Shown: piece after piece, positions 1 through 64,000 of the stretch
How the letters are laid out: each line of letters begins with the position of its first letter
How positions within the stretch are numbered: the first letter of the stretch is position 1
From: Brevibacterium rongguiense
GTDB taxonomy: Bacteria; Actinomycetota; Actinomycetes; Actinomycetales; Brevibacteriaceae
DNA length: 64,000 nt
Reading direction: 5' to 3'
Assembly (NCBI RefSeq): GCF_009857845.1
Contig: NZ_WWEQ01000007.1
Span: forward strand, 1-64,000
Position numbers and translations under genes: made by a program
The notes under the pieces: model-generated
The model's database searches: none
Told to the model about the DNA's origin: nothing
Seen by the model: only the letters and a program-made list of their open reading frames with translations

Positions 1-1
1 G

Positions 2-796
2 CGCCGGCGCCGCCAGCTGCGGTGGGCCTCGGCGCTCCTGGCGGGCGGTGTGGGCCTTGCCGTCTTCGCCGCGGCGGTGGGCGCCGCGGTGGCCGCCCGG
101 GGGATGGGCCGCACGGGTGCCACCGGCGCTGTGGCCCGCGAGCGCCTCGTCGTCGTCGATGCCAATGTGCTGCTGAGCAACCGCAGCTACGGCTCCGTCA
201 TCGCCGCCGCCCGCCGGGCGGGCGCGGACGCGATCGCCCTGCAGGAGGCACACCGCGGGCAGCTCGAGCGCGAGCTCGCGGCGGTGGGGCTCGGCGCCGA
301 GTTCGCGCTCTCCGCCCCGACCGGGCAGGACCCGGACGCCCCGGACACGATCCTCGCGGTGCGCCGCGGCCTGCACCCGCGCGCCGTCGAGGGGCCCCTG
401 CCCACGGCCGCCGCGGGATTCGCCACGGACGCGGGCACGCTGTTCTCCATCCACACCGCCGCACCGGTGGAGCGGGCGCCCGTCCAACGGGCGTGGGCGC
501 GCACCGTCCGCGCGGCCGTCGGGCTCTGCGCGGCCGGCACGATCGTGGCGGGGGACTTCAACGCCTCAGTCGACAGCGCGGTGCTGCGCGAGCGCAACGG
601 CTGCGCCGACGCGGGCACCCGGCTGCGGATGGGTGGCCTGGGCTCGTGGCCGGCCGATCTGCCGGCGGCCCTGGGCGCGCGCATCGACCACCAGCTCTAC
701 GACGGGCGCGCCTTCGCGGCTGTCTCCGGCGAGCTGTTCGACATCGCGGGCAGCGATCACCGGGGGCTCGCGATCGTCTACGACCGGCGCGGCTGA
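2..796 (+). CDS. Endonuclease/exonuclease/phosphatase family protein, 5'-truncated by window edge
   Basis: The reading frame is open from the first bases, so the true start lies outside the window. A GTG at 50 is the first internal start, but the upstream codons give Arg-rich residues followed by a hydrophobic stretch, which looks like a membrane anchor or signal segment. The visible 264 residues carry the metal-dependent EEP hydrolase motifs: a Glu in LQEAHR, GDFNAS (Asp/Asn) and the C-terminal SDH in GSDHRGL. Members cleave phosphodiesters in nucleic acids, lipids or small molecules; the substrate cannot be read here. The membrane segment suggests an extracytoplasmic location. A methyltransferase follows immediately on the same strand. 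Confidence 0.8.
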   Translation, partial: RRRRQLRWASALLAGGVGLAVFAAAVGAAVAARGMGRTGATGAVARERLVVVDANVLLSNRSYGSVIAAARRAGADAIALQEAHRGQLERELAAVGLGAEFALSAPTGQDPDAPDTILAVRRGLHPRAVEGPLPTAAAGFATDAGTLFSIHTAAPVERAPVQRAWARTVRAAVGLCAAGTIVAGDFNASVDSAVLRERNGCADAGTRLRMGGLGSWPADLPAALGARIDHQLYDGRAFAAVSGELFDIAGSDHRGLAIVYDRRG

Positions 797-1543
797 TTGA
801 ATGGGGGAGTGGACCACCCCCGACTCTCGCCCCAGGCCAAGCGCGCCTACGGCCGCGGCTTCGGTGCGGACGCCGCCGCCTACGATGCCGTGCGCCCGGG
901 CTATCCCGCCGAGGCGCTCACGCGGTTGGTCGACCTGGCCGCGGGCCGTCCGGTGCTCGACGTGGGCGCCGGCACGGGCAAGCTCAGCGCGGGCCTGGCC
1001 GCGCGGGGCTGCGAGGTAACGGCCGTGGATCCCGACCGGGCGGCCCTCGCCCGCAATCCTGTGCCGGGGCTGCTCGGCACCGCGGAGGCCCTGCCCGTGG
1101 CCTCGGGCGCGTTCGGGCTGGCGACGGCGGCCCAGGCCTGGCACTGGTTCGACGCGCCGAGTGCGGCGGCCGAGCTGCGGCGCGCGTTGGTGCCCGGGGG
1201 AGCGACGGCGATCGTCGTCAACCAGCTCGACGTGCGCCTCGACTGGGTGCTGCGCCTGAGCCGCATCATGCACGCGGGCGACGTCTACCGCCCCTCCTGG
1301 CGCCCGGAGCTGCCCGGGTTCGGGCCCAGCTCCGTCGAGGTGGTGGAGTTCCGCCAGGAGATGTCGGTGGAGCGCGCCGTGGAGCTGGCCGCGACGCGCT
1401 CGTACTGGCTGCGCTCCGACGAGGCCACCCGGGCGCGGGTGGCGGGCAACATCCGCGACTTCCTGGGCCGGGAGCATCCCATGCCCGAGCCCTTCGGGCT
1501 GCCGTATCTGTGCCTGCTCGCCGTGGCGCGGCCCCGAAGCTAG
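797..1543 (+). CDS. Class I SAM-dependent methyltransferase
   Basis: A 248-residue Rossmann-fold methyltransferase. The SAM-binding motif I reads VLDVGAGTGKLS near residues 53-64, and motif II ends in the acidic VDPD. An AWHWF segment after motif IV is typical of the UbiE/ubiquinone-type methyltransferase_11 family. The start is uncertain: TTG at 797 directly abuts the upstream stop, while GTG at 809 is an alternative giving four residues less. It is probably co-transcribed with the preceding EEP gene. The acceptor substrate is unknown. Confidence 0.8.
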   Translation: MNGGVDHPRLSPQAKRAYGRGFGADAAAYDAVRPGYPAEALTRLVDLAAGRPVLDVGAGTGKLSAGLAARGCEVTAVDPDRAALARNPVPGLLGTAEALPVASGAFGLATAAQAWHWFDAPSAAAELRRALVPGGATAIVVNQLDVRLDWVLRLSRIMHAGDVYRPSWRPELPGFGPSSVEVVEFRQEMSVERAVELAATRSYWLRSDEATRARVAGNIRDFLGREHPMPEPFGLPYLCLLAVARPRS

Positions 1544-1682
1544 CCGGCTGCGGAGCTTCGGGGAGGGATCGCCGCCGGGCTTCGGGTCGGGTGAGCGGGG
1601 CAGCTGGGGATGAGTCCGAGTGGCGCCCGGTTTGGGTGCCGCTCGCCGACTGGGCGGTGGTCAGCCTCGTGGGGGATGCGGC

Positions 1683-1747
1683 CGATTGGGCCTTCTGCCT
1701 TCCGGTCCAGCGGAAGCAGCCGGTTCGGAAGGCAGGAGGCCCAATCG
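1683..1747. terminator. Large hairpin, 22-nt arms
   Basis: Arms at 1683-1704 and 1726-1747 are inverted copies that differ at one position, which would be a G:U pair in RNA. The loop is 21 nt. It lies between the methyltransferase and the convergent hsp20 gene, where a terminator is expected. There is no T-tract. Confidence 0.55.
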
Positions 1748-1780
1748 CCGGGGCACCCCGGTCGGCGTGGAGTGCCCCGG
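1748..1780. repeat. Second hairpin in convergent gap
   Basis: A perfect 9-bp inverted repeat, CCGGGGCAC (1748-1756) and GTGCCCCGG (1772-1780), with a 15-nt loop. It begins directly after the 22-nt-arm hairpin. It may be part of a composite terminator. Confidence 0.4.
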
Positions 1781-1785
1781 ACGCG

Positions 1786-1819
1786 ACGAGGCCGCAGCTC
1801 AAGCGGGCTGCGGCCTCGT
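1786..1819 (-). terminator. Terminator of hsp20
   Basis: A perfect 13-bp inverted repeat, ACGAGGCCGCAGC (1786-1798) and GCTGCGGCCTCGT (1807-1819), with an 8-nt loop. It sits 15 nt past the hsp20 stop codon on the minus strand. It lacks a U-run, which is usual for high-GC actinobacteria. Confidence 0.6.
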
Positions 1820-1833
1820 TTCGCGGGTGCGGC

Positions 1834-2307
1834 TCAGGACTCGGTGCCTGATGCGTCCTTGTGCTGCGGTGCGGACGTGGCGGTCGAGCTCACGGAGTTC
1901 TCCGTGCGGCCGGCCTGGTGCTGCACGGCGATCTTGCGCGGCTTGGCCTCCTCGGACACCGGGATGGTGAGCGTGAGGACGCCGTCGCTGAAGTCCGCGG
2001 AGATCTTGTCGAGCGCGACGCGGCTGCCGAGCGTCAGCTGGCGGGCGAACGTCCCCGTGGGGCGCTCGCGGGTGAGCCACTGGACGCCCTCGGCGCTGAC
2101 GGGCTGGCGCTCGCTGCGCACCGTGAGGGTGCGGTCCTCGACGTCGACGTCGATGCTCGAGGGATCGACGCCGGGCATGTCGATGCGGGCGATGAACACC
2201 TCGCCGTCGCGGTAGAGGTCCATCGGCAGCGCCGCGGACTGCGAGCTGCGGGCCACCTCGGTGATGAAGCGGTCGATGTCGCGCAGGGGCTCGAACTTCG
2301 GGGCCAT
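1834..2307 (-). CDS. Small heat shock protein, Hsp20/alpha-crystallin family
   Basis: A 157-residue ATP-independent holdase chaperone. The alpha-crystallin domain spans roughly residues 40-135, beginning DLYRDGEVFIARIDMPG and containing the family signature around GVLTLTIPV. The ATG start is preceded by AAAGGA. A HAIR-type inverted repeat lies about 35-50 nt upstream, so the gene is probably repressed by HspR and induced by heat. It is a single-gene unit with its own terminator. The C-terminal tail after residue 140 is polar and Ser/Thr-rich. Confidence 0.93.
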   Translation of the reverse strand: MAPKFEPLRDIDRFITEVARSSQSAALPMDLYRDGEVFIARIDMPGVDPSSIDVDVEDRTLTVRSERQPVSAEGVQWLTRERPTGTFARQLTLGSRVALDKISADFSDGVLTLTIPVSEEAKPRKIAVQHQAGRTENSVSSTATSAPQHKDASGTES

Positions 2308-2339
2308 GATGTGTCCTTTCGTCGGAACAGGTCGTTACA

Positions 2340-2358
2340 TTGAGTCCAACACACTCAA
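2340..2358. promoter_or_regulatory. HAIR element (HspR operator)
   Basis: TTGAGT-N7-ACTCAA matches the core of the HspR-associated inverted repeat CTTGAGT-N7-ACTCAAG in both half-sites; only the two outermost bases differ. It lies upstream of the divergently placed hsp20, overlapping where a -35 would sit. The family role is known: HspR represses dnaK- and hsp20-type genes. Confidence 0.85.
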
Positions 2359-2663
2359 CTTGGCGATCATTCCCGTTCAGCTGGAAAACGGGTGGAATGA
2401 AGCTGGCAGAAAGTTGAGAGTCGGGATCGGGGAGGGCCGGGGAGGAGTGGTCTTCCTCCGCGACGGGGGCGCGGACTCGCGCTGGCCCCTGGGGGCCCTG
2501 CACGTCCGCTGGCGCGGGCGGTCGGCGCAGCGCACAGACTGTGTAGTAACGGTGAATGGTTATCGTGAGAAACATTCGCTCGACTTACCGGTCACGGCCT
2601 TCGTAATGTGGGTCCCACGACGCTCGGGCACTCGCCCGGCCCGCCTCCCGGAAAGGCCCTCGC
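2359..2663. other. Intergenic spacer upstream of the M20 hydrolase
   Basis: No gene is seen. It separates the divergent hsp20 and M20 hydrolase transcripts. It contains an A/T-richer patch around 2540-2580 that may hold the promoter of the downstream gene, but no convincing -35/-10 pair. GGAAAGG at about 2650-2656 is the ribosome binding site of the next gene. Confidence 0.4.
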
Positions 2664-3947
2664 ATGGACAGCGCCCTCGAACCACCCGTTCTCCGCATCG
2701 ACGGCGATCGCCTGTGGTCCGACCTCATGGAGCTCGCGCGGATCGGCGCGTATGAGGACGAGCCCACCGGGCTGTGGGGAGTCAACCGGCAGTCGCCGAC
2801 CGACGAGGACGCGGCCGGCCGCCGCCTCGTGGTCGGGTGGATGGAAGCGGCGGGCCTCGAGGTGTCGATCGACCCCATGGGCTCGATCTTCGGCCGGCGC
2901 CCTGGGCGCCGCGACGATCTCGCTCCGGTCATGGCGGGTTCGCACATCGACTCCGTCGGAACCGCCGGCGCGTTCGACGGCTGCCTGGGGGTCCTGTCGG
3001 GCATCGAAGCGGTCCGCACCCTCAACGACAGCGGCATCGTCACCGAGCGGCCCATCGTCATCGCCGCCTCCACCGAAGAGGAGGGCGTGCGGTTCGGCAC
3101 CGACATGCTCGGCTCCGCGGTGGCGGCGGGGCGCATCGAGCTGGCGACCGCGCATGGCCTCACAGACGCGGAGGGGCGCGCGTTCGGCGACGAGCTGCGC
3201 CGGATCGGCTTTGCGGGGAAGGGGCCGGCACTCCTTGACCCGCCGCACGCCTACGTCGAGTGCCACATCGAACAGGGCCCCGTCCTCCAGCACAGCGGCG
3301 CTGCGCTGGGGGTCGTCACCGGAGTCCAGGCGATTTCGTGGCAGCGGGTGACGATCCACGGGCGCGCGGCCCACGCGGGCACGACACCCACGCAGCTGCG
3401 CGCCGACGCAGGGCTCGCCGCCGCCCAGATCGTCGTCAAGGTCCGCGAGATGGTCGATTCCGGCCGGTTCGGCCGCCTGCGGGGCACGGTGGGATGTCTG
3501 AGCGCTCACCCCGGGCTGCCGAGCGTCGTCCCCGACTGTGCGGAGCTCACCGTCGACTTGCGCAACCCCGACGATCAGGACGTGGAGGCGGCCGAACGCG
3601 AGCTCGCGGGGTTCCTCGACTCCCTGCCGTCTTCACAGCCGGGGCTGGGCGTCGAGACCGCTCGGATGGCCCGGACCTCCCCGGTTCCGTTCTCCGCAGA
3701 CATTCAGGACACCATCGAGAAGGCCGCCGCCGATCTGGGCCATGCCGCCCCGCGGCTCATGTCCGGCGCGGGCCACGACGCCCAGGAGATCGCTGCACTG
3801 GCCCCCACCGCCATGGTCTTCGTACGCGGCCAATACGACGGAATCAGCCACAGTCCGCGCGAGTACTCCACCCCGGAGGACTGCGCGGCCGGGGCCTCCA
3901 CGCTGCTCAACACGATTGCCCGCCTTGCACAGGAGGGTACGCGATGA
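2664..3947 (+). CDS. M20 family amidohydrolase (allantoate amidohydrolase / N-carbamoyl-L-amino-acid hydrolase type)
   Basis: A 427-residue binuclear-zinc amidase. Metal-binding residues are visible in GSHIDSV, GAFDGCLGV, the EEEG of STEEEG and the HIEQGP signature, with a further His near the C-terminus in ISHSPRE. The dimerisation domain is inserted at about residues 215-330. The HIEQGP motif places it with AllC/AmaB/HyuC-like enzymes, which release CO2 and NH3 from allantoate, ureidoglycine or N-carbamoyl amino acids. Its stop overlaps the start of a diaminopropionate ammonia-lyase-like gene (ATGA), so the two are translationally coupled and probably share a nitrogen-salvage route. The exact substrate is undetermined. 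Confidence 0.85.
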   Translation: MDSALEPPVLRIDGDRLWSDLMELARIGAYEDEPTGLWGVNRQSPTDEDAAGRRLVVGWMEAAGLEVSIDPMGSIFGRRPGRRDDLAPVMAGSHIDSVGTAGAFDGCLGVLSGIEAVRTLNDSGIVTERPIVIAASTEEEGVRFGTDMLGSAVAAGRIELATAHGLTDAEGRAFGDELRRIGFAGKGPALLDPPHAYVECHIEQGPVLQHSGAALGVVTGVQAISWQRVTIHGRAAHAGTTPTQLRADAGLAAAQIVVKVREMVDSGRFGRLRGTVGCLSAHPGLPSVVPDCAELTVDLRNPDDQDVEAAERELAGFLDSLPSSQPGLGVETARMARTSPVPFSADIQDTIEKAAADLGHAAPRLMSGAGHDAQEIAALAPTAMVFVRGQYDGISHSPREYSTPEDCAAGASTLLNTIARLAQEGTR

Positions 3948-5113
3948 GCGCGCAGGACCATCCGCTGCCGGGCGCCGAGACGGAGTTTGCGATCCGCTCG
4001 CGCCCCGCCGCCCGAGACTGGCGGAGCGACGAACCGGCCCACGTCCTGGACTTCCACCGCTCGATTCCGGGCTACGCGCCCACCCGCCTCGTCGAACTGC
4101 CCGCGCTGGCCCGGGAACTGGGTGCTGCCCGCGTGTGGGTCAAGGAGGAGGCGCACCGGTACGGGCTGCCGGCATTCAAGATGCTCGGGGCCGCGCACGC
4201 GGTTGCCCGTGCGCTCTCGGCGCGCCTGGGGGTCGGGGAGAGCGCCCTGCCGCTGAGCGAGATCGCAGCCCGGCTCCCGGAGACGGGGGTGCGCGAGCTC
4301 GTGGCGGCCACGGACGGCAACCACGGCCGGGCGGTGGCGCGCACCGGCGCGCTCGTCGGACTGCCCGCGCGCATCTTCCTGCCCGGGGGAGTCTCCGAGG
4401 CCGCCGTCGATGGCATCCGCGCGGAGGACGCCGAGATCGTGCCGCTGGGCGGCTCCTACGATGCCGCGGTCGCCCGCGCCGCCGAGGAGAGCCGCGGCAG
4501 TGGGTCGCTGCTCATCCAGGACACGTCCTGGGAGGGCTATGAGGAGGTGCCCGCCTGGATCGTGGAGGGCTACGGCTCGGTCCTCGAGGAGGCCGCGGCG
4601 CAGCTGCGCGAAGCCGGAGCGCCCGCGCCCACGCTCGTGACCGCGCCCACCGGTGTGGGCGCATTCGCCGAGGCCGTCGTCCGCTTCACCCGCTCCGGGG
4701 GGTTCGCCTCGGGCACCGCGGGCGCCTCGGACGCCGCTCCGCATATCCTCGCCGTCGAACCGTCCGCCGCGCCCAGCCTGTTCGCCTCGCTGCTGGCCGG
4801 TCAGCCCGTCACGGTGCAGACGGGGAACACGATCATGGCCGGGCTCAACTGCGGGACGGTGGCGGCGGCATCGTGGCCGGCGCTGCGCGACGGCGTGGAC
4901 CTCAGCGCGGTCGTCCCGGACGCCGCGGTGACGCGGGCCGTCCGCGACCTCGAGGCGCACGGTGTGGACTCCGGCCCGTGCGGCGCGGCATCGCTGGCGG
5001 GTGTGCGCCTGCTGCGGGAGCGCGGCATGCTGGCCGACGGTGCGAACATCCTGCTCATCAACACGGAGGGAAGGGCCGCGAACCCACTGCCCGCGGCAGG
5101 CATCTCCGTTTAG
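3944..5113 (+). CDS. dpaL: Diaminopropionate ammonia-lyase-like PLP enzyme
   Basis: A 389-residue fold-type II PLP enzyme. Lys79 in AFKMLGAAHA is the likely Schiff-base lysine, ATDGNHGRAVA binds the cofactor phosphate/substrate, and GPCGAAS near the C-terminus matches DpaL-type lyases. The family converts 2,3-diaminopropionate to pyruvate and two ammonia. The start is the ATG overlapping the upstream stop (ATGA). In Escherichia coli a comparable pairing exists, ygeX (DpaL) next to the M20 gene ygeY, so coupling with the M20 hydrolase supports the call. Threonine dehydratase-like activity is the alternative. Confidence 0.82.
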   Translation: MSAQDHPLPGAETEFAIRSRPAARDWRSDEPAHVLDFHRSIPGYAPTRLVELPALARELGAARVWVKEEAHRYGLPAFKMLGAAHAVARALSARLGVGESALPLSEIAARLPETGVRELVAATDGNHGRAVARTGALVGLPARIFLPGGVSEAAVDGIRAEDAEIVPLGGSYDAAVARAAEESRGSGSLLIQDTSWEGYEEVPAWIVEGYGSVLEEAAAQLREAGAPAPTLVTAPTGVGAFAEAVVRFTRSGGFASGTAGASDAAPHILAVEPSAAPSLFASLLAGQPVTVQTGNTIMAGLNCGTVAAASWPALRDGVDLSAVVPDAAVTRAVRDLEAHGVDSGPCGAASLAGVRLLRERGMLADGANILLINTEGRAANPLPAAGISV

Positions 5114-5132
5114 TTAACATAATGTATATTAT
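5110..5132. promoter_or_regulatory. AT-rich dyad after dpaL
   Basis: A short, strikingly A/T-rich island in very GC-rich DNA starts at the dpaL stop codon. It contains GTTAAC and the dyad ATAAT-GTAT-ATTAT (5119-5132). It could be a regulator-binding site or -10 region for a transcript running toward ferritin. No partner protein is identifiable. Confidence 0.35.
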
Positions 5133-5419
5133 CGGCTAAGCGGACAGCATCACCTGGTCCGTCCCATGAGCGGCGCCGAGCACCGCATCGCACCACCGAT
5201 GCACGCGCGCAAACTGCGCCTCCCGTCTGATGCACGCGTCCCCTGCCTGCGCACCGGCGGCGATCCGCGCTCGGCGTCGGCGCTTTGCAGACTTGCTCGG
5301 ATTCGCTCGCTCGTCTCGGGGCACGCTCGGTCGCCCCGGGCTACTCACCGTCCGATTCGCACTCACCGGTGCGCCCCTCGCGTGACTTCCGGCCCCCGGT
5401 GCGACTCGGCCCCAGTCTT
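5133..5419. other. Gene-less spacer between dpaL and ferritin
   Basis: I see no gene. Open frames here lack actinobacterial codon bias, ribosome binding sites and recognisable protein features. No tRNA-like fold was found. Confidence 0.4.
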
Positions 5420-5472
5420 GACTCGTTCCAATCCCAGGCCAGCCTCACCATGCATGCGAACTGGAACGAGTC
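5420..5472. promoter_or_regulatory. Inverted repeat upstream of ferritin
   Basis: GACTCGTTCCA (5420-5430) and TGGAACGAGTC (5462-5472) are perfect 11-bp inverted copies separated by 31 bp, ending 72 bp before the ferritin start. TTGACT at 5418 could be a -35 overlapping the left arm. It does not resemble the IdeR/DtxR consensus. It may be two half-sites of one operator. Confidence 0.45.
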
Positions 5473-5544
5473 CAATTAGCATGGGTGGCGACCGCCGGGT
5501 CCGCGCACGGCGCGCGGCCCACCCTCTTCCGAAAGGACTCCGAC

Positions 5545-6060
5545 ATGCGTCTGTCCGACACCATGGCCAAGGCACTGAGCGACCAGGTCACCCTCGAGCT
5601 GACCGCCTCGATGGTCTACCTCCAGCTCGCCATCGAGCTCGAGGACCAGGACCTCAACGGAATGGGCGCGTGGATGCGCGCGCAGTCCGAAGAGGAGCTC
5701 GTCCACGCCCACAAGTTCATCGCGCACTGCATCGATCGCGACTCGGCGCCGCAGATCGGCACGATCTCCGTGTCCGACCTGTCCGGCAAGAAGCCGATCG
5801 ACCTCTTCCGCGCTGCCCTCGCGCACGAGCAGAAGGTCTCGGAGTCTATCCGCGAGCTCTACCGGCTCGCGCAGGCGGAGACGGATCTCGACGTCATTCC
5901 GCTGCTCAACTGGTTCGTCGACGAGCAGGTCGAGGAGGAGTCGACGGTCGACGAGATCATCTCGCACCTCGCGCTCGTGGGCGAGGACGGCTCGGGCATC
6001 CTGCGCATCGATTCCGAGCTGGGCTCGCGCACTCCGGAGATCGCCGCCGACAGCGAGTGA
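5545..6060 (+). CDS. ftn: Ferritin (non-haem iron storage)
   Basis: A 171-residue four-helix bundle. Ferroxidase-centre ligands are consistent with the Glu of LTLELTASMVYLQ, Glu-Glu-(x)-His in EEELVHAHKF, and later EQVEEE. The protein oxidises Fe(II) and stores it as a mineral in a 24-mer; the length is typical for bacterial Ftn. The ATG is chosen because GAAAGGA lies 7 nt upstream. Earlier in-frame starts would add an unrelated leader. A perfect 11-bp dyad lies in the upstream region. It is transcribed alone and ends at a strong hairpin shared with the convergent RlpA gene. Confidence 0.93.
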   Translation: MRLSDTMAKALSDQVTLELTASMVYLQLAIELEDQDLNGMGAWMRAQSEEELVHAHKFIAHCIDRDSAPQIGTISVSDLSGKKPIDLFRAALAHEQKVSESIRELYRLAQAETDLDVIPLLNWFVDEQVEEESTVDEIISHLALVGEDGSGILRIDSELGSRTPEIAADSE

Positions 6061-6135
6061 TCCCGGCCCGCGGGGCGCGCGTGTGCGCGTCCCGCGCAGT
6101 GCCCCTGGGGCTCCAGCACAGGGAGCCGCAGACAG

Positions 6136-6167
6136 CTGAGGCCCCCGGCGCATGCCGGGGGCCTCAG
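6136..6167. terminator. Bidirectional terminator between ferritin and RlpA-like gene
   Basis: A perfect 14-bp stem, CTGAGGCCCCCGGC / GCCGGGGGCCTCAG, with a 4-nt GCAT loop. It lies between two convergent stop codons. Confidence 0.75.
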
Positions 6168-6191
6168 TGCTGGGCGAAGAGCAGCGGCGGC

Positions 6192-7037
6192 TCAGAGGAC
6201 CTTGTAGGACACCTTCGCCACGCCGTCGCCGCCGATCTTGTTCATGGCGGCGGTGGAGAGATCCAGGCAGCGCCCGCTGATGTAGGGCCCGCGGTCGTTG
6301 ATGCGCACCGTCACGGTCTTGCCGTTGGACTTGTTCGTCACCTTGACCTTGCTGTTCATCGGCAGGCTCTTGTGCGCCGCCGTCAGCTTGCTGGGGTTGA
6401 ACCGCTCCCCCGATGCCGTCGGGCCGCCGGCCGTGCCGTCGCCCTCGCCGTAGGTCGACGCCTTGCAGGTGCCGCCCTGGCCGGACGCCTTGGAGTTCTT
6501 CTTGTACGACTCGCTCGAGGAGCCGGATGAGGAGGACTTCGACGACTTCTTCTTCGACGACTTCTTCGCCGAGCTGCTCGATGTCCCCTTCGCGGAATCG
6601 CTCGCGGCGGACTTCGAGGCGGTGGTCCGGGCAGCCGAGGTGCTCGGGGTCGGCTTGGGCTCCGGCGTGGTGAGCGTGCCGGAGACGCCGGCGGCCTTGC
6701 CGCTGTCCTTGGCCTTCTGCTGCGCCTTCTGCGCGGCCGCATCCGCGGTATCCTGCGCTTTCGGAGCCTGCGCGGCGCTCGCGGCGGCCGCCTGCTCCGG
6801 CGCAACGGCCGCGGAGTCGTCGCCGCTGGGGGCGGCATTCACGGCGCCAGCCACGCCCAGTGCGGCGATCGCGGCCGTGGGGATTGCGATCGCCGCCATG
6901 ACCGGGGTGCGGCGGTTCTCGCGGAGAATGGTTGCCGCCGAGGCGTCCTGGTCTGCGTGCCGCCCGGCGCGGCGCCGAGTGAAGAGACCCCCGATGCCGT
7001 TGTGCTGGGGATCGTCCTGCGCTGCGTGCTTGCCCAC
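6192..7037 (-). CDS. RlpA-like septal/cell-wall protein with double-psi beta-barrel (paralogue A)
   Basis: A 281-residue exported protein. Residues about 46-69 form one hydrophobic segment ending in an Ala-rich possible cleavage site. Residues 70-180 are an Ala/Lys/Ser-rich low-complexity linker, probably spanning peptidoglycan. The double-psi beta-barrel domain covers about 185-281, with [26 protein letters not shown] and GRCLDLS. RlpA-type domains bind or cleave glycan strands. Two Cys in the domain could form a disulfide. The GTG start is supported by AAGGAG about 7 nt upstream and by the same GTG-GGC-AAG-CAC start in the neighbouring paralogue. Confidence 0.85.
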
Positions 7038-7089
7038 CCGAACTCCTTCACGTTCTTGTGATCATTGTGTAACAGTCGCCCAGCCTAGG

Positions 7090-7102
7090 TAACGAAACGT
7101 TA
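7090..7102. promoter_or_regulatory. Dyad TAACG-AAA-CGTTA upstream of RlpA paralogue A
   Basis: A perfect 5-bp-arm dyad lies 53 bp upstream of the start codon. A GTAAC half-site recurs at about 7069-7073. GTAAC-type sites are reminiscent of MtrA targets upstream of cell-wall hydrolase genes in actinobacteria; the link is inference. Confidence 0.4.
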
Positions 7103-7258
7103 GATATCTACCCGAATAGCGGTGAGATGACGTCGAATTTGTCACAATCACGGGTACTTCGAGTCTGGGATGGTCGACTGCTCCACGACGCGCCACCACC
7201 CCAGAGCTGGGTCCCCGGGCTCTGGAGTGGCCGTGCGCGGGGTGTGCGGAGACAGCAA

Positions 7259-7286
7259 CGGGCCCCAGCCGGTCGGCTGGGGCCCG
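7259..7286 (-). terminator. Terminator of RlpA paralogue B
   Basis: A perfect 12-bp stem, CGGGCCCCAGCC / GGCTGGGGCCCG, with a GGTC loop. It lies 36 bp past the stop codon on the minus strand. Confidence 0.75.
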
Positions 7287-7321
7287 TGGGGGTGTCGCGG
7301 CCGCCGCTGCGGCGGGTGAGG

Positions 7322-8071
7322 TCAGAGGACCTTGTAGCTCACGTTGATCGTGCCGGCGCTGTAGCCGCCGACGGCCTTCATCGCGGCGACCGAGAGGTCG
7401 AGGCAGCGCCCGCTGATGTAGGGGCCGCGGTCGTTGATGCGCACCGTCGCGGACTTGCCGTTCGACTTGTTCGTGACCTTAACGACGCTGCCGAGCGGCA
7501 GGGTCTTGTGCGCGGCGGTCATGGCGTTGGCGTGGAAGGTCTCCCCCGAAGCGGTCGGGCCGCCGTCCGTGCCGTCGCCGTTGCCGTACATCGAGGCCTC
7601 GCACGTGCCGCCCTGGCCGGATGCCTTCGAGTTCTTCGGACCCGAGTAGCCGGAGTCCTTCGCGGGCTTCGCCGTGGGCTTGGGCTTGGGGGTGGCGAGG
7701 TGGCCGGTGAGGTGCGAGGCGCTGCCGCCCTGCTTCTGCGCGGTGCGCAGCGCCTTGGCATCGGCCTGGGCCGCGGGCTGCGCATCGGGCAGGGTCGCGG
7801 CGGGGGCGGTGACGGGCGCGGTCTCCGCGGAGACCTCCGCACCGCTGGGCATGTTCACGGCGCCGGCGACCATGACGGCGGCGGCGGCCGCGGTGGGGAT
7901 CGCGATGGCGGCCATGACCGGTCCGCGCCGGTTGGCCTCGAGGACCTCGGCGGCGGTGGCATGCGGCGCGGCGGCTGCCGAGTGGCGTCCGGCGCTGCGC
8001 GTGGTGAGGCCGGCGAGGAGGCCCGCGGCGCTGCGGCGCCCGGAGGCCTTTGGAGAGGAGTGCTTGCCCAC
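7322..8071 (-). CDS. RlpA-like double-psi beta-barrel protein (paralogue B)
   Basis: A 249-residue tandem paralogue of the adjacent gene. It has the same plan: a cytoplasmic N-terminus, one hydrophobic segment ([20 protein letters not shown]), a Pro/Ala/Lys-rich linker, then a near-identical barrel domain with [34 protein letters not shown] and a terminal YKVL. A longer frame begins at GTG 8086, but that start would contain the ribosome binding site AAGGA; the GTG at 8071 aligns with the paralogue and is preferred. The linker is shorter and less Ser-rich than in paralogue A. It is a probable recent duplication with separate promoters and terminators. Confidence 0.85.
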   Translation of the reverse strand: MGKHSSPKASGRRSAAGLLAGLTTRSAGRHSAAAAPHATAAEVLEANRRGPVMAAIAIPTAAAAAVMVAGAVNMPSGAEVSAETAPVTAPAATLPDAQPAAQADAKALRTAQKQGGSASHLTGHLATPKPKPTAKPAKDSGYSGPKNSKASGQGGTCEASMYGNGDGTDGGPTASGETFHANAMTAAHKTLPLGSVVKVTNKSNGKSATVRINDRGPYISGRCLDLSVAAMKAVGGYSAGTINVSYKVL

Positions 8072-8101
8072 AGATGTTTCCTTCACGATCCCGTGACCGA
8101 C

Positions 8102-8130
8102 TTGTTATCAGACCACAGCATAGATAACAA
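8102..8130. promoter_or_regulatory. Operator-like dyad upstream of RlpA paralogue B
   Basis: A perfect inverted repeat, TTGTTATC-N13-GATAACAA (arms 8102-8109 and 8123-8130), 30 bp upstream of the start codon. It is A/T-rich against the background, as expected for a promoter or regulator site. Confidence 0.5.
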
Positions 8131-8564
8131 ACCGGCCGCGCGCCAATTCATTCGGCCCGGTTGTGGACCCGGTTGTGGAGCGGGTGGCACCGCCCACGCG
8201 CGCGCGATCACGGCGCGGTCGCGTGCCCCTCGGCCGGGAGGGTCCCACGTGGCCCGGCGCAGTCCTGCGAAAACAGGGCAGTCGTGCGAGGACAGTGCTG
8301 CGCGGGCTCAGCGCTGCGAAGCCGGAAAGAACTCACGGGCGGGCAATCCGCGCCTCGGTATGGCGTCCCTCGTCAGGCGGAGCCACCGGACGGCCTGCGC
8401 CCCTGGCGGGGTGCTGAGTTACACGAGCGCTGAGTACCAGGGGGCGCTGACCGTCGGGAAGTCGCAACTCCGGGGTGCGCCTGCGCAGCGAGCGAGGGCA
8501 TCAGCCCCGGTTCGCCAACGGGGGCCGTCGGACTGGAAGCCCAGCGGATCTCCTGAGGAATCGG
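8131..8564. other. Gene-less spacer with degenerate short repeats
   Basis: No gene is supported. Around 8250-8320 there are imperfect 19-nt units (CAGTCCTGCGAAAACAGGG, then CAGTCGTGCGAGGACAGTG). Around 8411-8465 there are three copies of a GCTGAGT/GCTGACC-type unit spaced about 17-18 nt. They resemble decayed minisatellite DNA. Confidence 0.45.
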
Positions 8565-8942
8565 TCAGCGGCCGCTGCGGCCGCGCAGCAGGCGACGCGT
8601 GGCGGCGGCGGAACGGGTCACGCCCGTGCGGATGAACCCGGCAGCCTGCTCGGCGCGACCGTCGATCTGCCGGCTGACGCTCGACAGCGCACCGTTGATG
8701 CGCTCCTCGGTGCGGTCGATGGGGCCGCCGGTGCGCGCCGCGTCGGCAGCCACCCGGCTCACCCGCTCCCCCAGCTGGCGACCGTTGGCCCGCAGGCCGC
8801 GGGTGCGCTCATCGGCCCGCCGGTACGCGGACTCCGAGTTCGTGCGCAGCCAGGAGGCCGCGCGCCGGGCGCGCTCGCGGGTGCCGGGCCGCGACGCATC
8901 GTAGACCTGGGTGGGCTCAACGGGATCCTCGCGCTGTGTCAT
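8565..8942 (-). CDS. Hypothetical Arg-rich helical protein
   Basis: A 125-residue protein with no family I recognise. It is rich in Arg, Ala and Gln with no hydrophobic segment. The central part (about residues 20-115) shows heptad-like spacing of Ala/Leu/Val with charged residues (for example RANGRQLGERVSRVAADAARTG), so an amphipathic helix or coiled coil is likely. The ATG at 8942 is preferred over upstream in-frame starts because it begins an acidic MTQREDPVEPTQ segment and leaves room for a promoter shared with the divergent GDPD gene. Confidence 0.6.
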   Translation of the reverse strand: MTQREDPVEPTQVYDASRPGTRERARRAASWLRTNSESAYRRADERTRGLRANGRQLGERVSRVAADAARTGGPIDRTEERINGALSSVSRQIDGRAEQAAGFIRTGVTRSAAATRRLLRGRSGR

Positions 8943-9024
8943 GCTCCGATTGTCCACGGCGGGGCCGTGACGGGCAACACAGCCGCGCCGCGAAGACCGG
9001 CTGGAATTGGGTAGCGTGGCTGCC

Positions 9025-9768
9025 ATGATCCCCTTACCGGCCGCCGCGTCCGCCGCCGTCATCGCGCACCGCGGCGGGCTGTGGCCCGATTGCGAGGAGA
9101 ATTCGCTCGCGGCGTTCGAGCGCGCCGCGCAGGCCGGTCTTCAGTGGGCCGAGACCGACGTCCACGCGTCCGCCGATGGGGTGCTCTACGCCGTGCACGA
9201 CCCCTCGCTTAAGCGCACGGCGGGCGTCGCGGCGCGCATCGAGCAGCTCTCCTCGGCCCGCCTTGACCGGCTGCGCCTGCTCGACGGCTCGCGCGTGCCC
9301 CGGCTGGTGGACGTGCTCGAGACGGCGCCAACGCTGAGCTTCAACGTCGACGTCAAGGCCGACTCCGGCACGGAGCCCATGATCCGCCTGGCGCGCGAGC
9401 CCCGGCTGCGCAAGCGCCTGCGGCTCGCGTCATTCAGCGCCCGGCGCCTGCGCCGCCTGCGCGCGGCCGTGCCCGGCGTCCGGACCTCGGCGGGAACTGG
9501 GGAGATCGCGCTGGCCGCAGCCGGTGGGATGCGCGCGCTCGACGAGCGCATCGACTGCCTGCAGGTCCCCGAAGCCCGGGCGGGAATCCGCGTCGTCACG
9601 CCCCGCCTCATCGCTGCGGCCCACCGGACCGGTCGCCAGGTGCACGTCTGGACCGTCAACGCTGCCGCCCAGATGGAGCGGCTGGCGGCGCTGGGGGTCG
9701 ATGCGATCGTCACCGACGATGTCGAGCTGGGACTGCGCGCGTTCGCCCGGGGTCCGCGGCCGCACTGA
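9025..9768 (+). CDS. Glycerophosphodiester phosphodiesterase
   Basis: A 247-residue GDPD-family TIM barrel. AHRGG at the N-terminus, ENSLAAFERA, ETDVHASADGVLYAVHDPSLKRT (metal-binding Glu/Asp and catalytic His) and a terminal WTVN..TDDVE match the family. It hydrolyses glycerophosphodiesters to glycerol-3-phosphate and an alcohol. No signal peptide is seen, so it is probably cytoplasmic. The ATG is preceded by TAGCGT at 7 nt, which suggests a leaderless mRNA; an upstream TTG at 9007 is less likely. It is divergent from the Arg-rich hypothetical gene. Confidence 0.92.
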   Translation: MIPLPAAASAAVIAHRGGLWPDCEENSLAAFERAAQAGLQWAETDVHASADGVLYAVHDPSLKRTAGVAARIEQLSSARLDRLRLLDGSRVPRLVDVLETAPTLSFNVDVKADSGTEPMIRLAREPRLRKRLRLASFSARRLRRLRAAVPGVRTSAGTGEIALAAAGGMRALDERIDCLQVPEARAGIRVVTPRLIAAAHRTGRQVHVWTVNAAAQMERLAALGVDAIVTDDVELGLRAFARGPRPH

Positions 9769-10294
9769 TCATTGCCCGCAGTCCCGCACCCAGAGGCGAA
9801 TGCCCGACGCTCTCCCACCCTCTCGCGCGCTGCCACTGGCGGGGGAAGTGGCTCTCCACTGCCGTCTGCAGGGCCTCTCCCCCGAGTCTGCGCTCGTGCC
9901 GCCCCGGGCGCGTGCGGGGCACGGGACTCGTCAACGCATGAATGCAGGCACAGTTCGTCACAGGCGCGCTCCTTCGTGGCAGGCGCATGCGCGCGCGTGG
10001 GCGTGCGCACATCCCGGGCAAGGCACGCGCAAGGGCACATGCGTCAGGCCAGACGCTCAGCCGGCAGCCACCCGAGGGCGTATCCGCAGACCGCAGCGCT
10101 GAGACTGCGCAGCCGCGGGCCGAGCCTGAGCGGGAATGAGACGTAGGAGCCCCTTGTTGCGCCGACTGTATAGCCGCCGCCCGCGCTGCCGCTGCCCGGC
10201 GTCTCCCCGACCGCAGTCCACACACCGGATCGCCCCAGGCCTGCGCGTCCCCGACGGAGCGGACGGGTTCACTCCACGCGCACTCGGAACCGTG
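9769..10294. other. Gene-less spacer after GDPD
   Basis: No protein, tRNA or clear terminator is supported. Imperfect AGGC-GCG units are visible around 9950-10040, similar in style to the decayed repeats elsewhere. Short open frames are highly Arg-rich, as expected for non-coding GC-rich DNA. Confidence 0.4.
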
Positions 10295-10338
10295 CCGCAC
10301 GCGCTCAGCGGCGCCGCGGTGGCGCTGAGCGCGTGCGG
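10295..10338. repeat. Perfect 16-bp inverted repeat
   Basis: CCGCACGCGCTCAGCG (10295-10310) and CGCTGAGCGCGTGCGG (10323-10338) pair perfectly around a 12-nt loop. It lies in a gene-poor region, about 130 bp upstream of the rbpA promoter. It is not adjacent to a stop codon, so it is not an obvious terminator. Confidence 0.6.
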
Positions 10339-10378
10339 CGCTGCGGCGCTGGGGCTCGCAAGAGCGGTGGTGGTTGCT

Positions 10379-10437
10379 CGGTGCCGTGGCATTCGTGCTC
10401 GCAGGCGCGGCGTTCGTGCGCGGTGCCGTGGCATTCG
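10379..10437. repeat. Three 21-bp degenerate repeats upstream of rbpA
   Basis: CGGTGCCGTGGCATTCG occurs exactly at 10379-10395 and 10421-10437, 42 bp apart. A diverged copy, CGCAGGCGCGGCGTTCG, lies midway at 10400-10416. The period is therefore 21 bp. The array ends about 30 bp before the putative rbpA -10. Confidence 0.6.
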
Positions 10438-10465
10438 CGGGTTCGCCGGGAATGACGGGACCCGA

Positions 10466-10471
10466 TAGACT
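10466..10471 (+). promoter_or_regulatory. Putative rbpA -10 element
   Basis: TAGACT fits the actinobacterial TANNNT -10 and lies 51 bp upstream of the rbpA start codon. No good -35 is seen. Confidence 0.4.
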
Positions 10472-10521
10472 GTTGTGTCGCCCAGCAGCCCCCAACGTCG
10501 ACAGTGGAAGGTGGCCCCACC

Positions 10522-10863
10522 ATGAGCGAGCGCAGTCTTCGCGGCACCCAGCTCGGATCCCGCAGCCTCGAATCGGAGGTGGGCGTCGAGCCGGCGCCGC
10601 GCCAGCTGGTCGAGTACGCGTGCGAGGACGGCTTCACCTTCACCGTTCCCTTCTCCGTCGAGGCCGAGGTGCCGGCGACGTGGGAGTCGGGCACGCACGG
10701 CCTGGGCAAGCGCGTGGGCGGCGGCGAGGCCGCCGAGACGACGGAGAAGCAGGGCCGCACCCACTGGGACATGCTGCTCGAGCGCCGCTCCCTCGAAGAG
10801 CTCCAGGTCCTCCTCGATGAGCGCCTGGCCGTGCGCCGCGGCGAGAAGGCCCCGGAGGTCTGA
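10522..10863 (+). CDS. rbpA: RNA polymerase-binding protein RbpA
   Basis: A 113-residue actinobacterial transcription factor that binds the primary sigma factor and core RNA polymerase and stabilises open complexes. N-terminal RGTQLGSRS, APRQLVEYACEDG..F.VPF, TWESGTHG and the C-terminal sigma-interaction segment RTHWDMLLERRSLEELQVLLDERL are diagnostic. Only one Cys is present, so a zinc site of the Streptomyces type is absent, as in Mycobacterium. GGAAGG precedes the ATG. The gene is convergent with ppm1, an arrangement also found in mycobacteria (Rv2050-Rv2051c). Confidence 0.96.
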   Translation: MSERSLRGTQLGSRSLESEVGVEPAPRQLVEYACEDGFTFTVPFSVEAEVPATWESGTHGLGKRVGGGEAAETTEKQGRTHWDMLLERRSLEELQVLLDERLAVRRGEKAPEV

Positions 10864-10988
10864 ACCGGGCCGAGCAGGCCTACCGGCTCACGCGGACCGG
10901 AGCTCTTCCGGGCACCTCGAGCGCGCGACACCCGCGACCACAGCGCTCGGCACCGGCAATCACACAGCGCAGCGGGACATCACGCTGC

Positions 10989-11234
10989 GCTGTGCTGTTT
11001 CAACGGCGGTGTGTCGGTTCAAGGGCGTGGTGTCGTTTCACGGGCGTTGTGTCTTATCGAGACCGCCGTGCCGTTTCAATGCCGCCGCGTCGTTCCCGTT
11101 CCAAGGGCGCTGTCCACGGGCGCTGGGCGGTGGACGGGCGCCGTGCGGTTCCCAAGGCGTCGTGCGGTTCCCAAGGCGCCGTGTGGTTTCGGGGGCGCTG
11201 TGTGGTTGCAGGGGCGGCGTGCTGACGTGAGGGG
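10989..11234. repeat. Tandem array of about 13 degenerate 19-bp units
   Basis: Units of 19 bp follow one another from 10989, with boundaries at 11008, 11027, 11046, 11065, 11084, 11103, 11122 (18 bp), 11140, 11159, 11178, 11197 and 11216. The consensus is about GCCGTGYGGTTYCAAGGGC. The two best copies, at 11140 and 11159, differ by one base. The period is not a multiple of three and the frames are poor, so it is non-coding. It fills the rbpA-ppm1 convergent gap. Confidence 0.8.
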
Positions 11235-11279
11235 CGCCGCACAGGGCCCGGCGTGCCGCGCCGCGATGGCCCCGGCCCC

Positions 11280-12026
11280 TCAGCTGCGGCGCGCGAGCGC
11301 GGCGCGCACGCGGCGTGCCCGCTCAGCGGCGCCCCACTTGGCGACGTTGACGAACGCCTCCTGGATGATGTTGCCCGACATCTTCGACTCGCCGTATTCG
11401 CGCTCGACGAAGACGATCGGCACCTCGGCGATGGCGAACCCGGCGCGCGCCGTGCGCAGGGTGAGGTCGATCTGGAACCCGTAGCCCTGCGAGCGCACCG
11501 CCTGCAGGTCGATGGCGGAAAGCACCTCCCGCCGATAGGCGCGGAAGCCCGCCGTCGCATCGTGGACGCCCAGGCCGATCGCGGCATTCACATAGACGTT
11601 CGCACCGCGCGAGAGCAGCTGGCGGTTGAGCGGCCAGTTCACCACCGCTCCCCCGGGCACCCAGCGCGCGCCGATCGCCAGATCGGCTCCGTCCGCGATG
11701 GCCGCCAGCAGCTGGGGCAGGTCGCGGCCGCGGTGCGAGCCGTCGGCATCCATCTCGCAGATGACGGGGTAGTCCCGCTCGAGCGCCCAGGCGAAGCCGG
11801 CGAGATACGCCGCACCCAGGCCGTTCTTCTCGGTGCGGCGCAGCAGGTGGATGCGCTCATCGTGCTCGGCCTGCTCCGCAGTCCAGTCGGCGGTGCCGTC
11901 CGGCGACCCGTCGTCGACGACGAGGACATGGGCCGCGGGCACGAAGCGGTGCACGGCGGCGATCGTGCGCGGCAGCGATTCGCGCTCGTTGTAGGTCGGA
12001 ATCACGATGAGGGGGGCGTCAGTCAC
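11280..12026 (-). CDS. ppm1: Polyprenol-phosphate mannosyltransferase (GT2)
   Basis: A 248-residue GT-A glycosyltransferase that transfers mannose from GDP-mannose to polyprenyl phosphate, supplying lipid-linked mannose for lipoglycans and protein mannosylation. Motifs: IPTYNERESL, VVDDGSPDGTADW, MDADGSHRGRDLP (DxD) and ATAGFRAYRREVL. It is the catalytic domain only: no apolipoprotein N-acyltransferase fusion and no membrane segments, so the membrane partner is elsewhere. The start is GTG, 6 nt after TAGGGT, which suggests a leaderless mRNA. A structured RNA candidate lies upstream. It is convergent with rbpA. Confidence 0.93.
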   Translation of the reverse strand: MTDAPLIVIPTYNERESLPRTIAAVHRFVPAAHVLVVDDGSPDGTADWTAEQAEHDERIHLLRRTEKNGLGAAYLAGFAWALERDYPVICEMDADGSHRGRDLPQLLAAIADGADLAIGARWVPGGAVVNWPLNRQLLSRGANVYVNAAIGLGVHDATAGFRAYRREVLSAIDLQAVRSQGYGFQIDLTLRTARAGFAIAEVPIVFVEREYGESKMSGNIIQEAFVNVAKWGAAERARRVRAALARRS

Positions 12027-12101
12027 CCGTCCACCCTAGCCGACGATCGCGGCCGCGGGCCGAGCGCGCGGACCCCGTTCGCGGGCCCGTGAGACGGCAA
12101 A

Positions 12102-12169
12102 GCGCCCCGGGCCGACAGGCTTCGGACCGCGTGCTGACACGCGTTTTCTAAGGCCTGCGCCCGGGGCGC
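12102..12169 (-). ncRNA. Candidate structured small RNA or ppm1 leader element
   Basis: On the minus strand an 11-bp outer stem, GCGCCCCGGGC / GCCCGGGGCGC (12159-12169 with 12102-12112), encloses a 4-bp stem AGGC/GCCT (12153-12156 with 12117-12120). Inside that is an apical hairpin CGCGTG-N4-CACGCG (12128-12143). A short CTTT follows the outer stem. A good promoter lies just upstream, which implies a transcript of about 90-110 nt starting near 12188. It could be an independent sRNA or an attenuator-like leader of ppm1. On the plus strand the apical hairpin followed by TTTT would also look like a terminator. Confidence 0.45.
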
Positions 12170-12192
12170 ATCCGCTGAGCGGACCGATTGAG

Positions 12193-12221
12193 AATCTAGC
12201 AACGCGGTGTCCCCGCGACAA
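12193..12221 (-). promoter_or_regulatory. Promoter upstream of the structured element
   Basis: Minus strand TTGTCG (12216-12221), a 17-bp spacer, then TAGATT (12193-12198). It is the best -35/-10 pair in this part of the window and is positioned to start transcription about 20 nt before the 12102-12169 fold. Confidence 0.6.
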
Positions 12222-12320
12222 ATCGCCCTCACCAGGGGATCTGTGCATCGTTGCAGGTCACGAGGGTGATTTTCGGACCGGCGCAGCGGTGGGAAAAGTG
12301 TGCGCCTCGGCGCGTCGCGC

Positions 12321-13310
12321 TCAGCCGAGGGCCGCGCTCACCCCGTCGACCCACACCTCGCGCACCGTGGGCAGCCGCTCCGGGTCGCCGAGGTCCGGCA
12401 GCCCGGGAGTGCCGGAGCGCGGGTCCGTGCTCCAGGCCGCCACGCGGTCATCGGAGACCTGCACGACCAGCCGATCAGCGCGCCAGCGCACCGCGGTGGC
12501 CGCGGCACCCGGTGCGAGCACACCGGCCTCGAAGCGGCCGGCGGCGCGGTGGGCGAACCGCGTCGCGCAGTTGAACGCCGCGCGTCCGGAGATCCCCCCG
12601 GCGCGGTCCCAGACGGCCGCGCGGATGCTGCGCCACGGGGCGGCTGGATCGAGTGCGAAGCTCACCTGGGCACCGGCCGCCAGGAGTCCTGCCAGCGGCT
12701 GCTCGGCGCTCGGATCGACCGTCAGCGCGATGCCGGCCGCACCCAGCCGCTCGCACAGCGCCTCCGGCACGCGCCGGCCGAAGCGCAGCCGCCAGCCGGA
12801 GCGCTGCGCGTGTGCGACGGCTCCCGCATCGTTGAGCAGCGCTGCGAGCGCGGCCTCGTCGGCCTCCGATTCCACGAGCACGCAGAGCGCGCCCGGCGGC
12901 CGCTGGCCGTCCGCGAGCTGCGCCGCGCTGCGCGCGGCGGGGCCCTCCTGCGCATCGAGGGCGTAGCCGAGGACCGCCAGCCGCCCGGCTCGCGCCTCGA
13001 ACGCCGCGAGGGCTGCGGCCGTACCGATCGCGTGCACACCGGCGATCCCGGCGGCCACGAGGGCCTCCGGCTCCGGGGCGGAGACGCGCAGGTCGAGACC
13101 CGCATCGACGAACGCGGGGGCGACGAAATCGCCCTCCAGGTCCTGCACGGGCGCGCCCAGCGTGCCCGCCGCCTCGTCGGAGCCCACCCACGACACGATG
13201 GGCCCCTCGAAGGCGATCGCGGTGGCGAAGGGATCGGCGCTCGAATAGACATCGCCGCCGGCGAGCACCGTGACGGCGGGATCCTGCTCAGTCTTCTCCG
13301 TGGGAATCAC
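12321..13310 (-). CDS. Amidohydrolase-like protein lacking the HxH metal motif
   Basis: A 329-residue protein with the N- and C-terminal beta-sandwich features of metal amidohydrolases (VTVLAGGDVYSSADP near the start; AAGRFEAGVLAPGAAATAVRW near the end). The strand normally reading VDAHxH is AFVDAGLDLRV here, so the first two metal-binding His are missing. No clear second metal His pair is visible in the Ala/Leu-rich middle. It is therefore probably not a canonical hydrolase. The GTG at 13310 is preferred; a longer form from 13367 is possible. It is upstream of ppm1 on the same strand and divergent from the nuclease-fusion gene. Confidence 0.65.
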   Translation of the reverse strand: MIPTEKTEQDPAVTVLAGGDVYSSADPFATAIAFEGPIVSWVGSDEAAGTLGAPVQDLEGDFVAPAFVDAGLDLRVSAPEPEALVAAGIAGVHAIGTAAALAAFEARAGRLAVLGYALDAQEGPAARSAAQLADGQRPPGALCVLVESEADEAALAALLNDAGAVAHAQRSGWRLRFGRRVPEALCERLGAAGIALTVDPSAEQPLAGLLAAGAQVSFALDPAAPWRSIRAAVWDRAGGISGRAAFNCATRFAHRAAGRFEAGVLAPGAAATAVRWRADRLVVQVSDDRVAAWSTDPRSGTPGLPDLGDPERLPTVREVWVDGVSAALG

Positions 13311-13462
13311 GTCGCCCAGTATCCCACTGGTATCCCACCGGAGCGTCCGCGCCCCGCGATAGGGCACGGGGGTGAGTGCGAAGCGGGCGCAGCGGAGCCG
13401 GACGGGCGCGCCGCCCGCGCCGGATCGGGGCGCTGCTGCCCGGTGCCGCGTCCGTGCCGCGG

Positions 13463-13468
13463 TATAGG
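13463..13468 (+). promoter_or_regulatory. -10 element of the nuclease-fusion gene
   Basis: TATAGG lies 9 nt before the GTG start codon, so transcription would begin at or next to the start codon (leaderless). Confidence 0.45.
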
Positions 13469-13477
13469 CTTCCCGGC

Positions 13478-15616
13478 GTGAGAGAAGCGCTGCTCGTCCT
13501 CGACACGCCGGCCCTGTACTACCGGGCCTTCTACGCCCTGCCCACCTCGCTGCGCGATGCCGCCGGCACGCCGGTCAACGCGGTGCGCGGGCTGCTCGAC
13601 ACGGTCGCCGCGCTGTGCGCCGAACTCCCCCGCCCGCGGGTCATCGCCGCCTTCGACGCAGACTGGCGCCCGGCGTTCCGCACGGCCCTCGTGCCGGAGT
13701 ACAAGGCCCAGCGCGTGCGCGATGAGGCCGCCGGCACGGAGACCCCCGAGGAGCTGGCGCCCCAGCTGCCGATCATCCGGCGCGCGCTCACCGCGGCCGG
13801 CATCCCCATCGCTGAGGTGCCGGGCACCGAGGCCGACGACGTCATCGCCTCCCTCGCGGCGCAGGTCCCCGGCCCCGTGACCATCGTCTCCCCCGACCGC
13901 GACCTGTTGGCCCTGCTCGACGGTGAGCGCGTGGTGCTGCGCCGGCCCCGCCCCAAGGGCGAGTGGGAGGTCACCGCCGCGGCCGATCTGCCCGCGCTCT
14001 ACGGGGTTGCGGGCCCGGAGCTCTACCGGGAGCTCGCCGCGCTGCGCGGGGACCCCTCCGACGGACTCGCCGGTGCCCCCGGGATCGGGGAGAAGACCGC
14101 CGCGCGCCTGCTCGCGGCCCACGGCAGTCTGGACGGGGTCTTCGCCGCCGCGCGCGCGGGCTCGGCCGACGGCGGCCTGACGCCTAAGCGCCGGGCCGCC
14201 CTGCTCGAGTCCGAGGAGGCGGTGCGCGCGAATGCGGCGGTCATGGCCTGCCTGGAGGACCTGCCCGTGGGCGACTGGCTCGCCGCCGCCGACCACGTGC
14301 CCGAGCGCCTGGATCGCGCGGCGCTCGCGGAGCTGGGCCGCGCCCACAGTGTCGTTGCCGCCGCGGACCGGCTCAGCGCTGCCCTGGGCGGTTGGTCCGC
14401 GGCCGGCCGGGAGCACGGTGCGCGCGGCGGCGCAGCCGCGGGCGCCGGCGCCTCATCCGACGTCGAAGGGCCTGGGTCGGGAGCGGCCCCCTCCCCCGCC
14501 GCTGGGCTTCCGGCTGCACCTGAGGACGGAGTAGCAGGCGGCGCTCCCGGTGGGCCTGGGCACGCAACCGCCGACGGATCACCGGGCAGCGCCGCTGCGG
14601 CCGGCACAGTGGGCCGCGGCAAGACGGACACCGCCGCTGCGGACGGCACGACGGATAGCGCCGCTGCCGGCTCAGCGGGCACGGGGACCGTGGGTGTGCC
14701 CGCGGCCGGCACGACGGATGGCGCCGCTGCCGGTTCGGCGGGCACGGAAACCGGGGGCGTGTCTGCGGCAAGCACTGCGGAGGTCGACGCTGCCAGCCCT
14801 GTGGGCGCGGGGACCGCGGGCGAGCCTGCGCCCGGCACTGCGGAGGCCGGCGCTGCGGATATCGGCACTGCGGGCACCGGGAGAGGCGGCGCAGCTGCGA
14901 ACGAGGCTGAGGACGGGACCGAACCCGGCTGGCCCGCGGGGCCCGTGTGGGGCTTCGACCTCGAGACGACGGGTGTCGATCCCCGCACCGCGCGCATCGT
15001 CACGGCCGCCCTCGTCGAGTTCGACCGGGGCGCCAGGCGCGAGGCCTACACGTGGCTGGCCGATCCCGGGGTGGAGATCCCGGCGGCCGCCGCCGCGGTG
15101 CACGGGATCAGCACCGAACGCGCCCGCACCGAGGGCATGGACCGGCGGGCCGTGGTCGAGCAGCTGTGCGCGGCCATCGCCGATATCACTGCCGCGGGCG
15201 GGGTGCTCGCCGGCCACAACATCGCCTACGACCTCACCGTGCTCCAGGCCGAATGCGAGCGCCTGGGCATCAGCCCCGCCGTCCGCGAGGTCCATCCGCC
15301 CATCGTCGACACGCTCGTGCTCGACCGGCGCGCGGAGAAGTACCGGCGCGGGCCCCGCATCCTGCAGGCACTCGCCGAGCGCTGGGGGGTCGAGCTCGTC
15401 GACGCCCACTCGGCCGATGCCGATGCGGCCGCCGCGGCGGCCATCGCCCTGGCCATCGGCGCGGCGAGCGCGGAGATCGGCGGGCTCAGCCCGGCGGCGG
15501 TCCACGCAGCCCAGATCGCCTGGAAGGCCGAGCAGGCCGCCGATCTCGAGGCCTATCTGCGCGCCAAGCGCGACCCGCAGGCGCGCGTGAGCCGCGCATG
15601 GCCGTTCGAGGAGTGA
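13478..15616 (+). CDS. Fused 5'-3' exonuclease (FEN/PolA N-terminal type) and DnaQ-like DEDDh 3'-5' exonuclease
   Basis: A 712-residue single frame with two nuclease domains. Residues 1 to about 290 match the PolA-type 5'-3' exonuclease/flap endonuclease: LDTPALYYRAFYALP, AFDADWRPAFR..EYKAQR, the acidic EADDVIA, SPDRDLLALL and the helix-hairpin GIGEKTAARLL. Residues about 305-488 are an Ala/Gly/Thr/Pro-rich linker that includes a 63-bp tandem repeat. Residues about 490-665 form a DEDDh exonuclease: FDLETTG (Asp494, Glu496), GHNIAYDL near 580-587 and HSADAD near 648. The GTG start lies 9 nt after TATAGG. These nucleases are normally separate proteins. A role in Okazaki-fragment or repair processing is inferred. 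Confidence 0.85.
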   Translation: MREALLVLDTPALYYRAFYALPTSLRDAAGTPVNAVRGLLDTVAALCAELPRPRVIAAFDADWRPAFRTALVPEYKAQRVRDEAAGTETPEELAPQLPIIRRALTAAGIPIAEVPGTEADDVIASLAAQVPGPVTIVSPDRDLLALLDGERVVLRRPRPKGEWEVTAAADLPALYGVAGPELYRELAALRGDPSDGLAGAPGIGEKTAARLLAAHGSLDGVFAAARAGSADGGLTPKRRAALLESEEAVRANAAVMACLEDLPVGDWLAAADHVPERLDRAALAELGRAHSVVAAADRLSAALGGWSAAGREHGARGGAAAGAGASSDVEGPGSGAAPSPAAGLPAAPEDGVAGGAPGGPGHATADGSPGSAAAAGTVGRGKTDTAAADGTTDSAAAGSAGTGTVGVPAAGTTDGAAAGSAGTETGGVSAASTAEVDAASPVGAGTAGEPAPGTAEAGAADIGTAGTGRGGAAANEAEDGTEPGWPAGPVWGFDLETTGVDPRTARIVTAALVEFDRGARREAYTWLADPGVEIPAAAAAVHGISTERARTEGMDRRAVVEQLCAAIADITAAGGVLAGHNIAYDLTVLQAECERLGISPAVREVHPPIVDTLVLDRRAEKYRRGPRILQALAERWGVELVDAHSADADAAAAAAIALAIGAASAEIGGLSPAAVHAAQIAWKAEQAADLEAYLRAKRDPQARVSRAWPFEE
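14645..14896. repeat. 63-bp tandem repeat in the nuclease linker
   Basis: Four successive units begin at 14645, 14708, 14771 and 14834, each exactly 63 bp apart and starting GGCACGACGGAT or a variant. They encode 21-residue Ala/Gly/Thr-rich units. The first two are nearly identical, the later ones more diverged. A further partial copy starts at 14603. The frame is conserved. Confidence 0.8.
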
Positions 15617-15686
15617 CCACCGGGTCCCGGGCAGCGAGCACCGGACCGGCCGCAGCGAGCGCGCGCCTTCGAGCGGGCTGACCGCG

Positions 15687-15728
15687 GAGCCCGGGGCGCC
15701 GTCGTAGACTGGGCGGCGCCCCGGGCTC
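15687..15728. terminator. Perfect 15-bp hairpin with a -10 element in its loop
   Basis: GAGCCCGGGGCGCCG (15687-15701) and CGGCGCCCCGGGCTC (15714-15728) enclose a 12-nt loop that contains TAGACT (15705-15710). The stem can terminate transcripts from the nuclease gene. The loop motif could serve as the -10 of secA2, whose RNA would then start inside the right arm and not form the stem. Confidence 0.55.
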
Positions 15729-15787
15729 GCACGCCGTGCGTGCGGCGCGCGGCTTCGCCACGCAGCATCGACAGTGAGGACGGACGC

Positions 15788-18049
15788 ATGGGCATCTTCG
15801 CCCGCCTGCTCAACCGACCCGGCGCGCAGGCCGCCGGCCGCACCGGCTGGCTCGAGCGCTCGCGCAGCGCCATCGACGAGAAGTCGCAGGACTACGCGGC
15901 GCTGGCCGACGAGGACATCGCCGCCACCGCCGCGGAGATCTTCACGACCGGCCAGCGGCGCGAGCAGCAGATCGCCTTCGCCGCGCTCGTGCGGGAGGCC
16001 GCCGAGCGCGCGCTGGGCGAGCGCCCCTTCGACTCCCAGCTCACCGGGCTCGTCGGCCTCCTCGACGGCCACGTCGTCCAGATGCTCACCGGCGAGGGCA
16101 AGACCCTCGTGGGCGCCATGGCCGCCGCCGGCTACGCCCTGCAGGGCCGCCGCGTCCACGTGGTCAGCGTGAATGACTACCTCGCGGTGCGCGACCGCGA
16201 TTGGATGGCGCCGCTGTTCGAGCTGCTCGGCGTCGAATCGGCCGCCGTCAGCGAGTCCGACGACGAGGCCGCGCGGCAGTCCGCCTACGCCACCGAGGTC
16301 GTCTACGCCTCCGTGCAGGAGGTGGGCTTCGACGTGCTGCGCGACCGCTTCGCCGCCGATGACGCGCAGCTGCGCGTGGGCGAGAGGGACGTCGTGATCG
16401 TCGACGAGGCGGACTCCGTGCTCATCGACGAGGCGCGCGTGCCCCTCGTGCTGGCCGGCTCCACCAGCGTCGAGGAGGCCGATGCGAAGATCGCTGCGCT
16501 CGTCGCCGACCTCGACCCGAACGCCGACTACGAGGTCAGCCAGGACCGCAAGGCCGTCTCGCTCACCGACGCGGGGGCCGATCGGGTCGAGCGCGAGCTG
16601 GACGTCGACCTCTACGGCGCGGATGCGGACGTGCTCGCCGCCGTCAACCTCGCGCTCTACGCCCGCGCGCTCATCAAGCGCGATGTCGACTACCTCGTGG
16701 TGGACGGCGTCATCAAGCTCATCTCCGACTCCCGCGGCCGGGTGGCAGACCTCCAGCGCTGGCCCGACGGCCTGCAGGCGGCCGTCGAGGCCAAGGAGCA
16801 CCTGACGGCCAGCGAATCGGGTGAGATCCTCGACCAGATGACCGTCGAGGAGCTCATCCACGGCTACCGGACGGTCTGCGGGATGACGGGCACCGCGCTG
16901 GCGGTGGGCGATGATCTGCGCGAGTTCTACGAGCTCGAGATCCTCCCCATCGAGCCCAACGAGGCGGTGGTGCGCGTCGACGAGCCCGACCGCCTGTACA
17001 CCTATCAGGAGTCCAAGGAGCGCGCGATCGTCGAGGAGGTCGCCGCCCAGCACGCCTCCGGGCGCCCGATCCTCATCGGCACGCGCTCGGTGTCCGAATC
17101 GGAGAGTTTGGCCGAGCGGCTGCGCGAGCGCGGCATCCGCGCCGAGGTGCTCAACGCCAAGGACGACACCCACGAGGCCGGGATCATCGCGGCCGCCGGC
17201 GCCGCAGGCGCGGTCACCGTGTCGACCCAGATGGCCGGCCGCGGCACGGACATCCGCCTGGGCGAGGGCGCCGCGGAGGCCGGCGGGCTCCTCGTCATCG
17301 GCGCGGGCCGCTACCAGTCCTCCCGGCTCGATGACCAGCTGCGCGGCCGGGCAGGGCGCCAGGGCGACCCGGGCACCTCGGTCTTCTTCACCTCGCTCGA
17401 AGACGAGCTCATGACCCGCGTGCCGGAGGCCCAGCGCTTCATCGAGGAGGGCGACGAGCACGGGCGGATCGCCGCGCGCCGCGCGGCCCAGCTCGTCGAG
17501 CACGCGCAGCGCATGGCGGAGGGCGAGAACACCGCGGTCCACCGCGACACGTGGCGGTTCAACGAGCTCATGGCCAAGCAGCGCGAGCTCGTGCTGCGCC
17601 GCCGCGACGCCATCCGGCGGGAGTCCACCGGGGTCGACGAGCTGCGGGCCGAGGCCGCCGAGGCGGTGGCCGCTGCCGATGAGAAGCTGGGCGCCGAGGT
17701 CGTCGACGCCGCCCTGCGCGAGGTGCTGCTGTTCGAGCTCGACTCCCGCTGGGTGGACCACCTCGCCTACCTCAACGACCTGCGCGAGGGCATCCACCTG
17801 CGCACCCTGGCGAAGGAGAAGCCCCACGAGGCGTTCAACGCGGAGTCCATCCGCGCCTTCGAGTCGTTCTGGCCCGATGTGCTGGCTGACTCCGCGGAGG
17901 TCGTGCGGGAGGCGGAGTTCACCCCGACGGGCATCGACCTGCGGGCCCACGGCCTCAAGCGGCCGTCGTCGACGTGGACCTACCTGTCGACCGAGTCGAC
18001 GTTCGGCTCCGATATCGAGGCCGTCGTCAAGCGGGTTGCCAAGCGCTGA
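15788..18049 (+). CDS. secA2: Accessory Sec translocase ATPase SecA2
   Basis: A 753-residue SecA-family motor, shorter than housekeeping SecA (about 900) and without the C-terminal zinc-binding SecB-docking tail. Walker A TGEGKT is at 101-106. VDEADSVLIDEARVPL is the DEAD box region, MAGRGTDIRLG and LRGRAGRQGDPG are helicase motifs V/VI, and a helical scaffold with WVDHLAYLNDLREGI follows. SecA2 exports a small set of proteins through SecYEG, often without classical signals. The ATG is preceded by GAGGA. It is convergent with helY. No SecY2 is nearby, consistent with actinobacterial SecA2-only systems. Confidence 0.94.
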   Translation: MGIFARLLNRPGAQAAGRTGWLERSRSAIDEKSQDYAALADEDIAATAAEIFTTGQRREQQIAFAALVREAAERALGERPFDSQLTGLVGLLDGHVVQMLTGEGKTLVGAMAAAGYALQGRRVHVVSVNDYLAVRDRDWMAPLFELLGVESAAVSESDDEAARQSAYATEVVYASVQEVGFDVLRDRFAADDAQLRVGERDVVIVDEADSVLIDEARVPLVLAGSTSVEEADAKIAALVADLDPNADYEVSQDRKAVSLTDAGADRVERELDVDLYGADADVLAAVNLALYARALIKRDVDYLVVDGVIKLISDSRGRVADLQRWPDGLQAAVEAKEHLTASESGEILDQMTVEELIHGYRTVCGMTGTALAVGDDLREFYELEILPIEPNEAVVRVDEPDRLYTYQESKERAIVEEVAAQHASGRPILIGTRSVSESESLAERLRERGIRAEVLNAKDDTHEAGIIAAAGAAGAVTVSTQMAGRGTDIRLGEGAAEAGGLLVIGAGRYQSSRLDDQLRGRAGRQGDPGTSVFFTSLEDELMTRVPEAQRFIEEGDEHGRIAARRAAQLVEHAQRMAEGENTAVHRDTWRFNELMAKQRELVLRRRDAIRRESTGVDELRAEAAEAVAAADEKLGAEVVDAALREVLLFELDSRWVDHLAYLNDLREGIHLRTLAKEKPHEAFNAESIRAFESFWPDVLADSAEVVREAEFTPTGIDLRAHGLKRPSSTWTYLSTESTFGSDIEAVVKRVAKR

Positions 18050-18079
18050 CGGCCGAGCGCTGACAGCCCCGCCGCGGGG

Positions 18080-20764
18080 TTATTCGAGCACGACCCCGCG
18101 GCGGATCGCGTTGGCCGCCCGCCGGATGACCTCGGCCGTCTGCGGCTGCGCGACGTGGGCGACCTGGCCCAACAGGTCGAGGGTCTGCTTGGCCCACCGG
18201 ACGAAGTCGCCGGCCGCGATGTCCGAGCGCCCCAGCGCCGCGCTCAGGCTCCGGCCCTGCGTCCAGCGGTAGATCTGCACCGCGATCCCCAGCTCCGGCT
18301 CCGGGGTCAGCGGCAGGCGGGCATCGGCCTCGATGCGGTCGAGGCCGCGCCACAGCTCCCCGAGCTCGGCCAGCCGCTCGCCGAGGCGCTCGGTGGGCAC
18401 GGTGACGGCGCCGCCCACCTCCCGGCGGGCCTGGTAGACGAGCGTCGAGGCGAACGCGGCCACCTCCGGCTCGTCGAGCCCGTCCCAGAGCCCCTCCCGG
18501 ACGCTCAGCGCCGTCAGCAGGTCGCGCTCACCGTAGATGCGGCGCAGGATCGCCATCCCGTCGGGCAGGAACCCCAGCGTCTCGAGGACCTGGCACACGC
18601 GGGTGAAGACGTGGGCGATCGACGCGGTGCGCCCCTCGATCTGGGCCGCGACGGCGCTGTTCTTGCGCTCGAGCGCCTGCGCCCGCTCCGCCCACCGCGC
18701 GTGGGCCTCGCGATCCGGGCACGCGTGGCACGGGTGCTCGCGCAGCTGGCGGCGCACCGCGGCGATCTCCTCGCGCTCCGGTTCCGCGCCGTCGTCCGCC
18801 GGCTGCGCAGCGGCCGGGTCGCGGACCTTGCCCGCGGCGATCGCCTCGGAGAGCACGTCGAGCAGCCGGCGGCGCTCGGCCGGGCTGCGGTGGTTGAACT
18901 TCTTGGGCGTGCGGACGTGGCCGAGCTCGAGCGCGGGCTCGGTCACCTCGTGGGGGCGCAGGTGCCACACCTTGCCCGACTGCGTGAGCACGGTGGGCAG
19001 GCGGGTGCCGTCCTCCTCGCCGCGCAGCGGGGTGAGGACCACGCAGGCGCCGAACGAGCGCCGCGAGGGCAGCAGCACGACGTCGCCGACCTCGAGGTCG
19101 GACAGGGAGGCGAGCACCTGGCGCTGGCGCTGCTTCGAGCGCGCCTTGCCCGCCCGCTTCTCGAGCTCGCTCAGGCTCCGGCGCAGGCCGAAGTACTCCC
19201 CGAAGTCGCCCCGGTCGCACTGCATGGCGGTCTCGTAGCCGGCCAGCGCCTCGTCGTTGCGGCGGGCCCGCTTCGCCAGCCCGACCACGGAGGCGTCGGC
19301 CTGGAACTGGGCGAACGAGGTCTCGAGCACCTTCGCGGCGTCCTCGCGGGTCATGCGCGCCAGCAGGTTGGCGGCCATGTTGTACGTGGGGGCGAAGCGG
19401 CTGGAGAGCGCGTACATCCGCTTCGAGGCGAGGGCCGCGATGTCGGCGGGCTCGACGTCCGGCGACCACACGGTCACCGCGTGGCCCTCGACGTCGATGC
19501 CGCGGCGGCCGGCGCGCCCGGTCAGCTGCGTGTACTCCCCCGGCGTGATCTGGACGTGCGATTCGCCGTTGAACTTCGTGAGCTTCTCCAGCACGACCGT
19601 GCGGGCGGGCATGTTGATGCCCAGCGCGAGCGTCTCCGTGGAGAAGACGACGCGCAGGAAGCCGCCGGCGAAGAGCTCCTCCACGAGCTCCTTGAACTGC
19701 GGGATGAGGCCGGCGTGGTGCGCCCCGAAGCCGTTGACGAGGCCCGCGGCGAAGCTGCCGAAGCCCAGCACCCCGAGGTCCTCCGAGCCCAGCTGCTCCT
19801 GCAGCTCGTCGAGGCGGGCCATGATGTGGCGCTTCTGCTCGCGGTCGGTGAGGTCGAGGCCCGCCGCGAGGCACTGCTCGACGGCGTCGTCGCAGGCGTT
19901 GCGGGAGAAGATGAAGTAGATGGCCGGCAGCAGGCCGTCGGCGTCGAGCTCGCGGATGATGGCCGCGCGCCCGGGGCGGTGGAAGCGCGGCGGCCGGCCC
20001 CCGCGCCGCCCCCCGCGGCCCCGGCGCGCCTGGTAGGGCCGCACCGCCTGCTGGAGGTCGCGGTCGACCTCGAAGCCGCGCGGAGCGAAGAGCGGGTAGA
20101 GGTCCGTGCCGACGGCCACGTGGTTGTACAGCGGCACGGGGCGGTGCTCGGAGACGATGACGTCGGTCGAACCGCGGACCTCGGCGAGCCAGTCGCCGAA
20201 CTCCTCCGCGTTGGACACGGTGGCCGACAGGCACACGAGCAGCACGTGGGGCGGGAGGTGGATGATGACCTCTTCCCACACCGGCCCGCGGAACCGGTCG
20301 CCCAGGAAGTGCACCTCGTCGAGCACGACGTAGCGCAGGGTGCTCAGGTCGGCGCCCGAGTAGATCATGTTGCGCAGCACCTCGGTCGTCATGACGACGA
20401 TCTGCGCATCCCGGTTGATCGAGGTGTCGCCGGTGAGCAGGCCCACGCGGTCCTCCCCGTAGGCCGCGCACAGCTCCTGGTACTTCTGGTTGCTCAGCGC
20501 CTTGATGGGGGTCGTGTAGAACACGCGGACGTCCTGGGCCACGGCGAGCATGACGGCGAACTGGGCGAGCACGGTCTTGCCGGCCCCGGTGGGCGCCGCG
20601 ACGAGCACGGAGCGGCCCTCCTGGAGAGCCGCGCAGCCCTCGCGCTGGAAGTCGTCGAGCGGGTACGGCAGCGCCGCCTCGAAGGCGCCCAGCTCGCCGG
20701 CGTCGAGTGCGGCGCGGCGGCGGGAGGCGGCATAGGCCTGTGCGGGTGAGGGATCGGCTGGCAT
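18080..20764 (-). CDS. helY: Ski2-like DEAD/DEAH-box RNA helicase HelY
   Basis: An 894-residue helicase. Walker A APTGAGKT is at 57-64, then TTPIKALSNQKY, the DEVH box, LSATVSNAEEFGDWL, a basic Arg/Gly-rich insertion (about residues 250-275), the second RecA domain with HHAGLIP, GINMPARTVV and TGRAGRRG, and a long C-terminal helical region. The family (Ski2/Mtr4 relatives) unwinds structured RNA. It keeps the conserved actinobacterial position downstream of tatA-tatC, 28 bp after tatC, so it is probably in the same operon. A TAGACT-N6-ATG at its own start also suggests an internal leaderless promoter. Confidence 0.93.
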   Translation of the reverse strand: MPADPSPAQAYAASRRRAALDAGELGAFEAALPYPLDDFQREGCAALQEGRSVLVAAPTGAGKTVLAQFAVMLAVAQDVRVFYTTPIKALSNQKYQELCAAYGEDRVGLLTGDTSINRDAQIVVMTTEVLRNMIYSGADLSTLRYVVLDEVHFLGDRFRGPVWEEVIIHLPPHVLLVCLSATVSNAEEFGDWLAEVRGSTDVIVSEHRPVPLYNHVAVGTDLYPLFAPRGFEVDRDLQQAVRPYQARRGRGGRRGGRPPRFHRPGRAAIIRELDADGLLPAIYFIFSRNACDDAVEQCLAAGLDLTDREQKRHIMARLDELQEQLGSEDLGVLGFGSFAAGLVNGFGAHHAGLIPQFKELVEELFAGGFLRVVFSTETLALGINMPARTVVLEKLTKFNGESHVQITPGEYTQLTGRAGRRGIDVEGHAVTVWSPDVEPADIAALASKRMYALSSRFAPTYNMAANLLARMTREDAAKVLETSFAQFQADASVVGLAKRARRNDEALAGYETAMQCDRGDFGEYFGLRRSLSELEKRAGKARSKQRQRQVLASLSDLEVGDVVLLPSRRSFGACVVLTPLRGEEDGTRLPTVLTQSGKVWHLRPHEVTEPALELGHVRTPKKFNHRSPAERRRLLDVLSEAIAAGKVRDPAAAQPADDGAEPEREEIAAVRRQLREHPCHACPDREAHARWAERAQALERKNSAVAAQIEGRTASIAHVFTRVCQVLETLGFLPDGMAILRRIYGERDLLTALSVREGLWDGLDEPEVAAFASTLVYQARREVGGAVTVPTERLGERLAELGELWRGLDRIEADARLPLTPEPELGIAVQIYRWTQGRSLSAALGRSDIAAGDFVRWAKQTLDLLGQVAHVAQPQTAEVIRRAANAIRRGVVLE

Positions 20765-20792
20765 CGGGCCAGTCTATCGGCCGGCCCGGGGG

Positions 20793-21629
20793 TCAGTCGT
20801 CGTCGTCGACGACGGCGGGCTCGACCCACGTGCCCGCCGCGATCGCCCGCGCTTTGCGGCGCCGGTCGCCGAGCGCGCAGATCGCCCAGGCGAGGACGAA
20901 CATGACGAGCATCGGCACGACGAGGTAGAACATCGAGATCGCATCCGGCGAGGGCGTGGCCACGGCGGCGAACGCGAAGACGAGGACCACCAGCCAGCGC
21001 CAGGAGCGGCGCAGCGTCGCAGCGGAGAGCAGGCCAAGCATGTTGAGGCCCACCATGAGCACCGGCAGCACGAACGCGATCCCGAACACCACGATGATGA
21101 GCATGACGAACGTCAGGTAGTCCTGGGCGGGCACGATGTACGAGGCCCCCGAGGGGATGAGCTCGCCGAGTGCGGCCACGGCGTTGGGCAGCGCGAAGAA
21201 CGCGCACGCCGCCCCGGCGAGGAACAGCGGCAGCGCGGTGAGCAGGAAGCCCAGGCTGTAGCGCACCTCGGTGCGGGTGAGGCCCGGGACGATGAACGCC
21301 CAGAGCTGGTAGAGCCAGATGGGCAGCGTGAGGAAGATGCCGATGAAGACCGAGACCTTCAGCCGGATGTCGAAGGGCGAGGCGATGCCCGCGAAGTTCA
21401 GCTCCGCGGTGCGGCCCTGGCTGCGGGCGACCTCGTCGATGGGCGCCTGGAGCAGTGCCAGCACCGGGTCGTAGAGGAACCAGCCCACGGCCGAGCCGAT
21501 GAGCAGCGCGGCACCGACGATGACGACGCGGTTGCGCAGCTCGCGCAGGTGGCCCATGAGCGGCATCCGCCGCTCGCGGTTCTTCTGACGGCGCGGCTTC
21601 TTCGCCCGGCCCGGAAGGGAGTCGACCAC
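20793..21629 (-). CDS. tatC: Twin-arginine translocase subunit TatC
   Basis: A 278-residue inner-membrane protein with six predicted helices, which recognises the twin-arginine signal peptide. Family signatures: MPLMGHLRELRNRV before helix 1, a cytoplasmic loop with NFAGIASPFDIRLKVS, LWAFIVPGLTRTEVRY, and ATPSPDAISMFY near the last helices. The N-terminus is basic (KKPRRQKNRERR). GTG start; it follows tatA by 6 nt and is clearly co-transcribed with it. It is downstream of pafB-pafC, the usual actinobacterial order. Confidence 0.95.
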   Translation of the reverse strand: MVDSLPGRAKKPRRQKNRERRMPLMGHLRELRNRVVIVGAALLIGSAVGWFLYDPVLALLQAPIDEVARSQGRTAELNFAGIASPFDIRLKVSVFIGIFLTLPIWLYQLWAFIVPGLTRTEVRYSLGFLLTALPLFLAGAACAFFALPNAVAALGELIPSGASYIVPAQDYLTFVMLIIVVFGIAFVLPVLMVGLNMLGLLSAATLRRSWRWLVVLVFAFAAVATPSPDAISMFYLVVPMLVMFVLAWAICALGDRRRKARAIAAGTWVEPAVVDDDD

Positions 21630-21635
21630 CGCCGG

Positions 21636-21917
21636 TCAGGGATTGCGCTGCTCGGAGCCCTGCACATCGGCGCGGCGGGCGGCCTCGGCTGCCGGGTCGG
21701 CCTGCGGAGCGGAGGCGGGCGCCGCGGGCGGCGCGTCCGTGATCTCCGCGGAGCGCTTGGCATCCGCATCGTCGCTGCGCATGTCCTTGACCTCGTCCTT
21801 GAAGACCTTCATCGACTTGCCGAGGTTCTTCGCCACCGACGGCAGCTTGGCGGCGCCGAAGATGAGCACGATGACGAGCACGACGATCATGACGTGCATG
21901 GCGGAGGGGTGAAACAT
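21636..21917 (-). CDS. tatA: Twin-arginine translocase subunit TatA
   Basis: A 93-residue protein with a short N-terminal membrane helix (about residues 8-22), the FGAAKLPSVAKNLGKSMKVFKDEVK amphipathic helix with the conserved Phe-Gly hinge, and an acidic/Ala-rich tail. It oligomerises to form the Tat translocation path with TatC. The ATG is preceded by AGGAG. It lies 26 bp after pafC on the same strand. No TatB is in the window. Confidence 0.95.
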   Translation of the reverse strand: MFHPSAMHVMIVVLVIVLIFGAAKLPSVAKNLGKSMKVFKDEVKDMRSDDADAKRSAEITDAPPAAPASAPQADPAAEAARRADVQGSEQRNP

Positions 21918-21943
21918 GTGCGGCTCCTAAGGTTGATCCGCCC

Positions 21944-22873
21944 CTAGTCTACGCGCCCGGCCGCCTGGGCCGCGATCCGCGCGGCATCCGCGGCGAGTCC
22001 CGGCGGCTCGACGGCGAGCACGTGGCGGCCGTGGGCCAGGAGGAGGCGGGTGAGCCACTCGCGGGAGTGCACCCGCAGCTGCGCCCGGACCGTGCCGGGC
22101 CCGGCCGCGTCGTAGTCGACGGCCGTGGTCTCGAGCTCGTCGGCCAGCCACGCGGCCTCCGGGGCGAAGGTGAGCGCGACCCCGAGTCCCTCGTCGCGCG
22201 GGCCGCCCGCCCCCGCAGCGGCGCCGGCGGGCACCTCGGGAACGGGGGCTGAGGCGAAGCCGCGGATGGCGGAGACGGCGAAGGTGCGCGGGCCGCCGGA
22301 GGTGTGGCACCACGCGTCGAGGTACCAGGCGCCGGCCAGGCGCAGCCGCTTGGGGGTCACGAGGCGGTGGGTGAGCTCATCGCGGGCGGCCACGTAGTAG
22401 TCGAGGGCGAGGCCCTCGCCGCGGGCGCGCGCCTGCGCCAGCGCCGCCTGCAGCGCGGCCGGGCGCTCCGGCACGCGCACGTCCACGGCACCGCCGGCGG
22501 GGCTCAGGGCGGCAGCGGCCGACACCTTCGCCCGCACCCGCGCGATCGTGGCGGGCTCGACGTCGTCGACCTCGGCGAGGTAGTCGAGCGCGATGAGCAG
22601 CGCCCGCGCCTCCCGCGAGCTCAGCCGCACGGGGACGGAGACCTCGTCCGCGTTCGCCACGTAGATCCGGTCGCCCTCCCAGTTGGCCTCGATGAGGTCA
22701 TCGGGCATGTGGCCGGGCCGGCCGGAGACGAAGAGGAGCTCGAGGTCGTCGATGAGCTGGGCGGGGGTGATGCCGAAGACGTTCGCGGTCGTCGCGATGC
22801 CCGTGCCGGGGTTGCGGGTGAGGTAGGGCACAAGGCCCAGCAGGCGGGCGAGCCGCTCGGATGCGTCAGCCAC
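21944..22873 (-). CDS. pafC: Transcriptional regulator PafC (WYL-domain)
   Basis: A 309-residue protein with an N-terminal winged helix (ERLARLLGLVPYLTRNPG..TTANVFGITPAQLIDDLELLF), a WYL domain in the centre (about residues 130-220) and a C-terminal WCX domain. PafB and PafC act as a heterodimeric activator of LexA-independent DNA-damage genes in mycobacteria. The start is the GTG overlapping the end of pafB by 8 bp. A longer upstream frame is in the pafB coding region and is rejected. In actinobacteria the pair is genetically linked to pafA, as it is here. Confidence 0.92.
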   Translation of the reverse strand: MADASERLARLLGLVPYLTRNPGTGIATTANVFGITPAQLIDDLELLFVSGRPGHMPDDLIEANWEGDRIYVANADEVSVPVRLSSREARALLIALDYLAEVDDVEPATIARVRAKVSAAAALSPAGGAVDVRVPERPAALQAALAQARARGEGLALDYYVAARDELTHRLVTPKRLRLAGAWYLDAWCHTSGGPRTFAVSAIRGFASAPVPEVPAGAAAGAGGPRDEGLGVALTFAPEAAWLADELETTAVDYDAAGPGTVRAQLRVHSREWLTRLLLAHGRHVLAVEPPGLAADAARIAAQAAGRVD

Positions 22874-23921
22874 GGTCGGCTCCCTGGGGCGCGGCGATCG
22901 CCACCAGTGCCGCGGCGGTCTCCCGCAGGCGCGCCGCGTAGGCGGTGCGCAGGGCCGCGGGCGCGAGCGGCTCGACCGCTGGGGCGAAGCCCAGCAGGCG
23001 GGCTGTGAGCGATTCCGCGTCGTCGAAGTCGAGCTCGAGGCCGTCCCAGTCCTCGCGGCCGGCACCGGGGGCGGGCACCCCGGCGTCCTGGGCCGCCGCG
23101 GCGGCGGCGCCGAGCGCGCGGCCCTCGCGGCGCAGGGGGTCGGCCCGCCCGGGCTCGAGCGCGAGCAGCGCCGTGCGCGCGCCCTCGGGCGCCCGCTCCG
23201 GGGCGAAGTAGTCCTCCGCGCGGAAATCCGTGGGGATCGCGTAGTCGCCCGCGGCGCGCGAGCGCAGCGGCCTCACGGGGCCCGCGATCCGGCTGAGGCG
23301 GAACGTGCGCACCGCATCGCGGTCGATGTCACGGCCCACGGCGTAGACCCGGTCGCCGCGGGTGAGCAGCGCATAGGGCTCGAAGCGGCGGCGGTGCAGC
23401 CGGTCGCCCGGTCGGCGGTAGTCGAACTCGACCGGGCGCCGGTCGCCGAGCGCCGCGACGAAGGTGGCGAACAGCCCGGAGGCCATGCGCGCCGGGGGCA
23501 CCTCGCGGTCGGCTCCCCCGCCGATGTCGAGGCCGAGCCCGCGCAGCTTCGTCACCGCACGCGCCGTGTCGGCGGCGAGCTCGGAGCCCTCGAAGACCGT
23601 CTGGGCAACCGATAGCACACCCGCCTCCTCCGGGGTCAGGACGATGGGCGGCAGCGCGTAGTCGCCCTCCGTGATGCGGTAGCCGTACGCCGTCTCACCG
23701 GTGTCCGCATCGGACCAGTCCGTCGTGGAGATCTCGATGCCCAGGCGCCGCAGGAGGTCCTTGTCCCGGCTGAACATGCGGTCGAATGCCGCGTTGTCCG
23801 GCTGCGCGCGGTAGTCGTCCAGCGCTGCGCGCAGCGAATCGCGGTCGATCCAGCCGCGCGCCGAGCGCAGCGCGATGAGCAGGTTGAGCAGCCGCTCGGT
23901 CTGCTTCCTCACCCGGTCCAT
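22866..23921 (-). CDS. pafB: Transcriptional regulator PafB (WYL-domain)
   Basis: A 351-residue protein with a winged-helix N-terminus (KQTERLLNLLIALRSARGWIDRDSLRAAL), a WYL-type domain (about 140-225; PVEFDYRRPGD..RRFEPYALL) and a C-terminal WCX region. It partners PafC in the mitomycin-type damage response. It overlaps pafC by 8 bp and lies 16 bp downstream of the FKBP gene, so FKBP-pafB-pafC-tatA-tatC may be one transcript. The ATG at 23921 matches family N-termini; an upstream extension would run into the FKBP gene. Confidence 0.92.
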   Translation of the reverse strand: MDRVRKQTERLLNLLIALRSARGWIDRDSLRAALDDYRAQPDNAAFDRMFSRDKDLLRRLGIEISTTDWSDADTGETAYGYRITEGDYALPPIVLTPEEAGVLSVAQTVFEGSELAADTARAVTKLRGLGLDIGGGADREVPPARMASGLFATFVAALGDRRPVEFDYRRPGDRLHRRRFEPYALLTRGDRVYAVGRDIDRDAVRTFRLSRIAGPVRPLRSRAAGDYAIPTDFRAEDYFAPERAPEGARTALLALEPGRADPLRREGRALGAAAAAAQDAGVPAPGAGREDWDGLELDFDDAESLTARLLGFAPAVEPLAPAALRTAYAARLRETAAALVAIAAPQGADRG

Positions 23922-23937
23922 GGACGGCCTGCGGAGC

Positions 23938-24312
23938 TCAGACCGCGTCGACGAGGTCGCAGACGAAGACGAGGGCCTCACCGGGGGCGATGACGCCCGG
24001 GACGCCGCGCTCACCGTAGGCCAGGGCCGCCGGGATGCGCAGGGTGCGCCGGCCGCCCACGCGCATGCCCAGCAGGCCGCGGTCCCAGCCCTCGATGACC
24101 TTGCCGGTGCCGACGGTGAAGCGCAGCGGCTCCCCGCGGTCCCAGCTTGCGTCGAACTGCTCGCCGGTGGACTGCGCGACGCCCACGTAGTGGACGGCGA
24201 CGGCATCGCCGGGCTGAGCCTCGCGGCCCTCGCCGACGATGTCGTCGATGATCTCCAGTTCGGTGGGCGGGGTCTCGCCGGGGAAGTCGACCTCGGGCTT
24301 CGTGCGGTCCAT
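23938..24312 (-). CDS. FKBP-type peptidyl-prolyl cis-trans isomerase (cytoplasmic)
   Basis: A 124-residue single-domain FKBP. VAVHYVGVAQSTGEQFDASWDRGEPLRFTVG, VIEGWDRGLLGMRVGG and the conserved Ile-Pro/Ala-Tyr-Gly segment (RRTLRIPAALAYGERG) form the isomerase pocket. No signal sequence, so it is cytoplasmic. It is directly downstream of a two-domain FKBP lipoprotein, and both sit between pafA and pafB as in many Micrococcales. Confidence 0.93.
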   Translation of the reverse strand: MDRTKPEVDFPGETPPTELEIIDDIVGEGREAQPGDAVAVHYVGVAQSTGEQFDASWDRGEPLRFTVGTGKVIEGWDRGLLGMRVGGRRTLRIPAALAYGERGVPGVIAPGEALVFVCDLVDAV

Positions 24313-24365
24313 GGTGTGCTCCTTGGGTGGGCGGTTGGGTGCGGGGGGGGTAGGCGCGGGCCGGG

Positions 24366-25325
24366 TCAGCCGGCGGCGGAGAGGATGTCGACGACGAAGA
24401 CGAGGGTGGAGTTCGCCGGGATCGAGCCGCTCTCCTGAGCACCGTAGCCCTTGTCCGGCGGCACGACGAGGAGGATCTGCGAGCCTACCTTCTTGCCGAC
24501 GACGCCCTCGTCCCAGCCGGCGATGACCTCGCCGCCGCCGGTGGTGAAGCTGAACGGCTGGCCCTTGTCCCAGCTGGAGTCGAAGGTCTTCGTGTTGTCG
24601 GTCCACAGCCAGCCGGAGTACTGGACGCTGACCTTCTGGCCCTTCTTCACCTCGGCGCCCTTGCCCTCGATCACGTAGTCCGACACGAGGGAGGTCGGCG
24701 CCTTGCCCTGGGGTTTCGCGATGGAGGGCTTGCCCTTGGCGTCGCGGGTGACCTTCGGCATCCCCTTCGCGGGGGCGACGGCCTTGCCCTCGGCCTTCGT
24801 GTAGGTCTTGGGCGCGTTCTCCTGCTTGACGATGTCGATGATGTAGACGAGCGTCTGGGCGGCTTCGCCCTGCTGCGCGCTGCCCTGCATCGCGACCGCG
24901 ATGCGCGAGCCGACGGGCTGGCCCTCGAGCGCGGAGTAGAGGTCCTCGCTGATGCCGTTCTCCTTGTCCATGGGGAACGTGGCGGGCTTGCCCTGGTCGT
25001 AGGTCGAATTGGCGACCTTGCCGGTGGTGCCGGAGACCATGGTGATGTTCGCGCTCACCTGCTTGCCGGCGGCGAGCTTCTCCCCCGAGCCCGTCACGAG
25101 CGTCTTGTGCGCCGGCTTGGCGATGACGAGGGGGGTGGGGAACTCCACGGAGGGCTTGGCGTCGGGCTTGCCCGTGACCTTGACGGCGTCGAGCGAGTCG
25201 GCCGCCGCGGACTGGGAGCCGCTGGCCTGGGGCGTCTCGCCCCCGCCCTCGTCGTCCCCGTTCCCACCGCAGCCGGTGAGGGCGAGCACGGTGACGGCAC
25301 ACGCGGCGAGGATTCTTCTGCGCAC
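24366..25325 (-). CDS. FKBP-type peptidyl-prolyl isomerase lipoprotein, two domains
   Basis: A 319-residue secreted lipoprotein. A lipobox LALTGC near residues 15-20 is followed by an acidic Gly-rich spacer. The first FKBP-like domain (about 75-175) is degenerate in pocket residues. The second (about 215-319; VQYSGWLWTDNTKTFDSSWDKG..GWDEGVVGKKVG..YGAQ) is well conserved. It probably assists folding at the outer face of the membrane. The GTG at 25325 is chosen because GGAAGGA lies upstream and it places the basic VRRR directly before the hydrophobic signal; the longer frame to 25418 would bury the signal. Confidence 0.9.
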   Translation of the reverse strand: MRRRILAACAVTVLALTGCGGNGDDEGGGETPQASGSQSAAADSLDAVKVTGKPDAKPSVEFPTPLVIAKPAHKTLVTGSGEKLAAGKQVSANITMVSGTTGKVANSTYDQGKPATFPMDKENGISEDLYSALEGQPVGSRIAVAMQGSAQQGEAAQTLVYIIDIVKQENAPKTYTKAEGKAVAPAKGMPKVTRDAKGKPSIAKPQGKAPTSLVSDYVIEGKGAEVKKGQKVSVQYSGWLWTDNTKTFDSSWDKGQPFSFTTGGGEVIAGWDEGVVGKKVGSQILLVVPPDKGYGAQESGSIPANSTLVFVVDILSAAG

Positions 25326-25414
25326 GGATTTCCTTCCTGAGGCGGTCAGCTGCGGGCCGCCGGGCATGAGGGGGCTGAAGGGGCGGGCGTTGGCCTGTGG
25401 GCGCGGCCTGACGG

Positions 25415-26893
25415 TCATGGCGCGGGCGGGCCACTGGGCGCGGTGTCGGCGCGCAGTGCGGCGATGAGGGCCGTCGCGGGCTCGCTGGCGTGGGCGAAGG
25501 GGTCCTTGAGCACGACGGCGCGCTGGGCGTGGTCGTTGAGGCGCAGGTGCACCCAGTCCACCGTGTAGTCCCGCCGCGCGTCGTGGGCGGCGGCCACGAA
25601 GTCGCCGCGGATCGCGGCGCGGGTGGTGGCGGGGGCACAGTCCTTGGCAGCCTCGATCGCAGCGGCGTCGACCACCCGGGCCGCGAGGCCCGCGGCCTCG
25701 AGCCGGGGGAAGAGCCCGCTGCCGGGGGTGAGGTCGTGGTAGGCGACATCGAGGCGCTGGACTCGCGGATCGGCGAGCCCGGCCTCGGAGCGCTCGAGGT
25801 AGCGGTCGATGAGCTTCTTCTTGATGACCCAGTCGATCTCCGTGTCCACGGCGGAGAAGTCACCGGTCTCGAGGGCTGCGAGCATCCGCTCCCAGCGGTC
25901 GATGACCCGTGCCGCGGCCGCGTCGTCGCCCAGGCTGTGGTCGCCGGCGGCCACGAGCGCCGCGGCGCGCTCCAAGTAGCGGCCCAGCAGCTCGCGTGCG
26001 GTCAGGGTGGCCCCGGAGCGCAGCTCGAGCACCGTGGAGCCCGTCAGGTCGCGCGCGATGCGGCGGATGTCGCGGATCGGGTTGCGCAGGCTGAGGTCCT
26101 CGAGCGGCACGCCGGCCTCGATGAGGTCGAGGACGAGGCCCGCGGAGCCGACCTTGAGCTCGCTCGTCGTCTGCGACATCGAGGAGTCGCCCACGATGAC
26201 GTGCAGGCGACGGTACTTCTCCGCGTCCGCGTGCGGCTCGTCGCGGGCGTTGATGATGGGCCGCGAACGGGTCGTGGCCGAGGACACGCCCTCCCACATG
26301 ACGTCCGAGCGGGCGGAGAGGCCGTAGACGAGCTCGCCGGTGCGCACCGGCGGCGCCTGGCCGGCGCTCGGGGCGCGGTTCGCATCCGCGGGGGCGATCT
26401 CCGTGCTGATCCCGGCGGGCAGCACCGCACCGGCGCCCACGAGGAGCTGGCGGGCGACGAGGAACGGCAGGAGCACGCCGGTGAGGTGCTTGAAGTCCAC
26501 GCTGCGCCGGATGAGGAAGTTCTCGTGGCTGCCGTAGGAGTTGCCGGCGGAGTCCTTGTTGTTCTTCACGAGGTGCGCGGTGCCGGCCGCGCCCTCGTCG
26601 GCCAGCGCATCCTGGGCGCGGCCCAGGAGGTCGACCATGATGGCCTGGCCCGCGCCGTCCTGGGCGACGAGGTCGGGCAGCCGGTCGCACTCCGCGGTGG
26701 CGTACTCCGGGTGCGAGCCCACATCGAGGTAGAGCCGCGCGCCGTTGGGCAGGAAGACGTTGGACGACCGGCCCCAGGCGACGACGGGGCGGAACAGGTA
26801 GCGGGCGATCTCCTCGGGGCCCAGCCTGCGGCCGGATTCGGAGGGGGTGAAGGCGATGCCGTATTCGGTCTCAAGGCCGAAGATGCGCTTCAC
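25415..26893 (-). CDS. pafA: Pup-protein ligase PafA
   Basis: A 492-residue glutamine-synthetase-like ligase that joins the C-terminal Glu of Pup to substrate lysines using ATP. RIFGLETEYGI (nucleotide-binding Glu), NGARLYLDVGSHPEYATAE, KNNKDSAGNSYGSHENFL and RPIINARDEPHAD are family hallmarks. The GTG start overlaps the pup stop (GTGA), so translation is coupled. In proteasome-bearing actinobacteria prcB-prcA lie between pup and pafA; here nothing does. Confidence 0.96.
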   Translation of the reverse strand: MKRIFGLETEYGIAFTPSESGRRLGPEEIARYLFRPVVAWGRSSNVFLPNGARLYLDVGSHPEYATAECDRLPDLVAQDGAGQAIMVDLLGRAQDALADEGAAGTAHLVKNNKDSAGNSYGSHENFLIRRSVDFKHLTGVLLPFLVARQLLVGAGAVLPAGISTEIAPADANRAPSAGQAPPVRTGELVYGLSARSDVMWEGVSSATTRSRPIINARDEPHADAEKYRRLHVIVGDSSMSQTTSELKVGSAGLVLDLIEAGVPLEDLSLRNPIRDIRRIARDLTGSTVLELRSGATLTARELLGRYLERAAALVAAGDHSLGDDAAAARVIDRWERMLAALETGDFSAVDTEIDWVIKKKLIDRYLERSEAGLADPRVQRLDVAYHDLTPGSGLFPRLEAAGLAARVVDAAAIEAAKDCAPATTRAAIRGDFVAAAHDARRDYTVDWVHLRLNDHAQRAVVLKDPFAHASEPATALIAALRADTAPSGPPAP

Positions 26894-27081
26894 TGGCCGC
26901 CCTTCTGGACGAAGTTGCGCACGAAGTCCTCGGCGTTGGTCTCCAGCACCGAGTCGATGTCGTCGAGGACGTCGTCGACGCCCTGCGTGTTCGCCTGCGC
27001 CTGCACCTGGCCGAGCTCGGCCGGCTCCTCGCCGTGGCCCGAACCCCCGCGCGGCTGGGCGCGGAACTGCTCCTGGCTCAT
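26890..27081 (-). CDS. pup: Prokaryotic ubiquitin-like protein Pup
   Basis: A 63-residue, largely disordered modifier. The C-terminus reads FVQKGGQ, i.e. the Gln form that Dop must deamidate to Glu before ligation. The helix-forming segment VDDVLDDIDSVLETNAEDFVRNF (longer stretch at residues about 35-57) is the part that binds the Mpa coiled coil. The N-terminus is Gln/Gly-rich. It lies 1 nt after dop and overlaps pafA by 4 nt, in a tight operon. Confidence 0.97.
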   Translation of the reverse strand: MSQEQFRAQPRGGSGHGEEPAELGQVQAQANTQGVDDVLDDIDSVLETNAEDFVRNFVQKGGQ

Positions 27082-27082
27082 C

Positions 27083-28624
27083 TCAGACCTCTCCTTCCGT
27101 GGTCGTGTCCCCCAGTCTAGTGACGCCGAGCGCCCGCAGCAGTGACGGGGCGTCGCGGGCCCCGGCGATCCGCTCCTCCAGCAGCGCGCGGGTGCCCTTG
27201 AGCGGGTACTTCATGGGCACGCGCACCAGCCCCCCGTCCACGGAGAACACGAGCGAGTCCCAGCTGGCGGAGACGAGCTGCTGGCCGAAGCGCTCCACGG
27301 CTGTGCCGCGCAGCCACGCGCGGGTGTCCGCCGGCGGCTCCGCCGCGGCCCGCGCCACCGCGGCGTCGTCGGTGAGGCGCCGGATCCTGCCGGCGGCCTC
27401 GAGGCGGTAGAACAGGCCCTTCTCCGGGCGCACATCGGCGTACTGGACGTCGATGAGCGCGAGCTTCGGGTGGTCCCACGCGAGGCCCTCGCGCCGACGG
27501 TAGCCCTCGAGGAGCGAGAGCTTGGCCACCCAGTCGACGGAGTCGGCGAGCTCCATGGGATCGGTCTCGAGCGCGGTGAGGAAGCGGCGCCACTCGGCGA
27601 GCACCTCGGCGGTGGCGGCGTCCGGCTGCGCGCCGGCGGCGGCCTCGCACGCCTCGAGGTAGGCCCGCTGGACTGCCAGGGCGGTGGTCTGCGTGCCGTC
27701 GGCCAGGGCGAGGGGCCTGGCCAGGGTGAGGTCGTGGGAGACATCGCGCAGCGCCTGGACGGGGTCGGCGAGCTCGCAGGCGGGCGCCAGGCCCTCCTCG
27801 ATGAGGCCGAGCACCAGGGCGGTGGCCCCGAAGCGCACGAGCGTCGCGGGCTCGGCGAGGGTCGCATCGCCCACGATGACGTGGAGGCGGCGGTACCGGG
27901 CGGGATCCGCGTGGGGCTCGTCGCGGGTGTTGATGATCGGCCGGCGCAGGGTCGTCTCGAGCCCCACCTCGGCCTCGAAGAAGTCCGCGCGCGAGGACAG
28001 CTGGTAGCCGGGCTCCTCGCCGGACATCCCGAGGCCCACGCGCCCGGCGCCGCACAGCACCTGGCGGGTGACGAAGAACGGGGTGAGGCCCGCGACGATG
28101 TCGTCGAACTCGACGCTGCGGTCCACGAGGTAGTTCTCGTGCGCGCCGTAGGACGAGCCCTTCGAGTCCGTGTTGTTCTTGTAGAGGTTGACCGGCTCCG
28201 GGCTCTGGGCCAGCGCGCGGACCGCCTGGAGCGCCACGAGGTCGCCGGCCCGGTCGTAGAGCACGAGGTCGCGGGGGGCGAGCACCTCCGGGCACGAGTA
28301 CTCGGGGTGGGCGTGGTCGACGTAGAGCCGTGCGCCGTTCTCCAGCACCACGTTGGCCAGGTACTGCGATTCCGGCTGCGCGTCCGGCAGGTGGGTGAGC
28401 TGGGAGGTGTGCGCCTCGGCGACGTTCATGAGGAACCCGCGCGCATCGGCCAGCGGCGACTCGGCGGCGAAGTCCCAGAAGCTCTGCGAGGACTTCAGTC
28501 CGCGAGGGCCGGCATAGGCGTCGACGACGCGCGCCGAATCGCGCATCGGATTGGCCCGCGGGTTGCCCTGCTGCCAGATGCCGAACTCCGTCTCCGCGCC
28601 CATCACGCGCCGCGCGCTCACCAT
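27083..28624 (-). CDS. dop: Depupylase/deamidase of Pup (Dop)
   Basis: A 513-residue PafA paralogue that deamidates Pup-Gln and removes Pup from substrates. RVMGAETEFGI at the N-terminus, the Dop loop region after residue 40, NGARLYVDHAHPEYS, KNNTDSKGSSYGAHENY and RPIINTRDEPHAD are visible. The ATG at 28624 is favoured by GGGGAGA upstream; the frame extends five codons further. First gene of dop-pup-pafA; divergent from the DUF3054 membrane gene. Confidence 0.95.
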   Translation of the reverse strand: MVSARRVMGAETEFGIWQQGNPRANPMRDSARVVDAYAGPRGLKSSQSFWDFAAESPLADARGFLMNVAEAHTSQLTHLPDAQPESQYLANVVLENGARLYVDHAHPEYSCPEVLAPRDLVLYDRAGDLVALQAVRALAQSPEPVNLYKNNTDSKGSSYGAHENYLVDRSVEFDDIVAGLTPFFVTRQVLCGAGRVGLGMSGEEPGYQLSSRADFFEAEVGLETTLRRPIINTRDEPHADPARYRRLHVIVGDATLAEPATLVRFGATALVLGLIEEGLAPACELADPVQALRDVSHDLTLARPLALADGTQTTALAVQRAYLEACEAAAGAQPDAATAEVLAEWRRFLTALETDPMELADSVDWVAKLSLLEGYRRREGLAWDHPKLALIDVQYADVRPEKGLFYRLEAAGRIRRLTDDAAVARAAAEPPADTRAWLRGTAVERFGQQLVSASWDSLVFSVDGGLVRVPMKYPLKGTRALLEERIAGARDAPSLLRALGVTRLGDTTTEGEV

Positions 28625-28660
28625 GGCGTCTCCCCTCATCGGTCCGTCTACACTCTAAGC

Positions 28661-29044
28661 GTGCCTGCTAAGAGAACCTCGCATCTGCCCGTCGCCCTGC
28701 TCGTGGACCTCGTGCTCGTCGCCGTCTTCGCGGTCGTCGGGCACTACACCCACGAGCACAGTCTCGAGGTCGCGGGCCTCGTGCGCACCGCCTGGCCGTT
28801 CCTCGCGGCGCTCGCCGCGGCGTGGGTGCTCAACGCGGTCTGGTCCGCACCGCTCGCGCCGCTGCGCACGGGCGCCGGGATCTGGGCGACCACCGTGCTC
28901 GTGGGCATGATCATCCGCTTCCTCGCCGGCCAGAGCGGCACCGGGATCCCCGGCACGTTCCTCATCGTCGCGGCCTCGTTCAACCTGCTCACGCTCGTGG
29001 GCTGGCGGCTCATCGCCACCGCCGTCGCCGGCCGCTCGCGCTGA
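28661..29044 (+). CDS. DUF3054 family membrane protein
   Basis: A 127-residue protein of four predicted membrane helices (about residues 8-26, 40-58, 66-85 and 95-120), matching the DUF3054 pattern with conserved HYTHE after helix 1 and ATTVLVGMIIR in helix 3. The function is unknown; such proteins often sit in actinobacterial genomes near unrelated genes. The GTG lies 6 nt after TACACT, which suggests a leaderless mRNA. It is inserted between dop and mpa on the opposite strand. Confidence 0.82.
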   Translation: MPAKRTSHLPVALLVDLVLVAVFAVVGHYTHEHSLEVAGLVRTAWPFLAALAAAWVLNAVWSAPLAPLRTGAGIWATTVLVGMIIRFLAGQSGTGIPGTFLIVAASFNLLTLVGWRLIATAVAGRSR

Positions 29045-29065
29045 GCGGCCGGCGCCGCGCGGGCC

Positions 29066-30784
29066 TCACAGCACGGTGGGGTCCGGGGTGCCGGTGACGG
29101 CCGCGCCCGCCTCCGGCGCCGAGGCGCCGGCCGGGCCGCGCTCGGCCGCGGGCTCGAGCACGACGGGCGCGGCGGGCTCGTGGTCGATCATCCGCAGGTG
29201 GGTGACCCGCTCGCCCTTGCGCCCGGAGATCCGGGCCCACTCGTCCGGGTTCGACGAGTTGGGCATGTCCTCGTGCTCGAGGAACTCCTCGCCGATCGCC
29301 TGGTCGAGGTGCTCCCAGCGGATGCCCCGCTCGCCGGTGGACAGCAGCGACTTGATCGCGTGCTTCTTCGCCCGGTCGACGACGTTGGCGATCATCGCGC
29401 CGGAGGCGAAGTCGGCGAAGTGGAGGAGCTCGCGGCCGCCGTCGGCGTAGGTCAGCTCGACGAACTCGTTGGCGGCACTGGGTTCGAACATGCGCTCGAC
29501 GCAGCGCTCGATGAGCGACTCGACGGCCCGCTGGCGGGCCTCGGGCCCGTCCGAGCCCGCGAGCACCGAGGGGTGCAGGGGCAGCTCCGGGGTGAGGTAC
29601 TTCGAGAAGATGTCGACGGCGGCGGCCGCGTCGGGGCGCTCGATGCGGATCTTCACGTCGAGCCGGCCCGGGCGCAGGATCGCGGGGTCGATGAGGTCCT
29701 CGCGGTTCGAGGCGCCGATGACGATCACGTTGTCGAGCCGCTCGACGCCGTCGATCTCCGCGAGGAGCTGCGGGACGATCGTCGTCTCCACGTCCGAGGA
29801 CTTGCCCGTCCCGCGGGTTCTGAACAGCGACTCCATCTCGTCGAAGAACACGACGACGGGCGAGCCGGCGGTGGCCTTCTCCCGGGCGCGCGAGAAGATG
29901 AGGCGCAGCTGGCGCTCGGTCTCCCCCACGTACTTGTCGAGCAGCTCGGGGCCCTTGATGTTGAGGAAGTAGGAGCGCTGCGGCTGGCCCGTGCGGCGCT
30001 GCGAGATCGAGTTCGCCACGGCCTTCGCGATGAGCGTCTTGCCGCAGCCGGGAGGGCCGTAGAGGAGGATGCCCTTGGGCGGCTTGAGGCCGTGCTCAGT
30101 GTAGAGCTCGGGGTGCTCGAACGGCAGCTCGACGGCGTCCTGGATCATGTCGATCTGCGCCTGCAGGCCGCCGATGTCGCTGTAGGAGATGTCCGGGACG
30201 GTCTCGAGCAGCAGTGAGGCGACCTCCGGCTTCTCCACCTTCTCCGCGGCGAAGTGGGTGCGGGTGTCCACGAGCACCGCATCGCCGGGCCGGACGCCCT
30301 GGGCGGCCAGGGCGCCGGTGAGCCGATAGACCTGCTCGTCGTCGCCGGGAGCGCCCACGAGGATGCGGTCCGAGCCGATCCGCTCGCGCACCGTGGCGAC
30401 GGCGCCGGCCTGCGGGTAGTCCGCGGCCTCGAGGGCCACGAGGCCCTCGGACAGGCGCACGTCGATGCCGGGCACGAGCGAGGCGAGGTCGAGGTCCGGG
30501 GCGATGGCCACGCGCATCCGGCGCCCGGCGTAGAGGACGTCGAGGACGTGCGCGCCCTCGGCGAGCTCGATGACCTCGAGCACGGTGGCGTAGGAGTTCG
30601 GCGGCTCGCTGAGCCGCTCGGCCTCGCCGCGGATGCGCACGAGCTCCTCGCGCGCTGTGCGCAGCGTCTTGCTCAGGGCCTCGTTGCGCTGGCCCGCGGT
30701 GAACAGCTGCTGGCGCAGCGCCGCGGAGTCCTTGCGCAGCCGGTCGAGCTCGGTGTCCGTGCTCCGGTCCGAGGCCTGTGTCAT
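29066..30784 (-). CDS. mpa: AAA+ Pup-receptor ATPase Mpa/ARC
   Basis: A 572-residue hexameric ATPase. Residues 8-55 form the coiled coil that binds Pup, 65-185 two OB-fold interdomains, and 195-490 the AAA domain with Walker A GPPGCGKT at 243-250, Walker [11 protein letters not shown] and arginine-finger region [11 protein letters not shown]. The C-terminus ends PDPTVL: the Tyr-containing proteasome-docking motif (GQYL type) is absent. This agrees with missing prcBA and suggests it unfolds pupylated proteins without a 20S core, as in corynebacteria. Its start overlaps the trmI stop (ATGA). Confidence 0.95.
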
Positions 30785-31863
30785 GCTTCCTCCCGATTCG
30801 TGCCTGTAGTGTTCTCTGCGGTGCCGGGGCCCGGTGCGGGCGGGTCGCCCGCTGGCGCGCCGCTGCCGAGGTGGCGCCCGCGCCGGCCGGCGTCCCGGAC
30901 CGCGCGGCGCAGCTTCTTGGGCGTGGGCTCCCGCTGTCCAAGGGAACGCTCCGTGACCTCGCCGGATTCCCATGCGGCGCGATCGGCCGCGCTGGGCTCG
31001 GTGCCCTGGGGCCGCTTGCGCCGCTCGAGCGGCCGCTCACCGGGCGCCAGGAGGCGCGCGGTGAGGAGGAAGCCCGTGTGGGCGATCATGCGGTGCTCCG
31101 GCCGCACGGCCAGCCCCTCGAGGTGCCAGTCGCGCACGGTGGACTCGAAGGCGTGGGCCTGGGCGTAGCGGCCCGAGGCGCGGATGGCCTCCGCCGTGCG
31201 CGAGAGCTGGGGCACGGTGGCGACGTAGACGATGAGCGTGCCGCCCGGTGCAAGGGCCGTGGAGACCGCGTCGAGGCACTCCCAGGGCGCGAGCATGTCG
31301 AGCACGACGCGGTCCACCTCGCCGGGCCCGAAGGCCCGGGGCAGCTCGGCTGCGAGGTCGCCCACCGTGAGGTCCCACGCGGGGTGGGGGCCGGCGAAGA
31401 AGTCCTCCACGTTGCCGCGGGCGATCGCGGCGAACTCCTCGCGGCGCTCGAACGAGTGCAGGCGGCCCCCGTCGCCCACGGCGCGCAGCAGCGCGAGCGT
31501 GAGCGCGCCCGAGCCCACGCCGGCCTCGACCACGGTGGCCCCGGGGTAGATGTCGCCGAGCGTCACGATGAGGGCGGCGTCCTTGGGGTAGACGACGGCG
31601 GCCCCGCGTGGCATGGAGAGGACGAAGTCCTCGTAGCTGGGCCGCAGCGCCTGGTAGGCGATGTCGCCGGAGTTGTGCACGACGATGCCCTCGGGGCGCC
31701 CGATGAGGTCGTCGTGGGCGATGATGCCGCGGTGGGTGTGGAACTCCTGGCCCGGGGTGAGGAGGATCGTGTGCATCCGGCCCTTGGGGTCCGTGAGCTG
31801 GACCTTGTCGCCGGCGCGCAGCGGGCCGCGGCGGTCGGCGGCCCCAACGGGAGAAGACGTCAT
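30781..31863 (-). CDS. trmI: tRNA (adenine(58)-N1)-methyltransferase TrmI
   Basis: A 360-residue protein. The N-terminal beta-barrel (about 10-75, [21 protein letters not shown]) precedes a SAM-binding domain with [16 protein letters not shown] and [11 protein letters not shown]. It makes m1A58 in the T-loop. A basic/Pro-rich tail of about 90 residues after the catalytic domain is longer than in the mycobacterial enzyme (Rv2118c). It overlaps mpa by 4 nt and has TAAGGT-N7-ATG at its start, so trmI-mpa is probably a leaderless bicistronic mRNA. Confidence 0.93.
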
Positions 31864-31914
31864 TTGGCCTACCTTAGTCGGCCCGCCGCGGTGCCCGGCA
31901 GCCGCCCGCCCGGC

Positions 31915-33083
31915 TCAGTCGGCGAGCAGCTCGTCGTAGAACTCCTGGAGGTCGATGACCCCGGTGAGCGTGCTGCCCTCCATGACGAGGCAGAACGCCG
32001 CCTTGGGCCGGTGCGTGAGCGACTCCAGGAGGTGCGGTGCGGTGATGGAGTGCGGCACGCCGATCCAGGCCCCCAGGGGGTGCATGAACTCGTGGACCTG
32101 GCGGCCCTCGAGGTCCGGGGCGCGGGAGGCCGCCCGGCGGTCGAGCAGCCCCGAGGGCAGGCCGCGGGCGTCGAGCACGACGACGAGGGTGGCGGTCTGC
32201 GAGGGCTGGGCGTCGGCCACGCGCAGCGTCTGGTCGACGTCGGCGTCCCAGGCCGCGGCGATCGCGGGCTGGATGACCCGGTCGAGGTCGTAGGTCTCCA
32301 TCCGCTGCGCGCGGCGCGCGTGGGCCGCGGCATCGCCGGCGGAGAACCACAGCATGACGGCGATCGCGGTGGTCCAGGCGACGGTGATGAGATCGGGCCG
32401 CTGACCGGAGAGGAGGGGCACGACGACCGCGGCGAACACGAAGGCCAGCGCGATGAGCCGGCCCGCCCAGCTGGCGAGGATCGTGCCGCGGTACTGGCTG
32501 CCCGTGGCGCGCCAGATAAGCGCCTGGAGCGCCCAGCCGCCGTCCAGGGGGATGCCCGGGAGCAGGTTCATGACGCCCAGGGCCCCGTTGGCGACGGCCA
32601 CCGCGAGCAGCAGGAGCCAGCCCGCGGTCCACGGCGGCAGCGCATAGAGCCCCCAGACGGCCGCCCCCGCCAGCACGATGTTGACCAGGGGGCCCACGAT
32701 CGAGACGATGAAGCTCGTCGTCGCCGCGCGGCGGGTGTCCTCCTCCGCGCGCGGGGAGACTGGGTGAAGCCGCCCCAGATGTTGAGCTCGATGCCGGCGA
32801 CCTGCTGGCCGCTGGCGCGGCCGGCCACCGCGTGCGCGAGCTCGTGGAGGAAGACGGAGGAGAACAGCAGCACCGCGTAGCCGAACGCGATGCCCCACGC
32901 CAGCGGCCAGCCCAGGCCCGGGGACATGCGCATGATCCACGGGGCGAAGAAGACGGTGATGACGACCGCGGCGACGAACCAGGACCAGGCGAGCACGATC
33001 GGCGCACCGAACACGCGGCCGACGACGAGGCCGCGGGGCGCACCGGGATTGCGCGTCGCGCTGGAGGAAGGCATGGGGGCCAT
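31915..33083 (-). pseudogene. Site-2 protease (M50) with C-terminal CBS region, frameshifted
   Basis: The N-terminal frame (from ATG 33083, or 33074) carries FGAPIVLAWSWF, the zinc motif HELAHAV and ELNIWGGFTQSPR. The downstream frame (ending 31915) continues with EEDTRRAATTSFIVSIVGPLVN, NLLPGIPLDGGWA and a CBS-like C-terminus. The two join only if a 2-bp unit is removed, or one base added, in the (CG)4 tract at 32746-32753. Both halves keep all family motifs. It is either a sequencing error, a recent disabling mutation, or a slippage-prone site. The intact protein would be a membrane-embedded regulatory protease of the Rip3-like class. Confidence 0.8.
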
Positions 33084-33104
33084 CCTAACGTCCGTGCACC
33101 TCGC

Positions 33105-33110
33105 TAGAGT
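33105..33110 (+). promoter_or_regulatory. -10 element of the RecB-family gene
   Basis: TAGAGT lies 7 nt before the ATG, consistent with a leaderless transcript. Confidence 0.45.
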
Positions 33111-33117
33111 TGGCGGC

Positions 33118-33942
33118 ATGGCCGAACTCCTCGCGCTCTCGCCCTCGCGGGCCAACGACTTCGTGCAGTGCCCGCTGAAGTTCCGCTTCCGCACCGTCGA
33201 CCGCCTGCCCGAGCCGCCCTCGCCGGCCGCCTTCAAGGGCACGCTCGTCCACGCCATCCTCGAGCGCCTCTTCGACTTCCCCGCCGCGCAGCGGACCCGC
33301 GAGACCGCCGGCGGGCTCATCGCACCCGAGCTCGAGCGCCTGCTCGAGCGCGATGCCGAGGCCGCCGAGCTGTTCCCCGACGAGGCCGCGCGGGTCGCGC
33401 TGCGCGCGCAGGCCGACGCCCTCGTGGGCACGTACTTCTCGCTCGAGCTGCCCGACCGCCTGGAGCCGGCGGCCCGGGAGAGCTTCGTGAGCGCGCCCCT
33501 GGACAACGGGCTCGTGCTGCGCGGCTTCATCGACCGGGTGGACGTGGCCCCGGGCGGCCAGGTGCGCCTCGTCGACTACAAGACCGGCAAGCAGCCCACG
33601 CCGCAGTACTCCCGCGAGGCGGACTTCCAGATGCGCTTCTACGCGCTGCTGCGCTACCGCACGGACGGCGAGCTCGCCCACACGCTCCAGCTCATGTACC
33701 TGGGCTCCGGCAGCGTCAAGGCGATGCACCCGCAGCTGGCGGACGTGGAGCGCACCGAGGCGGAGGTCCTCGACATCTGGTCCGACATCACGGCCAGTGC
33801 GGAGTCCGGGACGTGGCGCCCGCGCAAGTCCCCGCTGTGCGGCTGGTGCCACTTCAAGCCGCTGTGCCCCGCGTGGGGCGGCACTCCCCCGCCCGCGCCG
33901 CCGATCACCCGGATCGCGGGCCGCGACCTGCTGGCCGGCTGA
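33118..33942 (+). CDS. RecB-family (PD-(D/E)XK) exonuclease with AddB-type Fe-S cluster
   Basis: A 274-residue nuclease. GFIDRVD..VRLVDYKTGKQP gives the catalytic Asp and D-x-K of the RecB nuclease fold. Four Cys (Cys18 in FVQCPLKFRF; Cys241, Cys244 and Cys250 in CGWCHFKPLC) frame the fold as in AddB/Cas4-like iron-sulfur nucleases. No helicase domain is attached. The same stand-alone gene is near trmI in mycobacteria (Rv2119). A role in DNA end processing is inferred. Its 3' end overlaps the convergent HAD gene by 38 bp. Confidence 0.92.
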   Translation: MAELLALSPSRANDFVQCPLKFRFRTVDRLPEPPSPAAFKGTLVHAILERLFDFPAAQRTRETAGGLIAPELERLLERDAEAAELFPDEAARVALRAQADALVGTYFSLELPDRLEPAARESFVSAPLDNGLVLRGFIDRVDVAPGGQVRLVDYKTGKQPTPQYSREADFQMRFYALLRYRTDGELAHTLQLMYLGSGSVKAMHPQLADVERTEAEVLDIWSDITASAESGTWRPRKSPLCGWCHFKPLCPAWGGTPPPAPPITRIAGRDLLAG

Positions 33943-34588
33943 GCTCCTCCAGGCCGCGGGCGTCGAGTCCCGCGAGCGTGGGCACCAGGATGCGGCCGGG
34001 CGCGGGCTCGAGCGGCACGAGGTGCGGGATGCCGATGGCCCGCGTGCCCGCCGCCTCGGCGCTCGCGAGGCCCGGCACGGAGTCCTCGAGCGCGATGCAC
34101 TGGCCGGGCTCGAGCCCCAGCGCGTGGGCGCCGAGCACATAGGGGGCGGGATCGGGCTTGCCGGCAGGCACCTCGTCGCCGGCGATGAGCGCGGCGAACG
34201 AACCGGGCGGGCAGGCCGCGACCACGGCCTCGGCGAGCCTGCGGTAGGACATCGTCACGAGCGCGCACGGGACCCCGGCGGCCGCGAGGTCCGCGAGCAG
34301 CTCACGGGCGCCGGGCCGGAAGGGCACGTGCGCGCGGACCTGGGCGATGACGGCGTCGAGGAGGTGCTCGACGATCGCCTCGGCCGGCAGCTCCAGGCCG
34401 TGCTCGCGCATGATCTGCGCGGAGACCAGCAGCTCGTTGCCCACCATGAGCATCCCCTGCTCGTGCGACCACGGGAGGCCGTGGGCGGCCATGAGCCGGC
34501 CCTCCGCGGCCATCCAGTACTGCTCGGTGTCGACGAGCGTGCCGTCCATGTCCCAGAGCACCGCGGCATAGCTTCGGAAGGGATCCAT
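33905..34588 (-). CDS. HAD-superfamily phosphatase (beta-phosphoglucomutase-like subfamily)
   Basis: A 227-residue HAD hydrolase. Motif I WDMDGTLVDTE, motif II Thr in LVTMSYRR, motif III Lys in GKPDPAPY and motif IV ALEDSVPGLASA are all present, with a helical cap between I and II. The substrate is unknown, probably a small phosphorylated metabolite. ATG 34588 is favoured; an alternative ATG at 34612 would overlap the start of the divergent PAC2 gene. The 3' end overlaps the RecB-family gene by 38 bp in a tail-to-tail arrangement. Confidence 0.88.
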   Translation of the reverse strand: MDPFRSYAAVLWDMDGTLVDTEQYWMAAEGRLMAAHGLPWSHEQGMLMVGNELLVSAQIMREHGLELPAEAIVEHLLDAVIAQVRAHVPFRPGARELLADLAAAGVPCALVTMSYRRLAEAVVAACPPGSFAALIAGDEVPAGKPDPAPYVLGAHALGLEPGQCIALEDSVPGLASAEAAGTRAIGIPHLVPLEPAPGRILVPTLAGLDARGLEELSRPAGRGPRSG

Positions 34589-34610
34589 GGCCTCAGCGTA
34601 GTCTTGGCCC

Positions 34611-35450
34611 ATGAGCTTTCTGCCCGGTGCCAGCGGCCGCCTCGTCGTCATGAGCTTCCGCGGCTGGAACGATGCCGCGGACGCCGCCTCGGACACCGCC
34701 CGCCACCTCGTCGAGGAGTGGGGCCTGGAGCTGGCGGGCATCCTCACGGACGAGGCGTTCTACGACTACACCGTCATGCGCCCGCTGACCGTGCGCGACG
34801 AGGACGGCAGGCCCGAGCTCGTGTGGCCGGCCTGCTCGTTCTACCGGGGCACGGTGCCCGGCACAGCGCTCGAGGCGCTCGTCATCATCGGCTTCGAGCC
34901 GAACTTCCGGTGGCAGGAGTTCGCCGGCCAGCTGTGCGGTGCGCTCAGCGCCGAGGACAGGGTCGTCCTGCTGGGCGCCCTGCTGGCCGATGTCCCCCAC
35001 GTGCGCCCGCTGCCGGTCTCCACGACGTCGGAGGACGCGGAGCTGGTCGACGACGAGACGGTCTTCGCCTCCGAGTACGAGGGCCCCTCGGGCATCACGG
35101 GGGTGCTCTCGACGATGCTGCTCGAACGCGCGATCCCGACGGTCTCGCAGTGGGTCGCCGTGCCCGCCTACGCCGGCGCCTCGCCCTCGCCCAAGGCGGT
35201 GCTCGCGCTGCTGAGCGCGTTCGAGGACGTCACGGGCCTCGTCGTCGCCCAGCGCGCGCTCACGGAGGAAGCCCGCGCCTGGGAGACGGGCACCGACGCG
35301 CTCGTCGCCGAGGACGAGGACCTGGCCGAGCACGTCGAGGCGCTCGCCGGTGCGATGGACGCCAGCGAGCTGCCGGAGGCCTCCGGCGAGGTCATCGCCC
35401 GCGAGTTCGAGCGCTACCTGGAGCGCCGCCGCCGCGACGGCGGCAAGTAG
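34611..35450 (+). CDS. PAC2 family protein
   Basis: A 279-residue member of the PAC2 (proteasome assembly chaperone-like) family, common next to mshC in actinobacteria. Features: GWNDAADAASDTARHLVEEW near the N-terminus, IIGFEPNFRWQEF, and GPSGITGVL..VPAYAGASPSPKAVLALL in the C-terminal half. The biochemical role is unknown; despite the name there is no proteasome in this window. TAGTCT lies 6 nt before the ATG, so the mRNA is probably leaderless. Confidence 0.88.
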   Translation: MSFLPGASGRLVVMSFRGWNDAADAASDTARHLVEEWGLELAGILTDEAFYDYTVMRPLTVRDEDGRPELVWPACSFYRGTVPGTALEALVIIGFEPNFRWQEFAGQLCGALSAEDRVVLLGALLADVPHVRPLPVSTTSEDAELVDDETVFASEYEGPSGITGVLSTMLLERAIPTVSQWVAVPAYAGASPSPKAVLALLSAFEDVTGLVVAQRALTEEARAWETGTDALVAEDEDLAEHVEALAGAMDASELPEASGEVIAREFERYLERRRRDGGK

Positions 35451-35456
35451 CCCCCC

Positions 35457-36713
35457 TCAGGAGCCCGCGAGGTCGACGCCCAGCAGCGCGTCGACAGCCC
35501 GGACCACGCGGGCCGCATCCGCGCCCGCGCCCTCGGCATGGGCATCGGCAGGATGGGCCTCGGCGGCCCAGCCGTCCACGGCCGCAAGTGCGGCCGGGGC
35601 GTCGAGGTCCGCGGCCAGGGCGGCCCGGATCGCGGCGCTGACCTGCGCCGCGGGGGTGCGCGAGCCGCGCGCGGCGGCGGTGCGCCACGCGGCCAGGCGC
35701 TGCTTGGCCGTGGCGAGGACCGCATCGTCGTACATCCAGTCGCTGCGGTAGTGGTGGGCCAGCAGCGCCAGGCGGATCGCCATCGGGTCCTCGCCCGCGG
35801 CGCGCAGCTTCGAGACGAGCACGAGGTTGCCCTTCGACTTGCTCATCTTCTCGCCCTCGTAGCCCACCATGCCCGTGTGGACGTAGGCCTGGGCGAACGG
35901 GATGCCGGTGAGCGCCTCGGCGTGGGCGGCGCCCATCTCGTGGTGGGGGAAGATGAGGTCCGAGCCGCCGCCCTGGACGCTCAGCGGCAGGCCGGCGTGG
36001 TCGCGGGCGATGAGCGCGCACTCGATGTGCCAGCCCGGCCGGCCCGCCCCCAGGCCGCCCCCGGGCCAGCTGGGCTCGTCCGGGCGCGCCGCGCGCCACA
36101 GGAGGGCATCGAGCGGATCCTCCTTGCCGGGGGTGTCCGGGTCTCCCCCGCGCTCGGCGAAGGTGCGCGCCATCTCCTGGGCGTCGTAGTGGGACTCGGA
36201 GCCGAAGGGCGGCTCGACGGGCGTGGCGACGCGGTAGTAGACGTCCCCGCTGGGCAGCGTGTACGCCGCGCCGGAGGCCAGGAGGGCCTCGACGCCCTCC
36301 GCGATCTGGGGGATGGACTCCACCGCGCCCACGAACGCCTGCGGCGGGATGACGCGCAGCGCCTCCATGTCCGTGCGGAAGAGCTCGATCTGGGACTCGG
36401 CGAGCTCGCGCCAGTCCACCCCGGTGGCCGCGGCGCGCTCGAGGAGCGGGTCGTCGATGTCCGTCGTGTTCTGCACGTAGACCACGTCGACGCCCGCATC
36501 GCGCCAGGCGCGCACGAGGAGGTCGAAGGCGACGTACGTGGCCGCGTGCCCCAGGTGCGTCGCATCGTAGGGGGTGATTCCGCACACGTAGAGGCGGGCG
36601 GGCCCGTCCTCCCCCACCGGCTGCACCTCCCCCTGCGCGGAGGTGCTGTAGACGGCGGGCTTGATGCCCGCGTCGTCGAGGGCAGGGACCTGGGGTGCCG
36701 ACCAATCTCTCAC
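35457..36713 (-). CDS. mshC: Mycothiol biosynthesis ligase MshC
   Basis: A 418-residue CysRS-like ligase that joins L-cysteine to GlcN-inositol in mycothiol synthesis. [19 protein letters not shown] holds the zinc Cys and HIGH motif; [14 protein letters not shown] and FPHHE supply further zinc ligands; KMSKSKGN is the KMSKS loop. The anticodon-binding domain of CysRS is missing, which is diagnostic of MshC. GTG start 6 nt after TATGCT. It is convergent with the PAC2 gene and downstream of the SCO1664-like gene. Confidence 0.95.
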
Positions 36714-36742
36714 CCGCCCAGCATAGGGGCTGGACTCGGACC

Positions 36743-37576
36743 CTACAGCGGCGGCCAGGGAATCGGGTAGCGGTGCGCGGGCGGCTCCGGCAGCGCGCCC
36801 GCGGCCAGCAGCGCGCGGGCGCGGGCCTGGAGCGCTGCGATCTCCGGGGCCGCCAGCAGCCCTGCGAGCTCACGGGCCGCAGCCCCGTCCGGGTCCGCAG
36901 CGCGCTGCGTGGCCGCGGTCTCCGCCGCGCTCAGCGGCGCCCCGGCGAAGCCCCACAGGACGGTGCGCACCTTGTCCTCCGCGTGGAAGCACAGCCCGTT
37001 GTCGATCGCCCACAGGCGCGGCTGGGCGGGTGAGAAGGCGAAGTCGCCGGCCACGATGTGGCTGGCCTTGCGGTCGGCGTTGTTGGCCAGCGCGTCGAAG
37101 AACGCGAGGGCCCGCAGCCGCTCCCAGGGCGCGTGGGCGACGAGCACCTCGGCGCCGTCCTCGGTCTGCGCGGCGAACACGGGCGCCCACCCGGCTGGCA
37201 CCTCGGCCGGGGCGAAGACGCCCACGGGCTCGGCGGCGTCCGGGTCCGGCTCCACGTAGGCCTGGAGGGAGCCGGGGCCCAGCGGGGCGTCTGCGCGCAG
37301 CACAGTGGGCGGCACGACGTCCGTGCCCAGCTGAGCGTCGAGGACCGCGGCGGCGGCCTCGCGGCCGGCGAGGCTGCCGGCGGGGAAGTCGTGCAGGGGC
37401 CGCTCGCCGGCGATGGGCTTGTAGACCGCGCGGCGGACCGTGGGGCCCAGGGCGGCGAGCACGAGGCGGGTGTCGTTGGAGGCGCCGGGGATCCGGCCCA
37501 GGTCCGTGAGCTCGCCCCGGGCGAGCAGGTCCCGTGCCGCGCGGGCCCGCTCGCCGGCCGCGGGGGCCCGGCTCAC
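36743..37576 (-). CDS. SCO1664 family protein (PI3/4-kinase-like fold)
   Basis: A 277-residue protein. [27 protein letters not shown] resembles the phosphate-binding part of PI3/4-kinase-like domains, and [14 protein letters not shown] plus [21 protein letters not shown] resemble catalytic and metal-binding loops (Asp-Arg-Lys, Asp-Asn). The activity is unproven. The GTG start overlaps the DUF3090 stop (GTGA), so the two are coupled; the DUF3090-SCO1664-mshC order is conserved across actinobacteria. Longer upstream frames lie inside the DUF3090 gene and are rejected. Confidence 0.87.
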
Positions 37577-38145
37577 CGCGGAATGCCGTTGGCGCGGGGG
37601 CAGAGGTGGCCCTCCGGGTCGAGCGGGAGGGCGCAGAACGGGCAGTCGGCGCGCCCGGCGCTGACGACCTGGTCCGCGCGGCGGGCGAATTCGCGTGCGG
37701 CCGGCCCGGTGAGGATGACGCGCAGCGCGGCGCGCTTCTCGTCCTCGGCATCGTCCTCGGGGTCGGCGGTGACCCCGGCCTCGGTGTCCTCGGCGGTGAG
37801 CTCGAGGCACTCGACGAGCAGGTGGTCCTCGGCCGTGTCCCAGCCCAGGCTCATGGTGCCCACCCGGAACTCGGGGTCCACGGGCATCTCGAGTCCGGCG
37901 TTGTCCGCCAGCTCCGGATCCGCCGCGGCGGGCACCGCCCGGCCGGCACCGCCGCGGGCGCGGACCATGTCGAGGAGCTCGTTCATCCGCTCGCCGAGCA
38001 TCTCCACCTGCTCCTTCTCCAGGGTCACGGTGACCACGCTGCCGTCGCCGACGGCCTGGAGGAAGAATGTGCGCTTGCCGGGCAGGCCGACGGTGCCGAC
38101 GACGAAGCGGTCGGGATGGGAGAAGTCGAAGCTGCGGGAGGCCAT
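37573..38145 (-). CDS. DUF3090 family protein with zinc-ribbon-like end
   Basis: A 190-residue protein. FDFSHPDRFVVGTVGLPGKRTFFLQA at the N-terminus and the C-terminal CPFCALPLDPEGHLCPRANG are the family hallmarks; the three visible Cys suggest metal binding. An acidic insert (DTEAGVTADPEDDAEDE) interrupts the middle. The function is unknown, but it is stably linked to mshC and a histidine phosphatase gene. TAGGCT-N6-ATG suggests a leaderless start. It is divergent from the acidic-tail protein. Confidence 0.9.
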   Translation of the reverse strand: MASRSFDFSHPDRFVVGTVGLPGKRTFFLQAVGDGSVVTVTLEKEQVEMLGERMNELLDMVRARGGAGRAVPAAADPELADNAGLEMPVDPEFRVGTMSLGWDTAEDHLLVECLELTAEDTEAGVTADPEDDAEDEKRAALRVILTGPAAREFARRADQVVSAGRADCPFCALPLDPEGHLCPRANGIPR

Positions 38146-38172
38146 GGCTCAAGCCTAGCGCCCGAGGCGGGC

Positions 38173-38178
38173 TACAAT
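38173..38178 (+). promoter_or_regulatory. -10 element of the acidic-tail gene
   Basis: TACAAT, a near-consensus -10, lies 6 nt before the ATG. The opposite strand carries TAGGCT 6 nt before the divergent DUF3090 start, so two leaderless promoters are packed into 39 bp. Confidence 0.55.
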
Positions 38179-38184
38179 GGGGCC

Positions 38185-38502
38185 ATGAGCCAGGATCCGG
38201 CAGTCGCACTCGAAGAGTTCCTCAGCGCCGTCCGCCAGCACTTCGCGGCCGCGGCGCACCGCAGCTCCGATACGGACCCGCGCGTCCAGGCGGCCTATAT
38301 GGCGCTTGCCGATGCGTTCGAGCTCTACGAGGACGCCCTCTACACCGCCTATGACGAGGTCACCCCGTTCGAGCTCTTCGACGATGTCGAGGATGCCCGC
38401 GAGGACGGCGACGACGAGGACGACGACGATGAGTTCGACGACCAGGTGGACCTCGGCGAGGACGCTGACGAGGCCGACGAGCAGGACGACGACGAGGACT
38501 GA
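38185..38502 (+). CDS. Small protein with extremely acidic C-terminal tail
   Basis: A 105-residue protein. Residues 1-70 look like a folded helical domain (VALEEFLSAVRQHF, VQAAYMALADAFELYEDALYTAYDEVTPFEL). Residues from about 72 to the end are almost only Asp/Glu. I recognise no named family; similar short actinobacterial proteins are annotated as primosomal-like or hypothetical. The tail could act as a DNA- or RNA-mimicking or chaperone-like segment, which is inference. It has its own near-consensus -10 and is a stand-alone gene. Confidence 0.75.
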   Translation: MSQDPAVALEEFLSAVRQHFAAAAHRSSDTDPRVQAAYMALADAFELYEDALYTAYDEVTPFELFDDVEDAREDGDDEDDDDEFDDQVDLGEDADEADEQDDDED

Positions 38503-38529
38503 GCCCGCCGGGGCGCTGCCCGATGCAGG

Positions 38530-39444
38530 CTAGACCAGGCCGTCCGGCGCGGAGATCTGATCGAGGGCATCGCGGATCTCCGGCTCGAGGACGAGCTCGG
38601 AGGCGAGGATCTCCTCCAGCTGGGCCGGGGTGCGCGGCGCGACGGCCGAACTCGCCCACCCCATCGACCGGTTCCAGGCCAGCGCCACATCGAGGGGGCT
38701 GGCCCCCAGCGCGCTCGCGGCGCGCGCCGCACCCGCGACCACCTGGCCCGGGCCGTCCTCGAGGTAGGGCTCGACATAGGCGCGGGCGGCCCCGGCTGCC
38801 CGCGAGTTCTGCGGCGTGCCCGAGTCGTACTTCCCCGTGAGCACCCCGCGGCCCAGGGCCGCGCCCGCGAACACGCCCAGCCCCAGGTACTCCGCTGCCG
38901 GTGCGAGCTCGGCCTCCGCGTCGCGGGCCAGCAGCGAGGCCTCGGCCCACGCGGCGACGAGCGGGGCGCCCGCGCCGCACAGGGCGGCGAGCTGCCAGCC
39001 CGTGCAGTGGGCCGCCGCGGCGTAGTGCGCCCGGCCGGACTCCACGAGGCGGGTCAGGGCCCCGGCGGTCTCCGCGAGCGGGGTAACGGGATCGAAGGCG
39101 TCGAGGATGACGAGGTCGAGCGCGTCGCGGCCCAGGCGGTCGAGCACCTGGGAAGCCTGGTCGAGCAGGGTGGCGCGCCCGGCGCTGATGCGCACGTCGT
39201 CGCCCCGCCCGGCGATCCCGATGCGCGCGGCGATGCCCACGCCCTTGGGGATGGTGAGGGAGCCCAGGACCTCGGCGGCCGGGGACTGGAAGGCGGGGAT
39301 CTCGATGAGCGTGCCGCCGGCCCGGGCATAGCCGTCCACCAGCTCCTGCGCGGTGCCGGCAGCGACGCCGCGGCCCCAGTCGAACGCGCCCAGGGTGAGC
39401 TCGGAGGCGAAGAATCCGCTGTGACCGACGCGATTGACCTGCAT
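38530..39444 (-). CDS. Aldo/keto reductase-like protein without the catalytic tetrad
   Basis: A 304-residue TIM-barrel protein with overall AKR pattern ([96 protein letters not shown]-binding end). The strand that normally holds Asp and Tyr (FIDTAxxYG) reads [11 protein letters not shown], and the catalytic Lys and His positions are also not conserved. It is therefore probably not a classical reductase. The ATG at 39444 starts a normal AKR N-terminus. Confidence 0.8.
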
Positions 39445-39526
39445 GTCTGTTGAGGTTACCCGATTCGAGGCCCTACGCTGGCCTACGGCCGCGCGACCGC
39501 CGGCCGCGGGCACGGAAGAGGAGACT

Positions 39527-40351
39527 ATGGACTGGCTCGTAGCGGGCATCTTGGGTGTGGTGCAGGGGCTCACGGAGTTCCTGCCGATCTCTTCGTCGGC
39601 GCACCTGCGCATCATCGGCGAGTTCCTCATGCCCGGCCGCGAGCCCGGGGCCTTCTTCACCGCGATCATCCAGATCGGCACCGAGGCGGCGGTGCTCGTC
39701 TACTTCTGGGACGACATCGTCGCGATCATCACGAAGTGGTGCCGGGCGCTCGTGGGCCGGCACGACCGGCGCGACCCCGAGGTGCGCATGGGCTGGCTCA
39801 TCATCGCCGGGTCGATCCCGATCGGCGTGCTGGGCCTGCTGTTCCAGGACGCGATCGAGACGACGCTGCGCAGCCTGTGGGTCGTCGCCTCGATGCTCAT
39901 CGTCTTCGGCATCATCCTGGGCCTGGCCGACCGGTTCGGCCGCCAGGACCGCACGCTCGGGCAGATGACGTGGGGCCAGGGCGTCGCGTTCGGCCTGTTC
40001 CAGGCGCTCGCGCTCATCCCGGGCGTCTCCCGCTCCGGCGGCACCATCACCGGCGGCAGGCTCATGGGCTTCACCCGGGAGTCCGCTGCCCGCTACTCGT
40101 TCCTCCTCGCGATCCCCGCGGTGCTCTCCTCCGGCCTCTACAGCGTGTACAAGGCGATCGGCGAGCCCTCGTCGCTGGGCTGGGGCCCCACCGCGTTCGC
40201 CACGATCGTGTCGTTCGCCGTGGGCTACGCCGTGATCGTGGGCTTCCTGCGCTTCATCGAGACGAAGTCGTTCGCGATCTTCGTGTGGTACCGGGTGGCC
40301 CTGGGCCTGCTGCTCTTCCTGCTGCTCGGCACCGGCGTCCTCACCGCCTGA
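39527..40351 (+). CDS. uppP: Undecaprenyl-diphosphatase UppP (BacA)
   Basis: A 274-residue polytopic membrane phosphatase that recycles undecaprenyl pyrophosphate for peptidoglycan synthesis. The two inverted-repeat motifs are clear: [18 protein letters not shown] near the N-terminus and [16 protein letters not shown] in the second half. Seven to eight membrane helices are predicted. GAAGAGGAG precedes the ATG. It belongs to the conserved uppP-histidine phosphatase-DUF5703-mshC neighbourhood. Confidence 0.95.
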
Positions 40352-40545
40352 GCCGCGCCCGCGCCGGCTGCTCGGCCGGCAGTTCGGGTGCGTGGGCGGG
40401 GGCGTGAGCGCACGGGGCCGGTACCCCGGGCACACTGGGCCCGCGCCCTGGGCCCGTTCGGCCGGCGCTGCGGGCTCTCCGTGCGTGCCCCAGCGGGCGT
40501 TCGGCCCTCACCCCGCGCGGGGCGCCGCCCGGATGCGCTGCGGTG

Positions 40546-41277
40546 CTACGCGCCGTCCCCGCCGCCCAGCTGGGCGCTGCCGGCCGTGCCCGAGGCGGTC
40601 ACGGACATCGCCGCGACGGTCGGGTGGGCATGGGGCACGGAGGGATCGTCGGGGTAGTCGATGATGCTGTAGGAGCCCGGCGCGACCGCGATGCGCTGGA
40701 AGTCGTCGAGGTCCATGCCGAGCGCATCGGCGAGGATCGCCTTGATGATGTCACCGTGGCTCACGACGATGCCGACCGCGCCGCCCGCTCCCCCGCCGCC
40801 GCCGCTGCCATTCGGGGCGCCGTTCGCACCGCTCTCATCGCCGGCCCGCAGGTCGCGCAGCTCGGCCGCGAGCGCCGCGACGCCGGCCCGCGCCCGGGCG
40901 GCGGCGACGGCCAGCGCCTCGCCGCCCGGGAACACGACTCTGGAGGGCTGACGGGCGACCAGCCGCCACTCGTCGAGCGCCCCGAGCTCGGCCAGCGTGC
41001 GCCCCGACCAGGCGCCGTAGTCGACCTCGTCGAAGGCGGGCTCGGCGCGCACCTGCGCGGCGCTGACGGACTCGAGGAGCAGCCCGGACGTCACGGCGCA
41101 GCGCTCCACCGTCGAATGCGCGAGGATCGCCGCGGAGGACACCGGGAAGCGGCGGCCGAGTGCGAGCACATCGGCCCGTCCCGCGGCGGTGAGCTCGACG
41201 CCGGGCAGCCGGCCGGCCAGCACTCCCGCGACGTTCGCACCGGTCTGGCCGTGGCGCACGGCGATGATTCGGACCAT
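40546..41277 (-). CDS. Histidine phosphatase family protein (MSMEG_4193-like)
   Basis: A 243-residue phosphoglycerate-mutase-like enzyme. VRHGQTGAN contains the catalytic His, and VVSHGDIIKAIL the second His. A Gly/Asn/Ser-rich insertion (about residues 168-188) lies just before the second motif and is not typical of the family. The actinobacterial mshC-linked subfamily has no firm substrate. TAGCCT-N6-ATG suggests a leaderless start. It is divergent from the small DUF5703 gene. Confidence 0.88.
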   Translation of the reverse strand: MVRIIAVRHGQTGANVAGVLAGRLPGVELTAAGRADVLALGRRFPVSSAAILAHSTVERCAVTSGLLLESVSAAQVRAEPAFDEVDYGAWSGRTLAELGALDEWRLVARQPSRVVFPGGEALAVAAARARAGVAALAAELRDLRAGDESGANGAPNGSGGGGGAGGAVGIVVSHGDIIKAILADALGMDLDDFQRIAVAPGSYSIIDYPDDPSVPHAHPTVAAMSVTASGTAGSAQLGGGDGA

Positions 41278-41337
41278 GGGCCCAGGCTAGCCGACCGGCT
41301 GGTAGAGTGCTCGGGTTCATCCGATCGAGGAGGCCGT

Positions 41338-41541
41338 ATGAAGCGGACCCGCGCCGCCATGGAGTACGAGTTCAGGACCGTGCGCTTCACCCGCGACACC
41401 CCGCGCGGCGAGGCCAAGCAGGCGCTCACCGAGGCCGCGGAATACGGCCGCTGGGAGCTGGCCCGGACCCGCATCGGCATGGGCGGTGTGCGCACGCACT
41501 GGCTGCGCCGGCGCATCGTGCGCGTCGAGCGCACCGCCTGA
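41338..41541 (+). CDS. DUF5703 family small basic protein
   Basis: A 67-residue protein: YEFRTVRFTRDTPRGEAKQALTEAAEYGRWELARTRI followed by WLRRRIVRV matches the DUF5703 pattern of a small beta-alpha-beta protein with an Arg-rich end. Function unknown. GAGGAGG lies 6 nt upstream of the ATG, and TAGAGT about 30 nt upstream is a possible -10. It lies 7 bp before the YdcZ-type transporter gene on the same strand. Confidence 0.85.
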   Translation: MKRTRAAMEYEFRTVRFTRDTPRGEAKQALTEAAEYGRWELARTRIGMGGVRTHWLRRRIVRVERTA

Positions 41542-41548
41542 GCCGCCC

Positions 41549-42523
41549 GTGAGCGCCGCTCCCGTCCGCGACTCCCCCCTCGCCGCCGTCCTCGCGGCCG
41601 CCGCCGCCATGATCGCCGGCTCGGCCATGGCCGTGCAGGGCCACTCGAACGGCGTGCTCGCCGGGATCGTCGGCTCGGGCATCCTCGCCGCCACCGTCTC
41701 GTTCGCCGGGGGCCTCGCCGTCCTCAGCGTCGTGTGCGCGGCATGGCCGAGCGCGCGCCGCGGGATCGGGCGCGCCCGGCGCCTCGTGGCCGCCGGGCAG
41801 TTCCCCTGGTTCATGCTGCTGGGCGGGGTGGGCGGCTCGCTCATCGTCATCTCGCAGTCGCTCACCGTCCCCCTCTTCGGGGTCTCGATCTTCACGATGG
41901 CGTTCGTGTGCGGCCAGCTGGGCGGGGCGCTGCTGGTCGACAACACGGACCTGCCCCCGGGCGGGCGCCGGCATCCGACGCTGCCACGCCTGGCCGGGAC
42001 GGGGATCGTGCTGGCCGGTGTGGTCGTCTCCTCCGCGGGGGTCTTCGGGCAGGGCATCGCCTGGTGGGCGCCCCTGCTGCCCCTCATCGCCGGCGTCGGT
42101 ACCGCATTCCAACAGGCGTTCAACGGGCGGCTCAAGGCGGCGGCGAACTCCGCCGCCGCGGCGACGTTCACGAACTTCCTCGTGGGCACGGTCTTCCTGG
42201 CCGTGTGCTCGGCGCTCGTGCTCGCGACCGGCACTCCCGTGCGGGGCGCGCCCGAGCTGCCCGCGCAGTGGTGGACGCTCATCGGCGGCGTACTCGGCGT
42301 CGTCTTCATCGGCGTGTCGACCCTCACGGTCGCGCGGCTGGGCGTCCTGCTGCTCAGCCTTACGACGCTCTTCGGCAATCTCGCCGGCTCGCTCGTCACG
42401 GACGTCATCACCGGCAGCGCCGCGACGGCGCTGGCCCCCTCCACGCTCATCGCGATGGGTCTCGTGCTCGTGGGCGTGTGCGTGGCCTCCGTGCCCGGCC
42501 GCCCCCTGGGCCGCCTGCGCTGA
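41549..42523 (+). CDS. DMT-superfamily membrane protein (YdcZ/DUF606 type)
   Basis: A 324-residue protein of about ten membrane helices arranged as two homologous halves (first half about 10-150, second about 165-315), each with the GxxxAxQxxxNGxL-like signature (SAMAVQGHSNGVLAG; AFQQAFNGRLKAAAN). Such proteins are small-molecule exporters or importers of unknown substrate. GTG start 7 bp after the DUF5703 stop, so it is probably co-transcribed. The end is followed by a 190-bp convergent gap without a clear terminator. Confidence 0.87.
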   Translation: MSAAPVRDSPLAAVLAAAAAMIAGSAMAVQGHSNGVLAGIVGSGILAATVSFAGGLAVLSVVCAAWPSARRGIGRARRLVAAGQFPWFMLLGGVGGSLIVISQSLTVPLFGVSIFTMAFVCGQLGGALLVDNTDLPPGGRRHPTLPRLAGTGIVLAGVVVSSAGVFGQGIAWWAPLLPLIAGVGTAFQQAFNGRLKAAANSAAAATFTNFLVGTVFLAVCSALVLATGTPVRGAPELPAQWWTLIGGVLGVVFIGVSTLTVARLGVLLLSLTTLFGNLAGSLVTDVITGSAATALAPSTLIAMGLVLVGVCVASVPGRPLGRLR

Positions 42524-42716
42524 GCCGCAGGAGGGGCGAACCGAGCCGCTGAGGCGCCGCCCGAAGTGCGGTCGGAGCCCCCGGTCGGCCGCAGCCGCCG
42601 GATGGGCGGCCCGACTGCCCGGGCGATGGCCCCGCCCGCACCGAAGCGCCGGTCCCCTCCCGGGCCGGGCCCGAGGCGCAGGGCGGCGGCCTGCCCGCCC
42701 CCGCCTCGGGCGCGGC

Positions 42717-44036
42717 TCAGGCCTCGCGCATGAACCGGCCGAGCACCCGGGTGCCGAAGTCCAGCGCGTCGAGCGGGACGCGCTCATCGACGCCGTGGAA
42801 CATCGCCGGGAAGTCGAGCTCGGCGGGCAGGCGCAGCGGCGCGAAGCCGTAGCCGGTGATGCCCAGGCGGGCCAGCTGCTTGTTGTCCGTGCCGCCGGAC
42901 AGGGCGTAGGGCATGACGTCGGCGCCGGGATCCTCGGCCTTGAGCGCCGCGATCATCTGGTTGACGAGCGAGCCCTCGAAGGGCGTCTCGAGCGCGATGC
43001 CGCTGAGCAGCGGCACGACGTCGACGTTCTCCCCCGCCAGCTCCTTGAGCGTGAGCAGCGCGTCCTCGGACCGGCCCGGCAGCGTGCGGCAGTCCACAAG
43101 CGCCTCGGCGGTGCCGGGGATGACGTTGTGCTTGTAGCCGGCGTCGAGCACCGTGGGGTTGGCCGAGGTCGCGAACGTCGCCCCGACGAACTTCTGCACC
43201 GAGCCCAGCTCGTCGAGCAGCGCCTGGTAGTTCTCCGGGGCGAAGTCGATCCCCGTGAGCTCGGCGACGCCGCGCAGCAGGTCCTGGGTGGCCCGCGGCA
43301 GCTCGACCGGCCATTCGTGGGCGCCGATGCGCGCGATCGCCGCGGCGAGCGTGACGACGGGGTTGTCGCGGTTGACCTGGGAGCCGTGCCCGGCGGTGCC
43401 GTGGGCGACGAGCTTGACCCACTCGATGCCCTTCTCGGCGGTCTGGACGAGGTAGATGCGCTGGCCGCGCACCTCCACGGAGTACCCGCCCACCTCGGAG
43501 ATCGCCTCCGTGGCACCGGCGAACAGCTCCGGGTGGTGCTCGACCATGTAGCGCGAGCCGTACGTCGAGCCGGCCTCCTCGTCGGCGAAGAACGCGATGA
43601 TGAGGTCGCGCCGGGGCACAATGTCCTCGCGCATCATCGCGCGCACGTTCGCGATGATCATCGCGTCCATGTCCTTCATGTCTACCGCGCCGCGGCCCCA
43701 CAGCATGCCGTCGCGGATCTCACCCGCGAAGGGGTCAACGCTCCAGTCCTCGGCGGCGGCCGGCACCACATCGGTGTGGCCGTGGACGACGAGGGCGGGG
43801 GCGCTCCGATCGCTGCCGGGGATGCGGGCGACGAGGTTGGCCCGGCCGGGGGCGGACTCCTCGATGACGGATTCGAGGCCCACCTCGGCGAAGAGCCGCT
43901 GGATGTAGTCGGCCGCAGGGCGCTCGGGATTGGCCCGGTTGTCGCCCCAGTTCTGGGTGTCGATGCGGATGAGCTCCTGCGCGATGCGCACGACCTCGTC
44001 CTGCGCGGCCGGGTGGGTCTGCGTCTGCTCTGCCAT
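42717..44036 (-). CDS. M20/M25/M40 family metallopeptidase
   Basis: A 439-residue di-zinc peptidase. Metal ligands are visible in VVHGHTDVVP, GRGAVDMKDMDA (Asp) and FADEEAGS (Glu-Glu), with the C-terminal His in MFHGVDERVP. The lid domain lies at about residues 195-310. It is a cytoplasmic dipeptidase or acylase type; the substrate is not deducible. It differs clearly from the M20 amidohydrolase at 2.7-3.9 kb. It is downstream of the HNH-repeat-like gene with a 35-bp gap. Confidence 0.92.
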   Translation of the reverse strand: MAEQTQTHPAAQDEVVRIAQELIRIDTQNWGDNRANPERPAADYIQRLFAEVGLESVIEESAPGRANLVARIPGSDRSAPALVVHGHTDVVPAAAEDWSVDPFAGEIRDGMLWGRGAVDMKDMDAMIIANVRAMMREDIVPRRDLIIAFFADEEAGSTYGSRYMVEHHPELFAGATEAISEVGGYSVEVRGQRIYLVQTAEKGIEWVKLVAHGTAGHGSQVNRDNPVVTLAAAIARIGAHEWPVELPRATQDLLRGVAELTGIDFAPENYQALLDELGSVQKFVGATFATSANPTVLDAGYKHNVIPGTAEALVDCRTLPGRSEDALLTLKELAGENVDVVPLLSGIALETPFEGSLVNQMIAALKAEDPGADVMPYALSGGTDNKQLARLGITGYGFAPLRLPAELDFPAMFHGVDERVPLDALDFGTRVLGRFMREA

Positions 44037-44071
44037 GGCTGCCTTCCGTCGGTGGGGATCCCCCCGGCAGT

Positions 44072-44710
44072 CTAGCGAGGCGCGCCCGCCGCCTTCGCAG
44101 CCGACCACGAGCCGAACTGCTTGCGCACGGCGGCGCCCGAGGGGCGGGGCCGGCCCGCGCTCGCCTCGCCCTTGGCCCAGGGGGCATAGGCCGCGAACGG
44201 CGCGCTGGACCCCGCCGCTGCGAGGAAGTCGTGCATCGCCTCGGCGTAGTCCGCGGCGGAGAAGCGGGTGTTGCCCCGCTGCCGGCCGCGCCCGGAGGCC
44301 GGCAGGCCCACCGCGGTCATCGCATCGTTCCAGTACTGGGCGCCCAACAGGGCCCGGACGGTCTGCGAGGTGGGCGGCCAGGTCCGCAGACCCGAGCGCG
44401 CGCTCATGCCGTGGGCGGTCAGCCAGGCAGCGCGCGCGGCATCGTAGGCCTCGGCGCTCAGCGGGCTCGCCTCGCCCGCCGCGATGACCTCGGCCGCGGC
44501 GGCGGCGCCGGCGGCGAGCTCGCTCAGCAGCGCCTCGGCCTGCGCCTGGTCCGCGCCCTGGCGCACGAGTGCCGCGCGGATGACGCGCGCCTCGGCCTCC
44601 GGCAGCGCGGCCCCAGCCGCCTCCGGGCCGGCGGAGGGCAGCCCCGCCCCGGCGGCGTAGAGGAACCGCACGGCGGTGGCGGCGGCGGGCACGGTCTGCG
44701 GGCTGGGCAT
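44072..44710 (-). CDS. Protein with homing-endonuclease-associated-type repeats, no nuclease domain
   Basis: A 212-residue protein. The N-terminal half is Ala/Glu-rich and helical. Two or three Trp-containing units in the C-terminal half (RTWPPTSQTVRALLGAQYWNDAMTAVGLP; AVRKQFGSWSAAKAAGAP) resemble the small DNA-binding repeat seen beside HNH homing endonucleases. No HNH, GIY-YIG or other catalytic motif is present. It may be a stand-alone DNA-binding protein; this is inference. TAGGCT-N6-ATG suggests a leaderless start. Confidence 0.6.
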   Translation of the reverse strand: MPSPQTVPAAATAVRFLYAAGAGLPSAGPEAAGAALPEAEARVIRAALVRQGADQAQAEALLSELAAGAAAAAEVIAAGEASPLSAEAYDAARAAWLTAHGMSARSGLRTWPPTSQTVRALLGAQYWNDAMTAVGLPASGRGRQRGNTRFSAADYAEAMHDFLAAAGSSAPFAAYAPWAKGEASAGRPRPSGAAVRKQFGSWSAAKAAGAPR

Positions 44711-44745
44711 GGGCCAAGCCTAACTGCGCTGTCCACGGGCTCCCT

Positions 44746-44781
44746 GACAGGAGACAGGGCCCCGACAGGAGACAGGGCCCC
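44746..44781. repeat. 18-bp tandem duplication
   Basis: GACAGGAGACAGGGCCCC occurs twice in direct succession (44746-44763 and 44764-44781). The second copy provides the left edge of the adjoining terminator stem. Confidence 0.8.
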
Positions 44782-44808
44782 GGCGAATCAATCGATTCGC
44801 CGGGGCCC
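44775..44808 (-). terminator. Terminator of tRNA-Leu
   Basis: A perfect 15-bp stem, GGGCCCCGGCGAATC / GATTCGCCGGGGCCC, with a 4-nt loop. It lies 12 nt past the 3' end of the tRNA on the minus strand. Confidence 0.75.
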
Positions 44809-44820
44809 TTCGCCGTCCTG

Positions 44821-44908
44821 TGCGCGGAGGGGGACTTGAACCCCCACGCCCGCTAATTGGGGCACTAGCACCTCAAGCTAGCGCGTCTACCTATTCCGCC
44901 ACCCGCGC
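44821..44908 (-). tRNA. tRNA-Leu (anticodon GAG)
   Basis: An 88-nt class II tRNA. The acceptor stem GCGCGGG pairs with TCCGCGC. The anticodon stem CTAGC/GCTAG encloses loop TTGAGGT, giving anticodon GAG (reads CUU/CUC). A long variable arm is present, and the T arm GGGGG-TTCAAGT-CCCCC is perfect. The 3' CCA is not encoded. It has its own promoter and terminator. Confidence 0.95.
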
Positions 44909-44922
44909 AGGCAACGGATAGA

Positions 44923-44951
44923 ACAATACACGCCCGCTGGCCGGGTGCCAA
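44923..44951 (-). promoter_or_regulatory. Promoter of tRNA-Leu
   Basis: Minus strand TTGGCA (44946-44951), 17-bp spacer, TATTGT (44923-44928), 14 nt before the mature 5' end. Confidence 0.75.
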
Positions 44952-44963
44952 ATCCGTGCCTGA

Positions 44964-45842
44964 TCAGCGCTTTTGCACGCGGGTGAGGACGTGCGGCTTG
45001 CCCTTGGACGGGCTGAAGACGGCGGTCGAGAACCCCGCGGCGTCCCGGTCGAACTGCGCGTAGCCGGCGGTGCCGGGCAGCGTGAGCGGGCTGGCGAACT
45101 GCACCGTCCAGTCGAAGGCGTCCAGGCGCGGGTCCGCGGCGGCGAAGGCGCGCGCGGCCGTGTACATCCCGTGCGCGATCGTCGAGCGGAAGCCGAACGC
45201 CTTAGCGGCCAGCACGCTCACGTGAATGGGGTTGTAGTCCCCGGACACGCGGGCGTAGGCGGGCCCGATGCCCCGCGGCAGCCGCCACAGCGCGGTGGCC
45301 GTCAGCCCGTCGGGCATCGCCATCCGCTCGGCGGGCTGCCCCGCGGCCGCCCCGGGCACCGTCTTGCCCCGCGCCAGGTACGTGGAGGACTCGGTGAAGA
45401 CGGGCTCGCCGTCCACGCTGCCGGCCACGAGGATGTCGACCTCGGTGCCGTTGTGCACCGCGCGCAGGGGCGACAGGCTCACCTCCGCGCGGACCTCCTC
45501 ACCCACGCGCACCGGCCGCAGCTGGGCGAACGCGTTGCGCACGTGGACCATGCCGAGCACGGGCAGCCCGAAGCCGGGGTCCGTCATGAGCTCCAGGCTC
45601 GGCGCGAACCCGAGCGTGTGGAGGTAGGCCGGTGAGACGGTGTCGCGCACCGGCGCGTCCACGACGGTGTCGAACCGTGAGACGGCCAGCGGGTCGAGCA
45701 CGGTGTCGGCCACGATCGTGCGCGCGGGGACGTGGGCGCTCGGCGCGCCCCGCCCGGGCAGCAGCCCGCGCAGGGCACGCGCGTAGGTTGCGCCCGCCGA
45801 GGCGCGGGCCGGGGTGCGCTCGTTCGCGCCCTGCCCGCCCAT
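44964..45842 (-). CDS. MaoC-type (R)-3-hydroxyacyl hydratase/dehydratase, HtdX-like
   Basis: A 292-residue double-hotdog protein. The C-terminal half has the hydratase-2 motif YARVSGDYNPIHVS with the catalytic Asp/His; the N-terminal half is a degenerate hotdog domain. It interconverts 3-hydroxyacyl and trans-2-enoyl thioesters. The start overlaps the fabG4-like stop by one base (TGATG). The order fadA2-fabG4-htdX matches mycobacteria (Rv0243, Rv0242c, Rv0241c neighbourhood), which supports the assignment. Confidence 0.9.
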   Translation of the reverse strand: MGGQGANERTPARASAGATYARALRGLLPGRGAPSAHVPARTIVADTVLDPLAVSRFDTVVDAPVRDTVSPAYLHTLGFAPSLELMTDPGFGLPVLGMVHVRNAFAQLRPVRVGEEVRAEVSLSPLRAVHNGTEVDILVAGSVDGEPVFTESSTYLARGKTVPGAAAGQPAERMAMPDGLTATALWRLPRGIGPAYARVSGDYNPIHVSVLAAKAFGFRSTIAHGMYTAARAFAAADPRLDAFDWTVQFASPLTLPGTAGYAQFDRDAAGFSTAVFSPSKGKPHVLTRVQKR

Positions 45843-47224
45843 CAGGCGCCCACCATGTTCTGGCCGCACACGCGCAGCGTGCGCCCGTTGATCCCGGCGG
45901 CGGCGTCCGAGGCGAGGAATGCGATCGCCTCCGCGACGTCGCGCGGCAGCCCGCCCTGGGCGAGGCTCGACAGGCGACGGGCCACCTGGCGGGTGAGCAC
46001 GGGCATCTTCTTCGTCATCTCCGTCTCGATGAAGCCCGGGGCCACGGCGTTGATGCTGCCCGAGCGGCGCGCGAACGAGTCCGCGGCGGCCGCGGCCATC
46101 CCGATGACGCCGGCCTTGGAGGCCGCGTAGTTCGTCTGCCCGCGGTTGCCCGCGATCCCGGAGGTGGAGGCCAGGGAGACGACGTGGGGGGCATCGCCCC
46201 ACGCGCCCAGCTCGTCGAGCCGGTCGTCCATGCGCAGCTGGGAGAGAACGTTGACGCCCAGCACGGAGGACCAGCGCCCGGCGTCCATGTTCGCAAGCAT
46301 CTTGTCGCGCGTGATCCCCGCGTTGTGGATGAGGATGTCGATGGGCCGGCCGACGGCGGCGGCGATCGTGTCCGCGGCGTCGGGGGCGGTGATGTCGGCC
46401 TGGATGGCCGTGCCCCGCACCCGGTTCATCGTGTCGGCCAGCGCCTGGCCCGCGGCCGGGACGTCGACGCCGTAGACCTGGGCGCCGTCGCGGCGCAGCA
46501 CCTCGACGATCGCGGCGCCGATGCCCCGGGCCGCGCCCGTGACGACGGCGACGCGCCCGGCCAGCGGCGCGGCCGCGGAGTCGCCGGTGGCGGCGAAGTC
46601 GGCGGCGCCGATGCGCCGGCCGCGCTCGGAGTCGACCGTGAGGAACTGGCCGGAGACGTAGGCGGACTTCGCCGAGAGCAGGAACCACAGCGCCGCGGCG
46701 ACGGAGGGCGCCTCGGGGCCGACGCCGTCGAGCAGGATGCCGTTGGCGGTGCTGCCCGAGCGCATCTCGTGGGCCGCGGAGCGCAGGATGCCGGTCACGC
46801 CGCCGCGCGCGGCGTTGAGGGCCGGGTCGACGGGCGCCACGGCGGCCTCATCGGCCGTTGCCGGGGCATCGGAGAGCGTGATGACGCGACCGCAGGTGAC
46901 GAGCCCGCGCAGGGCGGTGCCGACGGCGAGCGTCGCATCCTGCAGGTCGGCCGGGGTCTGCGCGCCGTCGTAGGCGGCGATGATCGCGCTGTAGCGCTGG
47001 CCGGGATCGGCGGCGCGCTGGACGGAGAAGCCCGCGTCGACGAGCAGGCCGGCCAGCGCCTCGGCGCCGGGGGTGGAGCCCGCCACGAGGACGGGCTCGG
47101 CCAGGTAGCCGTGCTGCGGGTCGTCGGCGCTGAAGCGGCGCAGCGGCACGGGCGCGGGCAGGCCGAGCTTCTTCGCGATCCCGCGCAGGGGTCCGTTGAC
47201 GAGGTCGAGGTACGTATCGCTCAC
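45842..47224 (-). CDS. High-molecular-weight 3-oxoacyl reductase, FabG4-like
   Basis: A 460-residue SDR. Residues about 1-210 form an N-terminal flavodoxin-like domain typical of HMW FabG; the ketoreductase begins near 222 with VVTGAARGIG (229-236), NAGITRDKM, and the catalytic Ser-Tyr-Lys set in SLASTSGIAG..TNYAASKAG. It reduces 3-oxoacyl thioesters with NAD(P)H. The GTG start overlaps the fadA2 stop (GTGA). The length agrees with Mycobacterium FabG4 (about 454). Confidence 0.92.
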   Translation of the reverse strand: MSDTYLDLVNGPLRGIAKKLGLPAPVPLRRFSADDPQHGYLAEPVLVAGSTPGAEALAGLLVDAGFSVQRAADPGQRYSAIIAAYDGAQTPADLQDATLAVGTALRGLVTCGRVITLSDAPATADEAAVAPVDPALNAARGGVTGILRSAAHEMRSGSTANGILLDGVGPEAPSVAAALWFLLSAKSAYVSGQFLTVDSERGRRIGAADFAATGDSAAAPLAGRVAVVTGAARGIGAAIVEVLRRDGAQVYGVDVPAAGQALADTMNRVRGTAIQADITAPDAADTIAAAVGRPIDILIHNAGITRDKMLANMDAGRWSSVLGVNVLSQLRMDDRLDELGAWGDAPHVVSLASTSGIAGNRGQTNYAASKAGVIGMAAAAADSFARRSGSINAVAPGFIETEMTKKMPVLTRQVARRLSSLAQGGLPRDVAEAIAFLASDAAAGINGRTLRVCGQNMVGA

Positions 47225-48504
47225 TTGGCTGCCTCCACGATCGCTGCGAGTCCTTCTCCGCCGGCGGCGCAGATGGAGATGAGTGCGCGCTGCTTGCCGG
47301 TCGCGTGCAGGTACTTGGCGACCTGGGCGACGATGCGCCCGCCGGTCGCGGCGAACGGGTGGCCCGCCGCCAGGGACGAGCCCAGCGGGTTGAGCCTGTC
47401 GCGGTCGATCGAGCCCAGGGGGCCGTCGAGGCCGAGCCGCTCGCGGCAGTACTCCTCGCTCTCCCAGGCAGCGAGGTGGCACAGCACGGTTGCGGCGAAC
47501 GCCTCGTGGATCTCCACGACGTCGAAGTCCGCGAAGGTCAGGCCGTTGCGGGCCAGCAGGCGGGGCACCGCGTAGGCGGGGGCCATGAGGAGGCCCTCGG
47601 CGCCGGAGACGAAGTCCACCGCGGCGGCCTCCGCGTCGACGATCTGCGCCAGCGGCGTGAGGCCGTGCTCGGCGGCCCACTCGTCGGAGCCCAGCAGCAC
47701 GGCCGAGGCGCCGTCGGTCAGCGGCGTGGAGTTGCCGGCGGTCATCGTGGCCTCGCCGTCGAGCTTCGTGCCGAAGACCGGGCTGAGCTTGCCGAGCTTC
47801 TCCACGGTGGAGTCGGGGCGCAGGTTCGTGTCGCGCGACACGCCCAGGAACGGGGTGACGAGGTCGGCGAAGAACCCCTCGTCCCACGCCTTGCCGGCGC
47901 GCTGGTGGGACAGGGCGGCGAGCTCGTCCTGGGCCTGGCGCGAGATGCCCCACTCGAGGGTCGTCATGGCCTGGTGCTCGCCCATGGACTTGCCGGTGCG
48001 CTGCTCGCCGGCGCCGGGGCCCTGGGGCGCGAGGTCGGCCGGGCGCAGGCGGGCGAACGCCTTGAGCTTCTGCGCGGCGGTCTTGGCGCGCATCGCGTCG
48101 AGCAGTGCGGTGCGGGCGTTGTCGCCCAGCACGAGGGGGGCGTCCGAGGTGGAGTCCGCACCGCCGCCGATGCCGGACTCGAGCTGGCCCAGGCGGATCT
48201 TGTTGCTGATGCCCAGGATCGCCTCGAGGCCGGTGGCGCACGCCATGCCCACGTCGTAGGCGGGGGTGGTGGGCGCGAAGGCGGAGCCGAGCACGGCCTC
48301 GCGGGTGAGGTTGATGTCGCGCGGGTGCTTGATGACCGCGCCGCCTGCGACCTCGCCGATGCGCTCGCCGGCCAGGCCGTAGCGGGCGGCGAGGCCGTCG
48401 AGCGCGGCGGTGAGGAGATCGCGCTCGGACGCGTGCGAGTATTCCTTGTTCGAGCGGGCGAACGGGGTGCGGTTGCCCCCGAGGATGAGTGCTCTGCGGG
48501 TCAC
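47221..48504 (-). CDS. fadA2: Acetyl-CoA acyltransferase (thiolase), FadA2-like
   Basis: A 427-residue thiolase. The nucleophilic Cys is in GMACATGLEA, His in EIHEAFAAT and the second Cys in ICAAGGEG; NPLGSSLAAGHPFAATGGR is the classic C-terminal signature. It cleaves 3-ketoacyl-CoA or condenses acetyl-CoA units. First gene of the fadA2-fabG4-htdX operon. GTG start. An inverted-repeat operator pair lies in the 104-bp divergent gap shared with a TetR gene, which probably controls both directions. Confidence 0.93.
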   Translation of the reverse strand: MTRRALILGGNRTPFARSNKEYSHASERDLLTAALDGLAARYGLAGERIGEVAGGAVIKHPRDINLTREAVLGSAFAPTTPAYDVGMACATGLEAILGISNKIRLGQLESGIGGGADSTSDAPLVLGDNARTALLDAMRAKTAAQKLKAFARLRPADLAPQGPGAGEQRTGKSMGEHQAMTTLEWGISRQAQDELAALSHQRAGKAWDEGFFADLVTPFLGVSRDTNLRPDSTVEKLGKLSPVFGTKLDGEATMTAGNSTPLTDGASAVLLGSDEWAAEHGLTPLAQIVDAEAAAVDFVSGAEGLLMAPAYAVPRLLARNGLTFADFDVVEIHEAFAATVLCHLAAWESEEYCRERLGLDGPLGSIDRDRLNPLGSSLAAGHPFAATGGRIVAQVAKYLHATGKQRALISICAAGGEGLAAIVEAAK

Positions 48505-48534
48505 GGTGCCTCCAGGTCGATGGGTTTATCTGTG

Positions 48535-48605
48535 ACGAACAGTACCAGCCAGTTCTGCCGGCGTGATGTGCGTCCCGGCCCGCGATTCTTCCTGGTACGG
48601 TTCGT
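48535..48605. promoter_or_regulatory. Paired operator half-sites between fadA2 and tetR
   Basis: ACGAACAGTACCAG (48535-48548) and CTGGTACGGTTCGT (48592-48605) are inverted copies with one mismatch over 14 bp, separated by 43 bp. Each flanks one of the divergent starts, with the right arm ending 3 bp before the tetR ATG. This is the expected layout of a TetR autoregulatory operator pair. Confidence 0.65.
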
Positions 48606-48608
48606 AAC

Positions 48609-49262
48609 ATGAGTTCGACAGGACGGGACGGCCGCGCCACCCGCTGGGACAGCCATCGCCGCGAGCGCCGGCGCGAGCTGCTCCGCGCCGTGCGCGCGGC
48701 TATCGCCGCCTTCGGCGAGGACGTCACGATGGAGCAGATCTCGCAGTACTCGGGCACCTCGAAGCCGGTCCTCTACCGCTACTTCGGCGACCGCCGGGGC
48801 CTGCGCCTGGCCATGGGCGAATGGGCGATGAGCACGATCCGCCGCCGCCTCCAGGAGGCCGAGGCGCCCGACAGCAGCCCGCGCGCCGTCCTCTACGCGA
48901 TGATCAGCGCGTACGCCGAGCTCGCGGCCGCCGGGCCCGACGTCTACCGGTTCTGCAACCCCGCCGTCGCCGCCACGGACGAGCCGCCGTCGGGCGACGA
49001 GGCCCCGGGCGGCGGCTTCTTCGCCGACATCACCGGCCTGCTCTGCGAGCGGCTGGGCCTCACCGAGCCCACCGAGGTGCTCTGGGGCTGCGGCGCCATC
49101 GGCTTCGTGCGCGCCGCCACCGACCAGTGGCTCCACGCCCCAGCCGACCTGCCCGCCTTCGCCGGCCGGGTCGCCGACTGGCTCGCCGCCTCCGCGCCGG
49201 CACCGGCCGGGCGGCCCACGCACGCACACGCAACCGCCACGTCCCCAAGGAGGACACCATGA
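48609..49262 (+). CDS. TetR-family regulator of the fatty acid cluster
   Basis: A 217-residue regulator. The N-terminal helix-turn-helix (MEQISQYSGTSKPVLYRYFGDRRGL, split here as residues about 40-65) is typical TetR; the C-terminal ligand domain contains an acyl-CoA-compatible hydrophobic core. It is divergent from fadA2-fabG4-htdX and overlaps the downstream acyl-CoA oxidase gene by 4 nt (ATGA), so it probably represses both transcripts in response to acyl-CoA. The C-terminal tail is Ala/Pro/His-rich. Confidence 0.9.
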   Translation: MSSTGRDGRATRWDSHRRERRRELLRAVRAAIAAFGEDVTMEQISQYSGTSKPVLYRYFGDRRGLRLAMGEWAMSTIRRRLQEAEAPDSSPRAVLYAMISAYAELAAAGPDVYRFCNPAVAATDEPPSGDEAPGGGFFADITGLLCERLGLTEPTEVLWGCGAIGFVRAATDQWLHAPADLPAFAGRVADWLAASAPAPAGRPTHAHATATSPRRTP

Positions 49263-51331
49263 CCGCTGCGAACCACCGGCTCGACCTCGACACGGGCTTC
49301 CTCGGCGCGCTCCTCGACGGCCCCCACGCGGACAAGCGCCACCGTGGCCGCGAGGTCGCCGAGCACGCCGACGCGCACCTGCCCGACGACCTCACTCTCG
49401 ACCAGAAGCGCGAGGCGACGAAGGACGCGCTCCACCACGTCGTCGACTCCGGCATGACGCAGCTGCCGCTGCCCGTGGACGCGGGCGGCAAGAACGACCA
49501 CGCGGGCTACGTGTCGGGCTTCGAGGAGCTCGTGGCCAGCTCGCCCAGCCTCCAGATCAAGGCCGGCGTGCAGTTCGGGCTCTTCGGCGGCGCCATCCAG
49601 CACCTGGGCAACGCCGAGCAGCAGGCGAAGTGGCTGCTCCCCGCCCTCAAGGGCGAGCTGCTCGGCAGCTTCGCGATGACCGAGATCGGCCACGGCTCCG
49701 ACGTCGCCTCCCTGGGCACCACGGCCCTGTACGATCCCGCGGATGACTCGTTCGTCCTCCACACCCCGTTCCGCGCGGCGACGAAGGAGTACATCGGCAA
49801 CGCCGCCTGCCACGCCCAGGCCGCCGTCGTCTTCGCCAAGCTCATCGTCGACGGGGTGGACCACGGCGTGCACGTGCTGTTCGTGCCGGTGCGCGATGAG
49901 GACGGGGCGCCCATGCCCGGCGTGTCGTTCGAGGACGACGGGTACAAGGGCGGCCTGCCCGGCGTCGACAACGGCCGCATCGCGTTCGACCACGTGCGCG
50001 TCCCGCGCACCAACCTGCTCGACCGCTACGGCGCCGTGGACGCGGACGGCGTCTACTCCTCCCCCATCGAGTCCCCCGGCCGCCGGTTCTTCACGATGCT
50101 CTCGACCCTTGTCCAGGGCCGCGTGTCGCTGGACGGCGCGGCGACGGTGGCGGAGAAGCTCGCCCTCGACATCGCGATCCGCTACGGGCTCGAGCGCCGC
50201 CAGTTCAGCGGCGCGGGCGACGCGGAGACCGTGCTCCTCGACTACGGCCGCCATCAGCGTAGGCTCATGCCGCGCCTGGCCCGCGCCTACGCCGATGCCT
50301 TCGCCCACGAGAAGCTGCTGGAGAGCTTCCAGGCCGTCTTCTCCGGCGCCGATGACTCGGAGGCCGCCCAGCAGCGCCTCGAGACCGAGGCCGCGGGCTT
50401 CAAGGCGATGACGACGTGGAACGCGCTCGACACGATCCAGGTGTGCCGCGAGGCCTGCGGCGGGGCCGGCTTCATGGCGGAGAACCGCCTCGTCGGCCTC
50501 CACGCGGACCTCGATGTCTTCGCGACGTTCGAGGGCGACAACACGGTCCTGCTCCAGCTCGTGGGCAAGCGCCTGCTGGGCGACTACTCGGAGGAGCTGC
50601 GCCACATCGACTTCGGCGGCGCGGCGCGCCTCATCGGCTCCCAGGCCGCGGAGTACTCCCTCTACCGCTCCGGCCTGGCCAATGTGGGGCGCACGATCGG
50701 CGATCTGTTCACCCCGGCGCTCAACGCCTCGCGGATCCGCTCGGGCAAGATGCAGGAGGCCCTGCTGGCCAGCCGCGTCGAGTCGATGGTCGCGCAGGTC
50801 GCCCAGGACCTGCGCCCGGCGGCCAAGGCGGACCCGGCCACAGCGGCCGCGCTGTTCAACGACAACCAGCACGCGCTCATCGAGGCCGCCCAGGCCTACG
50901 TCGAGCTGCTCAAGTGGCAGGCGCTCAACGAGGCGATGCACGCGGTGGATGCGAAGGCCCACCCGAGCGAGGCGAAGGTGCTCCGGCGCATCCGCGACCT
51001 CTTCGGGCTCAGCCTCATCGAGGAGCACATCGGCTGGCACATCATGTTCGGCCGCCTGTCGATGGCCCGCGCCCGCCAGATCGGCCCGGCGATCGACCGC
51101 CTGTGCCGCAAGCTGCGCGACAACGCCGCGGAGCTCGTGGGCGCGTTCGGCTACGGCCCGGCCCAGCGCCGCTCCGCGATCGCCGAGGGCGCCGAGGCCG
51201 AGCGCCAGGAGGAGGCGGCGGAGTACCTGCGCCGCGAGCGGGCCAAGGCCGATGCCCCGGTCGACGAGAAGGTCCTCCACCGCCGCCGGAAGGCCGAGGC
51301 GAAGGCGGCCAAGGGCGCCCAGAAATCCTGA
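49259..51331 (+). CDS. Acyl-CoA oxidase/dehydrogenase-type flavoprotein
   Basis: A 690-residue FAD enzyme, longer than ordinary acyl-CoA dehydrogenases (about 380-400) and with an acyl-CoA oxidase-type C-terminal region. FAMTEIGHGSDV binds the flavin, EACGGAGFMAENRL and the catalytic Glu in FATFEGDNTVLLQL match the acyl-CoA oxidase signature. It introduces the trans-2 double bond in fatty acyl-CoA. It starts at the ATG overlapping the tetR stop. The last 60 residues are Lys/Ala/Glu-rich and probably disordered. Confidence 0.92.
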   Translation: MTAANHRLDLDTGFLGALLDGPHADKRHRGREVAEHADAHLPDDLTLDQKREATKDALHHVVDSGMTQLPLPVDAGGKNDHAGYVSGFEELVASSPSLQIKAGVQFGLFGGAIQHLGNAEQQAKWLLPALKGELLGSFAMTEIGHGSDVASLGTTALYDPADDSFVLHTPFRAATKEYIGNAACHAQAAVVFAKLIVDGVDHGVHVLFVPVRDEDGAPMPGVSFEDDGYKGGLPGVDNGRIAFDHVRVPRTNLLDRYGAVDADGVYSSPIESPGRRFFTMLSTLVQGRVSLDGAATVAEKLALDIAIRYGLERRQFSGAGDAETVLLDYGRHQRRLMPRLARAYADAFAHEKLLESFQAVFSGADDSEAAQQRLETEAAGFKAMTTWNALDTIQVCREACGGAGFMAENRLVGLHADLDVFATFEGDNTVLLQLVGKRLLGDYSEELRHIDFGGAARLIGSQAAEYSLYRSGLANVGRTIGDLFTPALNASRIRSGKMQEALLASRVESMVAQVAQDLRPAAKADPATAAALFNDNQHALIEAAQAYVELLKWQALNEAMHAVDAKAHPSEAKVLRRIRDLFGLSLIEEHIGWHIMFGRLSMARARQIGPAIDRLCRKLRDNAAELVGAFGYGPAQRRSAIAEGAEAERQEEAAEYLRRERAKADAPVDEKVLHRRRKAEAKAAKGAQKS

Positions 51332-51395
51332 GCCCCGCTGGCAGTGGTCGCCACCGGAGAGGGTCCGGACGCCGCGCTCCGGCGGGCCGGGCGGC

Positions 51396-52529
51396 TCAGT
51401 GAGCGAGCAGCGCGGCGAGCACCTCGCCCACCGCGTGCGATTCCGTGAGGAAGCCGTCGTGGCCGGCGGCGGTGGCGATGAGCGCGTAGTCCACCCGGCC
51501 GGGCAGCGCCTGGGCGAGCTGCTCGACCTGGCCCGGCGGGTAGAGCCGGTCGCTTGACAGGGCGGCCACGGAGAACCGGCAGCGCGCGCCGGCCAGTGCC
51601 TCGGCGAGGTCGGCCGAGCGCCCGCGGCGCACATCGTGATCGCGCAGCGCGGCCGTGAGCACCGCGTAGGAGTTCGCATCGAAGCGGGCCACGAGCTTGT
51701 TCGCCTGATAGTCGAGATAGCTCTCGATCGCGTAGGCGCCCGGCGCCCCGGCCCCCGCACTCGGAACGGCCCCTGCGCGCGCACCCGCCTCCGCGCTCGC
51801 ACCGGGCTGGAGGTCGCGACCGAAGCGCTCGTTGAGGTCCGCGTCCGCCCGGTAGGTGAGGTGGGCGATCTGGCGGGCGAGGCCCAGCCCGGCGGCCGGG
51901 CACCGGCCGAGCGCCGCGTAGTCCCCGCCGCAGTAGTCGGGGTCCATGCGAATCGCGCGGAGCTGGGCGTGGGCCCAGGCGATCTGGTCGGCCTGCGAGT
52001 AGGCGGGTGCGGCGAGGATCCCCGCCCGCGCGACCCGCTGCGGGGCGAGCAGCGCGAGCTCCAGGGCGCGGGCGCCGCCCATCGACCCGCCGATCACCGC
52101 GTGCCAGCGCTCGATGCCCAGCGCATCGGACAGGGCGAGCTCCGCGCGCGCCATGTCCCGGATGCCCACGCGGGGAAAGCGCGAACCGTAGGGCAGCCCG
52201 TCGGCGGCGGTGCTCGCGGGGCCCGTGCTCCCGGAGCAGCCGCCCAGCGTGTTGGCGCACACGACGAAGAACTCGTCGGTGTCGATCGCGCGGCCGGGGC
52301 CCACGACGGCCTCCCACCACCCCGGCGCGAACGCCCCGCTGCCGTCCACGCCCGCCGAGGCCACGTGCGAGTCGCCGGTGAGCGCGTGCTCGACGAGCAC
52401 GGCGTTCGTGCCCGCCGCATTCAGGCGCCCGTAGGCCTCGTAGGCCAGGTGGACGGCCGGCAGCCGCTGTCCCGATTCGAGGCGGAACGCGCCGAGGTCC
52501 ACGGCGGAGGTGTGCACACTCAGTGCCAT
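51396..52529 (-). CDS. metX: Homoserine O-acetyltransferase MetX
   Basis: A 377-residue alpha/beta hydrolase-fold acyltransferase. HALTGDSH near the N-terminus, the nucleophile Ser in GGSMGGARALE, Asp in SSDRLYPP and His in AGHDGFLTE complete the triad. It acetylates homoserine for methionine synthesis. A short Ala/Gly-rich insertion (GASAEAGARAGAVPSAGAGA) sits in the lid region. It follows metY by 5 bp in the same operon. Confidence 0.94.
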   Translation of the reverse strand: MALSVHTSAVDLGAFRLESGQRLPAVHLAYEAYGRLNAAGTNAVLVEHALTGDSHVASAGVDGSGAFAPGWWEAVVGPGRAIDTDEFFVVCANTLGGCSGSTGPASTAADGLPYGSRFPRVGIRDMARAELALSDALGIERWHAVIGGSMGGARALELALLAPQRVARAGILAAPAYSQADQIAWAHAQLRAIRMDPDYCGGDYAALGRCPAAGLGLARQIAHLTYRADADLNERFGRDLQPGASAEAGARAGAVPSAGAGAPGAYAIESYLDYQANKLVARFDANSYAVLTAALRDHDVRRGRSADLAEALAGARCRFSVAALSSDRLYPPGQVEQLAQALPGRVDYALIATAAGHDGFLTESHAVGEVLAALLAH

Positions 52530-52534
52530 GGAAC

Positions 52535-53845
52535 TCAGCCGCGGGCGGCGGCGAAGCCCTTCTCGAGGTCGGCGATGAGGTCATCGGCCCCCTCGAGGCC
52601 CACCGAGAGCCGCACGAGCGCCGGGGTGACCCCGGAGGCCGCCTGCGCCTGCTCCCCCAGCTGGGAGTGGGTGGTGGAGGCGGGGTGGATGACGAGCGAG
52701 CGGGTGTCGCCGATGTTCGCGACGTGGGAGTGCAGCTCGAGCGCGTCGACGAAGGCCACCGCGGCGTCGTAGCCGCCGGCGATCTCGAAGGCCAGCACCG
52801 AGCCGACGCCGCGGGGCAGGTACTTCTGCGCCAGGCCGTGCCACGGGCTCGAGGCCAGCCCGGCGTAGTTGACGGACTCCACCTGCTCGTGGGCCTCGAG
52901 GTAGGCCGCGATGCGCTCGGCGTTGGCGACGTGGCGCTCGATGCGCAGGCTCAGCGTCTCGAGTCCCTGGCTGAGGAGGAACGCGTTGAACGGCGAGGCG
53001 GCCGGCCCCAGGTCGCGCAGCAGCTGGACGCGGGCCTTGATCGCGTAGGAGACGTTGGCCCCGAACGCGGAGTCGGCGCCCAGGTCCCGCCCGAAGACGA
53101 TGCCGTTGTAGGACTCGTCGGGCGTGTTGAAGCCCGGGAACTTCTCCGGCTCGGCCGTGTAGTCGAAGTTGCCCGAGTCCACGATGACCCCGGCGATCGC
53201 GGTGCCGTGGCCGCCCAGGTACTTCGTGGCCGAGTGGACGACGACGTCCGCGCCGTGCTCGATGGGCCGCACGAGGTACGGGGTGGCCAGCGTGTTGTCG
53301 ACGATGAGCGGCACGCCCGCCTCGTGGGCGATCTGGGCGACGCCCGCGATGTCGAGGACGTCGGAGCGCGGGTTGGACACGACCTCGCCGAAGAGCGCAC
53401 GGGTCTCCGGCCGCAGGGCGTCCCGCCACGCCTCGAGGTCACTGGGGTCTGTCACGAACGTCGTCTCGATGCCGAGCTTGCGCAGCGTGACGTCGAGGAG
53501 GTTGTACGTCCCGCCGTAGAGGCTGGGGCTCGCCACCACGTGGTCGCCCGCGCCCAGGACGTTGATGAGGGCGAGGAACTCCGCGGACTGGCCCGAGGCG
53601 GTCAGCACGGCGCCCACGCCGCCCTCGAGGTCCGCGATCCGGTTCTCCACCGCCTCGAGCGTCGGGTTGCCCAGCCGGGAGTAGATGGGCCCGAGGTCGG
53701 CCAGGGCGAACCGGTCCGCGGCGGTCTGCGCGGAGTCGAAGACGAACGAGGTCGTCTGGTAGATGGGCAGGGCGCGCGCCCCGGTGGCGGAATCGGGCTC
53801 CTGGCCCGCGTGGATCTGGCGGGTCTCGAAGGACAGGTCGCTCAT
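52535..53845 (-). CDS. metY: O-acetylhomoserine sulfhydrylase MetY
   Basis: A 436-residue Cys/Met-metabolism PLP enzyme. PLP Lys is in VVHSATKYLGGHG; YSRLGNPTLEAVENRIADLEGG (early) and STTHSQL (late) are family motifs. The length of about 436 fits MetY (sulfide-using) better than MetZ or MetB. It makes homocysteine from O-acetylhomoserine and sulfide. ATG 53845 is preceded by GAGGAG. The 5' region contains four phased GTCA sites. No SAM riboswitch is visible upstream. Confidence 0.94.
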   Translation of the reverse strand: MSDLSFETRQIHAGQEPDSATGARALPIYQTTSFVFDSAQTAADRFALADLGPIYSRLGNPTLEAVENRIADLEGGVGAVLTASGQSAEFLALINVLGAGDHVVASPSLYGGTYNLLDVTLRKLGIETTFVTDPSDLEAWRDALRPETRALFGEVVSNPRSDVLDIAGVAQIAHEAGVPLIVDNTLATPYLVRPIEHGADVVVHSATKYLGGHGTAIAGVIVDSGNFDYTAEPEKFPGFNTPDESYNGIVFGRDLGADSAFGANVSYAIKARVQLLRDLGPAASPFNAFLLSQGLETLSLRIERHVANAERIAAYLEAHEQVESVNYAGLASSPWHGLAQKYLPRGVGSVLAFEIAGGYDAAVAFVDALELHSHVANIGDTRSLVIHPASTTHSQLGEQAQAASGVTPALVRLSVGLEGADDLIADLEKGFAAARG

Positions 53846-53913
53846 GAGGGGCTCCTCGCTGTGGCGGTGTGGCTTGGGCTGCGGCACGCGGATGCGCGTG
53901 CCCGACACCACGC

Positions 53914-53919
53914 ACGCTA
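53914..53919 (-). promoter_or_regulatory. Putative -10 of metY-metX
   Basis: TAGCGT on the minus strand, giving a leader of about 60 nt. A clear -35 is not seen, in keeping with an activator-dependent promoter. Confidence 0.4.
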
Positions 53920-53950
53920 GGAGAGGCCGCCGAGGCGCCCCGGCGGGTTC

Positions 53951-53985
53951 GTCATGCGCGCGTCACCGGGCGTCATGGGGCGTCA
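53951..53985. promoter_or_regulatory. Four helically phased GTCA sites upstream of metY
   Basis: GTCA begins at 53951, 53962, 53972 and 53982, i.e. spacings of 11, 10 and 10 bp. The repeated unit is about GTCAYSGGGC. Relative to the putative -10 the array lies at about -45 to -78, on one helix face, as expected for cooperative binding of an activator. Confidence 0.6.
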
Positions 53986-54054
53986 CAGGGGCGGGCGCCG
54001 GGTTTGCGCCCTGCCGGGTGCGGTGGAGCTCGGGTGAACCGGCCGGGCGGGGCC

Positions 54055-55014
54055 TCAGAAGAGCCAGACGAGCATGCCGGCGTAGGAGCGCCAGGGCCGG
54101 CAGCCCTCCGCGTCGATGCCGCGCAGGTACATGTCCCCGCCCAGCCACACGTCCGGGTCGCGCAGCAGGCGCATGCGCACGTAGCCGGCGCTCCACTCGC
54201 CCACGCCCGCATAGGCGCTCAGCGCGGCGGCCGGGTCGTCCGCGCTCGCGTCCGCTCCTGTCGATCGTGCACCGGACTCCAGGACCAGCCGGCCGGCGGC
54301 GAGGTCCGCGGCGAGCGCGCGGATCGCCTCGGTGCTGCGGGCCGGCAGGCGCAGGGGGCGAGCGGGATCGGGCTTGCCGGGCACGGCCGGTGGGATCCCC
54401 TCGGCCAGCTGGGCGGCGGTGGGGACGAGCACGCTGAGCCCCTCGAAGGCGCTGGCGGAGCCCCCGGGCCGGTAGGGGGTGCCGAGGTGCTCGGCGGCCT
54501 CCCCCAGGTAGCCGACGGCCCGGGCCACGGCGATCTGCTGCCCGCTGATCGCGCGCAGCAGGGCCTCGGGCGCATCCGGGATGCCGGGCACCCTCACGCC
54601 CGGCCGCGCGGCGATGGCCTGCGCGGTGAGCGGATTGCCCGCCAGTGCGGCGCCCACCGCCGCCGGGTCCGTGTCGAGGTCGAACAGGGCGCGCACGGTG
54701 GCCAGCGCGGCATCCGCGTCGTCCTCGCGGGCCAGCTCCAGGCGGGCGCGGGCGGCCCAGCGCTGGGTGGCCGGTGCCTCGGCGGCCGGCGCGTGCGCTG
54801 CCGTCACCTGCGCTGCGGGTGTGCGCGGCGCCGGCGCGAAGGTCACCTCGCAGGCCCCGGGGCCGCCCGGCAGGTGGAGCGTGCGGGCGTAGCGCAGGCG
54901 GCCGCCCGGCAGCCGCTGCGCGTGCTCGACACCGCGGATCGCGCGGTGGGACAGGAAGGCGAAGACACCGGGGGCATCGTACGGGGCGGGCAGTGCGAGG
55001 TCGCGCTCTTCCAT
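54055..55014 (-). CDS. DNA-3-methyladenine glycosylase, AlkA-like
   Basis: A 319-residue base-excision glycosylase. An AlkA_N-like N-terminal domain (to about residue 115) precedes an HhH-GPD domain: LRAISGQQIAVARA, then YAGVGEWSAGYVRMRLLRDPDVWLGGDMYLRG, with the catalytic Asp in GGDMYL. It excises alkylated purines. No Ada domain is fused. TAGGGT-N7-ATG suggests a leaderless start. An Ala/Pro-rich insertion sits around residues 60-85. Confidence 0.85.
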   Translation of the reverse strand: MEERDLALPAPYDAPGVFAFLSHRAIRGVEHAQRLPGGRLRYARTLHLPGGPGACEVTFAPAPRTPAAQVTAAHAPAAEAPATQRWAARARLELAREDDADAALATVRALFDLDTDPAAVGAALAGNPLTAQAIAARPGVRVPGIPDAPEALLRAISGQQIAVARAVGYLGEAAEHLGTPYRPGGSASAFEGLSVLVPTAAQLAEGIPPAVPGKPDPARPLRLPARSTEAIRALAADLAAGRLVLESGARSTGADASADDPAAALSAYAGVGEWSAGYVRMRLLRDPDVWLGGDMYLRGIDAEGCRPWRSYAGMLVWLF

Positions 55015-55101
55015 GGGGTGGACCCTAGCGGGTGCCCGCCCACGGGTGCGCGTCCGCGAGCGTCTCGGCCCCGCGGATGGGGGCGGGGCAGGGTGGCGGG
55101 T

Positions 55102-55575
55102 TCAGAGGGGGCGCTTGAATCCCGTGTGGCTGGCCGCGTAGCCCAGTGAGGCGTAGAAGCGGTGGGCCCCGGTGCGCGTGGCATCGGAGGTCAGCTGGGC
55201 GAGCACCGCACCGTGCCGGCGGCCCCAGGCGTGTGCCCAGTTCAAGGCGGCGGTGCCCAGGCCCGTGCCGCGGACGCCCGCGGCGAGCCGGACCGCCTCG
55301 ATCTGCAGCCGCGTGGCGCCGCCGCGCGCCAGACCCGGGATGAGCGTGAGCTGCAGGGTGCCGCAGACGTCCCCGCCCTCGTCGGCGATCACGAGGAGCA
55401 GCTGCTGGGGGTCCGCGTCGATCCGATCGAACGCGGCGAGATACTGCTCCCGGTCCGCGGTCTCGCGCTCGCGGCCGAGCGGGTCGTCGGCCAGCAGGGC
55501 CACGATGGCCCCCACATCGTCGCGCCGGGCACGGGCAAGGGCGAATGCCCGCCCATCGGCCGTCAGCTGCTCCAT
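55102..55575 (-). CDS. GNAT-family N-acetyltransferase
   Basis: A 157-residue GCN5-type acetyltransferase. The acetyl-CoA P-loop reads VRGTGLGTAALNWA, and RTGAHRFYASLGYAASHTGFKRPL is the usual end. The substrate is unknown (small molecule or protein N-terminus). It is a single-gene unit between alkA-like and dnaE2 with no overlap. Confidence 0.9.
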   Translation of the reverse strand: MEQLTADGRAFALARARRDDVGAIVALLADDPLGRERETADREQYLAAFDRIDADPQQLLLVIADEGGDVCGTLQLTLIPGLARGGATRLQIEAVRLAAGVRGTGLGTAALNWAHAWGRRHGAVLAQLTSDATRTGAHRFYASLGYAASHTGFKRPL

Positions 55576-55656
55576 GGCCCCATGATCGCAGGCCCCTGAT
55601 CGCAGCCGCGGAGGCGTTCGGCCCCACCGCGCGGGCTCGGGTGCGCGGCCCGGCGC

Positions 55657-58600
55657 CTACCGGAAGTTGCGCGAGGCCACGGGCAGTTCGACGTCGAGCG
55701 GCACGAGCTTGTGCGCGTAGAGGCTCACGACCTCGCCGGCGCGCTGGAGCAGGCCCGTGACGACGAGCGTGGCGCGGGTGAGCGAGATGGGAGCGAAGCG
55801 CTTCATGAGCCCCGGGCTGCACACGACGTTGAGCATCCCGAACTCGTCTTCGATGTTCATGAACGTGATCCCCGAGGCGGTCCCGGGCCGCTGACGGTGC
55901 GTGATGATGCCGGCCACGGTGATCCGTTGGCCGTCGGACGCCGCGCGGGCGTCCGCGGTCGAGGCGTACCCCCGGGCCCGCAGCGCCCCGCGCAGCTGCT
56001 GTGTGGGGTACCCGTCGACCGTGAGGCCCGTGGCGAAGAGCTCCGCGAGTGTGACGTCGAAGGCGCCCATGAGCGGCAGGGCGGGCGCCGTGTGGACGGG
56101 CGAGGTGCCCGGCAGGGTCGCCGGCCCGGCCCCGGAGAGCGAGCCGGCGAGCCACAGGGCCTGCCGGCGGTCGAGCCCGAAGCAGTCGAATGCGCCCGCC
56201 GTGGCCAGGGCCTCGAGCACGCGCACCTCGACCCCGGTGCGCTGGGCCACGTCCTCGACGCTTCCGTAGGCGCCGTGGGCGCGCTCGGCGACGAGCGCCT
56301 CGGCGGCATCGCCCACGCCCTTGACCGCGCGCAGGCCGATCCGGATGGCGAACCCGCCCGTGGAGTCCGGGTCCGGTTCGAGGTCCGCCTCCTCCTGGGA
56401 GCGGGCGATGTCGACGGGCCGGATGCCCACGCCGTGGCGGCGGGCGTCCGCGATGAGGGACTGCGGCGAGTAGAAGCCCATGGGCTGGCTGCGCAGCAGG
56501 CCGGCCGTGAACGCCGCGGGGTGGTGGCGCTTGAACCAGGCGGAGTCGTAGACGAGGTTGGCGAAGCTGATCGCGTGGCTCTCCGGGAAGCCGTAGTTGG
56601 CGAACGCCGCGATCTTGCCGAAGATGACCTCGGCGAGCTCGGGTCCGATCCCCCGCTGGGCGCAGCCCGCGTCGAAGCGCTCGCGCAGCGCCTTCATGCG
56701 CGCCTGGGAGCGCCGCGAGCCCATGGCCCGGCGCAGCTCGTCGGCGTCCGCCCCGGAGAATCCCGCCACGTCGATCGCCATCTGCATGAGCTGCTCCTGG
56801 AACAGCGGCACGCCCAGCGTCTTGCCGAGCGAGGACTCGAGCGCGGGGTGGAGGAAGTCCACGGGCTCCTCGCCCTGGCGCCGGCGGATGTAGGGGTGGA
56901 CGGAGCCGCCCTGGATGGGGCCGGGGCGGATGAGCGCCACCTGCACCGCGAGGTCGTAGAAGGTGCGCGGGCGCAGGCGCGGCAGTGTGGCCAGCTGGGC
57001 GCGGGACTCCACCTGGAAGACGCCCACCGCATCGGCCGCGCACAGCATGTCGTAGACCTCCGGGTCCTCCTGCGGGATGGCGGGCCGCTCGATGCGCTCT
57101 CCGGTGTGCGCGGCGACGAGGTCGACCATCTCGTGCAGCGCGCCCAGCATCCCCAGGCCCAGCAGGTCGAACTTCACGAGGTTCATGGCCGCGCAGTCGT
57201 CCTTGTCCCACTGGACGACCGTGCGGTCCTCCATCGTGGCGGGCTCGATGGGCACCACCTCGCCGATGGGCCGGTCCGCGAGGATCATCCCGCCGGAGTG
57301 GATGCCCAGGTGGCGCGGGGTGCCCAGGAGCTCCCCGGCGAGGTCGAGGACGGGGGCGGGGACGTGGGTCTCCGCGGGCTCCGGCAGGCTCGACCAGCGC
57401 GCGAGGCCCTTGGAGAACGCGTCCTGCTGGCCGGGGTCGAAGCCGAGGGCGCCCGCGGCGTCGCGCACGGAGGACTTGGCGCGGTAGGTGATGACGTTGG
57501 CCACCTGGGCGGCGCGGTCGCGGCCGTAGTGGGCGTAGGTGTACTGGATGACCTCCTCGCGGCGGGCGGACTCGATGTCGATGTCGATGTCCGGATAGCC
57601 CTCCCGCTCCGGGGAGAGGAAGCGGTCGAAGAGCAGCCCGAAGCGCACGGCGTCGACCGCGGTGATCCCCAGGACGTAGCAGACGGCGGAGTTCGCGGCC
57701 GAGCCGCGGCCCTGGCAGAAGATGTCGTTGTCGTGGCAGAAGCGGGCGATGTCCCAGACGATGAGGAAGTAGCCGGCGAAGCCCATCGCCTCGATCGTGG
57801 CGAGCTCCCGGTCGAGCAGCGCCCAGGCGTCCGGGCGTCCGGCGCGGTCGCCGTAGCGGCGCAGGGCCCCGGCGGCGACGAGCTCGCGCAGCCGCTCCAT
57901 CTCATCCGCCCCCTCCGGCACGGGTGCCCGGGGCAGGCCCGCGCGGGCGGCCGTGAGCTCGAACGCGCACTCGGCGGCGAGGCGGGCGGCCGCGGCGACG
58001 GGCTCCGGGCCGAAGCGCTGGACCATCTCCTCCGGCGTGTGGATGCGCCCGGCCGCGGCGGGCGGCAGCCAGCCCGCGAGCTGTTCGAGCGAGCGGTGGG
58101 AGCGGATCGCCGCGCGCAGCTGGGCGCCGCGGAACTGGGCGTGCCCGGCGTAGTGGACGGCATTCGTCGCCACGGCGGGCAGGTCGCAGCGGGCCGCGAG
58201 CTCGCGCAGGTGGGCGATGCGCTCGTCATCGCGCGGGTCGCCGGTGCGGGTGAGCTCGACGGCGACCCGGTCTGTCCCGAAGAGGTCCGTGAGCCGCCGC
58301 AGCGCGCCCAGCCCGCCGTCCGGATCGCCCAGGCGGGGCAGGAGGGGTCCCTTGCGGCAGCCGGTGAGGATGAGCCAGTCGGCGCGCTGGGCAGCGAGGG
58401 ATTCGAGGTCGAAGACCGGGCGGTTCTTCTCCCCGCGCTGATTGCCCGCGGTGATCGCGGCGGACAGGGCGCGGTAGCCCTCCACACTGCGGGCGAGCAC
58501 GAGGAGGTGCTCGGCGGCCGGGTCCACCTGGCCGGGGATCCGCTCGGCCAGCCCCAGGGAGAGCTCCGCCCCGTAGACGGTGGGCAGGCCGCGCGCGGCC

Positions 58601-59310
58601 GCGCGCTGGGCGAAGCGGACGGCGCCGTAGAGGCCGTTGTGGTCTGTGAGCGCGAGCCCGGACAGCCCCGCATCGGCCGCCGCATCGACGAGGTCCTCCG
58701 GTTCCGAGGCGCCGTCGAGGAAGCTGAAGTCCGAGTGCGCGTGCAGCTCCGCGTAGGCGATCGCGGGGGCCGCGTGCCGCGGGGTGGGCACCGGGGCACT
58801 GCCGGCGCCCGTGCTCTCGGGGGCCGCCGGGGCCGGCCGCGCACCGGGGCCGACAGAGCGCCCGGGCCCATCGGAGCCCCTCGGCCCCACGGAGACCGGC
58901 GGGGGCACCGCGGCAGGAGCGGCGCGGTGCGCGGGGGCCGTGCGGGCGGCGGTGGTCGGCTCGTCCTCGTAGCGCCGGGGCGCGCTCTTGCGGTCGGCGA
59001 TGGGTGCGGGCTGCCCGGTGTTGGACTGCTGCCGGGAATTGGGCTGCTGCCGGGAGTCGGACTGCTGCGGGGGCGGGCTGGGCCGAGCGGCCGGGGCATT
59101 GGCCTGCCCGCCGGCGCGCACCTCGGCCCCGGGATGCGCCTGTCCCCCGGTGGGATCGGCCTCTCCCCCGGTGGAATCGGCCTCGGACCCTGCCCCGGGC
59201 TCGGTCCTGCGCCGGGCGCCGTTGTGCCGCGTGCCCGCGGGCGCGGGCTTGGCCGAGAGCCGCCGCTCGAGCTCCGACCACGTGGTGCGCGGGTTGAAGA
59301 AGCGGCTCAT
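55657..59310 (-). CDS. dnaE2: Error-prone DNA polymerase III alpha subunit DnaE2 (ImuC)
   Basis: A 1217-residue C-family polymerase for damage-induced translesion synthesis. Residues 1-24 (FFNPRTTWSELERRLS) match the family start; residues about 25-182 are a Pro/Gly/Gln-rich low-complexity insertion; the PHP domain starts near 186 (ELHAHSDFSFLDG). The palm holds YPDIDIDIE, followed by fingers, an HhH domain and a C-terminal OB fold (ITVAGIITHRQRPGTASGITFMNIED). The ATG at 59310 overlaps the imuB stop by 4 nt. Last gene of imuA'-imuB-dnaE2, under a LexA box. Confidence 0.95.
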   Translation of the reverse strand: MSRFFNPRTTWSELERRLSAKPAPAGTRHNGARRRTEPGAGSEADSTGGEADPTGGQAHPGAEVRAGGQANAPAARPSPPPQQSDSRQQPNSRQQSNTGQPAPIADRKSAPRRYEDEPTTAARTAPAHRAAPAAVPPPVSVGPRGSDGPGRSVGPGARPAPAAPESTGAGSAPVPTPRHAAPAIAYAELHAHSDFSFLDGASEPEDLVDAAADAGLSGLALTDHNGLYGAVRFAQRAAARGLPTVYGAELSLGLAERIPGQVDPAAEHLLVLARSVEGYRALSAAITAGNQRGEKNRPVFDLESLAAQRADWLILTGCRKGPLLPRLGDPDGGLGALRRLTDLFGTDRVAVELTRTGDPRDDERIAHLRELAARCDLPAVATNAVHYAGHAQFRGAQLRAAIRSHRSLEQLAGWLPPAAAGRIHTPEEMVQRFGPEPVAAAARLAAECAFELTAARAGLPRAPVPEGADEMERLRELVAAGALRRYGDRAGRPDAWALLDRELATIEAMGFAGYFLIVWDIARFCHDNDIFCQGRGSAANSAVCYVLGITAVDAVRFGLLFDRFLSPEREGYPDIDIDIESARREEVIQYTYAHYGRDRAAQVANVITYRAKSSVRDAAGALGFDPGQQDAFSKGLARWSSLPEPAETHVPAPVLDLAGELLGTPRHLGIHSGGMILADRPIGEVVPIEPATMEDRTVVQWDKDDCAAMNLVKFDLLGLGMLGALHEMVDLVAAHTGERIERPAIPQEDPEVYDMLCAADAVGVFQVESRAQLATLPRLRPRTFYDLAVQVALIRPGPIQGGSVHPYIRRRQGEEPVDFLHPALESSLGKTLGVPLFQEQLMQMAIDVAGFSGADADELRRAMGSRRSQARMKALRERFDAGCAQRGIGPELAEVIFGKIAAFANYGFPESHAISFANLVYDSAWFKRHHPAAFTAGLLRSQPMGFYSPQSLIADARRHGVGIRPVDIARSQEEADLEPDPDSTGGFAIRIGLRAVKGVGDAAEALVAERAHGAYGSVEDVAQRTGVEVRVLEALATAGAFDCFGLDRRQALWLAGSLSGAGPATLPGTSPVHTAPALPLMGAFDVTLAELFATGLTVDGYPTQQLRGALRARGYASTADARAASDGQRITVAGIITHRQRPGTASGITFMNIEDEFGMLNVVCSPGLMKRFAPISLTRATLVVTGLLQRAGEVVSLYAHKLVPLDVELPVASRNFR

Positions 59311-60977
59311 GCCCAGCGCCCCGTGATCGCCCACTGGCCCTGTTCCTTGGCCAGCAGCAGCGCTTCACCGGCGGCGGTGACCACCTGGAGGCGCACCCGA
59401 TACTGGCGGTACTCCGGCTCCCACCACATCGCCTCGACCGGCCAGCTCGACGAGTAGTCGATGACGGGCACCGAGCCGGCCTCGGGGATCGCCAGGAGCG
59501 CGGGCTCGCTGTCGAGGCCCGAAGGGCGGGCGATGACCGTGTGCCCGCGCGCATCGAGGAGGTCGACCGGCGTGTGCTCGACGAGCGTGGGCCGCGGGCT
59601 GGGCAGCTCACCGGGCCAGGGTGCATCGGGGTCGCGCTCAGGGTGCGGGGCCTGCCGCCACGGGGTCCACAGGTTCGTCTCCGCGGGCTCGCGCCCGCCC
59701 TGCAGGCCGGGCACCAGCACGGCATCGGCGCCGAAGAGGCCCTGGAGCCGCTCGAGCGTGCGCCCCACCTCGCCGGTCTGGGCATCGAAGAGGTTGTGCT
59801 GGGCCGCCAGCGGTTCGAGCAGCTCGGCGGCGACGATCTCGATCGCGGCGATGCCGTCCTCGGCGAGCTCCGCGGGAGCATCCCCGGGGTCCGGCTGGGC
59901 CGCCCCCACCGCGCCCGAGGCGAGCCAGCCCTCCGCCTGCCAGCGCGCCCGGTCCGCGAGCTGGGTCTCCTCCATGGCCTCCAGGCGCCAGGTGCGCGCG
60001 CTCACGTCCCCCGTCGCGGCGGTGAGCGCGATCGTCGCCTGTGCGCACACGAGCCCGGCCGCGCGGACCTGGGCGAAGAGCGCGGCGGCCGCCTGGCGGG
60101 CGCTGAAGGAGAGCACATCGGAGCGGGTGGAGGCGGGTTCGACTACGGTGCGAGCGGAGAAGTCGCGGGCGCGCACGTGGTCGACGGGCAGCCGGTCGCT
60201 CAGTCCCGAGGCCAGCCGGTGGGCGCGGGCGCCCACGGCCCCGAAGCGGGCGTAGACGTCCCCGCCGGGCAGGGCGGCGAGATCGCCCAGCCGGTCGAGG
60301 CCCAGCCTGCGGCACAGGGAGGCGAACTCGGCGAAGTCCGCATCGGCCTCCGTCAGCGCGGCGATCGGCTGGCCCGCAAGGTAGTCGGGCGTCTGCCCCG
60401 GGGGCACGCGCGTGGCCGTGCGGGCGGCCAGGAGCGCGGCGAACGCGGAGTCGGCGAGGCCTGCGAAGACCTCCCAGCCGGTCGCATCGGTCAGGGCGGT
60501 GAGGACAGCTTCGACCGCGGCCTCCTCGTCCGGGCACGTGCGCGCCAGGGCGGCCGCCGGCAGGGCCACCGTGCCGGGGGCCATGAGCGTGAAGCGGGCG
60601 ATGAGCCCCTCGAGGACTCCGATCCCCGCCGCAAACTCGCGGTGCTCGGCCTCGGTGTCGCGGGGCAGGGCGCGGGCGGCCGGGCAGCGGGTGCGCGCGG
60701 CGCGCTTGTTCAGCCCCACCTCCACGCCGGCCGCGCGGGCGGCGGCCGTGCAGGCGACCACCCGGTTGGCCGAGAGCGCGATGACGGGCTCGGCGGGCCC
60801 CAGGCCCAGGGACATGGCCAGGGCCGCCGCGGGCCAGTCCGGGACGGTGAGGATGAGCGTGCGCTGGGCCGCCGCGGCGGCGGGCGGGGGTGCGGTGAGC
60901 GCCGGTGGGGTCTCAGACAGCCCGGACCACCGCCTCGGCGGCTCCCGTGTCCGCGGGCAGCAGGAGGCGGTGGGCAC
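59307..60977 (-). CDS. imuB: DNA polymerase Y-family protein ImuB
   Basis: A 556-residue inactive Y-family polymerase that bridges ImuA', DnaE2 and the beta clamp. The Y-fold core (LTVPDWPAAALAMSLGLG to about residue 260) lacks the conserved acidic catalytic residues, as in all ImuB. A clamp-binding-like QHNLFDAQTGE follows near residue 395. The start is unsure: GTG 60977 lies inside imuA' (65-bp overlap) and no better ATG/GTG exists before the conserved core. It overlaps dnaE2 by 4 nt. Confidence 0.92.
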   Translation of the reverse strand: MPTASCCPRTREPPRRWSGLSETPPALTAPPPAAAAAQRTLILTVPDWPAAALAMSLGLGPAEPVIALSANRVVACTAAARAAGVEVGLNKRAARTRCPAARALPRDTEAEHREFAAGIGVLEGLIARFTLMAPGTVALPAAALARTCPDEEAAVEAVLTALTDATGWEVFAGLADSAFAALLAARTATRVPPGQTPDYLAGQPIAALTEADADFAEFASLCRRLGLDRLGDLAALPGGDVYARFGAVGARAHRLASGLSDRLPVDHVRARDFSARTVVEPASTRSDVLSFSARQAAAALFAQVRAAGLVCAQATIALTAATGDVSARTWRLEAMEETQLADRARWQAEGWLASGAVGAAQPDPGDAPAELAEDGIAAIEIVAAELLEPLAAQHNLFDAQTGEVGRTLERLQGLFGADAVLVPGLQGGREPAETNLWTPWRQAPHPERDPDAPWPGELPSPRPTLVEHTPVDLLDARGHTVIARPSGLDSEPALLAIPEAGSVPVIDYSSSWPVEAMWWEPEYRQYRVRLQVVTAAGEALLLAKEQGQWAITGRWA

Positions 60978-61569
60978 CCGTGCGGGGGTGGGTGGCCGTG
61001 ACGGCGCAGCGCCGCAGGCGCCCCCACCCCGCCGAGGTGCCCGTCCACTGGCCGGGCTCCGTTGCGATCTGCTCCGCGGCTCCGGCGAAGGGGCCCAGGC
61101 TGATGAGTGTCATGCGCCGCTCGCGGACCTTGGCGGCCAGCCGCGCGCGCTGCGCGGCCGAGGGTGCGAAGGCGGGGCGGGCGATGACGATGTCGAACGT
61201 CTCGACGAGGATGGACACGACGCGCAGCCAGTCCTCCCCCGGGGTGCGCAGGCTGATGAAGCGCTCGAGGTCCACGCCGAAGTCCGCCACCGAGGCCACG
61301 GCTGGCTCCCCCACGCCCACGGCCGCGGCCCAGTGCTGCTCCCGCGTGGCCCGTGCGACGCTCGCCAGCGCCAGCGAGAGCGCGTGGGGGCCCGTGAACT
61401 GGACGATCTCGCCCTGGGGCAGCCCGCCCCTGGCGAACAGAGGGCCCAGCACCTCGCTGACGGGGAAGGCGGGCCGCTGGGCGAACAGCTCGCGGCCGGT
61501 GCGCACGCCCGGCAGGCTGCTCAGCTGTGCGGTGAGCGCCTGGAGATCGGCTGCGGGGCGTGCGGACAT
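60913..61569 (-). CDS. imuA': ImuA' (RecA-like accessory protein of the mutasome)
   Basis: A 218-residue RecA-fold relative. The protein starts RPAADLQALTAQLSSLPGVRTGRELF; GGLPQGEIVQFTGP occupies the Walker A position but lacks the GKT lysine, as is usual for the actinobacterial ImuA'. It couples RecA filaments to ImuB and DnaE2. A perfect SOS box lies 11 bp upstream of the ATG, inside the promoter. First gene of the damage-inducible operon. Longer upstream frames are ignored. Confidence 0.9.
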   Translation of the reverse strand: MSARPAADLQALTAQLSSLPGVRTGRELFAQRPAFPVSEVLGPLFARGGLPQGEIVQFTGPHALSLALASVARATREQHWAAAVGVGEPAVASVADFGVDLERFISLRTPGEDWLRVVSILVETFDIVIARPAFAPSAAQRARLAAKVRERRMTLISLGPFAGAAEQIATEPGQWTGTSAGWGRLRRCAVTATHPRTGAHRLLLPADTGAAEAVVRAV

Positions 61570-61580
61570 GGCATCCAGTA

Positions 61581-61596
61581 TCGAACGCCAGTTCGA
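61581..61596. promoter_or_regulatory. LexA (SOS) box of the imu operon
   Basis: TCGAAC-GCCA-GTTCGA is a perfect match to the actinobacterial LexA consensus TCGAAC-N4-GTTCGA. It lies between TTGCCT (-35) and GATACT (-10) of the minus-strand promoter (17-bp spacer), where LexA would block polymerase. Two more TTCGAATCC half-site-like copies lie at about 61612 and 61623. Confidence 0.93.
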
Positions 61597-61837
61597 ATGA
61601 GGCAAGCCCGATTCGAATCCTCTTCGAATCCCCAGTTCAGGGGCCCTGGCGGGCAGGGCGACCTGTGGATGTGGCGACGCGGTGGCGCGACCGAGGCAGC
61701 GGGGGCAGTGACTTTGAAGCTGCCGGGGCGAGACCGCCGGCCCTGCGGGCGCAGCCCGCGGCAAGGCCAGGGACGCGATTCGAAAGCGGTGGGGCGCCCG
61801 CGCGGGCCACCCGAGCAGAACGCGGTACCGTACCCCC

Positions 61838-62275
61838 ATGGCCCGCCGCACAGCAGAGCAACCGCCCGCGCAGCCGCGCCCCCTCACCGAGCGGGAGACC
61901 GCGGTCCTGCTCGCCATGATCGAGCACGCGACGGAAGACGAACCGACCCTCGACGACGCTGAGCCCTCCACTGTGACGCCGGCCCAGCGCGAGCGCTGGA
62001 GGGCGGCCGTCGGCGGCCTCGTCGTCACCGAGACATGCGGCTGCGGTACCTGCCCCACGATCACCCTGGCGCCGGAGGACGAGGCGAGCGGCACCTCGGC
62101 GGCGGAGGCCGGGATGCCCGGTGCCAATGGCGGCGGGAGCCCCCTCATGGCCTCGTCGGAAGGCGGCGTCCTCCTCCTCTTCGCAGACGAGCGCACGCCC
62201 CGCATGCTCGAGTTCGCCCCCGTGCAGGGCGGGGTGTTCGACGAGTTCCCGCCGCCTGCGCAGATCGTCTTCTAG
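61838..62275 (+). CDS. Hypothetical protein with CxCxxC motif
   Basis: A 145-residue soluble protein. LTERETAVLLAMIEHA near the N-terminus is helical and WRAAVGGLVVTETCGCGTCPTITL holds a Cys-Gly-Cys-x-x-Cys cluster, which may bind metal or be redox active. A Gly/Ser-rich loop precedes the beta-rich C-terminus (VLLLFADERTPRMLEFAPV). I do not recognise the family. TACCGT-N6-ATG suggests a leaderless start. It lies between the SOS operon and trmL. Confidence 0.7.
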   Translation: MARRTAEQPPAQPRPLTERETAVLLAMIEHATEDEPTLDDAEPSTVTPAQRERWRAAVGGLVVTETCGCGTCPTITLAPEDEASGTSAAEAGMPGANGGGSPLMASSEGGVLLLFADERTPRMLEFAPVQGGVFDEFPPPAQIVF

Positions 62276-62343
62276 GCCGGGCCGATCCCGCGGCGCATGC
62301 GCCCCGCAGCCGCAGGCGGGCGGCCCCGTAAGCTGGTGCCACC

Positions 62344-62811
62344 ATGAGCCTGAGCATCGTCTTCCACACCCCGGAGATCCCCGGCAACACCGGCAACGCC
62401 ATCCGCCTGGCAGCGGTCACGGGGGCCCACCTGCACCTCGTGGAGCCGCTGGGCTTCGACCTGAGCGACGCGAAGCTGCGGCGGGCGGGCCTCGACTACC
62501 ACGACCTCGCGCACGTGAGCGTCCACCCCACCCTGGAGCACCTGTGGGAGGAGCTGGGCGACCGGCGCGTCATCGCCTTCACCACCCACACGTCCGAGCG
62601 GTTCGAGGACGTGTCCTATGATGCCGACGATGTGCTCATGTTCGGGCAGGAATCGACGGGGCTGCCCCCGGAGGTCGTGGCCGATGAGCACATCGACCTG
62701 CGGGTGCGCATCCCCATGCTGCCCTCGCGGCGCTCGCTCAACCTGGCGAACTCCGCCTCGATCGCCGTCTACGAGGCCTGGCGCCAGCTGGGCTATCCGG
62801 GCGGCGCATGA
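62344..62811 (+). CDS. trmL: tRNA (cytidine(34)-2'-O)-methyltransferase TrmL
   Basis: A 155-residue SPOUT enzyme. EIPGNTGNAIRLA, LMFGQESTGLP and IPMLPSRRSLNLANSASIAVYE form the deep trefoil knot that binds SAM. It methylates the wobble 2'-O of tRNA-Leu isoacceptors; the length is the family norm. It lies upstream of the ThiD/PdxK-like kinase gene with an 84-bp gap. Confidence 0.93.
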   Translation: MSLSIVFHTPEIPGNTGNAIRLAAVTGAHLHLVEPLGFDLSDAKLRRAGLDYHDLAHVSVHPTLEHLWEELGDRRVIAFTTHTSERFEDVSYDADDVLMFGQESTGLPPEVVADEHIDLRVRIPMLPSRRSLNLANSASIAVYEAWRQLGYPGGA

Positions 62812-62895
62812 GGCGGCCGCGAGGCGGGAGCGCCCCGCACGGCACCGCCCCTGCTCTGCCCTGATCCGCACCCTCTGCTCCAAGGAGTTCCGCCC

Positions 62896-63780
62896 ATGAC
62901 CTCGTCCACCCCGCGTGCCCTCACGATCGCCGGTTCCGATGTCTCCGGCGGCGCCGGCCTCGAGGCCGACCTCGCCATGTTCGAGGAGTACGGCGTGTTC
63001 GGCGCCGCTGCGATCACGTGCATCGTGACGTTCGGCACGGGCGAGGCGGCGGGCACCGACGGTGAGGGCGAGGATGGGAGCGGTGACAGCGCGGGCGGCT
63101 TCGCCCACGACATCGCGTTCCTCGACACGGGCCTCGTGGCCAAGCAGCTCGAGTCCGCGCTGGCCATCCACCGCTTCGACGCCATCAAGTCCGGCATGCT
63201 GGGGTCCGTGGACACGGCGCTCATGCTCAGCCGCCGCCTGCGCGACAACCGCCTGCCCTATGTCTTCGACCCCGTACTCGTGTGCAAGGGCGCGGGCACG
63301 ATGGTCGACCTCAAGGACCTCTTCGTCGAGCACCTCGTGCCGCAGGCCACCGTCATCACGCCCAACCTCGCCGAGGCCGCGCTGCTGGCCGGTGCAGAGT
63401 CCCTCACGAGCGTCGAGGAAATGGTCGAGGCCGCCAAGGCCATCCACGCGCAGGGCGCAGGCACAGTCGTCGTCAAGGGCGGCGCGCGGCTGGGAGGCGC
63501 CCAGGCCGTGGACGTCGTGTGGGACGGCACGACGCTGACCACGCTGAGCTCGCAGAAGGTCAACGACGAGCTCGTCAACGGGGCGGGCTGCTCGTTCGCC
63601 TCCTCGATCGCGGCGGGCCTGGCCACGGGCCGCAGCGTGCTCGACGCGGTGGTCTCCGCCAAGGAGCGGGTGGCCCATGGGATCGCGGCCTCCGTGCCGA
63701 ACGCCACGGGCGTCAACTCGCTCAACCACGCCGCGTGGCGCATGGCCCCCACCCCCGCCGTCGAGGTGCGGGTCGCCTGA
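62896..63780 (+). CDS. Hydroxymethylpyrimidine/pyridoxine kinase (ThiD/PdxK-like)
   Basis: A 294-residue ribokinase-fold kinase. LTIAGSDVSGGAGLEADLAMF at the N-terminus and DPVLVCKGAG are ThiD-type motifs, and NGAGCSFASSIAAGLA is the anion-hole/catalytic segment. Vitamin specificity (HMP-phosphate or pyridoxal) cannot be decided; the GAGCSF form is also found in Gram-positive pyridoxine kinases. An acidic Gly-rich insertion (about residues 50-68) is atypical. AAGGAG precedes the ATG. It ends at a strong terminator. Confidence 0.87.
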   Translation: MTSSTPRALTIAGSDVSGGAGLEADLAMFEEYGVFGAAAITCIVTFGTGEAAGTDGEGEDGSGDSAGGFAHDIAFLDTGLVAKQLESALAIHRFDAIKSGMLGSVDTALMLSRRLRDNRLPYVFDPVLVCKGAGTMVDLKDLFVEHLVPQATVITPNLAEAALLAGAESLTSVEEMVEAAKAIHAQGAGTVVVKGGARLGGAQAVDVVWDGTTLTTLSSQKVNDELVNGAGCSFASSIAAGLATGRSVLDAVVSAKERVAHGIAASVPNATGVNSLNHAAWRMAPTPAVEVRVA

Positions 63781-63878
63781 GCGGCGCCCGCTCCCGCTCC
63801 CCGCTTCTGCGCGAAGGACGGGGCCGGCCGCCTCGCGCTCTGCGCGCTCTGCCCCCGATCCGCACGCAAGGCGCACTT

Positions 63879-63906
63879 GCACAGCGAAGCGCCCTCGCAC
63901 AGCGAA
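63879..63906. repeat. Short direct repeats before the thiD-like terminator
   Basis: GCACAGCGAA is present at 63879-63888 and 63897-63906 (18-bp spacing), and a related AGCAAAGCGAA follows. This is the same style as the other short intergenic tandem repeats. Confidence 0.5.
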
Positions 63907-63922
63907 AAGGCCCAGCAAAGCG

Positions 63923-63952
63923 AAACGGCCCCGGGCGATCCCGGGGCCGTTT
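63923..63952 (+). terminator. Terminator of the ThiD/PdxK-like gene
   Basis: A perfect 13-bp stem, AAACGGCCCCGGG / CCCGGGGCCGTTT, with a 4-nt CGAT loop. It ends in TTT. Confidence 0.75.
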
Positions 63953-64000
63953 GGCTGTGTGCCCGCGCGGGGCACAGTGGGCGGCTGCAGTCGCGGCGCC

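Follow-up and report, generated by a model that had tools for sequence, protein, structure and literature searches.

In the genus Brevibacterium, fenA is fused to a dnaQ gene of the PRK07942 type, and this fusion is genuine and of long standing. Known enzymes are arranged here in a new way; the enzyme class itself is not new. We found no earlier report of a fenA-dnaQ fusion in the open-licence literature. We give an even chance to the idea that the product is a bifunctional, polymerase-free nuclease that trims both polarities at nicks or flaps. The sequence that we analyzed (the window) is a stretch of 64,000 nucleotides from Brevibacterium rongguiense, and the fused gene within it is laid out as follows.

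13478 to 15616, plus strand: fused gene fenA-dnaQ (712 amino acids, GTG start, TGA stop)
13478 to 14386, plus strand: FenA-type 5'-3' exonuclease / flap endonuclease domain (residues 1-303; PF02739, PF01367, PDB 6c33)
14387 to 14929, plus strand: disordered Ala/Gly-rich linker (residues 304-484; pLDDT below 50 at 310-473)
14637 to 14856, plus strand: 63-nt (21-codon) in-frame tandem repeat within the linker (3.5 copies; Tandem Repeats Finder, score 230)
14930 to 15613, plus strand: DEDDh 3'-5' exonuclease domain, subfamily PRK07942 (residues 485-712; NF005927, Pfam RNase_T)

The coding frame is open throughout from 13478 to 15613, and the stop codon (TGA) occupies 15614-15616. The initial annotation had described a single 712-codon frame encoding two nucleases, and both points hold: 13478-15616 is uninterrupted, and 5_3_exonuc_N, 5_3_exonuc, and RNase_T are all matched in one chain of 712 amino acids. 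In the protein, the FenA-type domain (about 1-303) comes first, then the linker (about 304-484) and the DEDDh exonuclease (about 485-712). The GTG start agrees with the GTG starts that our script called in 54 of the 55 fused homologues; for the 55th, the script called an adjacent non-start codon. The sole other match to the fused protein in the B. rongguiense genome is polA. (On the minus strand, a 1092-amino-acid open frame at 14672-17950 lies opposite the fusion and secA2. The very high GC content most likely accounts for it, rather than a coding function.)

The N-terminal half closely resembles stand-alone FenA. The Pfam domains 5_3_exonuc_N (residues 5-155, E = 1.4e-38) and 5_3_exonuc (residues 180-265, E = 1.2e-14) both exceed their curated cut-offs. 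Among solved structures, the closest to this half is Mycobacterium smegmatis FenA, which matches residues 5-303 (E about 1e-48), and the AlphaFold model of this half has the FenA fold (TM-score by target of 0.79-0.81 from Foldseek). The fold, the length, and all of the active-site acids of M. smegmatis FenA (PDB 6c33-6c36) match those of the N-terminal domain, with 37% identity across about 328 columns of the structure alignment. The conserved active-site carboxylates of the FenA family, which form two metal sites, are present: the acids D9, D60, E118, D120, D121, D140, D142, D192, and D195 are invariant in 55/55 fusions, and all nine are also kept in the sister genera, in the outgroups, and in G008, a Brevibacterium whose fenA is not fused. 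M. smegmatis FenA differs in being a single domain without a 3'-5' exonuclease, which the window protein has. Because of this C-terminal DEDDh domain, the protein departs from the single-domain form of the FenA family, so we consider the FEN half to be a FenA-family member within a new architecture. From its sequence, we predict that this half has 5'-3' exonuclease or 5' flap endonuclease activity. The stand-alone FenA of Bacillus subtilis works on Okazaki-like RNA-DNA substrates (PMC10191290). In M. smegmatis, deleting fenA left NucS mismatch repair unaffected (PMC11551767), which counts against taking any in vivo role of FenA itself as settled.

The C-terminal half belongs to PRK07942, a DEDDh subfamily of the DnaQ superfamily. 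Pfam's RNase_T matches residues 493-656 (E = 1.4e-17), and the NCBIfam model for PRK07942 (NF005927) matches residues 484-711 (E = 5e-73) with 245.6 bits, compared to a curated cut-off of 186. The match covers nearly the whole model, including the C-terminal W-P motif. The DEDDh catalytic residues (D494, E496, D585, H644, and D649) are invariant in 55/55 fusions and in the unfused relatives, and this half probably has 3'-5' exonuclease activity. PRK07942 is an actinobacterial subfamily that is annotated as DNA polymerase III subunit epsilon; for the DEDDh half, that name reflects homology only. In other families, PRK07942 members are separate frames, mostly of about 230-300 amino acids, and lie apart from fenA. 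The B. rongguiense genome encodes four RNase_T domains: the fused one, a PRK07883 protein, oligoribonuclease, and a DEDDh protein that weakly matches PRK06195 and has a BRCT-like C-terminus. The fused domain is therefore the genome's sole member of PRK07942. DinG (an exonuclease-helicase) and PRK07883 (a DEDD domain with a UvrC-like GIY-YIG part) likewise join a DEDDh domain to another nucleic-acid enzyme, but their partners differ from the FEN domain of the fusion, and the genome's PRK07883 member stands separately.

In the AlphaFold model, most of the two domains is predicted with high confidence (pLDDT above 90), while residues 310-473 are below 50. The pTM is 0.50, so the relative placement of the domains is undefined, and there is no defined contact between them. 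Foldseek matched the two domains separately, to FenA (6c33) and to DnaQ-type exonucleases. The proposal that two nucleases of opposite polarity, with intact motifs, sit on a flexible tether is thus supported by the invariant residues and by the predicted disorder. As assembled, the linker of B. rongguiense has 183 amino acids, versus 14-70 in the other 54 fusions; this span of 14-183 suggests that no particular geometry is needed.

The fusion is found across the genus. The name of the genus agrees with an encapsulin of its member G047, which matches PDB 7bcv far better than any other entry (486 versus 352 bits); 7BCV comes from Brevibacterium linens (PMC11676171). Of 57 Brevibacterium genomes, 55 encode a single-frame fusion, and all 57 encode the FEN part. 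In one of the exceptions (G012), the end of a contig cuts the gene, and the DnaQ part lies at the margin of a different contig. The other (G008) encodes a 305-amino-acid FenA that is followed directly by secA2:

5091 to 6008, minus strand, of locus L039 (G008:C23:192000-204000): G008 fenA without the DnaQ half

We did not find PRK07942 elsewhere in the G008 genome. In a tree of FEN domains, G008 groups with two fused species (support of 0.905), which implies that the DnaQ half was lost secondarily. A caveat is that the deep nodes of this tree are weak.

Related genera suggest how the fusion arose. In three other genera of the family (G057-G059), fenA and dnaQ are adjacent on the same strand in different frames, and they overlap by 1-4 nucleotides (ATGA in G058 and G059, TGATG in G057). 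This start-to-stop overlap means that fenA and dnaQ are translationally adjacent even when unfused. The flanking genes in these genera are also those of Brevibacterium (an amidohydrolase-like gene, secA2, and a helY-like helicase). In the window, the immediate neighbors are:

12321 to 13367, minus strand: divergent amidohydrolase-like gene, the conserved upstream neighbor (beside fenA in L036-L039)
15740 to 18049, plus strand: secA2-like gene, the conserved downstream neighbor (it follows fenA/dnaQ in Brevibacterium and the three sister genera)

In genomes from the same order but outside the family, either the two genes are widely separated or lie on different contigs, or there is no stand-alone fenA. 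We found no similar fusion elsewhere in the order; in genomes with long DnaQ frames, fenA was distant, on another contig, or absent. No similar fusion was seen among the matches listed for 89 class-level genomes, and a contig scan with a single fused sequence gave just three distant loci and no fused relatives. In the other actinobacterial families that we sampled, no genome in which both genes could be located has fenA and dnaQ linked, which agrees with the initial annotation's statement that actinobacteria normally encode the two halves separately. It had also suggested a lineage-specific DNA repair enzyme; what stands of this is that the arrangement is lineage-specific, because the two genes are separate in other actinobacterial families. 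The simplest history is that fenA and dnaQ were brought together in an ancestor of the family and their frames were fused in the ancestor of the genus. The final step was probably a small indel at the overlap.

Could the fusion be an artefact? The linker is repetitive and the assembly is in 179 contigs, which might raise the suspicion of a false join. But the join is common to 54 other genomes, several of which are assembled as single contigs, and their linkers are mostly non-repetitive. Fusion in those 54 genomes also rules out a chance open frame. With one-frame homologues in 55 genomes, we consider the probability of an assembly or sequencing artefact to be negligible. Two doubts raised at the outset, a stop or frameshift in the linker and separate translation from a shared internal start, were not borne out either: no linker in the 55 fused genomes has a stop or frameshift, and we found no conserved internal start. 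In 13 of the 55 fusions, the stretch from the FEN domain to DnaQ motif I has no in-frame ATG, GTG, or TTG, and in the whole set, just one candidate internal start has a Shine-Dalgarno-like sequence, so separate initiation of the DnaQ half is unlikely. (In the window, the last candidate start is a GTG that precedes D494 by about four codons and falls within the exonuclease fold's first strand.) Cleavage of the fused protein after translation is possible.

Both domains are under purifying selection and the linker is not. By simple pairwise counts of the Nei-Gojobori type, the median dN/dS is 0.19 for FEN, 0.25 for DnaQ, and 0.71 for the linker, and among the closest pairs the domains are at about 0.05-0.15. 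The median pairwise identity among the fusions is 59% for FEN and 53% for DnaQ.

The other replication enzymes of B. rongguiense bear on what the fusion might do. Classical DNA polymerase I has a 5' nuclease, a DEDDy 3'-5' exonuclease, and a polymerase, so there too a single chain combines a 5' nuclease of the FEN family with a 3'-5' exonuclease of the DnaQ superfamily. The fusion differs in having no polymerase domain, a DEDDh rather than a DEDDy exonuclease, a disordered linker, and an independent origin. It has no match to DNA_pol_A and is not a family A polymerase; the true polA is elsewhere in the genome. That Pol I (L002, G000:C22) matches the FEN and polymerase domains, and a domain search gave no match to the 3'-5' exonuclease domain (the fragment extends into the polymerase domain). 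According to a survey, inactivation of the Pol I exonuclease is common in Actinobacteria (PMC12926913). As for the replicative polymerase, by our reading the nine-residue motif of the PHP proofreader is complete in DnaE1. This implies that DnaQ is not needed as the main replicative proofreader, and if a separate proofreader is not obligatory, that fits the loss of the DnaQ half in G008.

On the bifunctional reading, fenA and dnaQ would originally have been neighbors with overlapping start and stop, and joining them throughout the genus would have made one nuclease of two activities. At nicks and gaps, the FEN half would remove flaps and ends on the 5' side, RNA-primed ends among them, and the tethered DEDDh half would trim mismatched or displaced nucleotides from the facing 3' end. 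The fusion would thus supply the 5' and 3' nuclease pair of a classical Pol I without the polymerase, and a host Pol I with no recognisable 3'-5' exonuclease would be the setting for its 3' trimming. That the two halves act on the same nick or flap is a weaker suggestion, and the coordinated Okazaki-fragment or gap processing that the initial annotation had put forward would likewise be no more than a possibility. A more specific version is that the tether makes a dedicated editor, which handles both sides of one lagging-strand or repair nick and makes up in trans for Pol I's loss of 3' editing in this lineage; we hold this quite tentatively. That G008 kept FenA after losing DnaQ shows that the partnership is not obligatory and that any cooperation is dispensable.

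Perhaps the fusion brought no gain beyond equal expression, which comes close to the cooperation model in likelihood. It is a serious possibility, if not a probable one, that an indel at the ATGA junction was nearly neutral and that the enzymes keep separate jobs, with a fixed 1:1 expression as the only benefit. The overlapping start and stop in the sister genera make the fusion a one-step event, the length and sequence of the linker are unconstrained, and one species dropped the DnaQ half. A neutral join sits less well with the survival of the single frame across 55 genomes, among which the pairwise identity of the FEN halves is as low as 46%, or with the finding of no reversion to two genes. 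It seems improbable that the DnaQ half is mainly an epsilon-like proofreading subunit for DnaE1 or Pol I, carried to the lagging strand by the FEN half. Besides the annotation of PRK07942 as pol III epsilon, this idea draws on a report of one actinobacterial DnaQ that acts jointly with the PHP proofreader (PMC12926913). But the PHP motif of DnaE1 reads as intact, G008 has lost the DnaQ half, and the window protein has no canonical clamp-binding motif, nor is one conserved across the homologue set.

The fusion and the overlapping pair in the sister genera are a hint of the Rosetta-stone type that FenA and the poorly understood DnaQ of PRK07942 share a pathway. Species with fused, overlapping, or unlinked genes, along with one species that is naturally without the DnaQ half, make a simple set-up for testing the roles of actinobacterial DnaQ and stand-alone FEN proteins.

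Finally, the linker of B. rongguiense looks like a neutral expansion. Ala and Gly make up 53% of it (95/178 residues), and its GC content by codon position is 0.80/0.81/0.74, versus 0.82/0.55/0.94 for the FEN part in the same species; it is open despite the absence of the normal codon-position pattern. The linkers of other species (in L040 and L055) contain short tandem repeats of their own, AGDALAGQ-like and GAPSTS-like. These are independent occurrences, so growth of the linker by repeat duplication seems to be recurrent. A second PHP-domain protein, which looks like an error-prone polymerase of the DnaE2 type, is also encoded in the window (58246-58749, minus strand). As read in locus L082, its N-terminal region resembles a long low-complexity stretch of Pro, Ala, and Gly, which, together with the long linker, suggests a general growth of disordered segments in this species.

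Follow-up and report, generated by a model that had tools for sequence, protein, structure and literature searches.

MetJ represses methionine genes by binding cooperatively to the tandem 8-bp palindromic met boxes (AGACGTCT) that precede them. In Corynebacterium the sulfur genes are controlled by a transcription-factor network of McbR, CysR and SsuR, and the McbR operator is the palindrome TAGAC-N6-GTCTA. Direct repeats of the GT(C/n)A type are also found at the sites of GlnR, MtrA and PhoP, regulators that have other known regulons of their own. Brevibacterium is a cheese-ripening genus that makes methanethiol, and in B. aurantiacum the expression of metX, metY, metE1, metE2 and a cystathionine gamma-synthase gene reportedly falls with methionine, in work from 2011 by Forquin et al. 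PhoB sites consist of GTCA direct repeats 11 bp apart, e.g. TGTCATAAAACTGTCATA (PMC10294691), an MtrA site comprises two 7-bp repeats with a 4-bp spacer (PMC11215152), and in mycobacteria the cys operons have short ORFs, leaderless or upstream, that contain Cys codons (PMC1262725, PMC4633059).

The locus described here lies in a window of 64,000 nucleotides (the whole stretch of DNA that was analysed) from a Brevibacterium genome of 3.1 Mb. An earlier note on this DNA had claimed four GTCA sites in helical phase upstream of metY-metX, spaced at 11, 10 and 10 bp and placed at about -45 to -78 of a putative promoter without a -35 region, and had suggested that they might form an undescribed methionine or sulfur regulator site. 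The array was found as described: GTCA-N7-GTCA-N6-GTCA-N6-GTCA occurred once in the window (53951-53985, forward strand), with units that start at 53951, 53962, 53972 and 53982 and read as TGAC on the metY strand (Table 1), and this pattern gave no match in 100 dinucleotide-preserving shuffles. With a start point at about 53907 the array would occupy about -44 to -78, and no TTGACA-like -35 hexamer was seen on inspection of the metY promoter. Because it lies upstream of the predicted start point, the array would not be transcribed from the metY promoter, and a repeat acting in the RNA was ruled out on the same ground. The absence of a SAM riboswitch and of a McbR-type box, which had also been claimed, was upheld: Rfam detected no aptamer in 52000-56000, so that a riboswitch at metY was ruled out, and the McbR palindrome gave no match in the window at one mismatch or fewer. 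The Corynebacterium system, another actinobacterial case of sulfur genes under a network of transcription factors, differs in being made up of TetR and ROK proteins and in its box, of which no McbR-type copy was found in the window.

Table 1. Positions of the array, the predicted promoter element and the genes downstream of it in the window.
Feature	Position	Strand	Basis or remark
Operator array, four TGAC units, 10-10-11 bp towards metY	53951..53985	-	same architecture in 46/57 genus metY promoters
Unit 1, TGAC, farthest from promoter, context TGTGACGCCCCA	53982..53985	-	
Unit 2, TGAC	53972..53975	-	
Unit 3, TGAC	53962..53965	-	
Unit 4, TGAC, closest to promoter	53951..53954	-	
Predicted -10 hexamer TAGCGT, 31 nt past unit 4	53914..53919	-	nAnnnT at same offset in 45/46 exact-array genomes
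metY, O-acetylhomoserine/O-acetylserine sulfhydrylase, 436 aa	52535..53845	-	NCBIfam NF005872, 713 bits, cut-off 703; ORF
metX, homoserine O-acetyltransferase, 377 aa, next gene on same strand	51396..52529	-	NCBIfam NF001209/PRK00175, 427 bits, cut-off 331; ORF

Orthologous metY promoters, together with other sulfur genes, had been named in the earlier note as the places where its proposal could be refuted. The metY orthologues of 57 genomes of the genus were located, their upstream regions were read, and the array was found to be retained. All four units of the 10-10-11 frame were exact TGAC in 46 of them, and three of the four units were kept in nine more (G001, G008, G013, G015, G022, G025, G036, G054 and G055); fewer units remained in G033, which has one pair at 10 bp, and in G037. 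Eight genomes, seemingly of one clade, had shortened or rearranged arrays, which counts against the model developed below. Among the 46 promoters, which were chosen for exact TGAC, the bases between the units varied while TGAC was constant, with A or G preferred at the base ahead of each unit and G or A preferred behind it. A -10-like nAnnnT began exactly 31 nt past the last unit in all but one of these promoters (45/46; the next commonest offset was found in 16/46), and the hexamers at this position were GACAGT (29), GAGAGT (10), TAGCGT (5) and TAGATT (1). The closest MetY proteins among named relatives were those of Brevibacterium sp. CS2, B. luteolum and B. gallinarum (81-83% identical). 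An array of three units within 400 bp of metY was found at 7/7 loci from named Brevibacterium compared to 0/73 loci outside the genus. On sequence grounds, the metY array is a real and conserved operator.

Upstream of metY, on the same strand, window positions 54055-60977 hold what by eye is an AlkA-like glycosylase gene together with a DnaE2/ImuB-like pair of error-prone polymerases. The array follows the stop codon of the polymerase gene by only a few bases in several relatives.

A SAM-IV riboswitch was detected directly upstream of metY in 25 of the 41 non-Brevibacterium loci, out of 73, that were searched with Rfam; it precedes metY in Arthrobacter, Kocuria, Rothia and Knoellia, where it likewise controls the orthologous gene. 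Whereas that control operates at the level of RNA, Brevibacterium metY has a DNA array, and no Rfam aptamer was found upstream of metY in the seven named Brevibacterium loci searched. Absence of the riboswitch and presence of the array fit a replacement of RNA control by a DNA array in the Brevibacterium line, and the orthologous gene provides a clean case in which the riboswitch is absent and a DNA-level switch is present. SAM-IV riboswitches were also seen just downstream of metY, in L082, L096, L100, L103 and L109 and in the Arthrobacter loci L078, L079, L121 and L129, in the last four in addition to an upstream copy.

Similar arrays were found before metB, metF-metE and other genes when the remaining sulfur genes were checked for the motif, and these, together with the metY arrays across the genus, support the suggestion of a methionine or sulfur regulator site. 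In the genome of the window, GTCA-N6/7-GTCA-N6/7-GTCA occurred at just three places (five overlapping matches, compared to one for the reversed-pattern control), namely at metY, immediately in front of metB (C136:10123-10156) and where contig C135 ends; a strict search for three RTGACG units returned two perfect matches only, at metB and metY. With TGAC-N5/6-RTGAC-N5/6-RTGAC as the pattern, 18 genomes yielded 71 matches versus 2 for the reversed control and 26 further genomes 123 versus 11, and a slightly different form gave 53 versus 7 in 13 genomes; these counts score four-unit arrays twice and include a second motif with 11-11 spacing. Matches inside genes or before unrelated genes (e.g. 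L233, L236, L243, L254, L285, L286 and L303) were apparent chance occurrences and were left out of the regulon.

The third array of this genome (G000:C135:91897-91950; L042, L265) has by eye a 10-10-11-10 spacing, with TACGGT 32 nt behind it, and precedes a gene that is truncated where the contig stops (MDISAAGAPAPHPARTAPAPGPA...). This array may belong to the metF-metE promoter of this genome, because the contig that carries metE starts inside metF; no overlap between the ends of C135 and the metE contig was found. That this array precedes a truncated unknown gene, and that slippage can yield short GC-rich repeats, would suit a chance origin or a functionless local tandem duplication. Set against that origin, the pattern is missing from the shuffled sequences, three or four units persist in 55/57 genomes despite diverged bases between them, and arrays stand before other sulfur genes as well; genus-wide conservation refutes this explanation, the probability of which is practically negligible.

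The metB promoters were examined at 27 loci and tabulated for 25, with L315 and L335, whose upstream regions look coding, being dropped. In a five-unit 10-10-11-10 frame, two promoters had five exact units, 12 had four and 11 had only two. A -10-like hexamer lay at an offset of 41 or 42 nt in 22 of the 25 (the misfits were L327, L331 and L333), about one helical turn beyond the 31 nt of metY; the fixed helical phase upstream of the -10 that characterises activator-type sites was therefore found at both promoters. In the genome of the window the metB array is spaced 10-10-10, with TACCGT 42 nt past the last unit by hand count, and the automatic frame misfits this row. The metF-metE arrays (L171, L173, L176, L178, L205 and others) followed the 10-10-11-10 frame with one unit degenerate, and in L171 the -10-like hexamer was placed, by hand count, about one turn beyond the metY distance, as at metB. 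Of 30 metE-family loci 29 were read; the promoter in many lies upstream of metF, and the region just upstream of metE largely held no array in the loci read, except in G039. No array of three was found at the N-terminal metE-like genes L180-L182.

The other genes behind arrays were named by eye from their translations, and ten were then checked with NCBIfam, several of them falling below the cut-off. SfnG (573 bits, cut-off 383) and CysK (433 bits, cut-off 351) exceeded it, an SsuE-like protein scored 163.7 against a cut-off of 164.05, and TsuA/YeeE, SfnB/DszC, NirA/sulfite reductase, MetF, MetN, SsuB and homocysteine methyltransferase were below it. Named by eye only were OsmC-like proteins, MHS- and AAHS-type transporters, a rhodanese/metallo-beta-lactamase protein, a 2-oxoglutarate oxygenase, acyl-CoA ligases and a CoA transferase. 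The GTCA strip appears to be the docking site of a switch protein that runs sulfur metabolism across Brevibacterium.

In some species, arrays were also seen before acyl-CoA ligase, CoA-transferase and acyl-CoA-dehydrogenase-like genes (L206, L234, L238, L241, L244, L245 and L247). These genes may serve the catabolism of organosulfur compounds, e.g. of the DMSP or dibenzothiophene type.

Tandem boxes before met genes resemble the met boxes of MetJ, and the arrays could be read as repressor operators of a MetJ-like kind, with methionine or SAM as co-repressor. In a study in which B. aurantiacum was grown with H. alvei, metX, metY, metB, metE2, metNIQ and cys genes were down-regulated together, with sulfur amino acids seemingly more available (PMC6706770); low expression of met genes when sulfur amino acids seem plentiful would suit a repressor, and its direction also agrees with an operator that responds to starvation. 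The metY array is, however, situated upstream of the -10 rather than over it, and the arrays stand in a constant helical phase relative to the -10 (31 or 41-42 nt), with no -35. Furthermore, the Brevibacterium units are non-palindromic and recur at 10 or 11 bp, in contrast to the 8-bp palindromes of MetJ, and no tandem met box was matched in the window at three mismatches or fewer. Repression through these arrays is quite improbable.

A scan with PF00486 identified nine proteins in the genome of the window. One of them (G000:C99:32756-33544, reverse strand) adjoins upp and a weaker array match at C99:33762, and its orthologues in G013, G036, G037 and G055 likewise turned up as array neighbours; the protein was matched in 57 of 57 genomes of the genus. 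Its C-terminal winged-helix domain (Trans_reg_C, PF00486) scored 79.5 bits against a cut-off of 26.2. No receiver family was matched in Pfam at E values up to 1, and no Pfam family matched the N-terminal 100 or so residues; matches to response regulators in the PDB and NCBIfam were concentrated in the C-terminal domain, and even the longest began at residue 114. The solved domains nearest to the C-terminal domain were those of PhoB (E 8e-13), with an almost identical recognition helix.

The regulator genes were anchored by tblastn, and a GTCA pair at exactly 10 bp was found between upp and the regulator gene in 34 of the 36 genomes examined; the exceptions, G008 and G030, had one GTCA with near copies, and no other spacing exceeded 4/36. 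In the 32 genomes where it could be measured, the distance from the pair to the -10 (AAxAATGA) was 31, 40, 50-51 or 61 nt, in steps of about one helical turn. This array is inverted relative to its gene and when compared to the metY array, which counts against the candidate. The upp-linked orphan winged-helix protein is most likely the regulator that binds the arrays. Beyond what the earlier note had claimed, the metY array appears to be confined to Brevibacterium and phase-locked to its promoter, and to have a good candidate regulator.

Like the array, the E. coli pho box is built from GTCA direct repeats that share one face of the helix. Its period is 11 bp, as opposed to 10-10-11 at metY (46/57) and 10 bp at the regulator promoter (34/36), and the Brevibacterium arrays have four or five units with TGAC, not GTCA, on the strand of the target gene. 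The candidate differs from PhoB in having no receiver domain and in being associated with sulfur instead of phosphate genes; it would represent a response-regulator DNA-binding domain that serves nutrient sensing without a receiver domain. No such regulator was found in the accessible literature on Brevibacterium metY and sulfur control or on OmpR-type sulfur regulators, coverage that largely excluded subscription papers. The existing expression data on methionine and sulfur control in Brevibacterium can now be set beside an operator code with its regulon, a candidate protein and a proposed signal path.

The array in the regulator promoter would also be expected if the upp-linked gene is a mere member of the regulon and another protein, such as GlnR, a RegX3/PhoP-type response regulator, MtrA or a member of another family, binds the sulfur and methionine operators. 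MtrA, PhoP and GlnR use GTnA(C)-type half-site repeats about one turn apart that are similar to the array. Eight other PF00486 proteins are available in the genome, and at least one, L360, has a recognition helix very similar to that of the candidate (TRTVDVHVRRLR), while L359 has a related one; moreover, direct-repeat sites with a period of about 11 bp are described for MtrA (PMC11215152) and PhoB (PMC10294691). The Brevibacterium arrays have strict TGAC/GTCA cores and a 10-10-11 spacing. The period of MtrA sites is close to theirs, and it is sulfur genes that follow the arrays. Regulators of nitrogen, phosphate or the cell wall would not be expected to own met, cys and SfnG genes. A TGAC-N6/7-TGAC pair was found on neither strand at any of the eight other PF00486 loci, only the upp-linked gene having one, and this gene is tied to sulfur by a Cys leader peptide. 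Binding of the arrays by a different protein is considered unlikely.

The leader ORF starts right after the AAxAATGA -10 of the regulator gene in 34 of 36 genomes, and its absence from two (G022 and G025) counts against the model. It has approximately 17-38 codons, ends in [C/R]VR plus one to five residues, and contains two to four Cys codons, often as MCMPCVR. An 11-bp stem has the Cys-Val-Arg codons as its left arm; 93.7% of its cells were paired across 23 sequences, and four pairs were changed on both sides. None of 500 shuffles reached this paired percentage or the covariation score; 14 reached the count of doubly changed pairs. Folding of single sequences supported the stem, with z-scores of -0.6 to -4.5 in seven sequences, weak in several. 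Short ORFs with Cys codons are common to this system and the mycobacterial cys leaders, which precede enzymes and other operons and lack a conserved hairpin, whereas in Brevibacterium the leader is followed by a regulator gene and shares sequence with a covarying stem.

The array, its conservation, the regulon, the phase, the array at the regulator promoter, the leader ORF and the covarying stem were all read from the sequence, and from them we infer binding of the array by the upp-linked protein, activation as its effect, and a shortage of cysteine (or of cysteine and methionine) as the signal. The array would then be a sulfur- or methionine-starvation operator served by a PhoB-type activator that controls itself and is set by its Cys leader, which is the explanation that we consider probable. 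Each TGAC/GTCA would hold one winged-helix subunit of the OmpR/PhoB type, with neighbouring subunits lined up along the same face of the DNA, and the bound activator would recruit RNA polymerase to the -35-less metY-metX promoter; the regulator would also control its own gene via the GTCA pair. When charged Cys-tRNA is scarce, a ribosome would stall in the leader and the hairpin that overlaps the Cys codons would open, whereupon the regulator would be made and the sulfur genes switched on.

Regulator homologues were detected at E <= 1e-18 in 16 of 79 genomes from an even sample of the order: six in Brevibacterium, five in family f6, four in f19 and one weak match in f11. The array pattern was searched for in 16 genomes, including the ten non-Brevibacterium genomes with a regulator match. 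In two of the four f19 genomes (G076 and G107) an array, again inverted, was found approximately 360 bp ahead of the regulator homologue, and G107 also has an array upstream of a metY-family gene; the other two f19 genomes had no array at the homologue. None of the five f6 promoters examined had even a pair, and the existence of these homologues without an array counts against the candidate. Cys-rich upstream ORFs were seen before regulator homologues in the two other families (L400, L401, L403, L404, L405 and L407). Upstream of the f19 homologues the ORF reads MCCRMCR* or MCCRMCS*, and for two f6 homologues it reads MRCCRMHA*.

A broader proposal, to which we give slightly less than an even chance, is that Brevibacterium swapped the SAM-IV riboswitch for a genus-wide sulfur regulon in which a receiver-less PhoB-type activator acts on phase-locked GTCA arrays, a Cys-codon leader sets its dose, and the regulator with its Cys-rich leader is present in two other families of the order. 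If this is true, the whole regulon would take its input from the translation of Cys codons instead of from phosphorylation or a small-molecule ligand.

The second motif in Brevibacterium, TGAC-N7-TGAC(C/T/A)GAGTA(G/A)TGAC, has 11-11 spacing (L037, L038, L048, L058, L064, L218 and L266). By eye, it precedes exopolysaccharide sugar transferases, FemAB-like proteins and large LuxR-type ATPases, and it is probably the site of another regulator with a similar type of DNA binding.
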